Shown piece after piece: positions 1 through 35,663 of a stretch of DNA of 35,663 nt. The notes below the pieces were generated by a model. The model saw nothing but the letters and a program-made list of their open reading frames with translations. It was not told the DNA's origin and made no database searches. The position numbers were made by a program, and so were the translations under genes. Where the stretch lies: the NCBI RefSeq assembly GCF_025965215.1, contig NZ_JAOPXI010000018.1, positions 1-35,663 of the forward strand, read 5' to 3'. Every line of letters begins with the position of its first letter. The first letter of the stretch is position 1. This DNA comes from Marmoricola sp. GTDB lineage: Bacteria > Actinomycetota > Actinomycetes > Propionibacteriales > Nocardioidaceae.

Positions 1-336
1 GCGACCGGCGAACCCGGCCACACCGACGGCAACCGCCGCGGCGATGGACGCGGCGACGAGCCCGCCTGCGACCCAGGTGCGCCGACGTCGCGCCTGCCCG
101 GCCCGGCGCAGCAGGCCGGGCAGCAGCGTCTCGGGCAGCGGCGTCGGGACCTCGGCTGGATCGAGGAGCCCGACGGGCACCCGGGCCAGCAGGCCGGGAA
201 GCCCGGCCAGCTCGCGAACCGACTCTGCGCACGCGGCGCAGCCCGGGAGGTGGCGCTCGAAGGCGACCCGGTCATCCGGGGTCAGCGCGCCGAGGACGTA
301 CGCACCGTCTTCGTGCTCGTGCCCGCAGCTGGTCAT
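1..336 (-). CDS. anti-sigma factor, zinc-binding zf-HC2/RslA-like (3' end beyond window)
   Basis: Minus-strand reading MTSCGHEHEDGAYVLGALTPDDRVAFERHLPGCAACAESVRELAG... with HxxxCxxC motif and a C-terminal TM; start overlaps sigma stop (ATGA, 333-336). Confidence 0.85.
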   Translation of the reverse strand, partial: MTSCGHEHEDGAYVLGALTPDDRVAFERHLPGCAACAESVRELAGLPGLLARVPVGLLDPAEVPTPLPETLLPGLLRRAGQARRRRTWVAGGLVAASIAAAVAVGVAGFAGR

Positions 337-842
337 GCCCCCACCCCCATCTCCTCGAGTGCGAGCCGCAGTGCACGCAACGCGTAGTGGGTGCGGCTCT
401 TCACGGTTCCCTCGGGTACGCCGAGCAGACGCGCGGCCTCCGCCACGGTCCGGCCGCGGTAGTAGCACTCGAGCAGAACCGCCTTGTGCTCGCTCGAGAG
501 CTGCGTGAGCGCCTCCGCGACGACCCAGGCCTGGAGCAGCGTGTCGGTCTGGTCGACCGGATCGCCAGGCTCAGGCAGCTGATCGGTGGGCCGCTCGTTC
601 TGGAAGCGCTTGCTGCGCCATTCGTCGATCACGATGTTGCGGGCGACGGTGAACAGCCAGGACCGGATCGAGCCCGGTCGCTCGACCAGCTCCTCGCAGT
701 GCTGCCACGCCCGCAGGAACGTCTCCTGGGCGACGTCCTCGGCCCGGACCGGATCGCTGGTCAGGTGCAGGCAGAAAGACCACAGCGCGACGGCATGTTC
801 CTCGTGCAGCTGCTGCAACAGGGCGGTCGGGTTCTCTGACAT
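333..842 (-). CDS. ECF RNA polymerase sigma factor (SigL-like)
   Basis: Sigma-70 region 2 (DPVRAEDVAQETFLRAW) and region 4 (GRTVAEAARLLGVPEGTVKSRTHYALRALR); start taken at MSENPTALL. Confidence 0.9.
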   Translation of the reverse strand: MSENPTALLQQLHEEHAVALWSFCLHLTSDPVRAEDVAQETFLRAWQHCEELVERPGSIRSWLFTVARNIVIDEWRSKRFQNERPTDQLPEPGDPVDQTDTLLQAWVVAEALTQLSSEHKAVLLECYYRGRTVAEAARLLGVPEGTVKSRTHYALRALRLALEEMGVGA

Positions 843-868
843 GGCGTTGGTAGGCACCTCCACCCCTG

Positions 869-896
869 AGAACGAACGAGACAGTCGTCCGGTTCA
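869..896 (-). promoter_or_regulatory. candidate ECF autoregulatory promoter TGAACC-N16-CGTTCT
   Basis: Minus strand TGAACC (891-896), 16 nt spacer, CGTTCT (869-874), 27 nt upstream of sigma ATG; matches the SigL-type -35/-10 pattern. Confidence 0.65.
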
Positions 897-905
897 CGCC
901 CACGC

Positions 906-1082
906 TCATTCCGCCCAGGCGAACCGGTGAACCAGGTAGCCGATCGACGCTCCGATGACTCCGGCGATGAACCCCAGGATGCGCCCGTAGGCGAGCGCCA
1001 GCAGCAAGCCGGGGACCAGGCCGCCCATCACGATGGCCCAGGCGAGGGTGACGACGTAGGCCACGCGGGACAGGACGCTCAT
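906..1082 (-). CDS. small membrane protein, two predicted TM helices
   Basis: MSVLSRVAYVVTLAWAIVMGGLVPGLLLALAYGRILGFIAGVIGASIGYLVHRFAWAE. Confidence 0.6.
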   Translation of the reverse strand: MSVLSRVAYVVTLAWAIVMGGLVPGLLLALAYGRILGFIAGVIGASIGYLVHRFAWAE

Positions 1083-1174
1083 GCCAGACACCTTAGGGTG
1101 CCGCACCTGTCGGGATCCTGACACCCGTCATCTGTAGCGTTGTCGTTACGTACCCGATCAGTCACGAGGGAGCC

Positions 1175-1456
1175 ATGGACACGGTGTTGCAGGCGCTGGC
1201 AGACGGGAGCCGTCGTACCGTGCTCGAGATCCTCCGGGTCCATCCGGCGACGGCCGGTGAGCTCGCCGCCGCACTGCCGATAGCCAGGCCAGGCGTGTCA
1301 CGGCACTTGCGGGTGCTCCGCAAGGCCGGTCTGGTCGACGTACGCCAGGACGCGCAGCGACGGATCTACAGCCTGCGCCCGGAACCGCTGGCCGAGATCG
1401 AGGCGTGGCTGTGCGAGGAGGATGACCGGACCCGGCTGGCAGGCACACCTCGATGA
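1175..1456 (+). CDS. ArsR-family HTH regulator, C-terminus apparently frameshifted
   Basis: MDTVLQALADGSRRTVLEILRVHPATAGELAAALPIARPGVSRHLRVLRKAGLVDVRQDAQRRIYSLRPEPLAEIEAWL; expected C-terminal WQAHLDDLGRSL lies in another frame from 1422. Confidence 0.8.
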   Translation: MDTVLQALADGSRRTVLEILRVHPATAGELAAALPIARPGVSRHLRVLRKAGLVDVRQDAQRRIYSLRPEPLAEIEAWLCEEDDRTRLAGTPR

Positions 1457-1517
1457 CCTGGGTCGTTCGCTGGCCGGTGAGTCGTCGGGAAGGTGCGCTG
1501 GGACGGGCTCACGCTGC

Positions 1518-2168
1518 TTACGAGACGATGCCGATCCGCCAGTCCGCGATGTAGCCCGGCAGCGGCGGATCGCCGCGCAGGTCCGGGGCCGGCAGCGGCT
1601 CGCCGAACGTCGCGACCATGGGCAGAACGCCGGCCCAGACGGGCTCGTCGAGGTCCTCGGGCGGATCCTCCGGGTCGCCGTCGCTGACCTTGACCGACCA
1701 TTCGTCCAGGGCCAGCTCCAGGACCATGGTGGCGGCGAGCTCCCGGGCATGCGGGGCGCGCAAGGATGCCCAGCGCCCGGGCATCCAGGCCTCGCTCATC
1801 GCCTCCAGGGCCGCGAGCTTGTCCTCCACCTCGCACGCACGGCCGAAGATCATCGCCGAGCGGTAGTGCATCGAGGACTCGAACGCCGACCGTGCCAGGA
1901 CCATCCCGTCCAGCAACGTCACGGTGACGCAGGCTTCGGCGCCGTCGGCCAGCGTGCGAAAGAGTCTGCTTCCGGTGGAGCCGTGCAGCAAGAGCCGGTC
2001 GCCGTCGCGGGCACTGGCTACCGGGATGTTCACGCAGCCGCCGTCGTGGACGAACGCGACGTGGGCGACGCGGGCCGCGTCGAGGACGGCGTACAGGGTG
2101 GCCACGTCGGTGACCGCCTTCTCGGGGATGCGACGGATCCGGGTGCGGCCGGAGCTGGGCTCGGTCAT
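1518..2168 (-). CDS. pyridoxamine 5'-phosphate oxidase family (NimA-like FMN-binding) protein
   Basis: MTEPSSGRTRIRRIPEKAVTDVATLYAVLDAARVAHVAFVHDGGCVNIPVASARDGDRLLLHGSTGSRL... Confidence 0.8.
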   Translation of the reverse strand: MTEPSSGRTRIRRIPEKAVTDVATLYAVLDAARVAHVAFVHDGGCVNIPVASARDGDRLLLHGSTGSRLFRTLADGAEACVTVTLLDGMVLARSAFESSMHYRSAMIFGRACEVEDKLAALEAMSEAWMPGRWASLRAPHARELAATMVLELALDEWSVKVSDGDPEDPPEDLDEPVWAGVLPMVATFGEPLPAPDLRGDPPLPGYIADWRIGIVS

Positions 2169-2241
2169 GCGCTTGATTGTGCCGTCTCGCCCCCGGAAAA
2201 CGGCTCCGGAGGCAAGCGTCCGCGTTGGTACCGTTCCCAGC

Positions 2242-4173
2242 ATGTCCCCCCAAGCCAATGCAGCCCCCCCTGAGCCGGGGGCCGCCCTCGCGCAGGTGAT
2301 GGGGCAGCAGGCGTGGGCGGTGATCCGGATCCGCGACAGCGACACTGTCACGCTGGTGGGCGGTCCGTTGGTCCCCACGCAGCGGCTCGCCGACATCCCG
2401 GTCGGTGAGGGGGTCCCGGCGGCGGGCCGGCGCTTCGACAGCCTGGTCGCCGTCCCGTTCCGGCAGGTGGCCGAGCGCGGGTTCGAGGTCCACGACGACG
2501 GCACTGCGCTGGCGGTCGTGCAGATCGAGCAGGAGTTCGAGGTACCGCTGGACGACCTGATCGCCGCGCTTCCCGACGAGGCCGTGGACTTCACCGAGCG
2601 TGGTGGCTTCGAGCTCTCCGACGACCAGTACGGCGACATGGTCGGCCGGATCATCGCCGACGAGATCGGCCACGGCGAGGGTGCCAACCTCGTGATCGGT
2701 CGGCACTACCGTGCCCAGCTTGCCGACTGGACCCCGGAGACCGGGGCGGCCAAGGCGCTCACCGTGCTCCGGCGCCTGCTGGAGAACGAGCGTGGCGCCT
2801 ATTGGACCTACTGCTTCTGGACCGGCGACCGGTTCCTGATCGGGGCCTCGCCGGAGCGACACGTGAGCGTGCACGCCGGTGCGGTCCGGATGAACCCGAT
2901 CTCGGGCACGTTTCGTCTGGGAGGGCTGGCGCCGGCGGAACGGAAGGAACGGCTGCTCGAGTTCCTCGCCGATGAGAAGGAGATCTACGAGCTCTTCATG
3001 GTCGTCGACGAGGAGCTCAAGATGATGTGCGACATCTGCCACGAGGGTGGTCAGGTGCTCGGACCGTTCCTCAAGCCGATGACGCACCTGGTGCACACCG
3101 AGTACCTGCTGGCCGGACGCACCCGCTCGGACGTTCGCGACGTGCTGCGCACCAGCATGTTCGCCGCGACCGTCACCGGCGCCCCGGTCGAGAACGCCTG
3201 TCGGCTGATCAAGCAGTACGAGCCGGAAGGTCGCGGGTACTACGCCGGGGCCCTGGCCCTGATCGGACGCGACGAGACCGGCGCCCAGACCGCGGACTCG
3301 CCGATCCTCATCCGAACCGCCGACGTCTCGCCGACCGGCGCGCTCAAGGTGACCGCGGGCGCGACGCTGGTGCGCGACTCCGATCCGGCGTCCGAGGTCG
3401 CCGAGACGTTCGCCAAGGCCAGCGGCATCCTCAGCGCTTTCGGGTTGGTCGCGGCGGCCACCGGCAAGCCATCCCAGATCGAGGACCTGACCCGTGACGA
3501 GGACGTGCTGATCGCGCTGAACTCGCGCAACCAGCGGCTCTCGAAGTTCTGGCTGACCGACCAGTCCGGGGCCGCGCCGGCACCCGAGCTGACCGGTCGC
3601 TCAGTGGCGATCCTGCACGGCGAGGACGACTTCGCCACCATGCTGTGCCACGTGTTCACGGTGCTCGGGATGAAGCCGACCGTGATCCGTCACGAGGACT
3701 TCGTTCCGGGCAGCTTCGATGCCTACGACCTGGCAGTGGTCGGTCCGGGTCCTGGCGACCCGCGCGACCCGACCAGTGCCAAGATCGCGACGTTCCGCGC
3801 CGCTGTGGACGGGCTGCTGGCGTCGGGCAAGCCGTTCCTGTCGGTGTGCCTGGGCCACCAGGTCCTCTGCGACCGGCTCGGCATCCCGCTGGCCTTCAAG
3901 GACATCGTCTTCCAGGGGACGCAGTCCACGGTGTCGATCGGTGGTCGCGCCGAGGCGGTCGGCTTCTACAACACCTTCGTCGGTCGGCACCGCGAGGGTG
4001 AACCCCTGCCTGAGGGCGTGACGGTCGAGACGGATCCGGCGACCGGTGACATCCACCTGCTCGCCGGCCCGCACTTCCGCGGAGTGCAGTTCCACGCGGA
4101 GTCGATCCTGACCGAGAACGGTGTGGCTCTGCTGCAACGGCTGATGCTCGACCTCGTCAACCGGGTGACATGA
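2242..4173 (+). CDS. PhzE-like fused chorismate aminating enzyme / glutamine amidotransferase (anthranilate synthase family)
   Basis: N-terminal chorismate-binding domain (GASPERHVS, MNPISGTFR, MVVDEELKMM) fused to class I GATase (SVCLGHQVLCDRLG; GVQFHAESILTENG). Confidence 0.88.
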   Translation: MSPQANAAPPEPGAALAQVMGQQAWAVIRIRDSDTVTLVGGPLVPTQRLADIPVGEGVPAAGRRFDSLVAVPFRQVAERGFEVHDDGTALAVVQIEQEFEVPLDDLIAALPDEAVDFTERGGFELSDDQYGDMVGRIIADEIGHGEGANLVIGRHYRAQLADWTPETGAAKALTVLRRLLENERGAYWTYCFWTGDRFLIGASPERHVSVHAGAVRMNPISGTFRLGGLAPAERKERLLEFLADEKEIYELFMVVDEELKMMCDICHEGGQVLGPFLKPMTHLVHTEYLLAGRTRSDVRDVLRTSMFAATVTGAPVENACRLIKQYEPEGRGYYAGALALIGRDETGAQTADSPILIRTADVSPTGALKVTAGATLVRDSDPASEVAETFAKASGILSAFGLVAAATGKPSQIEDLTRDEDVLIALNSRNQRLSKFWLTDQSGAAPAPELTGRSVAILHGEDDFATMLCHVFTVLGMKPTVIRHEDFVPGSFDAYDLAVVGPGPGDPRDPTSAKIATFRAAVDGLLASGKPFLSVCLGHQVLCDRLGIPLAFKDIVFQGTQSTVSIGGRAEAVGFYNTFVGRHREGEPLPEGVTVETDPATGDIHLLAGPHFRGVQFHAESILTENGVALLQRLMLDLVNRVT

Positions 4174-4739
4174 CCGCCAGGGTGATCGTGGTGGATCACC
4201 ACGACTCCTACACCTGGAACCTCGTGCACCTGGTCGCCGGTGTCACCGGAGAGCTGCCGGTGGTCGTCGAGCACGACGAGCCCGGGTTGCTGGCCAGGAT
4301 CGCGGCCTCACTGCCGACCCACCTGGTGCTGTCGCCCGGACCGGGGCATCCGGCCGAGCCGGCTGACTTTGCACTGGGGGCCGAGGTGTTCGGCCTGGGC
4401 ATCCCGGTTCTCGGCGTCTGCCTGGGGATGCAGGCGCTCGTGACGGCGTACGGCGGGACGGTCGAGCGGGTCGCACCGGCGCACGGTGAGGTGGCGGTCA
4501 TCGACCACGACGGAAGCGGTGTCTTCGCCGGCGTACCGGGGCTCTTCGACGCGGTGCGCTACCACTCGCTCGCGGCAACGGCGGTCCCCGAGGTGCTGAG
4601 GGTGACGGCGAGGTCGCAGGGTGTGGTGATGGGCGTGGTCCACCGTGACCTGCCGCTGCACGGGGTCCAGTTCCACCCCGAGTCGATCCTGTCGCAGCAC
4701 GGCCGGAGCCTCGTGGCGAACTTCCTGGGCAGCCGATGA
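4170..4739 (+). CDS. pabA: aminodeoxychorismate/anthranilate synthase component II (GATase1)
   Basis: DHHDSYTWNLVHLV, LGVCLGMQAL, GVQFHPESILSQHG; ATGA overlaps on both sides. Confidence 0.88.
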   Translation: MTARVIVVDHHDSYTWNLVHLVAGVTGELPVVVEHDEPGLLARIAASLPTHLVLSPGPGHPAEPADFALGAEVFGLGIPVLGVCLGMQALVTAYGGTVERVAPAHGEVAVIDHDGSGVFAGVPGLFDAVRYHSLAATAVPEVLRVTARSQGVVMGVVHRDLPLHGVQFHPESILSQHGRSLVANFLGSR

Positions 4740-5941
4740 GCGCGCTCGAGGAGTTCGCCCGCATCGCGGCCGAGCACGAGCGCTGCTTCTGGCTCGATGG
4801 CGGCGGTTCGCAACCGTGGTCGGGGCGCCGCTCGATCATGGGCTGGCTCGAGCCCGACGACCTGTCGCTGACCTACGACGCCGTACGGCGCGAAGTCACC
4901 GAGCATCCCTCCGGGCGCATCGTCGGGGACGACATCTTCACGGTGCTGCAGGAGCGCCTCGACGGTGATCCGGGCACGCACTGGGTCGGCTTCTTCGGGT
5001 ACGCCGCCCGCCCGGACCTTCCGGCACGCTCGGCGGTCGGCCTGCCCGATGCCGTCTGGATGCGCGCGCGCACGGTGGTCGTCTTCGACGAGCCGGACCG
5101 AGAACCGGTCCGGTTGGCCGAGCCGGCGTTGCGGCAGGTGGCTCCGGAGGGCTACCTCCGCGGATTCCAGCAGGTGCAGGAGGAGCTGCTGGCCGGGAAC
5201 TCCTACGAGGTCAACCTGACCTATCGCGAGGACCTGGCGTCCGGGCGCGACCCGGTCGAGATCTATGGCCGCCTGCGAAGCGACAACCCGGCGCCGTACG
5301 CAGGCCTGCTGCGGCACGGAGGTCTCTGGCTGCTCTCCGCCTCGCCCGAACGGTTCGCCACGATCGACAGGAGCCGGAGGGTCGAGACCAGGCCGATCAA
5401 GGGAACCACGCCGCGGGGAGCAACGCAGGAGGAGGACGAGATCCTCCGCGGCCGGCTCGCCACCGACGCGAAGTTCCGTGCCGAGAACCTGATGATCACC
5501 GACCTGCTGCGCAACGACCTGGCCATGGTCTGCGAGCCCGGCACGGTCGTGGTTCCCGGGCTGATGGAGGTGGAGTCCTACGCCAGCGTGCACCAGCTGG
5601 TCTCGACGGTGACTGGCCAGCTGCGCACTGACGTCGGCACGGTCGAGGCACTGCGCGCGATGTTCCCGGCGGGCTCGATGACCGGCGCTCCCAAGCTGCG
5701 GACGATGCAGATCATCGACGCGGTCGAGGAGGAGCCGCGCGGCCCCTACGCCGGCGCGTTCGGCTGGATCTCGGGGGACGGCCGCGCCGATCTCGGCGTG
5801 GTGATCCGGTCGCTGTTCCGATCAGGCGACGGGCCCTGGCGCCTGGGGACCGGCGGCGGGATCACGGTCCGCTCCGAGGTGGAGGAGGAGTGGGCCGAGA
5901 CGAGGTGGAAGGCGGCACGTCTCCGTGCCGCCCTCCTCTGA
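4736..5941 (+). CDS. pabB: aminodeoxychorismate synthase component I
   Basis: Chorismate-binding domain with PIKGT motif (5393-5407), lysine characteristic of PabB rather than TrpE (PIAGT); GSMTGAPKLRTM; GTGGGIT. Confidence 0.85.
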   Translation: MSALEEFARIAAEHERCFWLDGGGSQPWSGRRSIMGWLEPDDLSLTYDAVRREVTEHPSGRIVGDDIFTVLQERLDGDPGTHWVGFFGYAARPDLPARSAVGLPDAVWMRARTVVVFDEPDREPVRLAEPALRQVAPEGYLRGFQQVQEELLAGNSYEVNLTYREDLASGRDPVEIYGRLRSDNPAPYAGLLRHGGLWLLSASPERFATIDRSRRVETRPIKGTTPRGATQEEDEILRGRLATDAKFRAENLMITDLLRNDLAMVCEPGTVVVPGLMEVESYASVHQLVSTVTGQLRTDVGTVEALRAMFPAGSMTGAPKLRTMQIIDAVEEEPRGPYAGAFGWISGDGRADLGVVIRSLFRSGDGPWRLGTGGGITVRSEVEEEWAETRWKAARLRAALL

Positions 5942-5952
5942 GGCCGTTGCCG

Positions 5953-7257
5953 TCAGGACGTGCTGGAGGACGCGTCCGACCCGAGTGTCGCCGTGGTGGT
6001 CTGGGTCTTGCCGTTGCGCAGGTAGGTCAGGGTGACCTTGTCTCCGGGCCGGTGACCGCGGATCGTGGCGATCAGCGATTCGGAGCCGTCGATCAGCTCG
6101 TCGTCGACCTTCGTGATCACGTCGCCGTTCTGAAGACCGGCTGCTGCCGCCGCTCCACCTGACTCGACCGTTCGGACCAGGGCCCCCTGGGCGAGGGTGT
6201 TGCTGGAGACGTCGGAGACGGTGACCGCGAGCCGCGCGTGCGTCGGCTTCTGGTGCTCGATGATCTGGTTCACGATCGGCAGCAACTCGTCGATCGTGAT
6301 CGCGAAGCCCAGGCCGATCGAGCCGCCCGTGGAGGTGTCCGAGGCGCCGTCCGCGGTACGGATCGAGGAGTTCACGCCGACGACGCGACCGCTCATGTCG
6401 ACCAGCGCACCACCGGAGTTGCCGGGGTTGATCGCCGCGTCGGTCTGGATCGCCGGGTAGGTCGTGCTGGAGGCTGCGGACGGCTGCTGGGTCTGGCCGT
6501 TGCCGAACCCGAATCCACCGAACGGGTTCGTGGGCACCTGCTCGGAGGTGGAGACCGAGACCGGCCTGTTCAGGGCGGAGACGATGCCGGAGGTGACCGT
6601 CGAGTTCAACCCGTACGGCGATCCGACGGCGACCACGGCCTGGCCGACCCGCAGGGACGAGGACCGGCCGATGGTGGCCGGGGTCAACCCGGAGACGCCC
6701 TGGGCGTGGATCACTGCCAGGTCGGTGACCGCGTCGGTCCCGACGACGGTCGCCTTGGCGGTCTTGCCGTCGTTGAAGTTCACGGTGATCGAACCGCCGT
6801 TGCCCGCGAGCGAGACGACGTGGTTGTTGGTCAGGATGTTGCCGTCGGCCGACAGGATGATCCCCGATCCGGACCCGGACGCCGAGTTGCCGGTGACGTT
6901 GATCTTGACCACCGACGGCAGCACCGAGGCAGCCACCTTCTCGACCGAGCCGCTGGCCGAGGACGCGGCATTGGTCGCCTGGACCGGGCCGGTCGCGCTG
7001 GCGGCGACGGGTGTGCCGCTGCCGTTCCATGCGTCGTACCAGGCGGCGCCACCGACTCCGGCTGCCCCTCCGAGGAGGAGTGCTCCGACCATGATTCCTG
7101 CCGTGATGCCTCCGGCTCGACGTGCGGGTGCGGTCGCAGTCGCGGAGACGGGCTGTTGGTACGGCGGGAGAGGCATGGTGTACCCGTGATCGGGTGAAGC
7201 GGCATCCGGAGCCGGTGACTGGACCGGGTCGTACTCGGGCGGGTTCGCGTCGGTCAT
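5953..7257 (-). CDS. membrane-anchored trypsin-like serine protease with PDZ domain (HtrA/PepD-like)
   Basis: N-terminal TM; catalytic ILTNNHVV, DLAVI, NPGNSGGALV; C-terminal PDZ domain. Confidence 0.92.
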   Translation of the reverse strand: MTDANPPEYDPVQSPAPDAASPDHGYTMPLPPYQQPVSATATAPARRAGGITAGIMVGALLLGGAAGVGGAAWYDAWNGSGTPVAASATGPVQATNAASSASGSVEKVAASVLPSVVKINVTGNSASGSGSGIILSADGNILTNNHVVSLAGNGGSITVNFNDGKTAKATVVGTDAVTDLAVIHAQGVSGLTPATIGRSSSLRVGQAVVAVGSPYGLNSTVTSGIVSALNRPVSVSTSEQVPTNPFGGFGFGNGQTQQPSAASSTTYPAIQTDAAINPGNSGGALVDMSGRVVGVNSSIRTADGASDTSTGGSIGLGFAITIDELLPIVNQIIEHQKPTHARLAVTVSDVSSNTLAQGALVRTVESGGAAAAAGLQNGDVITKVDDELIDGSESLIATIRGHRPGDKVTLTYLRNGKTQTTTATLGSDASSSTS

Positions 7258-7302
7258 GTCTTCGATGGTGCCGACCGAGTCTGAGAACTCTCTTTGAGGT
7301 CC

Positions 7303-8733
7303 CTACGACCGCGCCAAGACTTGTGGCTGTCCGGCCTCGGGAGGTGACGGCTGTCCGGGAAGACTGAACCAGAAGCCGGCTCCGCCGCCCGGTCCGGTGC
7401 CGGCGCGGACGATTCCGCCGTGACGTTCGGCGACGCTCCGGACGATCGAGAGGCCGAGGCCCGACCCGGTCATGCTGCGTGATTCGGCCGAGCGGTAGAA
7501 CCGGTCGAAGACATGCGGCAGGTCCCGCGGCGAGATGCCGGGCCCACGGTCGGCGACCATCAAGGTGCCCTCGGTCAGCGTGACCATCACGGTCTCGCCG
7601 GGCGGGCTCCACTTCGCGGCGTTGTCGAGCAGGTTGGTGATCGCTCGCTCCAGCGCGCCCGCATCGCCGGTCACCCACCATGGCGACGTCTGTACGTCGA
7701 ACTCGACATCGGCGCGACGGCGCACCCGTGCGACGGCCTGCTCGAGGATCGCCGTCAGCTCGACCGGTTCGACGGTCGGGGCGACGGGCTCCTCGCGCGC
7801 CAGCTCGACGAGGTCACCGATCAGCGTGGTCATCTCGTTGATCTGGGCGCGGACGTCGTCGAGCAGCTCCGCTCGGCTCTCGGCGGAGAGTCCGGTGGTG
7901 GCGTCGGCCTGGACCAGCAGGTCGAGGTTGGTCCGCAACGAGGTCAAGGGCGTGCGCAGCTCGTGGCCGGCGTCCGCGACGAGCTGGCGCTGGCGCTGCT
8001 GGGAGGCCGAGAGCGCGCGCAGCATGTCGTTGAAGGACTGGGCCAGCCGGGCCACCTCGTCCGAGCCGTCGATCGGGATCGGCTCGAGGCGCTGGGTCCG
8101 GGCGATGTCCTCGACGGCGTCGGTGAGACGTCGTACCGGGCGCAGGCCGTTGCGGGCCACCGCCCACCCAGCCAGGCCGGCGGTGATCATGCCCGCGACG
8201 CCGAAGAGCAACATCACCAGGCCGAGCCGGTCGAGCATCCGGTCGGTCGACTCGGTCGACTGGGCCAGGACGAACGCCTGCCCCGCGCCGGCGTTGACCG
8301 CCACCACGCGCCAGCGCTCACCGGCCGACCAGACCGAGCGCGCCGAGTGGTTCCGCTGGCCGCGGGCGACGGCGAGCTCGGTCGCTCCGACGCCGAACGG
8401 GGCCTCGGTGCCCGGGCTGTAGAGACGCACGGGTTGGACGTTGGTGTCGACGAAGGTGATCTTCACGCTCGCCGCGCCGAGTGCCCACTGGGGGATCTGC
8501 TGCCCGGCGAGGACCTCGAGCGGGTTGGTCGCCGCGGCCTGGTCGGCGCGGGTCAGCAGGGAGTCGTCCAGCGCCCCCACGGTCTGGGTCCGCACCGTCG
8601 CGTACGCCGCGAAGGCGACCACGCTGACGGCGAACCCGACCGCGACCGTGGTCAGCAGGGTGACCCGGCTGGCCAGCGACCGGCGGTAGTGCAGGCCTGT
8701 CCACGCGCTGATGATCGGGTTGCGGACGCTCAC
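7303..8733 (-). CDS. two-component sensor histidine kinase (HAMP, HisKA, HATPase), MprB-like
   Basis: Two TM segments, [47 protein letters not shown] start overlaps regulator stop. Confidence 0.93.
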
Positions 8734-9434
8734 GTCGGCTCTTCGCGCAGGACGTAGCCGACGCCCCGCACGGTGTGCAGCAGGCGCGACTCGTTCTCGG
8801 CCTCGGTCTTGCGGCGGAGGTAGCCGACGTACACCTCGAGGCTGTTCGCGGTGGTCGGGAAGTCGAAGCCCCAGACCTCCTCGAGGATGAAGGAGCGTTC
8901 GAGCACCCGCCGGGGGCGTCGCAGGAACAGCTCGAGCAGGGAGAACTCGGTGCGGGTCAGGGTCATCGCGCGGGCGCCGCGCTTCACCTCGCGCGAGGCC
9001 AGGTCCATCGTCAGGTCGGCGAAGCCGAGGTGCTCGTCGGGGTTGCTGACGTCAGCGCTGACGCGGCGCAGCAGGGCACGCAGCCGGGCCAGGAGCTCGT
9101 CGAGGGAGAACGGCTTGGCCAGGTAGTCGTCGGCACCGGCGTCGAGGCCTTCGACCCGGTCGCCCACCGCGTCGCGTGCGGTCAGCACCAGGATCGGGAC
9201 CTGGTTGCCCACCGACCGCAGGGCGCGGGTGGTCTCGATGCCGTCGAGGCGCGGCATCATGACGTCCATGATGATGGCGTCGGGCCCGATGGCGCTGATC
9301 CCGGCGAGGGCCTCGGCTCCGTCCTGAGCCAGCGAGACGGTGTAGCCGTTGAACTCCAGGGAACGGCGCAGGGACTCACGGACGGCGCGGTCGTCGTCGA
9401 CGACGAGGACGTGCGGCTTGGCTTCGGGACTCAC
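8730..9434 (-). CDS. OmpR-family response regulator, MprA-like
   Basis: [33 protein letters not shown]-terminal winged HTH ([10 protein letters not shown]...VRGVGYVLR). Confidence 0.94.
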
Positions 9435-9479
9435 GCTCCAAGAGTGCCATCTGCCCCTGAGCGCACGCTGAGCAAACGG

Positions 9480-10340
9480 CTAGGTGAGTTTGCGGGCCGC
9501 GTCCCCGGCGAGCACGCCGTAGCGGCCGCCGAACAGGGCGGCGTGCACGAGCAGCGGGAAGAGCTGGTGCAGGGGCTGGCGCTCCTCCCAGCCGTCGGCG
9601 AGCGGCGTCTCCTCGGTGTACGCCGCGAGCACCCGGGCGAGCTGGGGCAGGCCGAACAGGGTCAGCATCGCCAGGTCGGTCTCGCGATGTCCGCCGTACG
9701 CCGCCGGGTCGACGAGCACCCCGGAGCGTTCGAGGTTCCAGACCAGGTTGCCCGACCACAGGTCTCCGTGCAGGCGCGCGGGTGGCTCCTCGGGTCCGGC
9801 CAGCTCGACGATCCGGTGCATGGCGCCGTCCACTGCCGCCGCGTCCTCGGCACCGACGTGGCCACGGTCGACGGCGAGGCGCAGGTACGGGAGCACCCGA
9901 CGGACCGCGAAGAACTCCGGCCACGTGGGCGCCGTGCGGTTGGGCAACGGCAAGGATCCGATGAAGCCGTCCTGCTCGGCACCGAACGCGGGGGCGCCGC
10001 TGGCGTGCAGGCGGGAGAGCATCCGGCCCAGTTCGGCGGCCGCTTCCGGTGACGGCCGGGTTGGCTCGACCCAACCGACGATCAGGCAGTCTGACTGGAC
10101 GCCGAGGACCTCCGCGACGGCGGCGACGCCGGGCTCGGCCAGCCAGCGCAGCCCCCGCGCCTCGGCCTCGAAGAAGCCTTCGGGTGCGTGCGACCGGGTC
10201 TTCATCAGGGCCGAGCGACCATCACTGAGCCGGATCCGGGTCGAGGTGCAGGTGTCGCCGCCGGCCACGGGGGAGGTGGAGACGACGGCGGAGCCGAGCA
10301 GGTTCTCAGCTCTTTCCGCGAGCGTCCGCATCCGGGCCAT
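9480..10340 (-). CDS. fructosamine/ketosamine-3-kinase family protein
   Basis: GGDTCTSTRIRLSDGRSALMKTR, RLHGDLWSGNLVWN, VLVDPAAYGGHRETDLAM. Confidence 0.88.
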   Translation of the reverse strand: MARMRTLAERAENLLGSAVVSTSPVAGGDTCTSTRIRLSDGRSALMKTRSHAPEGFFEAEARGLRWLAEPGVAAVAEVLGVQSDCLIVGWVEPTRPSPEAAAELGRMLSRLHASGAPAFGAEQDGFIGSLPLPNRTAPTWPEFFAVRRVLPYLRLAVDRGHVGAEDAAAVDGAMHRIVELAGPEEPPARLHGDLWSGNLVWNLERSGVLVDPAAYGGHRETDLAMLTLFGLPQLARVLAAYTEETPLADGWEERQPLHQLFPLLVHAALFGGRYGVLAGDAARKLT

Positions 10341-10343
10341 GGC

Positions 10344-10850
10344 TCATAGTGAACCTCCGTACCCATGCTGACCAGACCTCACGACGTCGACGAGAGCCGC
10401 CGAGGTCCGCTCGATCATCGCGAGGACGGCGGCGAAACCGTCCGCGCCGCCGTACCAGGGATCGGGTACGTCGGGCACCGGCTCGCCCGGGTCGACGGCC
10501 GGGTCGTAGCTGCGGAACAGCCGAACCCGGTCGTGCCGATCCGCCGGCAGCACGGCGAGGACGTCGGCCAGGTTCTGCCGGTCCATCACCAGGATCAGGT
10601 CGCTGTCGAACCATTCGGGACCGAACTGCCGGGCCCGGTGTCGGCTGGGGTCGTACCCGGCGTCGGCCAGGACGCGGGCGGAACGCGGGTCCATCGGCTC
10701 ACCGACATGCCAGCCCGCGGTGCCGCAGCTCTCGGCGACCACGTCCAGGTCGGTCTGGTCGAGAAGCGCGTTGAGCACCACGTCGGCCGTCGGAGACCGG
10801 CAGATGTTGCCCAGGCAGACCAGCGCGATCCGCGTCGAGGGAGTCGTCAC
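10344..10850 (-). CDS. low-molecular-weight protein-tyrosine phosphatase family protein
   Basis: VCLGNICRSPTAD (CX5R(S/T)), DPWYGG; GTG start overlapping upstream gene stop; only 3 bp from the downstream kinase. Confidence 0.9.
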   Translation of the reverse strand: MTTPSTRIALVCLGNICRSPTADVVLNALLDQTDLDVVAESCGTAGWHVGEPMDPRSARVLADAGYDPSRHRARQFGPEWFDSDLILVMDRQNLADVLAVLPADRHDRVRLFRSYDPAVDPGEPVPDVPDPWYGGADGFAAVLAMIERTSAALVDVVRSGQHGYGGSL

Positions 10851-11227
10851 TCGCCGTCGGGCAGCACGGCGGTGGCGATCATCGAGGCGATCGAGATCAC
10901 GATGCCGCCCCAGACCGCGGTCCAGAAGCCGTCGACGTGGAAGTGCAGACCGATGCTGCCGGAGATCTTGCTCGTCAGCAGCAGCATCAGCGCGTTCGTC
11001 ACGAACAGCCCTAGGCCGAGGGTCAGGATGATGAACGGAAGCGCCATCAGGTTCACGATCGGTCGGACCACGCGGGTGATCAGGCCGAAGATCAGTCCGA
11101 CGAGGAGGAGGGTCTCGATCTTCTGGCCGTCCCCCGAGGCGCCGGCGAGCGTGATGCCCTTGAAGAGCCACACTGCGGCACCGAGGCCGAGCGCGTTGAT
11201 GACGACCCAGATCACGAACTTCATCAT
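10847..11227 (-). CDS. phage holin family (four-TM) membrane protein
   Basis: MMKFVIWVVINALGLGAAVWLF...LITRVVRPIVNLMALPFIILTLGLGLFVTNALMLLL. Confidence 0.85.
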   Translation of the reverse strand: MMKFVIWVVINALGLGAAVWLFKGITLAGASGDGQKIETLLLVGLIFGLITRVVRPIVNLMALPFIILTLGLGLFVTNALMLLLTSKISGSIGLHFHVDGFWTAVWGGIVISIASMIATAVLPDGE

Positions 11228-11268
11228 GGGACCGACCCTACGCAGGTTCGAGGGTCGCAACGGTCGTT

Positions 11269-11946
11269 TCAGCGTTGCCGGACCGACTCCAGCAACGAGG
11301 CTTCGGCGCCGGCCAGGTGCTGCACCAACGACGCGCTGGCCTCGGTGGTCCGGCCGTCCTCGAGCAGGCGCAGGAGATCACCGTGCGAGTGCGCTTGTTC
11401 GCGGACGTTTCCGCGCACCCGGACGAGGTGGGCGAGCGCGAGCCGAATCTCGGCGTACAGGGTCTCGGCGAGCGCGATCAGCCGGGGAGACCCGGTCAGT
11501 GCGGTGATCGACCGGTGGATCTCCAGGTGCGCGGCCGTCAGCTCCTGGGCCGGCGTTCGTCTCGACGCGAGCCGGTCGAACTGCGCCACCGCATCCCGTA
11601 CGCCGTCCCGGTCGACCTCCGGCGCGGCCGGCCAGGTGTTGATGCCGGCGGATTCGAGCACCAGTCGAGCGCGGCAGATGTCGCTGATGCCCTCGGCGGT
11701 GAGGGCGTGCACCACGGTTCCCTTGTTGGGGATCCGGTCGACCAGCCCGTCGGCGACCAGCATCCCGAGCGCTTCGCGCACCGTCGAGCGGGAGACGCCG
11801 AGGGAGGCGGCGAGGGCCACTTCACGCAGCGCCGTCCCGGGTTCGAGCTCACCGTCGAACAGCGCGCGGCGCAGCTCGTCGGCGACCCGGCCCACGATGC
11901 TGACCGGTTCGACGCTCAGGCTCGCGAAGGCGCTCTGCTCTGGCAC
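11269..11946 (-). CDS. GntR-family regulator, FCD (FadR-like) subfamily
   Basis: VADELRRALFDGELEPGTALREVALAASLGVSRSTVREALGMLVADGLVDRIPNKGTVV and helical FCD domain; GTG start at 11946. Confidence 0.9.
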   Translation of the reverse strand: MPEQSAFASLSVEPVSIVGRVADELRRALFDGELEPGTALREVALAASLGVSRSTVREALGMLVADGLVDRIPNKGTVVHALTAEGISDICRARLVLESAGINTWPAAPEVDRDGVRDAVAQFDRLASRRTPAQELTAAHLEIHRSITALTGSPRLIALAETLYAEIRLALAHLVRVRGNVREQAHSHGDLLRLLEDGRTTEASASLVQHLAGAEASLLESVRQR

Positions 11947-11952
11947 TCCCTG

Positions 11953-11965
11953 ATTGTCGGACAAA
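11953..11965. promoter_or_regulatory. putative GntR operator copy 1 (ATTGTCGGACAAA)
   Basis: ATTGTCGGACAA at 11953-11964, duplicated exactly 48 bp away in the divergent intergenic region. Confidence 0.7.
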
Positions 11966-12000
11966 ATTTGGACAACGGACCAGACATGACGCACACTGAG

Positions 12001-12013
12001 ATTGTCGGACAAT
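12001..12013. promoter_or_regulatory. putative GntR operator copy 2 (ATTGTCGGACAAT)
   Basis: Palindrome with a single central base; second copy of ATTGTCGGACAA. Confidence 0.7.
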
Positions 12014-12051
12014 CGGGCAATCATGGAGATGGCTGAACCGGGGAGGGTGTC

Positions 12052-12951
12052 ATGGGGCAGGACGTGAGCCGGGAGCTGTCCTGGGGCCGGGACTACCTGA
12101 TGGTCGCGCCGGACCACTTCCGGGTGGCGTACCGGATCAACCCATTCATGGATCTCGAGGACCAGCCCGATCCGCTGAGGTCGCGCGCCCAGTGGGACGC
12201 GATCGTCGCGGCGATCACCGACGCCGGGGGCACCGTCACCGTGCTCGACCAGCGCCCGGACGCCCCCGACATGGTCTACGCGATGAACCTCGGCCTGCCG
12301 CTGGCTGGTCCCGAGCCGGTCGCGGTCGTCTCGCACATGCGCTACCCCGAGCGTCGGATGGAGTCGGGGACGGCCACGGCCTGGTTCGCCGAGCACGGCT
12401 TCGGTGTCCGTCGGATCGGCAGCGACGGCATCGGTGCGCACTTCGAGGCCGGAGACGCGTTCGCCTGGCGCGGCGACCTCGTCGTCGGGTACGGACCCCG
12501 GACCGACCGGCTCGCACTCAAGCACCTGGCCCACGACCTCGACGTGCGGGTGCACGGGGTACGGATCGTGCACCCCGGGATGTACCACCTGGACCTGGCC
12601 TTCGGCCCGCTCGACGCCTCTCGCGCGATCGTCTGTCCGGACGCGTTCTCGTCGCAGGACGCAGCGCGCCTCCTCGATCTCGTCCCGGACCCCTTGGTCA
12701 TCACCGAGGCCGAGGCGATGACGTTCTGCGCGAACTCGATCGTGATCGGCCGGACGGTGCTGATGCCGGCCTGTCCCGACCGCGTGCGGGCGCAGCTGGA
12801 AGCGTGGGGCTTCTCGATCGTGATCGTGGACGTGAGCGAGTTCCTCAAGGGCGGTGGAGCCATCCGCTGCCTGACCAACCCGCTGGACGTGACCCTGGGT
12901 CGCGACCTGCTGACCGGTCGAGGTCAGGTGATCGCGACCGGTTCGATGTGA
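12052..12951 (+). CDS. dimethylargininase / amidinotransferase superfamily protein (DDAH-like)
   Basis: MVAPDHFRVAYRINPFM, MYHLDLAFG (His), GGGAIRCLTNPL (catalytic Cys). Confidence 0.88.
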   Translation: MGQDVSRELSWGRDYLMVAPDHFRVAYRINPFMDLEDQPDPLRSRAQWDAIVAAITDAGGTVTVLDQRPDAPDMVYAMNLGLPLAGPEPVAVVSHMRYPERRMESGTATAWFAEHGFGVRRIGSDGIGAHFEAGDAFAWRGDLVVGYGPRTDRLALKHLAHDLDVRVHGVRIVHPGMYHLDLAFGPLDASRAIVCPDAFSSQDAARLLDLVPDPLVITEAEAMTFCANSIVIGRTVLMPACPDRVRAQLEAWGFSIVIVDVSEFLKGGGAIRCLTNPLDVTLGRDLLTGRGQVIATGSM

Positions 12952-13871
12952 TCCGGACGCGAGGCCTGCCCGATGAGGATGCCGGCCACGACGGCCAGGC
13001 AGCCGAGGATCGCGACGGGTCCGAGCGATTCGCCGAACCAGCCCCAGCCGAGGGCGGAGACGCCGATCGGCTCGAGCATCGCGATGACGGTGACGGTGGT
13101 GGCGCGGACGAACGAGAGAGCGAACAGCTCGGCGAAGAACGGCACCACCGTGCCGAGTACGACGACCCAGGCCAGCACCGCCCAAAGCGGAAGGCGCCCG
13201 TGGTCGAGGGTGCCGAGCAGCGAGACGTGCCTGCCGAGGTGAGCGGTGTCGAAGCGCGTCAGCGGATCGACGAGGTTCAGCGCGATCGTCGCGACCCCGA
13301 ACGACCACAGGATCAGGCGCAGCGGGTCGAGCCGCGCGACTGCGGCTTCCCCGATCAGGAAGTAGCCGGCAAAGCAGACCGCGGCAGCCAGGCCGGCCAG
13401 GACGCCGAGCCCGTCGAACCGGGCCCCGCGCCAGACCTGGGTGGCGGCGCCGAGGCCGAGCACGGCCAGGCCCAGCCCCCACCAGAGACCTCGCGTGACC
13501 TGCTCACGCTGGACGAAGCGCGCCCACAGCGCCACCAGGATGGGTGCCTGGTACTCGAGCAGCAGCGCCATCCCGACGGGGAGCCGGTCGATCGCCACGA
13601 AGTAGGTCCACTGCAGCGCCGCGACGCCGATGAGTCCATGCGCGAGGACTACGAGCAGCATCCGCCTCGGTGGCGGCCGGAGGGCCGAGCGCCGGAAGAG
13701 TGCGGCGATCACGAGCAGGACCGCGAAGGTCAGCGAGACCCGGATCGTGGTGAGCATCGCCGGCTGGACGCCGGCACGCAGCGCGACCCGCGAGACGCCG
13801 GCGTTGACCGTGAAGCAGCACGCCCCGAGGACCACGAGCCCGACTCCGAGGGCAGGGCGGCGCGATGACAC
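12924..13871 (-). CDS. EamA/DMT family transporter
   Basis: About ten hydrophobic segments; two EamA repeats; overlaps the convergent upstream gene by 28 bp. Confidence 0.88.
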   Translation of the reverse strand: MSSRRPALGVGLVVLGACCFTVNAGVSRVALRAGVQPAMLTTIRVSLTFAVLLVIAALFRRSALRPPPRRMLLVVLAHGLIGVAALQWTYFVAIDRLPVGMALLLEYQAPILVALWARFVQREQVTRGLWWGLGLAVLGLGAATQVWRGARFDGLGVLAGLAAAVCFAGYFLIGEAAVARLDPLRLILWSFGVATIALNLVDPLTRFDTAHLGRHVSLLGTLDHGRLPLWAVLAWVVVLGTVVPFFAELFALSFVRATTVTVIAMLEPIGVSALGWGWFGESLGPVAILGCLAVVAGILIGQASRPDHIEPVAIT

Positions 13872-13909
13872 CCCCGCACTCTATGTGCGGTCGGACATAG
13901 GGTGCTCAG

Positions 13910-15013
13910 ATGAGCTCACCGACCCCGCGTGCGGCGCTCGCCGGCATCCCCGCCTACGTGCCCGGCAAGCCGCCGACCGTGCGGCCGGGAGTGACGGCGT
14001 ACAAGCTGTCGTCGAACGAGAACCCCTACCCGCCGTTGCCGGGCGTGCTCGAAGCGGTGGCCGCGGCGGCGGGTTCGATGAACCGGTACCCGGACATGGC
14101 GTCGACCGCACTGCGTGAGGCGCTCGCCGCGCGAGCCGGAGTCGGGATCGACCAGGTCGCGACCGGCACGGGGAGCGTCGCGGTGATCTACCACCTCCTG
14201 CAGGCGTTCTGCGATCCCGGCGACGAGGTCGTGCACGCCTGGCGCTCGTTCGAGGCCTACCCGATCGGCATCACCGCACAGGGGGCGACCTCGGTCGCCG
14301 TGCCGCTGACCTCCGACGGACGGCACGATCTGGCGGCGATGGCTGCCGCCGTCACCGACCGGACCCGGGTCGTCCTGCTCTGCTCCCCGAACAACCCGAC
14401 CGGTCCTGCCCTGCGTCATGCCGACGTTGTGGCGTTCCTCGATCACGTCCCGGGCCGGGTCCTGGTCGCGATCGACGAGGCGTACCGCGAGTTCGTCCGC
14501 GACGACGACCCGCTCGACGGCGTGCAGCTCGCGAGGGAACGGGAGAACGTCGTCGCGCTGCGGACCTTCGCGAAGGCCTACGGGCTGGCCGGGCTGCGGG
14601 TGGGCTACCTGATCGGACCGGAGCCCATCGCCGCTGCCGTGCGCGCGTGCGCGCTGCCGTTCGGTGTCTCGACGGTCGCCCAGGCGGCCGTCCTCGCCAG
14701 CCTGGGAGTCGAGGACGAACTGATGGCACGGGTCGAGGCGCTGATCGCCGAGCGGGACCGGGTCACCGCCGGACTGCGCGACCAGGGCTGGGCCCTCCCC
14801 GATGCCCAGGGCAACTTCGTCTGGCTCGACCTGGGGGCCCGTACGACGGACTTCGCGGCCTTCGCGGAAGCGGCCGGGATCACGGTGAGGCCGTTCCTCG
14901 ACGAGGGCGTGCGGATCTCGATCGGAGAGGCCGCGGCGAACGACGTCCTGCTAGTGCTGGCCGATGATTTTCGCAAGGTCCACCTCCGGAATGGCCCGGG
15001 CGATCGCGGTTAG
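13910..15013 (+). CDS. hisC: histidinol-phosphate/aromatic aminotransferase (class I/II PLP enzyme)
   Basis: [60 protein letters not shown]. Confidence 0.88.
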
Positions 15014-15061
15014 CTCCGGTTTGGCGGGCCCGCGCCGGGCTGACCGGGCTAGCCCACGGTG

Positions 15062-15272
15062 ACCGCCTGTCGAACACCCCTTGCCGGGCGGTCCCCTCTG
15101 GTCGTCCACTTGCTCCAGGACGTGGGGGATTGTCTGATCGCAGACGCCGAAGCCAGCCCCCAGATACTGGATCGGGCGACTTGCACCCACCCCCCAGGGG
15201 GCAGCGCCGACACCACCCGCTCCAGTGCGGCTTCGGAAGGCGCGTGTCCGGCCTCGTCGCCGGGCACGCGCC
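15062..15272 (+). ncRNA. candidate structured C-rich small RNA (6C RNA-like), boundaries approximate
   Basis: Series of hairpins, two with C-rich loops: CCGA-ag-CCAG[CCCCCAGATA]CTGG-a-TCGG (15147-15175) and GGCG..TGC.CCC[ACCCCCCAG]GGG-GCA-g-CGCC (15175-15208), then a 13-bp hairpin (15239-15272). Confidence 0.4.
15239..15272 (+). terminator. strong hairpin, possible terminator (13 bp stem, 8 nt loop, no T tract)
   Basis: GGCGCGTGTCCGG-CCTCGTCG-CCGGGCACGCGCC, one T-G wobble. Confidence 0.45.
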
Positions 15273-15318
15273 GCCCCGTCCGGCGTGGCCCTGAGATTCG
15301 GACCTGTAATTTGGGTCC

Positions 15319-16155
15319 GTGCGCACGGTGGACGACCTGCGGCTCCAGGTACGAAGGGTGATCCCCCTCGTTGTCCTGCGGGCGCTGGTGCGCAAGCACA
15401 TCGAGGTCCTGATGCGGGACCCCGAGTTCCGCGCGATGCAGGAGGCGCAGCTGAGGTTCCTGCTCGACCACACCGACCGGGCGCACGAGATCCCGGCGCT
15501 GGCGCATGCCTACGCGTTCCACTCCGCCATGCGTGCCCATGTGCGGTGGCACCCGCGCAAGATGCGCCGCCAGGAAGTACGCGGCATCGAGTGGCTGACC
15601 ACCCAGCGGGATCCGGACCGCGGAGTGGTCCTCAACTTCATGCACCACAACGACTACCCGGGCGTCTTCACGTCGCTGACCCGTGCCGGTGCCGGCCCGA
15701 TCCTGATCGTGGCGATGCCGACCATGCTGGAGCCCGAGGTCGATCCCGGGATGCGGCAGATGATGCGCACCGTGCTCTCGCACCGCAGCAACTCGGCGAT
15801 CGCGGCCGCCGGGGGGACCGACTTCATCGCCTCACACCTGGGGCCCGGGACGACGATGGCCATCGCCTCCGACCTGCCCGGCCATACCGAGGTGACGTTC
15901 CTGGGCCGACGCGTGCTGGCCTCCTTCGGCGCCGCCCGCATCGCCACGATGACGAACTCGCCGGTCGTCGTGGTCACGGCGGTGCGCGAGGGCGCCGGCC
16001 ACTACTTGCAGCTGCACCCGCCGTTGGAGCCGGGCGAGTTCGCCGAGCCGGCCGATCTCCTCGAGGAGATGCTCCGCATCCATGGCGAGGCAGTGCTGGC
16101 CTGGCCGGAGGCGCTGGAAGCGCCGATGGCCAGGCTGGGAAGCGTCCCGGACTGA
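15319..16155 (+). CDS. LPLAT superfamily (LpxL/HtrB-like) acyltransferase-like protein
   Basis: GVVLNFMHHNDYPGVF ... AIASDLPGHTEVTFLGRRVLASFGAARIATMTNSPVVVV resembles LpxL-type architecture; GTG start. Confidence 0.6.
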   Translation: MRTVDDLRLQVRRVIPLVVLRALVRKHIEVLMRDPEFRAMQEAQLRFLLDHTDRAHEIPALAHAYAFHSAMRAHVRWHPRKMRRQEVRGIEWLTTQRDPDRGVVLNFMHHNDYPGVFTSLTRAGAGPILIVAMPTMLEPEVDPGMRQMMRTVLSHRSNSAIAAAGGTDFIASHLGPGTTMAIASDLPGHTEVTFLGRRVLASFGAARIATMTNSPVVVVTAVREGAGHYLQLHPPLEPGEFAEPADLLEEMLRIHGEAVLAWPEALEAPMARLGSVPD

Positions 16156-16160
16156 AGCGA

Positions 16161-17600
16161 TCAGCCGGCGGGCAGGGTGATCGAGAAGGTCGCACCGCCC
16201 GAGGGTCCGGACGAGTACATGACCGAACCGCCCTGGGCCTGGGCCAGGGTGCGGACCACGTGCAGGCCGAGTCCGGTCCCTGCGGACGCAGTCCCGGACG
16301 CCCGGCTGAATTCGCGGAACAGGTGCGGCCGGAACTCGACCGGAACCCCGAACCCGCTGTCGTTGACGTCGATGCAGACGAACTGCTCGTGGTCGCCGCT
16401 GGCGCGGACCAGCACGGTCACCGGGGGGCGGCCGTACTTGTGGGCGTTGGCGAGCAGGTTGCCGAGCATCTGCTCGAGCCGCAAAGGGTCGGCGGTCACC
16501 GGTCGGGCATCCATGACCTGGATGGTGACGGTGTCGGCGTACCGGTCACCGACGACCCCGGCGATGACCTCGAACGGGTCGACCGTCCGGGCCTCGACCC
16601 GCAGGGTGCCGCGCTGGATCGCGCTCGCGGTGATCAGGTCGGCGCTGATCCCTTCGAGCATCCGGGCCTGGCGGACGATCGAGGCAAGCATCCGTTCGCC
16701 GTCCTCGGGGCTCGTCGTGCCTTGTTCGGACAGTGTTTCCGCGATCGCCCGCAGCACGGAGACCGGACCGCGGATCTCGTGCGCGGTGGTCGCGATCGCC
16801 GTGCGCAGGGTCGCCACCTCGTCGGCGGTCGGCTGCAGGAACAACAGCAGCGAGTCACCGGCATGCTTGAGCGAGACGTGCGTGGAGCGCGGACCGACGT
16901 GAGTCTCGAAGGTCAGGTCCCCGCTCAGCCGGTTGTGGGCCAGCGTGGTCGCCAGGGTCGGAGCGACGCTCGCCAGCGGCGCGTCGGGCCAGGGGACGGA
17001 CTCGAGAAGGTCGAGAGCCGCCGGATTCACGGCGACCACCCGGTACGGCGGTTCGGCGGTGACCTCGAGGACCCCGTACGGCGCCAGCGCCACCGCGTCG
17101 GGCGCTACCGGACGGATCTCTGGGATCGGACGTGCGGTCGTCTCTGATGCGTCAGCCGTCGCGACGGGAGTGGAGCGCGAGCTGGTCGGGTCGTCCACCA
17201 CTCGGAGCGCGGAACCGCTCACGATGTCGCGGATGTAGTCGAGGATCCGTCCGAGCGACGCGCCCTTCTGCAGGTAGGCATCCGCACCGATCTCCAGGGC
17301 CCGCTCGGACATTCGACTCGCGCCGAACCCGGAGAGCACGATGATCCGCGCGTCGGGAGCGAGCTCCCGGATGGCCGGCAGTGCCTCGAGGCCGTCCATC
17401 ACGGGCATCGAGAGATCCAGCAGGACGACGTCGGGGTTGCCGTTGCGGACTGCCTCGATGCCGGCCGCACCGTCGCCGGCCTCGCCGACGACCTGCATCC
17501 CACCCCTGATCAGTGCCATCCGCAGCAGTTCGCGCAGGTCGGCGGTGTCATCGATGATCACCACGCGTAGCGACTCGGGCTCCTGCAGGGCGGCCGTCAT
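16161..17600 (-). CDS. REC-(PAS-like)-HisKA-HATPase protein (receiver at N-terminus of a histidine kinase)
   Basis: VVIIDDTADLRELL / VVLLDLSMPVMDG / AYLQKG receiver, then TAHEIRGPVSVLRA, NLLANAHKYG, DVNDSGFGVP, GTGLGLHVV. Confidence 0.9.
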   Translation of the reverse strand: MTAALQEPESLRVVIIDDTADLRELLRMALIRGGMQVVGEAGDGAAGIEAVRNGNPDVVLLDLSMPVMDGLEALPAIRELAPDARIIVLSGFGASRMSERALEIGADAYLQKGASLGRILDYIRDIVSGSALRVVDDPTSSRSTPVATADASETTARPIPEIRPVAPDAVALAPYGVLEVTAEPPYRVVAVNPAALDLLESVPWPDAPLASVAPTLATTLAHNRLSGDLTFETHVGPRSTHVSLKHAGDSLLLFLQPTADEVATLRTAIATTAHEIRGPVSVLRAIAETLSEQGTTSPEDGERMLASIVRQARMLEGISADLITASAIQRGTLRVEARTVDPFEVIAGVVGDRYADTVTIQVMDARPVTADPLRLEQMLGNLLANAHKYGRPPVTVLVRASGDHEQFVCIDVNDSGFGVPVEFRPHLFREFSRASGTASAGTGLGLHVVRTLAQAQGGSVMYSSGPSGGATFSITLPAG

Positions 17601-18208
17601 CCTCGCTCCCCGTCCCCGATCTCGACGTGGTCGGGATGGTCGATGACCGCAGGCGAGCTGCGGAGCAGGAGCTCGGCCCCGTCCGGGCTGCGACCGAGCA
17701 GGTCGGTGATGATCCGGCTCGCTGCGCTGATCGAGGACGCGAGCGCTTCCTGGGACCGGCCAGGCTGGTTGAGGTCGAGCGCCATCTTCGCCACGACCAG
17801 TCCCTGCAGGACGGTGTCGTTGAGCTCGAGCGCCTGGCGTTCGCGCTGGCGCAGGTCCTCGAAGAGCTGAGCCCCGTGCATCAGGGACGAGTAGTTGCGC
17901 CGCAGCGTCCAGTAGTAGACAGCCGTGAGCGCGCCGATGACGTCCCAGATCGCCAGCGGCCAGGCCCAGGCCTGGCGCATCGCGAGGCCCTGGGGATCGG
18001 TGATGCCGAGGCTCGGCAGCAGCATGTGCAGGGCGTGCGCACCGTGGTGGATTGAGCAGGTGAAGAAGATCGCGCCGGTGGCGGCACCCAGCGGATTGGT
18101 CCGCAGCTGGTGGCTGCGCGCGAGCGGCAGGACGATCGCGAGCGTGATCAGCATGTAGGCGACCATGATCACCGCGTTCCCGATCAGGCCCACGGTCCAG
18201 GAGTGCAT
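17597..18208 (-). CDS. 3-TM membrane sensor, ETR1-like N-terminus with degenerate HisKA_3-like dimerisation helix and no HATPase domain
   Basis: AYMLITLAIVLPL...GAIFFTCSIHHGAHALHM...AIWDVIGALTAVYYW then coiled coil RERQALELNDTVLQGLVVAKMALDL; ATGA overlap with downstream REC-kinase. Confidence 0.7.
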   Translation of the reverse strand: MHSWTVGLIGNAVIMVAYMLITLAIVLPLARSHQLRTNPLGAATGAIFFTCSIHHGAHALHMLLPSLGITDPQGLAMRQAWAWPLAIWDVIGALTAVYYWTLRRNYSSLMHGAQLFEDLRQRERQALELNDTVLQGLVVAKMALDLNQPGRSQEALASSISAASRIITDLLGRSPDGAELLLRSSPAVIDHPDHVEIGDGERG

Positions 18209-18223
18209 GTCAGGCCCCCGAGC

Positions 18224-18952
18224 TCATGAGCCGGTGCCGCTCAGTGACAGCCCGACAAGGACCAGGACCGAGAGCGCGGTCCAGGCGTGCACTCCGCGGT
18301 GCCAGTCGGCCCATCGAGCCAGGTGCAGCGTCGGGCTCGGTGTGGTCCGGGGAAGTCGTGGGAGCATCTGGACGCACGCTGCGACGACGACGAGTTCCCA
18401 CACGGTGCCGGCTGCGTCCCAGGTGCCGACCGGTTCGGGAGTGGGGAGCAGTCCGAACGGCAGCCCGACGGTGCGGGTGACCAGCCACAGCGTCAGGACG
18501 CCGGCGTTGCCGAGAGCGGCGATCGCCACCAGGCGACGGCTCGGCCTCAGCACCATGACCCACGACCAGCCCAGCTGGACGATCGAGGCGGCGGCGAAGA
18601 ACAGGCCGAAGGCGAGGCGCTCGCGGAAGTGTTCGGGCCCGACCGCGGCGTGCACGGCGGCTGCCGCGGCGCAGCTGATGACGGCGAGCGGGAGCAGGGT
18701 GCCGCTGACAAGGTCGGCTCGCGCGGGCTCCACGGGGTCCGGTGCCTCCACCGATCCGCCTGACTGGCCGAGGGTGCCTGCGGAAATCTGTCCGGCGAGC
18801 GCGAGGACTCGGAGCTCGTGTTCGTCCGCGGGTCGTCGTACGGGCATGAATCGGGGCGCGAGCAGCGCTACCAGGCCCACCAGGCCGACGGCCAGGACGG
18901 CGTAGTGGATCGCATGTGCCAGCGACACGGCGCCGAACGTCTGCGCGGTCAT
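18224..18952 (-). CDS. multi-TM membrane protein of unknown function, first gene of the sensory operon
   Basis: MTAQTFGAVSLAHAIHYAVLAVGLVGLVALL...AAAVHAAVGPEHFRERLAFGLFFAAASIVQLGWSWVMVLRPSRRLVAIAALGNAGVLTLWLVTRTVGLPFG; GGGAGGAGG RBS before the 18952 ATG. Confidence 0.75.
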   Translation of the reverse strand: MTAQTFGAVSLAHAIHYAVLAVGLVGLVALLAPRFMPVRRPADEHELRVLALAGQISAGTLGQSGGSVEAPDPVEPARADLVSGTLLPLAVISCAAAAAVHAAVGPEHFRERLAFGLFFAAASIVQLGWSWVMVLRPSRRLVAIAALGNAGVLTLWLVTRTVGLPFGLLPTPEPVGTWDAAGTVWELVVVAACVQMLPRLPRTTPSPTLHLARWADWHRGVHAWTALSVLVLVGLSLSGTGS

Positions 18953-19002
18953 GAAACCTCCTCCCACCGCGTCCCCCAACGCAGTGGCCCCGATCCACAG
19001 TA

Positions 19003-19018
19003 GGTGCCTGGGGGCACC
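19003..19018. repeat. 6-bp inverted repeat GGTGCC-TGGG-GGCACC upstream of the sensory operon
   Basis: Perfect 6-bp arms about 50 bp upstream of the 18952 start. Confidence 0.5.
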
Positions 19019-19093
19019 GGTGGAACAGAGCGGTGTAAAGACTGACTATTCAGACATCGCGGACGCCCATTCGGGCCATGCCACTGTGACCAG

Positions 19094-20041
19094 TCAGTCA
19101 GGGTCCGGCGCGAGTGCCGCGGGAGTCCGGACGCGTTCGGCGGAGATCACGATGGCCACCCCGACCACGATCACCGCTCCGCCGACCAGGATCGCCGCGG
19201 TGACGGGCTCGTTCAGGATCAGGGCTCCGAGGATCACCGCCACCACGGGATTGACGTACGCGTAGGTCGCGACCAGGGAGATCGGGGCATTCCCGAGCAG
19301 CCAGACGTACGCCGAGAACGCGACCATCGAGCCGAACACGACGAGGTAGCCCCACGCGACCCAGATGTGCGGCGAGTACGCCGTCGGGTGCAGTCGTTCA
19401 CCGCTGATCGTGCCGGCGACCAGCATCACCGCTCCGCCGGTCCACATCTCGTGGACGGTCATCACGAAGGCGTCAGCGGGCAGGGTCAGCCGCGGCTGGA
19501 CCCAGGAGCCGAATGCCCAGCAGGTGCTGGCGAACAGGACGATCAGCGCCGGCCCCAACGGCACCGGACCAGAGGTCCCGTGGTGCCCCGCCACCACGAG
19601 GTACACCAGGCCGACCAGGCCGAGCGCGATACCGATGACGCTGCGTGCTGGTGGTCGGTCACCCGACGCGAAGCGGAAGATGGTGATCATCAACGGCGCG
19701 ATCGCGATCAGCAGCGCGGTGACCCCGGACGGCGCGCCACGGTCCTCGCCGACCGACACCAGGCCGTTGCCGAGGACGGGGAGCAACATCCCGACGATCG
19801 TGCACCCGAGCAGTTCGCGGCGGGTCACGCGGAGCCTGGCGAAACCGCTGCGCAGGCCCAGCAGCAGCCCGAGCAGTATCGCCGCCACCAGGAAGCGGGA
19901 ACCCATCCCGAGCAGGGGCGGCATCTGTTTGACGACCACCCGAATGCCCAGGTAGGTCGAGCCCCAGACCAGGTAGACGATCGTCAGGGCGAAGGCGACG
20001 AGGCCGGCAGGTCTGGTGGGCACCTCGCCACCCTGTCGCAC
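19094..20041 (-). CDS. EamA/DMT family transporter
   Basis: VYLVWGSTYLGIRVVVKQMPPLLGMGSRFLVAA... and second EamA repeat. Confidence 0.9.
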   Translation of the reverse strand: MRQGGEVPTRPAGLVAFALTIVYLVWGSTYLGIRVVVKQMPPLLGMGSRFLVAAILLGLLLGLRSGFARLRVTRRELLGCTIVGMLLPVLGNGLVSVGEDRGAPSGVTALLIAIAPLMITIFRFASGDRPPARSVIGIALGLVGLVYLVVAGHHGTSGPVPLGPALIVLFASTCWAFGSWVQPRLTLPADAFVMTVHEMWTGGAVMLVAGTISGERLHPTAYSPHIWVAWGYLVVFGSMVAFSAYVWLLGNAPISLVATYAYVNPVVAVILGALILNEPVTAAILVGGAVIVVGVAIVISAERVRTPAALAPDPD

Positions 20042-20131
20042 GGCGCCGGGTGTGGCGAGCGGTTATCGCGCAACGTTACTGACGAGTTGGTTGGCGCCGC
20101 CGGTCGCGCTCTGGGTACCTTGGACACGTCA

Positions 20132-20147
20132 TGTGGCCCACGCCACA
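20132..20147. promoter_or_regulatory. inverted repeat TGTGGC-CCAC-GCCACA upstream of the dehydrogenase operon
   Basis: Perfect 6-bp arms, 4-nt spacer, about 95 bp before the E1-alpha ATG. Confidence 0.5.
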
Positions 20148-20242
20148 GATCGCACCCCACCCTGGTGCGCTGTACGGGGGCCATGAGTTGTAGATGCGTG
20201 AGCGGAAACCCCGCCTCGCGCAGAACCACAGGAGACACACGC

Positions 20243-21373
20243 ATGAGCCTGCTAGGCCCGACTGCCCAGGGCGGTCCCGAGTTCATCCAGCTGCTGACCC
20301 CCGAAGGACAGCGTGTCGAGCACCCCGACTACGCCTTCGACGCCGGTGGTCGGGACGAGGCCGAGGTGGTCCGCGGGTTCTACCGGGACATGGTGCTGAC
20401 CCGCCGCATCGACACCGAGTCGACCGCCCTGCAGCGGCACGGCGAGCTGGGGATCTGGACCCAGCTGCTTGGCCAGGAGGCGGCGCAGATCGGCTGCGGT
20501 CGGGCGCTGCTGCCGCAGGACTATGTCTTCCCGACCTACCGCGAGCACGGCGTCGCGTACTGCCGCGGCCTCGACCCGCTCCGGATCCTCAGCCTCTTCC
20601 GGGGTGTCGACCAGGGTGCCTGGGACCCGAACGAGCACAACTTCGCCAACTACACGATCGTCATCGGGGCGCAGACGCTGCACGCGACCGGCTACGCGAT
20701 GGGCGTCCAGCGCGACGGGCTCGTCGGCACCGGCGATCCTGATCGGGACACCAGCGTGGTGGCGTTCTTCGGCGACGGGGCCTCCTCCCAGGGTGACGTC
20801 AACGAGGCGTTCATCTTCGCGGCGTCGTACAACGCGCCCGTGGTGTTCTTCTGCCAGAACAACCAGTGGGCGATCTCGGAGCCGATCGAGCGGCAGTCAC
20901 GCATCCCCCTCTACCAGCGTGCGCGCGGCTTCGGCTTCCCCGGCGTACGGGTCGACGGCAACGACGTCCTCGCGGTGCACGCGGTGACCCAGGCGGCGCT
21001 CCAGTACACCCGCGAGGGCAACGGACCGATGCTCGTCGAGGCCTACACCTACCGGATGGGCGCGCACACGACCACCGACGACCCGACCCGGTACCGGATG
21101 AGCGAAGAGCTCGAGTACTGGAAGCTCAAGGACCCGATCAGCCGGGTGAGGGTCTACCTGACCCGCAACGGACTGGCCGACCACGCCTTCTTCGACTCCG
21201 TCGAGGCCGAGGCCGACGAGCTCGGTGTCCGGCTGCGCGAGGGCTGCAAGTCGATGCCGGAGCAGCACCCGCTGGCGATCTTCGACCAGGTCTACGTCGA
21301 CCAGACGCCCGAGCTGACAGAGCAGCGGGACACCTTCGCTGCCTACCTCGCGTCGTTCGAAGGAGCCCACTGA
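20243..21373 (+). CDS. pdhA: pyruvate/branched-chain 2-oxoacid dehydrogenase E1 component alpha subunit
   Basis: GDGASSQGDVNEAFIFAASYNAPVVFFCQNNQWAISEP TPP motif; YRMGAHTTTDDPTRYR. Confidence 0.92.
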   Translation: MSLLGPTAQGGPEFIQLLTPEGQRVEHPDYAFDAGGRDEAEVVRGFYRDMVLTRRIDTESTALQRHGELGIWTQLLGQEAAQIGCGRALLPQDYVFPTYREHGVAYCRGLDPLRILSLFRGVDQGAWDPNEHNFANYTIVIGAQTLHATGYAMGVQRDGLVGTGDPDRDTSVVAFFGDGASSQGDVNEAFIFAASYNAPVVFFCQNNQWAISEPIERQSRIPLYQRARGFGFPGVRVDGNDVLAVHAVTQAALQYTREGNGPMLVEAYTYRMGAHTTTDDPTRYRMSEELEYWKLKDPISRVRVYLTRNGLADHAFFDSVEAEADELGVRLREGCKSMPEQHPLAIFDQVYVDQTPELTEQRDTFAAYLASFEGAH

Positions 21374-22350
21374 TGACCAAGATGACGTTGGCCAAGGCTC
21401 TGAACGCGGGCCTGCGCAAGGCGATGGAGGACGACCCGAAGGTCCTGCTGATGGGTGAGGACGTCGGCAAGCTCGGCGGAGTCTTCCGGATCACCGACGG
21501 TCTCCAGAAGGACTTCGGTGAGGACCGGGTCATCGACTCGCCGCTCGCCGAGTCCGGCATCATCGGCACCGCGGTCGGCGTGGCGATGCGCGGCTACCGG
21601 CCGGTCTGCGAGATCCAGTTCGACGGCTTCGTGTACCCGGCGTACGACCAGATCGTCAGCCAGGTCGCCAAGCTGCACTTCCGCACGCACGGTGCGGTCA
21701 AGATGCCGATGGTCATCCGGATCCCGTACGGCGGTGGCATCGGCGCCGTCGAGCACCACTCAGAGTCACCGGAGGCGCAGTTCGCGCACACCCCGGGCCT
21801 GAAGGTGGTGACCTGCTCGAACCCGATCGACGGCTACTGGATGATCCAGCAGGCCATCGCCTCGGACGACCCGATCGTGTTCCTCGAGCCGAAGCGGCAG
21901 TACCACGCCGACAAGGCCGACATCGACGAGACCGCCGTGCCGGTGCCGCTGTTCTCCTCGCGGGTCGCGCGGCCCGGCGCCGACCTCACGCTGCTGGCGT
22001 ACGGACCGACGGTGAAGACCTGCCTCAAGGTGGCCGAGGCGGCAGCAGGTGAGGGTCGCTCGATCGAGGTCGTCGACCTGCGCACGCTCTCGCCGCTCGA
22101 CCTGGAGCCGGTCTACGACTCGGTCCGGCGCACCGGTCGGGCGATCGTCGTCCACGAGGCGCACACCAACCTCGGGATGGGCTCGGAGATCGCGGCCCGG
22201 ATCACGGAGCGGTGCTTCTACTCGTTGCAGGCACCGGTGCTCCGCGTCGGTGGCTTCGACACCCCCTACCCGCCGTCCCGGCTCGAGGAGGAGTACCTCC
22301 CCGACCTCGACCGTGTGCTGGATGCCGTCGACCGGAGCCTGGAGTTCTGA
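21373..22350 (+). CDS. 2-oxoacid dehydrogenase E1 component beta subunit
   Basis: MTKMTLAKALNAGLRKAMEDDPKVLLMGEDVGKLGGVFR...DSPLAESGIIGTAVGVAMRGYRPVCEIQF; TGATG coupling. Confidence 0.93.
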   Translation: MTKMTLAKALNAGLRKAMEDDPKVLLMGEDVGKLGGVFRITDGLQKDFGEDRVIDSPLAESGIIGTAVGVAMRGYRPVCEIQFDGFVYPAYDQIVSQVAKLHFRTHGAVKMPMVIRIPYGGGIGAVEHHSESPEAQFAHTPGLKVVTCSNPIDGYWMIQQAIASDDPIVFLEPKRQYHADKADIDETAVPVPLFSSRVARPGADLTLLAYGPTVKTCLKVAEAAAGEGRSIEVVDLRTLSPLDLEPVYDSVRRTGRAIVVHEAHTNLGMGSEIAARITERCFYSLQAPVLRVGGFDTPYPPSRLEEEYLPDLDRVLDAVDRSLEF

Positions 22351-23789
22351 TGAGTGAATACCTTTTGCCGGACGTCGGCGAGGGATTGATCGAGGCCGAG
22401 ATCGTGACCTGGCGGGTCAAGGTCGGTGACGAGGTCAAGATCAACGACATCGTCGTGGAGATCGAGACCGCCAAGTCGCTGGTCGAGCTGCCGTCGCCGT
22501 ACGCCGGCACCGTCGAGGCGCTGCTGGTCTCCGAGGGCGAGACCGTGGCCGTGGGCACGCCGATCATCCGGATCGGCGACGGAGTCGCGGCCCCGGCTGC
22601 GGCGCCGGAGTCACCGGGCGAGATCGACCTGTCCAACCCGGCTGCCTCGGGCGGGGGGGAGGGCGAGAGCCTGGTCGGTCGCAACAAGGTCGACCGCGCG
22701 CCGGTACGCCGTGCCCGCAAGACCCTTCCCGAAGCCGCGGGCGTGCATGCCGCGAAGGCCGACGTCCACGACGTCTACAACCTCGGTGCGCCGCAGCAGC
22801 ACGACCGGGTGATGCAGCTCGTCGAGGCCGTGGTGGCGGAGGCTCCCGAGCCTTCCTCAGCGGTCGTCGATCTTGCCGATACCCCGATGGGTTCGGCGGT
22901 GACCCTGGCGAAGCCGCCCGTCCGCAAGCTGGCCAAGGATCTCGGAGTCGACCTGGCCAGCTGCGCTGCGACCGGTCCGGGAGGCGTCGTCACCCGTGCT
23001 GACGTCGAGGCCGCGGCCGGGACTCCGGTCGTCGAGGAAGGCGCCCCGGCGCCCGTGGGGACACCGTCACTCGGTCTCGCCGACCGCCGCGAGCCGATCA
23101 AGGGCGTCCGCAAGATGATGGGCGCCGCGATGGTGGCCTCGGCGTTCACGGCACCGCACGTCACGGAGTGGATCACCGTCGACGTCACCCGCAGCACCGA
23201 GTTCGTGGCGAGGTTGAGGTCGCGTCGCGAGTTCGCCGGGGTGAAGGTCTCGCCGCTGCTGATCCTGGCGGCCGCGTGCATCCGCGCGATCCGCCGTACG
23301 CCGGTGATCAACTCGTGGTGGGACGAAGCCAACCAGGAGGTCGTCTTCAAGGGAGCCGTGAACCTCGGGATCGCCGCGGCGACCCCGCGCGGCCTCGTCG
23401 TCCCGAACATCAAGGACGCCGACTCGCTCTCCTTGCTCGACCTTGCGGGAGCCCTCGGCGACCTGACCGCGGTCGCGCGCGAGGGCAGGACCCAGCCGGC
23501 GGAGATGAGCGGCGGGACGTTCACGATCACCAACGTCGGCGTGTTCGGGGTCGACGGGGGTACCCCGATCATCAACCCGGGCGAGTCGGCGATTCTCTGC
23601 TTCGGGGCGACCAAGCGCTTGCCGTGGGTGGTCACCGACGGCGGCGGGAACGAATCGCTGGAGATCCGCGACGTCTGCACCCTCACGCTCTCCTTCGACC
23701 ACCGGCACGTCGACGGCGAGAGCGGTTCGCGGTTCCTGGCCGATGTCGCCTCGATGATGGAGGACCCGGCAGCAGCGTTGCTCTTCTGA
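22350..23789 (+). CDS. 2-oxoacid dehydrogenase E2 component (dihydrolipoamide acyltransferase)
   Basis: Lipoyl domain EIETAKSLVELPSPYAG, peripheral subunit-binding domain, catalytic DHRHVDG. Confidence 0.93.
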   Translation: MSEYLLPDVGEGLIEAEIVTWRVKVGDEVKINDIVVEIETAKSLVELPSPYAGTVEALLVSEGETVAVGTPIIRIGDGVAAPAAAPESPGEIDLSNPAASGGGEGESLVGRNKVDRAPVRRARKTLPEAAGVHAAKADVHDVYNLGAPQQHDRVMQLVEAVVAEAPEPSSAVVDLADTPMGSAVTLAKPPVRKLAKDLGVDLASCAATGPGGVVTRADVEAAAGTPVVEEGAPAPVGTPSLGLADRREPIKGVRKMMGAAMVASAFTAPHVTEWITVDVTRSTEFVARLRSRREFAGVKVSPLLILAAACIRAIRRTPVINSWWDEANQEVVFKGAVNLGIAAATPRGLVVPNIKDADSLSLLDLAGALGDLTAVAREGRTQPAEMSGGTFTITNVGVFGVDGGTPIINPGESAILCFGATKRLPWVVTDGGGNESLEIRDVCTLTLSFDHRHVDGESGSRFLADVASMMEDPAAALLF

Positions 23790-23857
23790 GAACGCTTGTG
23801 CGCAGCTGGTCATCCCGCTGTGCCCGCCACCCGGTGCTCGTCGGGTCGGCTTGTGCC

Positions 23858-24814
23858 ATGGACGACCGATGGCAGCCGCGATGTCACCCACCGACCTCGT
23901 TGGTTCGTCCGGTCGCTGTCGATCCGGCGGGGCTGTCAGGCCCCACCGAAGGGCAGGCCAGAGGGCCCCGTTGGCGGCGTACGTCCCCCAGGCTGTACGT
24001 CGCGAGCGAGGTCGAACCGACCGTTGAGCAGCGGATTCTCGAGCAATCAATGCGGCTTCCCGCTGGGGGAGCCGTGACCGGATGGGCTGCGCTCCGGCTC
24101 GCCGATGCAGGGTTCTTCGACGGCTTCGCCCACGATGGTCACACGGCCCTCGACGTACCGCTCCGCCTTCCTCCGGGTCGCGACATGCGGCGTGGTGCCG
24201 GATTCACGGTGCGTCGGGAGCGATTGCCTCCCGGCGAGGTCGTCGACCGGTACGGCATTGCGTGCACTACTCCTGCTCGCGCAACGTTCGACGCGGTACG
24301 GCAGGCCGGGAACCTGAGGTCTGCCGTGGTGGTCATCGACATGGCGCTAGCTGCCGGCATCGTGACTCGGGTCGAGATTGATGCGCTGCTGGCCGACCGG
24401 GCCGGATGGTCCGGACGGGCGCTTGCGCGGGCTGCTGTGACGTTGTCGGACCACGGCTCCCGGTCGCCGCAAGAGACCAGGATGCGACTGATCTGGCTGC
24501 TCGACGCAGGCTATTTGCGGCCGCTCTGCAACCCGGCGGTCGGCGACTCCTCCGGAACCTGGATCGGTCGCCCCGACTTGCTGTCCACTGAGCTCAGCGT
24601 CGTCGGCGAGTACGACGGCGCGTTCCATCGCGGACAAGCGCGTCACCGGTCCGACGTGCGACGCGAAGACCTCTTCAGGCGAGCCGGCCTCGAGATGTTC
24701 ACGATCGTCGGAGGCGACCTTGTGAACGTGCCACTCGTAGTTGATCGCATGAAATCAGCTGTCTTGCGTGCTCAGGAGAGTCCGCGGGCTCGGTCCTGGA
24801 CCTTGAAGCGCTAG
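23858..24814 (+). CDS. AbiEi-like / DUF559-type protein (orphan)
   Basis: AVTGWAALRLADAGFFDG, CTTPARATFDAVR, C-terminal VGEYDGAFHRG-HRSDVRREDLFRRAGLEMFTIVGGDL resembling DUF559/Vsr-type PD-(D/E)XK fold. Confidence 0.6.
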   Translation: MDDRWQPRCHPPTSLVRPVAVDPAGLSGPTEGQARGPRWRRTSPRLYVASEVEPTVEQRILEQSMRLPAGGAVTGWAALRLADAGFFDGFAHDGHTALDVPLRLPPGRDMRRGAGFTVRRERLPPGEVVDRYGIACTTPARATFDAVRQAGNLRSAVVVIDMALAAGIVTRVEIDALLADRAGWSGRALARAAVTLSDHGSRSPQETRMRLIWLLDAGYLRPLCNPAVGDSSGTWIGRPDLLSTELSVVGEYDGAFHRGQARHRSDVRREDLFRRAGLEMFTIVGGDLVNVPLVVDRMKSAVLRAQESPRARSWTLKR

Positions 24815-24889
24815 CTAGTGCAACCGCTCGGTCGTGACAAGGCGGCTCGGCACACCGAGATGGTGCGAACGCCTCTGAACGACAACCGC

Positions 24890-24939
24890 CCCCCGCGCCA
24901 GGCGCCCTGTTCCCCCGAACCAGGTGCATGACGCGGGGG
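24890..24939. repeat. inverted repeat CCCCCGCG ... CGCGGGGG between convergent genes
   Basis: Perfect 8-bp arms at 24890-24897 and 24932-24939; possible bidirectional terminator. Confidence 0.4.
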
Positions 24940-25027
24940 ACTGAAGGTCACCCCACAGAAGGTCAACGACCGAGCACACGGGCAGGTCACGCGCAGGACA
25001 GGGGCCAAACTGGTGATCTGGCTCGCG

Positions 25028-26542
25028 TCAGGAGTCCTTGAAGCGGATCAACCCTGCCAAGGTGGGCATGTACGCGGCGCCATCGGGGCCGAGGTAGATC
25101 GACGCGTAGTGGTTGTTCCACTGGATGCCGTTCCCGGTGCGCTGCATCCACTGCGTCTTCCCGGTTCGGATGTCGACTGCCGAGAAGTACCAGCTGTCGT
25201 CGAGCAACCAGGACTTCGGCTTCGCATAGAGGTACAGCAGGCCGTTGGCGAGCGACAGCTTGGGCACGGTGGTCGGCGAGACGATCGGGTTGGTCCAGTC
25301 GACCTGGCAGGTGTGGTCGGCGTTCAGGGTCACCTTCGCGACGCCGCCGGTGGTCGTGGCGCCGAGCTCGGTGCTCTGCACGCCGGAGTAGCCGTAGTTG
25401 TTCTCGACGATCACCGACGCACTGCCGCCGCTGCCGCCGGCGTAGGCGAGGCTGTTCTCGGTGTCCGACGCGCCGTCGCCGAAGACGGGTGCCTGGCACA
25501 GGAGCTTGCCGGCGTCGGCGCCGTCGCGCTGGTAGAACTGCACGTGCATGCGCGGGTCGGCGTTGTCGGTGATCGCCACGATGTGCTGGCCGATCAGGGT
25601 CGGCGTCGTGCCCGAGCCCTGGGAGAGCTGGCCGGGCTTCTGCACACTGCCGCGGTCGTAGGCCGCGGACCAGCGGATCGCCGGTGTTCCGCTCGCGTCG
25701 GCGGCGACGGCGTACAGCTTGTGGTCGGTGACCAGGTAGATCGCACCGGTCTCGTCACCGGAGATCGAGTTGTAGATCCCCTCGCCCGCAGGCAGCTGCA
25801 GGGTCCTGACTGCTCCGGTGGTCGGGTCGATCGCGCCGACCAGGCCGTTCTGGGTCACGAAGAAGGTTCGACCCGACCAGTCAGGGAGGGTGGCGACCAG
25901 GCAGTCATCGGAGGCGACGACGCCCGAGACGTCGTACGTGCCCAGGGTGGTGAACCCGTTCGGGTCGACGCGGACCTTCAGCACCTGGCGGGCCGAGGTG
26001 ACGACGTAGGCGATGTCGTCGTGGCTCGGAGATGTGTTCAGCGAGAAGTAGGTGCCTCCGCAGATGTCGGTGAACGGGTTCGTCAGCGGGTAGAGCGATC
26101 GGTTCGACGTCGTCAGGTCCGGGCCCAGGGTGCGCAAGGTGGTCGGGTCGATCAACCGGAGTGCGAAGCCCTGCAGGCCGCCGCACAGACCGACGATGTG
26201 GCCCCGCGAGTCGAAGGCCATGGTGGCGCACTCGGAGACGCCGTACGACGCGGAGCGCACCGAGAGGTGGGCCCCGAGGGGGCCGCTGACCTCGTAGGCG
26301 TTGGAGCCGTAGGCGTCGTTGTGCATCGAGTTCGTGCCGTTGGGCGACAGGTACGGGTTCTGCGGGATCGGGTCGTACGGCAACGGGTTCGCGGTCGCCG
26401 CGGTGCCGGAGAACGACTCGGTGAGGAAGTCGGTCGGCAGCGACGGGATCGGCAACAGTCCGTCGGCGGCACCGATCTGCGCCGGCACGAGGACCGCGAG
26501 GGCGGCGAGGACGGTGATGGCGATCAGGCGAACGCGGTTCAT
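25028..26542 (-). CDS. secreted beta-propeller-like (PQQ-like repeat) protein of unknown function
   Basis: Signal peptide MNRVRLIAITVLAALAVLVPAQIGAA; repeated propeller-like segments (GLVGAIDPTTGAVRTL, WYFSAVDIRTGKTQWM). Confidence 0.7.
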   Translation of the reverse strand: MNRVRLIAITVLAALAVLVPAQIGAADGLLPIPSLPTDFLTESFSGTAATANPLPYDPIPQNPYLSPNGTNSMHNDAYGSNAYEVSGPLGAHLSVRSASYGVSECATMAFDSRGHIVGLCGGLQGFALRLIDPTTLRTLGPDLTTSNRSLYPLTNPFTDICGGTYFSLNTSPSHDDIAYVVTSARQVLKVRVDPNGFTTLGTYDVSGVVASDDCLVATLPDWSGRTFFVTQNGLVGAIDPTTGAVRTLQLPAGEGIYNSISGDETGAIYLVTDHKLYAVAADASGTPAIRWSAAYDRGSVQKPGQLSQGSGTTPTLIGQHIVAITDNADPRMHVQFYQRDGADAGKLLCQAPVFGDGASDTENSLAYAGGSGGSASVIVENNYGYSGVQSTELGATTTGGVAKVTLNADHTCQVDWTNPIVSPTTVPKLSLANGLLYLYAKPKSWLLDDSWYFSAVDIRTGKTQWMQRTGNGIQWNNHYASIYLGPDGAAYMPTLAGLIRFKDS

Positions 26543-27354
26543 GGAATCTCCAACGGGAAGGTCGTGAGGTCGGTGCTGCGAGGGGGTGCCGTGTTGAGGA
26601 TCGCGTCGGTGCCGCCGTCGGCGAGGATCATCGTGCCGACCAGCAGGCTCGCTTCGGTCGAGAGCAGGAACGCGATCAGTGCGGCGACCTCCTCGGGCTC
26701 GCCCGGCCGGCCGAGCGCGTTCGGGTAGACGTCGGCGAACGGTCCGAAGACGGGGTCCTTGCGCAGGGCGTCGGTCATCGGGGTGGCGATCAGACCCGGT
26801 GCGATCGCGTTGATCCGGATCCCGGCACCACCCCAGGCGGGCAGCACCGCTTCCCGGCGCGCCCAGGAGGCCAGGGCGAACTTCGAGACCGGGTACATCA
26901 TCACGGCCTCGTGTTCGGCGGCGAGCGCGCGGGCGGTCTCCTCGTCGTCGGCCAGGCAGGCCTCCACGACGCCGTCACTGGTCCAACCGGGCTGGCACGT
27001 CACCGAGTTCGAGGCGATCAGCACCACCGAGGCCGACCCCGATCTCGCGAGCAGCGGGTGCAGGCCGATGGCGAGCGCGACGGCGCCGAAGTAGTTCACG
27101 GAGATGAGCAGCGCCGGGTCGGTGCCGGTATAGCCGGCGATGCCAGCGCAGGGCACGAGTCCGTCGATCCCGTCGGGGGAGAGTTCCCCGACCCGGCTCA
27201 CGGCTTCCGCTCGACCGGTAGCAGCGCTGAGGTCCACGTCGATGTCGGCTCCGGCCAGGTCGATGCCGATGACCCGGTGCCCGTCCCGCTCGAGGCGCGC
27301 CGCCGTGGCGGCACCGATCCCGGACGCTGCACCGGTGACCACGTAAGTTCTCAC
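26539..27354 (-). CDS. SDR oxidoreductase, 3-alpha-hydroxysteroid dehydrogenase/carbonyl reductase-like
   Basis: VRTYVVTGAASGIGAATAARLERDGHRVIGIDL, LIASNS, YPVSKFAL; GTG start; ATGA overlap with secreted protein. Confidence 0.85.
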   Translation of the reverse strand: MRTYVVTGAASGIGAATAARLERDGHRVIGIDLAGADIDVDLSAATGRAEAVSRVGELSPDGIDGLVPCAGIAGYTGTDPALLISVNYFGAVALAIGLHPLLARSGSASVVLIASNSVTCQPGWTSDGVVEACLADDEETARALAAEHEAVMMYPVSKFALASWARREAVLPAWGGAGIRINAIAPGLIATPMTDALRKDPVFGPFADVYPNALGRPGEPEEVAALIAFLLSTEASLLVGTMILADGGTDAILNTAPPRSTDLTTFPLEIP

Positions 27355-27368
27355 CGGGCTATTGGAAC

Positions 27369-27382
27369 TGAAACACGTTCTA
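27369..27382. promoter_or_regulatory. putative KstR-type operator TGAAACACGTTCTA
   Basis: Exact match to TNNAACNNGTTNNA, 14 nt separate it from the SDR start codon. Confidence 0.65.
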
Positions 27383-27433
27383 GTGTCTACCTTTTGCCGG
27401 TCGAGGAGGCTTCGCAGCAGCCGTCTCGAAACC

Positions 27434-28924
27434 TCAGACGCCTGTTGCGAAGCGCCGGGCCCGCACGGCGACGAGCTCGGCGGGGTCCTGGTGGAACAAG
27501 GTCGAGAGCTCGAACTCGAGGACGGCGCCGACCCGGTGGCAGAACGCCTCGGCTTCCTCGGCGGCGTCGGGGTGCTCGGCGATGATCCGGTCGACCACGC
27601 CGACCTCAGCGAGGTCGATCGCCCGGATCCGCTGGGACCTGGCCATCTCCGGGGCGTGCTCGGTGTCGCGGTGGACGATCGCGCTCGCACCCTCCGGGGG
27701 AAGCGGCGAGAGCCACGCGTGCTGGGCGGCGATCACCCGGTCGGCAGGCAGCAGCGCCAGGGCGCCGCCCCCGTTTCCCTGGCCGAGCATCAGGCACACG
27801 GTCGGTGCCTCCAGGGTGACCAGCTCGGCCAGGCTGCGCGCGATCTCGCCGGCCAGCCCGCCCTCTTCCGCCTCAGGACTCAGCGCAGCACCGGGAGTGT
27901 CGATCACCGTGAGCAGCGGGATGCCCAGGTCGACCGCCAGTCGCATGCCGCGACGAGCCTCGCGCAGGGCGCCCGGGCCTAACGGCTGGTCGGTGGTCTG
28001 CCCGCGCCGGTCCTGTCCCAGGAACACGCACGGCGCGTCTCCGAAGCGGGCCAGCGCGATCATCAGGCCGGGGTCGGCCTCGCCCTGCCCGGTGCCGTTG
28101 AGCGGGACCACGTCAGTGGCGGCGTACCGCAGCAGGCGTCGTACGCCGGGCCGGTCCGGACGCCGCGAGCGCACGACAGCGTCCCAGGTATCGACGTCCG
28201 GCACGTCCTCGTCGGGGTCGTGCGGTGCTGGCAGCGGCGGCCGGGCGAGCAGGATCGAGAGCGTCCGGTCCAGCAGGTCGGCGATGCCCTCGGGCGGGAC
28301 GACACCGTCGATGATCCCGTGCGCGTACAGGTTCTCCGAAGTCTGTACGTCGGCCGGGAACGGCTGCCCGTAGAGCGCCTCGAAGACGCGTGGGCCGAGG
28401 AAGCCGACCAGCGCCCCGGGCTCCGCGATGGTTACGTGGCCAAGTGATCCCCAGGAGGCCATCACGCCGCCGGTGGTCGGGTTCCGCAGGTAGACGAGGT
28501 AGGGATGGCCGGCCGACTTGTGCGCCGCGATCGCTGCCGAGATGCCGATCATGTGCACGAAAGCGGGAGTGCCTTCCTGCATCCGGGTACCGCCGCTGAC
28601 CGGCGCCGCCAGCAGCGGGATGCCTTCGGTCGTGGCACGTTCGATGCCGGCCACCAGACGCGTCGCCGCGGCCTGGCCGATCGACCCGGCGAGGAACGCG
28701 AATTCGCAGGCGATCACCGCGACCCGACGCCCGTGCATGAGGCCCTCACCGGTCACCACGGACTCGTCCACCCCGGACTTCTCGCGGGCGGCGTCCAGCT
28801 CAGCGGCGTACGCCGTACTGATCGCGCCGTACCTCGGGGGTAGGTCCCAGGAGATCCACGAACCCTCGTCGAGCACGAGCGTGATCAGCTCGAGGGCGCT
28901 GAGCCGCGCTCCGGGGGAGGTCAT
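27434..28924 (-). CDS. fused acyl/acetyl-CoA carboxylase carboxyltransferase (beta+alpha-like domains)
   Basis: AccD-like APVSGGTRMQEGTPAFVHM and AccA-like IPLLTVIDTPGAALSPEAEEGGLAGEIARSLAEL...GNGGGALAL; no N-terminal C4 zinc ribbon. Confidence 0.85.
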   Translation of the reverse strand: MTSPGARLSALELITLVLDEGSWISWDLPPRYGAISTAYAAELDAAREKSGVDESVVTGEGLMHGRRVAVIACEFAFLAGSIGQAAATRLVAGIERATTEGIPLLAAPVSGGTRMQEGTPAFVHMIGISAAIAAHKSAGHPYLVYLRNPTTGGVMASWGSLGHVTIAEPGALVGFLGPRVFEALYGQPFPADVQTSENLYAHGIIDGVVPPEGIADLLDRTLSILLARPPLPAPHDPDEDVPDVDTWDAVVRSRRPDRPGVRRLLRYAATDVVPLNGTGQGEADPGLMIALARFGDAPCVFLGQDRRGQTTDQPLGPGALREARRGMRLAVDLGIPLLTVIDTPGAALSPEAEEGGLAGEIARSLAELVTLEAPTVCLMLGQGNGGGALALLPADRVIAAQHAWLSPLPPEGASAIVHRDTEHAPEMARSQRIRAIDLAEVGVVDRIIAEHPDAAEEAEAFCHRVGAVLEFELSTLFHQDPAELVAVRARRFATGV

Positions 28925-29535
28925 CGGCTGATCGTACGAGACCCCTGTGACCGGACGACGGGCTCGGGCTGGTTCACGAGTGATCGGCGAAGTCCGCGGC
29001 GCGCACGGAAGGCCAGCTGGTGGGTCGCGTTGACGTGTAACCCGAGCTCCGCGGCGACCTGCTCCCAGGAGGCGTCGTCGACGTAGATCCGCACGAGAAC
29101 GTGGCGCCAACGCGGCTGCAGGGCATCGATCGCCCGGTGAATGCGCGTTTCGTCGAAGGTGTGCAGCACCGAAGTCTCCGTCGACGGGGTCCGCGCGACG
29201 ATGGCGCTGTCGCTGATCTGGATCCAGTCCTCGCAGTCGCCGACGAGGCTCAGACGCTGGGCGCGCCGGACCTCGGTGAAGAACTCGTTGCGAATCGCAG
29301 CGCTGGCGTAGCCGACAAAGTTGGTCCGGGGGCCAGCTCCCTGCTGCAGCTTGAGCCAGATCTTCGTCACGGACTCGGCGACGAGATCCTCGGCCAGGCC
29401 AGGGCCACCGAGCCGGCGAGCAACGCCCAACATCGCCGATCGATGTCGGCAGTACAGCTCGGAGAATGCGTCGCTGTCGCCGTCACGAGCCTCCGCGAGC
29501 AGCTCTAGGTCGGTGCGGTCAATCATGGTGAACAC
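28921..29535 (-). CDS. ECF-type RNA polymerase sigma factor without adjacent anti-sigma gene
   Basis: DSDAFSELYCRHRSAMLGVARRLGGPGLAEDLVAESVTKIW; region 4 SWEQVAAELGLHVNATHQLAFRARRGLR; ATGA overlap with carboxyltransferase start. Confidence 0.88.
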   Translation of the reverse strand: MFTMIDRTDLELLAEARDGDSDAFSELYCRHRSAMLGVARRLGGPGLAEDLVAESVTKIWLKLQQGAGPRTNFVGYASAAIRNEFFTEVRRAQRLSLVGDCEDWIQISDSAIVARTPSTETSVLHTFDETRIHRAIDALQPRWRHVLVRIYVDDASWEQVAAELGLHVNATHQLAFRARRGLRRSLVNQPEPVVRSQGSRTISR

Positions 29536-29595
29536 GAGCGGGATCCCCCTGGCAAGAACGAGTCGAAGGACTTACGAGACTTGTAACTCCTCGTT

Positions 29596-29611
29596 ACTCC
29601 AAGTTTGGAGT
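29596..29611. promoter_or_regulatory. putative MarR operator ACTCCAA-GT-TTGGAGT
   Basis: Perfect 7-bp inverted repeat in the divergent ECF/MarR intergenic region. Confidence 0.75.
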
Positions 29612-29624
29612 ACTCTGAGAGTAC
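29610..29624. repeat. inverted repeat GTACTC-TGA-GAGTAC
   Basis: Perfect 6-bp arms adjoining the first MarR-type box. Confidence 0.6.
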
Positions 29625-29632
29625 GCAAAAGA

Positions 29633-29648
29633 ACTCCAAAGTTGGAAC
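29633..29648. promoter_or_regulatory. second, imperfect MarR-type box ACTCCAA-AG-TTGGAAC
   Basis: Left arm identical to the 29596 box; right arm TTGGA conserved. Confidence 0.6.
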
Positions 29649-29705
29649 GTTCTCGGGGTAGGGTCCGTCTCGGGAACGAGACCAGGACGGACCGACGGGA
29701 GAGAT

Positions 29706-30212
29706 GTGAGTTCACCGCTGAATCCCGACGACGACCCGTGGCTCTCGGCTGAGGAGTTGACGACCTGGCGCCTCTACCGTTCGGTGGTCCTGCTCGTCGA
29801 GGACATCCTCGAGCAGCAGCTCCGCTCGGAGTCCGGGATCACCCACCAGCACTTCTCGGTCCTGGTGGTCCTCTCGGACTCCCCTGATCAGTGCCTGCGG
29901 ATGACCGATCTCGCCGCCCAGCTGACCATCACCCGCACGCGCCTGACCTACGTGATCCAGCAGATGGAGAAACGAGGCTGGGTCACCCGCACCGACCATC
30001 CCGAGGACGGCCGCAGCCACCTCGTGCAGCTGACAGCTGCCGGCATCGACGAGCTCGCGCAGGTGGCTCCGGGCCACGCGCGAACCGTCAAGCTGGCAGT
30101 CTTCGGAAAGCTCAGCCCCGAACAGGTCGTCGCCCTGGGCGAGATCTACGAGACCGTTCTCCAGGGCATCGAGCTCGGCCCGACGAACACGCGACTTCCC
30201 TGGCGCCGGTGA
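29706..30212 (+). CDS. MarR-family transcriptional regulator
   Basis: GITHQHFSVLVVLSDSPDQCLRMTDLAAQLTITRTRLTYVIQQMEKRGWVTRTDHPEDGRSHLVQLT; GTG start. Confidence 0.92.
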   Translation: MSSPLNPDDDPWLSAEELTTWRLYRSVVLLVEDILEQQLRSESGITHQHFSVLVVLSDSPDQCLRMTDLAAQLTITRTRLTYVIQQMEKRGWVTRTDHPEDGRSHLVQLTAAGIDELAQVAPGHARTVKLAVFGKLSPEQVVALGEIYETVLQGIELGPTNTRLPWRR

Positions 30213-30221
30213 CTACCGAGC

Positions 30222-30722
30222 TCAGGCTGTGAGGTGCTTCTCCAGCAGGGCGACGACATGTCCGTGGGCCTCCTGGCGCCCGACCTCGACGTAGCCGCGG
30301 CGCGCGTGGAACGCCAGGGACGCGTCGTTCGGCGGATCGAGGTTGACCTCGAGGCACATCACCGGACCCAGGTCGCGAGCACGTTCTTCGAGGGCGTCGT
30401 AGACCCGCGTCGCGATCCCTGCCCGTCGTACCGCGGGATCGACGACGATCCGGTCGAGGTACCCGAACGCCTCGTGACGAGCGGAGAACCAGCGGTAGTT
30501 CGGCGACCGGTAGGCCGACCCCGCGGCGAAGGTGATCACGAATCCGATGTCGGCTCCGTCGTGGCTGATCACCAGTCCCTGGTCGGCGAGCACGAGCAGC
30601 TCTCGCAGACCGTCGGCGTCCAGCGGCGAGAGCAGCTCGACGTGCTCCGCGTTCCAGGCCAGTACGGCGGCATGGTCGGCCGCAACGATCGGGCGGAGCC
30701 GGAAGGCGGGGAGCGAGCTCAC
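30222..30722 (-). CDS. GNAT family N-acetyltransferase
   Basis: FRLRPIVAADHAAVLAWN, YLDRIVVDPAVRRAGIATRVYDAL, NDASLAFHARRGY. Confidence 0.9.
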   Translation of the reverse strand: MSSLPAFRLRPIVAADHAAVLAWNAEHVELLSPLDADGLRELLVLADQGLVISHDGADIGFVITFAAGSAYRSPNYRWFSARHEAFGYLDRIVVDPAVRRAGIATRVYDALEERARDLGPVMCLEVNLDPPNDASLAFHARRGYVEVGRQEAHGHVVALLEKHLTA

Positions 30723-31633
30723 GGGTAGCGGATCCCGGTAGCGTCCTCACTCAGCGCCCACAGCTTCGCCTGCGCCTGCGGGTCCCGGACGAGGCTGCGT
30801 CGTGGCTGGACGACCGTGGGCGAGCCGCTCAGCTGGCCCGGGCCGCGTGGTCCGACGTAGGTCGACCCGGGGAGATCGGCGACCGCCGCCATGAGGGTCG
30901 GGAGGGCTCCGAACTCTGCCGGCTGCCCGATCACGCGGGTTGCCACGGTCATGATCGAGCCGCCGAACGACCCGGTCTTGCCGACGAGCTCGGTGGCGGA
31001 GTAGCCCGGGTGCGCGACCAGCGCCTTGGCGGGAGCCCCGGCGGCCTTGAGTCGCCGGTCGAGCTCGTAGGTGAACATCAGGTTGGCCAACTTCGACTCT
31101 GCGTAGCTGCCCCAGCGTGAGTACCGCCGGTTCAGGGTGCGGGGGTCATCGAGTGGCACCCGTCGTGCGAACCGGTGCGCCTGCGAGGCGACCGCCACGA
31201 CGCGTCCGTTCCCGGACTCGAGGACCTGCCCGAGCAGCAGGCCGGTGAGCAGGAAGGGCCCGAGGTGGTTGGTGCCGAACTGCATCTCGAAGCCGTCGAC
31301 CGTGCGGTCGTAGGGCAGCGCCATCACGCCGGCGTTGTTGATCAGGATGTCGATCGGACCCAGCTCGGCGGCCGCGGCGGCACCGCGACGTACCGAGGTG
31401 AGGTCGGCCAGGTCGACCCGGACGCTGTGGAGCTTCGCCGTGGGCACCTCGGCGAGCAAACGGGCGGTGGTGCCGGCCAGCTTGTCCTCGGAGCGGGCGA
31501 CCAGGACGACCTCGGCTCCGGCTCGGGCGAGCTCGAGGGCGGTCCGGGTCCCGATCCCTGCGGTGACACCGGTGACCAGGACGCGCTTGCCGGTCAGGTC
31601 GGGCATGTCGCCCAGGGTCCAGCGAGCACTCAA
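30719..31633 (-). CDS. SDR family oxidoreductase
   Basis: MPDLTGKRVLVTGVTAGIGTRTALELARAGAEVVLVAR, NNAGVM, YAESKLANLMF; TTG start at 31633 or ATG at 31606. Confidence 0.9.
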   Translation of the reverse strand: MSARWTLGDMPDLTGKRVLVTGVTAGIGTRTALELARAGAEVVLVARSEDKLAGTTARLLAEVPTAKLHSVRVDLADLTSVRRGAAAAAELGPIDILINNAGVMALPYDRTVDGFEMQFGTNHLGPFLLTGLLLGQVLESGNGRVVAVASQAHRFARRVPLDDPRTLNRRYSRWGSYAESKLANLMFTYELDRRLKAAGAPAKALVAHPGYSATELVGKTGSFGGSIMTVATRVIGQPAEFGALPTLMAAVADLPGSTYVGPRGPGQLSGSPTVVQPRRSLVRDPQAQAKLWALSEDATGIRYP

Positions 31634-32445
31634 GGGGTCACTCGCAGGTTGCTCAGCACCGAGCGGCCCAACCCGGCATCGCCGACGAACGTGGGCGAGG
31701 TCTGCTCGAGCGGGCGCCGGCCGCCGGCAAGCACCACGAAGTCCTCGGCCGACACGCTGATCAGCACCGTCGGGTCGGTCAGGTCCTGGACCGGGACGGC
31801 CCGGCCGTCGTCACCGATGGCCACACTCCAGCTCAGCGCCGGGTCCGGTACGTCGAGCCGCACGCTGGTGCCCGCAGGCGGGCTCACCCGCTTGCCCAGC
31901 ACCATCGGTAGTCCGGCGGCGAGCCGGGTGATGGCGTGGTACGCGGGCGCTCCCTCGTAGCCGCCCGGCCGTCCGATCGCACGACGAATGTCCTGCTCGT
32001 GCATCCAGACGTCGAGCGGCCTGTTGCCCAGCAGCGTCTCGTTGTTCCAGGGCACCCCGCCGGGGGTGCGCGGCGGCGAGGCGTCTGCGTCGAGTGGCGG
32101 GTCGGCGTCGAGCTCGGCCGATCTCGTCGCGACGGCCTGCTCGATCTCGTCGGCGAGCTCGGCCATCGGCCGACCACGACGGGCGAGGACACCGGACTCG
32201 GTGTAGTAGCCGGTCAGGCTCTTGATGTGCGGCGCCTCGGCGACCTGCACCGAGTCCTCGGGGGAGCCGGCCAGCACGGCTTCGAGATGAGCGGTGTGCG
32301 CGACGTTGTCCTTGACGCTCCAGCCCTCCAGGTCGGTGGGCGTGTCCCACTGGTCCTCGGGGATGTCGCGGGCCAGCGCGACGAACTCGGCGATCGCCTC
32401 TCGCCACGTGTCGACGTACGCGGCCAGGCGGGATTCATCGGTCAT
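31630..32445 (-). CDS. maleylpyruvate isomerase family mycothiol-dependent enzyme (DinB-like fold)
   Basis: DLEGWSVKDNVAHTAHLEAVLAG ... PLDVWMHEQDIRRAIGRPG. Confidence 0.87.
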   Translation of the reverse strand: MTDESRLAAYVDTWREAIAEFVALARDIPEDQWDTPTDLEGWSVKDNVAHTAHLEAVLAGSPEDSVQVAEAPHIKSLTGYYTESGVLARRGRPMAELADEIEQAVATRSAELDADPPLDADASPPRTPGGVPWNNETLLGNRPLDVWMHEQDIRRAIGRPGGYEGAPAYHAITRLAAGLPMVLGKRVSPPAGTSVRLDVPDPALSWSVAIGDDGRAVPVQDLTDPTVLISVSAEDFVVLAGGRRPLEQTSPTFVGDAGLGRSVLSNLRVTP

Positions 32446-32536
32446 GGGGGCAGCCTAGAGGCTGCCTCGCGTGGGCGCCTGCGCCCGAAGAAGGGCCGGA
32501 CTTGGCGAATGTCTATCAAAATAGTACAGTTAAATC

Positions 32537-33112
32537 ATGGCTCACATCCTCGGCATCTCCGGCAGTCCGATGGAGGTCTCGCGCAGCGCGGTGCTCCTCG
32601 GTCACGTCGCCAGCATCCTGGAGGGGCACGGCCACACGGTCGACCTTCTCGCCGTACGGGATCTGCCGCCGGCAGCCCTGCTGCACGCCGACTTCGCCGA
32701 CCCGGCGATCCGCGACACCATCGACCGGCTCGAGGCTGCCGACGGCGTGGTGGTGGCGACCCCGGTCTACAAGGCGGCGTTCTCGGGACTGCTCAAGGCG
32801 TGGCTGGACCTGATGCCGCAGTTCGGTCTCTCCGGCAAGGCGGTCCTCCCGCTCGCCACCGGCGGCAGTGCCGCGCACGCACTGGCCCTCGACTACGCCC
32901 TGCGACCCGTGCTGACGTCGATGGAGGCGCGTCACGTGGTCAACGGCTACCTGGTCCTGGACAGGTTCATCGAGTCGCCGACTCCGGTCGAGCCGTCGCC
33001 GATCGAGGCGCCGGTGAACATCCACGCGGATGCGGCACCGGCTCTCGGCCGGGTGCTCGACAGCTTCCTGGACGCGCTCGGTTCGCGTCCCGTCGCACGG
33101 CCCGCCGCCTGA
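32537..33112 (+). CDS. NADPH-dependent FMN reductase (SsuE-like)
   Basis: ILGISGSPMEVSRSAVLL, VVVATPVYKAAFSGLLKAWLDLMPQFGLSGKAVLPLATGGS. Confidence 0.88.
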   Translation: MAHILGISGSPMEVSRSAVLLGHVASILEGHGHTVDLLAVRDLPPAALLHADFADPAIRDTIDRLEAADGVVVATPVYKAAFSGLLKAWLDLMPQFGLSGKAVLPLATGGSAAHALALDYALRPVLTSMEARHVVNGYLVLDRFIESPTPVEPSPIEAPVNIHADAAPALGRVLDSFLDALGSRPVARPAA

Positions 33113-33211
33113 GCGCAGCCGGTGGGCGCGACCCAAGGTGTCAGGCGGTGTTCACCCAACACTCCCGTGGAGCCCATCTGATCCGGTGGGCGCGTCGATA
33201 TTTTCAGAGTC

Positions 33212-34021
33212 ATGGCACGCGCGTACCGGCGGTTCGTGGCACTCGGTGATTCCCAGACCGAAGGTCTCAACGACGGCGACGAGGTGACTGGCTTCCGTGG
33301 GTGGGCCGACCGCCTGGCCGAGATGCTCGCCTCGAGCACCAGCCCCGATCTGTCCTACGCGAACCTCGCGGTGCGCGGCTACCGGACGCACCACGTGCTG
33401 GAGCGTCAGCTGCCCGCAGCGCTGGCAATGCGACCCGATCTCGCCGTCGTCTCGGCAGGCATGAACGACCTGTTCCGGCACAACTACGACCTGGACCAGA
33501 CCGTCGAGCAGATGGAGACCGTGTACGCCGCGCTGCGGGCCACCGGGTGCCGCGTCCTGACCATGACCTTTCCCGACCTGGGCCAGCTGCTGCCGGTGCT
33601 GAGCTGGCTGCACACCCGCCAGGGCAAGCTGAACCAGGGCCTGATCGCAGCCGCCGAGCGCCAGGGCGTCGAGGTGCTCGAGCTCCGCGGACTGGCGCTG
33701 ATGGGTGATCCCCGGATGTGGAGCCACGACCGGATCCACGGGAGCAGCGAGGGTCACGCCCGGATCGCGGCCGGGATGGCCGAGCTCATGGAGCTGCCGG
33801 GCTCGAACCACCTGTGGTCGCAGACCGAGCACCCGGGCCTGCGCGAACCACGCGAGGTGGGGCTGGACCTCTGGTGGATCGCGACGTTCGTGACCCCGTT
33901 CCTGGTCCGGCAGATGCGCGGTCGCGGCGGCGGCGTCGGCAGGGTGCCCAAGCGTCCGGAGCTGGTCCGAGTGCTGCCGGCGCCGGTCCGTCAGCTGGTG
34001 CCGGTGGGGTTGTCCGGCTGA
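33212..34021 (+). CDS. SGNH/GDSL hydrolase (tandem copy 1)
   Basis: FVALGDSQTEG, GMNDL, MWSHDRIHGSSEGH catalytic blocks. Confidence 0.92.
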   Translation: MARAYRRFVALGDSQTEGLNDGDEVTGFRGWADRLAEMLASSTSPDLSYANLAVRGYRTHHVLERQLPAALAMRPDLAVVSAGMNDLFRHNYDLDQTVEQMETVYAALRATGCRVLTMTFPDLGQLLPVLSWLHTRQGKLNQGLIAAAERQGVEVLELRGLALMGDPRMWSHDRIHGSSEGHARIAAGMAELMELPGSNHLWSQTEHPGLREPREVGLDLWWIATFVTPFLVRQMRGRGGGVGRVPKRPELVRVLPAPVRQLVPVGLSG

Positions 34022-34034
34022 GTAGGGTCGGGCC

Positions 34035-34844
34035 ATGGCAACGGCGTACCAGCGGTTCGTCGCGCTCGGTGACTCCCAGACCGAGGGACTCAGTGACCGC
34101 GCGGAGAACGGCGAGCTCCGCGGATGGGCGGACCGGTTCGCAGCGCTGCTCGCCAGCACGACCAGTCCGGACCTGACCTACGCCAACCTCGCCGTGCGTG
34201 GCCGTCGGGCCCGGCACGTGCTGGAGGTCCAGCTCCCTGCGGCGCTGACGCTCGAGCCGGATCTGGCCGCCGTGGTCGTCGGCATGAACGACCTGCTGCG
34301 CCACGACTACGACCTCGACGAAACCGTCGACCAGGTAGAGCAGACCTTCGCGGCGCTGCGGGCCGCCGGCTCCGACGTGGTGTCGATGACGTTCCCCGAC
34401 GTCGCCCAGATGCTGCCGGTGATGGGGTGGCTGCGGCCGCGCGAGGAGGAGCTGAACGCGAGGCTGGTCGAGGCGGCCGCGCGGCACGACGTACTGATGC
34501 TGGACCTCTTCGGGACCCGCCTGTCCGCCGATCCGCGGATGTGGAGCCACGACCGGATCCACGGGAGCAGTGAGGGGCATGCCCGGACCGCGGCCGGCAT
34601 GGCCGAGGTGATGGGTCTGCCCGGCTCCGACCACTCCTGGGCCGAGATCGACGTCAAGGGCCCCTCGCCGCTGAGCGTCGTACGTCGCGATGCCACCTGG
34701 CTGGTCAGCTTCGTGGGTCCGTTCCTCTACCGCCAGTGGCGCGGAGCTGCGGGCTCGACAGCGCAGCCGAAGCGGCCGACGCTGCGCCCGGTCACCGGGA
34801 ACGACGACGGCCGCCCCACCCTCACGGGTGAAGCGGCCGTTTAA
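34035..34844 (+). CDS. SGNH/GDSL hydrolase (tandem copy 2)
   Basis: FVALGDSQTEG, GMNDL, MWSHDRIHGSSEGH; same 269-aa length and clear paralogue of copy 1. Confidence 0.92.
   Translation: MATAYQRFVALGDSQTEGLSDRAENGELRGWADRFAALLASTTSPDLTYANLAVRGRRARHVLEVQLPAALTLEPDLAAVVVGMNDLLRHDYDLDETVDQVEQTFAALRAAGSDVVSMTFPDVAQMLPVMGWLRPREEELNARLVEAAARHDVLMLDLFGTRLSADPRMWSHDRIHGSSEGHARTAAGMAEVMGLPGSDHSWAEIDVKGPSPLSVVRRDATWLVSFVGPFLYRQWRGAAGSTAQPKRPTLRPVTGNDDGRPTLTGEAAV
34807..34840 (+). terminator. hairpin terminator embedded in the 3' end of SGNH copy 2
   Basis: ACGGCCGC-cc-CACCC-TCAC-GGGTG-aa-GCGGCCGT followed by TT; nested perfect stems. Confidence 0.6.
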
Positions 34845-34890
34845 CGGTCATCGAGCTTGCCGAGATGCGGCGAGCAACAAGACCAAGGTG

Positions 34891-35663
34891 TCAGAACGAG
34901 GCTTCGTCGAGCTCCATGATCGAGAGGTCGGTCGCCTCGGCGATCGCCAGCTCGGCAGTGAGCCTGGGCAGGTTGGTGCGGGCGAAGAACTGCGCCGCGG
35001 CCACCTTGCCCTCGTAGAACGCCTTGTCGGCAGCCGAGACGTCGCCCGAGAGTTTCTCCAGGGCGACGTCCGCACCGCGGAGCAGGAGCCAGGCGCAGAC
35101 GATGTCACCGAGGACCATCAGCAGGCGGGAGGTGTTGAGCCCCACCTTGTAGATGTTCTTGATGTTGCCGCCCTCGGCCGACTCGTCGGCGCTCATCAGG
35201 GTGCCGATCATGTGGTTGACCAGCGCGCCGCCGTCCTCGAGCGCCTTGGCGAGCAGCTCGCGCTCGACCTTGAGGCGACCGTTGCCGGCCTCGCTCTTGA
35301 TGAACGCGTCGATCTCGTTGTTGATGTAGCCCAGCGCCTTGGCCTGGTCCTTGACGATCTTGCGGACGAAGAAGTCCTGGCCCTGGATGGCGGTGGTGCC
35401 CTCGTAGAGCGTGTCGATCTTCGCGTCGCGCACGTACTGCTCGACCGGGTACTCCTGCAGGAAGCCGTAGCCGACGAGGGTCTGCAGCGACTCGGTGCCC
35501 AGCAGGACCCAGGAGCGCTCGTAGCCGTAGCCCTTGACGATCGGCAGCAGCAGGTAGTTGATCCGCTCGGCCATCTCGTTGCGCTCGCCGTTGTGCGCGG
35601 CGATCTGGACCTGGTCCTGCCACGACGCGGTGTAGAGCACCAGCGACCGCATCGCCTCGGCGA
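34891..35663 (-). CDS. acyl-CoA dehydrogenase, C-terminal part (5' end beyond window)
   Basis: MAERINYLLLPIVKGYGYERSWVLLGTESLQTLVGYGFLQEYPVEQYVRDAKIDTLYEGTTAIQGQDFFVRKI; frame open to window end. Confidence 0.88.
   Translation of the reverse strand, partial: AEAMRSLVLYTASWQDQVQIAAHNGERNEMAERINYLLLPIVKGYGYERSWVLLGTESLQTLVGYGFLQEYPVEQYVRDAKIDTLYEGTTAIQGQDFFVRKIVKDQAKALGYINNEIDAFIKSEAGNGRLKVERELLAKALEDGGALVNHMIGTLMSADESAEGGNIKNIYKVGLNTSRLLMVLGDIVCAWLLLRGADVALEKLSGDVSAADKAFYEGKVAAAQFFARTNLPRLTAELAIAEATDLSIMELDEASF

Follow-up and report, generated by a model that had tools for sequence, protein, structure and literature searches.

In the stretch of Marmoricola sp. DNA analysed here (35,663 nt in full, hereafter the window), we propose, with a probability of about 0.6, that positions 15141-15272 of the plus strand encode an independently transcribed non-coding small RNA (sRNA) that acts in trans, pairing with G-rich mRNAs via its runs of cytosines. 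On sequence comparison, the case for the gene and its fold is strong, and trans-pairing through the C-runs is plausible by analogy with a known RNA. As far as our search shows, the RNA family is absent from Rfam 15, and it is most likely lineage-restricted, being carried by some members of a single Nocardioidaceae genus. The coordinates of the features are collected in Table 1.

Table 1. Features of the sRNA locus and flanking genes (window coordinates)
Feature	Position	Strand	Remarks
Aminotransferase ORF	13910-15013	+	PF00155
Palindrome GGGCTAGCCC, candidate transcription-factor site	15046-15055	.	GG-CTAG-CC-like form in 7/7
−35-like CTTGCCG	15080-15086	+	CTTGC in 7/7 carriers; predicted function
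Weak −10-like TCCACT	15105-15110	+	18 nt past CTTGCCG; predicted start about 15117
Possible second promoter CTTGCTC-N17-TCTGAT	15109-15138	+	Predicted start about 15145; confined to the lineage of the window
Variable 5' leader with G-run GTGGGGGA	15117-15146	+	Length differs between species
Conserved sRNA core	15141-15237	+	Basis of covariance models R1 and R2; covariation
P1 5' strand CCGAAGCC	15147-15154	+	Pairs with 15229-15236; covariation
AGCCCCCAGA, C5 segment, bulge, candidate seed	15155-15164	+	Near-invariant
P2 5' strand ACTGGA	15166-15171	+	Pairs with 15221-15226; 100% of cells paired
P3/P4 apical hairpin	15175-15208	+	Double changes in 4/12 pairs
ACCCCCC, C6 segment, apical loop, candidate second seed	15189-15195	+	Kept in 7/7
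P2 3' strand TCCAGT	15221-15226	+	Pairs with 15166-15171; covariation
P1 3' strand GGCTTCGG	15229-15236	+	Pairs with 15147-15154; covariation
Terminator-like GC-rich hairpin, probable 3' end	15239-15272	+	7/7; double changes in 4/15 pairs
Acyltransferase-like ORF	15319-16155	+	PF03279 (lipid A acyltransferases), weak, just above cut-off
Response-regulator/histidine-kinase ORF	16161-17600	−	N-terminal receiver domain, C-terminal HisKA/HATPase

The non-coding gap and the carriers of the RNA

An earlier, sequence-only reading of this DNA had pointed to a region of about 300 bp with no convincing ORF. The gap is real and measures 305 nt (15014-15318) between the aminotransferase ORF, whose closest named relatives are from Marmoricola and Nocardioides, and the acyltransferase-like ORF. 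Its non-coding nature was supported as well: no frame is common to the seven carriers of the region and indels in the C-runs shift the frames, and a coding region was thus rejected. Neither a tRNA nor any Rfam family at gathering score, the riboswitch and 6S families included, was detected in the window. The fold of the plus strand beat its dinucleotide shuffles (z = −3.44, with 0 of 100 shuffles as good), and that of the minus strand was not better than shuffles (z = −1.22).

When 59 relatives were searched by blastn, the whole region was recovered only in G016, at 93% identity, and the 3' half (about 15135-15275) in G011, G015, G018, G019 and G021 at 76-80%. Together with the genome of the window (G000), these are the 7 carriers among 24 congeneric genomes, each with a single copy; searching all 24 with covariance model R1 gave no second copy. 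This model was built on six cores, and the sequence left out, that of G021, was recovered at an E-value of about 1e-10. The covariance-model scores were 113 bits in the window and 63-110 bits in the six congeners, the held-out one included. Candidates were also scored from other genomes of the family (about 320), the order (298) and the class (395), samples that overlap in some genomes, and none proved to be a further carrier; since the filters were strict and part of the candidates was scored, distant members may be missed. Moreover, a degenerate sequence pattern gave other matches in the family only at two to three mismatches, about as many as the reversed control, and no match to the RNA was found in plasmids.

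Fold, covariation and the C-rich segments

The conserved fold, at 15147-15236 of the plus strand, is one long imperfect hairpin. Covariation across relatives, which the earlier reading had named as a check, was found: in the unfitted MAFFT alignment 92.6% of the cells are paired and double compensatory changes occur in 15 of 45 pairs, and the model-fitted alignment of the core gave 93.8% and 11 of 30 pairs, these values coming from seven sequences in all, two of them near-identical (window G000 and G016), with limited control for relatedness. None of 500 shuffles reached the observed pair counts, and with slid partners the pairing was only 28-53% (37-45% when slid by 1-3 columns on the MAFFT alignment). 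The shuffle z-scores of the core were modest, from −1.3 to −2.9, and the retained G-U pairs are consistent with the plus strand. P2 is the best helix, with zero broken pairs; its first two pairs covary (GC/AU and CG/UA), and it reads GTTGGA/TCCAAC and GCTGGC/GCCAGC in other carriers.

The sequence-only reading had listed a series of hairpins, and these fared differently. The stem of the C6 loop (about 15175-15208) and the 3' hairpin were correctly placed and are conserved, the latter being terminator-like. The sequences of the hairpins at 15062-15092, 15104-15121 and 15132-15145 are indeed present, but only in the window and G016, and they probably lie in the promoter and leader. As for the local CCAG/CTGG stem with the loop CCCCCAGATA, most relatives can form it, yet it has zero double compensatory changes; this local C5 hairpin was rejected, and the long-range pairing of P1 and P2 is supported instead, which leaves AGCCCCCAGA as a mostly unpaired bulge.

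Both C-rich segments are retained though the surrounding stems vary. AGCCCCCAGA is invariant in the seven carriers save for one G-to-A change in G018. In thermodynamic models, most of its Cs are predicted to be unpaired at a level of about 0.8 or higher in six of the seven species and of 0.7-1.0 in G021; the first C is often paired, and the C5 run is mostly unpaired in all seven. The ACCCCCC segment has an extra C or A in some carriers. Its loop is open in the models of G018 and G021, has four of the six Cs open in G015, and is partly or wholly paired in those of the remaining carriers; in G011 and G019, both of which have longer leaders, the C6 run pairs with the leader G-run.

Promoter elements, 3' end and neighbouring genes

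A common layout was computed for all seven carriers: the palindrome, 27-28 nt, CTTGC, 17-18 nt and a −10-like hexamer, the last reading TNTAGT in G011, G015, G019 and G021. In the 3.6-Mb genome there is one exact GGGCTAGCCC 10-mer, versus 15 occurrences of the reversed control. The sRNA would be transcribed from its own promoter, formed by CTTGC and the −10-like hexamer at this spacing, probably under the control of a regulator that binds GGGCTAGCCC. Transcription would end at the GC-rich hairpin, which is not followed by a U-run, and the predicted product is about 130-160 nt long. Leader lengths were deduced from the promoter elements, and a G-run lies upstream of the core in the leaders of three lineages (window 15120-15129; loci L005 and L006). 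G006 (L111:1430) and G007 (L107:229) also have a similar GG-CTAG-CC-like palindrome, right after the aminotransferase gene, where no RNA is recognisable and the next genes look by eye like those of secreted proteins; the palindrome may therefore serve more than the sRNA.

The genes around the RNA differ between carriers. The upstream neighbour is the aminotransferase, in the same direction, in G000, G016, G015 and G018, a divergent EamA gene in G019 and G021, and a divergent ORF, resembling by eye a low-molecular-weight phosphatase, in G011. The four genomes with the aminotransferase upstream would fit a stable 3' UTR product of its mRNA; however, the gene is missing from G011, G019 and G021, which have the RNA all the same, with the promoter-like elements conserved, and we give this origin hardly any credence. 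On the other side, a convergent kinase gene lies directly downstream in G011, G018, G019 and G021, and counting G000 and G016, where the acyltransferase-like gene intervenes, six of the seven carriers have it on this side of the RNA; the downstream neighbour in G015 is a convergent EamA-type gene. The acyltransferase-like gene adjoins the RNA in G000 and G016 only, and it is probably a later arrival between the RNA and the kinase gene. In the window, the RNA precedes this gene in the same direction and carries a terminator-like 3' hairpin, as a cis-acting leader (riboswitch or attenuator) would. Such a role is nevertheless very improbable, given that in the five other carriers the next gene is the convergent kinase or EamA-type gene, and that no Rfam riboswitch matches. 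Collectively, the RNA stays while its neighbours change, which argues that it is neither an acyltransferase riboswitch nor an aminotransferase 3' UTR. A functional link of the sRNA with the kinase gene is possible. The EamA protein tree was poorly resolved as to whether the carriers form one clade.

Mode of action and comparison with known RNAs

In the mechanism that we favour, the long imperfect hairpin would keep the AGCCCCCAGA bulge and the ACCCCCC apical loop open, and these C-rich segments would most likely base-pair in trans with mRNAs where these are rich in G, for example at G-rich ribosome-binding sites. By analogy with the mycobacterial 6C RNA, B11, this pairing would block translation. 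B11 pairs directly with a G-tract 5' UTR and so represses it, either C-loop alone being sufficient, and six consecutive complementary bases were considered a possible site (PMC10470900). Across the seven genomes, exact copies of UCUGGGGGC shortly upstream of start codons were not enriched relative to the reversed control, a nine-base match being much stricter than the six bases of B11. We also considered a self-gate, in which, in species with a longer leader, the leader G-run would bind the C6 loop and thereby hide one of the two seeds; this is improbable, and if true, the choice of start site or the GGGCTAGCCC regulator would set the targets bound.

Protein binding is the main rival to trans-pairing: the structured RNA would bind RNA polymerase, as 6S and Ms1 do, or a C-rich-RNA binder, and would not pair with mRNAs. 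The shape of the RNA, a long imperfect hairpin whose bulge is asymmetric, agrees with this, the near-invariant unpaired letters could form a protein site, and the target scan, a weak test, gave no targets. However, no 6S family matched in Rfam, and Ms1 is described next to a HAD hydrolase gene (PMC9130861), of which there is none among the neighbours identified here. Transcripts of <150 nt are held too short for 6S/Ms1 (PMC9130861). Protein binding is thus conceivable but unlikely, and pairing in trans remains the reading that we prefer.

The likeness to 6C RNA put forward by the sequence-only reading stood in part: this is a structured, C-rich non-coding RNA of the plus strand, but identity with 6C was not supported. 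The Rfam 6C model, the check it had suggested, gave 17 bits (E = 9.5) versus a gathering score of 47, and the match covers 15023-15099, in the promoter area and not the C-rich part. A diverged member of the 6C family could be argued from the C-run loops, the 3' hairpin and the actinobacterial host. In agreement, conserved unpaired C-runs, a feature of 6C, are found here (the C5 run being mostly unpaired in every model and the C6 run in part of them), and five other genera of the family have 6C matches that exceed the gathering score. Against this speak the low score at the wrong position, a different architecture and a 6C-like element elsewhere in the same genome, also present in G016 and G018. 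In G018, a 41-bit 6C match lies at C4:998959 and the sRNA at C5:386919, on separate contigs; in the window genome, the DNA at G000:C106:26402-26512 (L149, minus strand) is similar to the G018 element and has a single hairpin whose loop carries six Cs, and then a GC hairpin. Rfam reports no 6C at this place, and we therefore label it 6C-like only; the gene downstream of it begins, as read by eye, like an HrpA-type helicase. With score, position, architecture and locus all in disagreement, membership in the 6C family was rejected as scarcely credible.

The sRNA adds a well-supported RNA family to the Nocardioidaceae, where a search of an open library gave a single paper that names Marmoricola, Nocardioides and sRNA together. 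If the C-runs work as supposed, C-run pairing RNAs would have evolved more than once in actinobacteria. Moreover, with the sRNA and the 6C-like element in one genome, it becomes testable whether two C-rich sRNAs share the work between them.

With Ms1 and 6S, the sRNA shares the form of an actinobacterial small RNA with a long hairpin and unpaired parts, and it differs in having no 6S match and in its neighbours, which are aminotransferase, EamA, kinase, acyltransferase-like and phosphatase (by eye) genes. In alignments of 6C RNA (RF01066; B11 in mycobacteria), two hairpins follow each other and both have a C-run in the loop, whereas the sRNA folds into a single long imperfect hairpin, whose bulge holds C5 and whose apical loop holds C6; it lies at another locus, and its GC hairpin has no conserved C-run. 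Common to both are the actinobacterial host, C-runs in unpaired loops, a GC-rich 3' hairpin and, probably also for the sRNA if the analogy holds, action in trans on G-rich mRNA sites.
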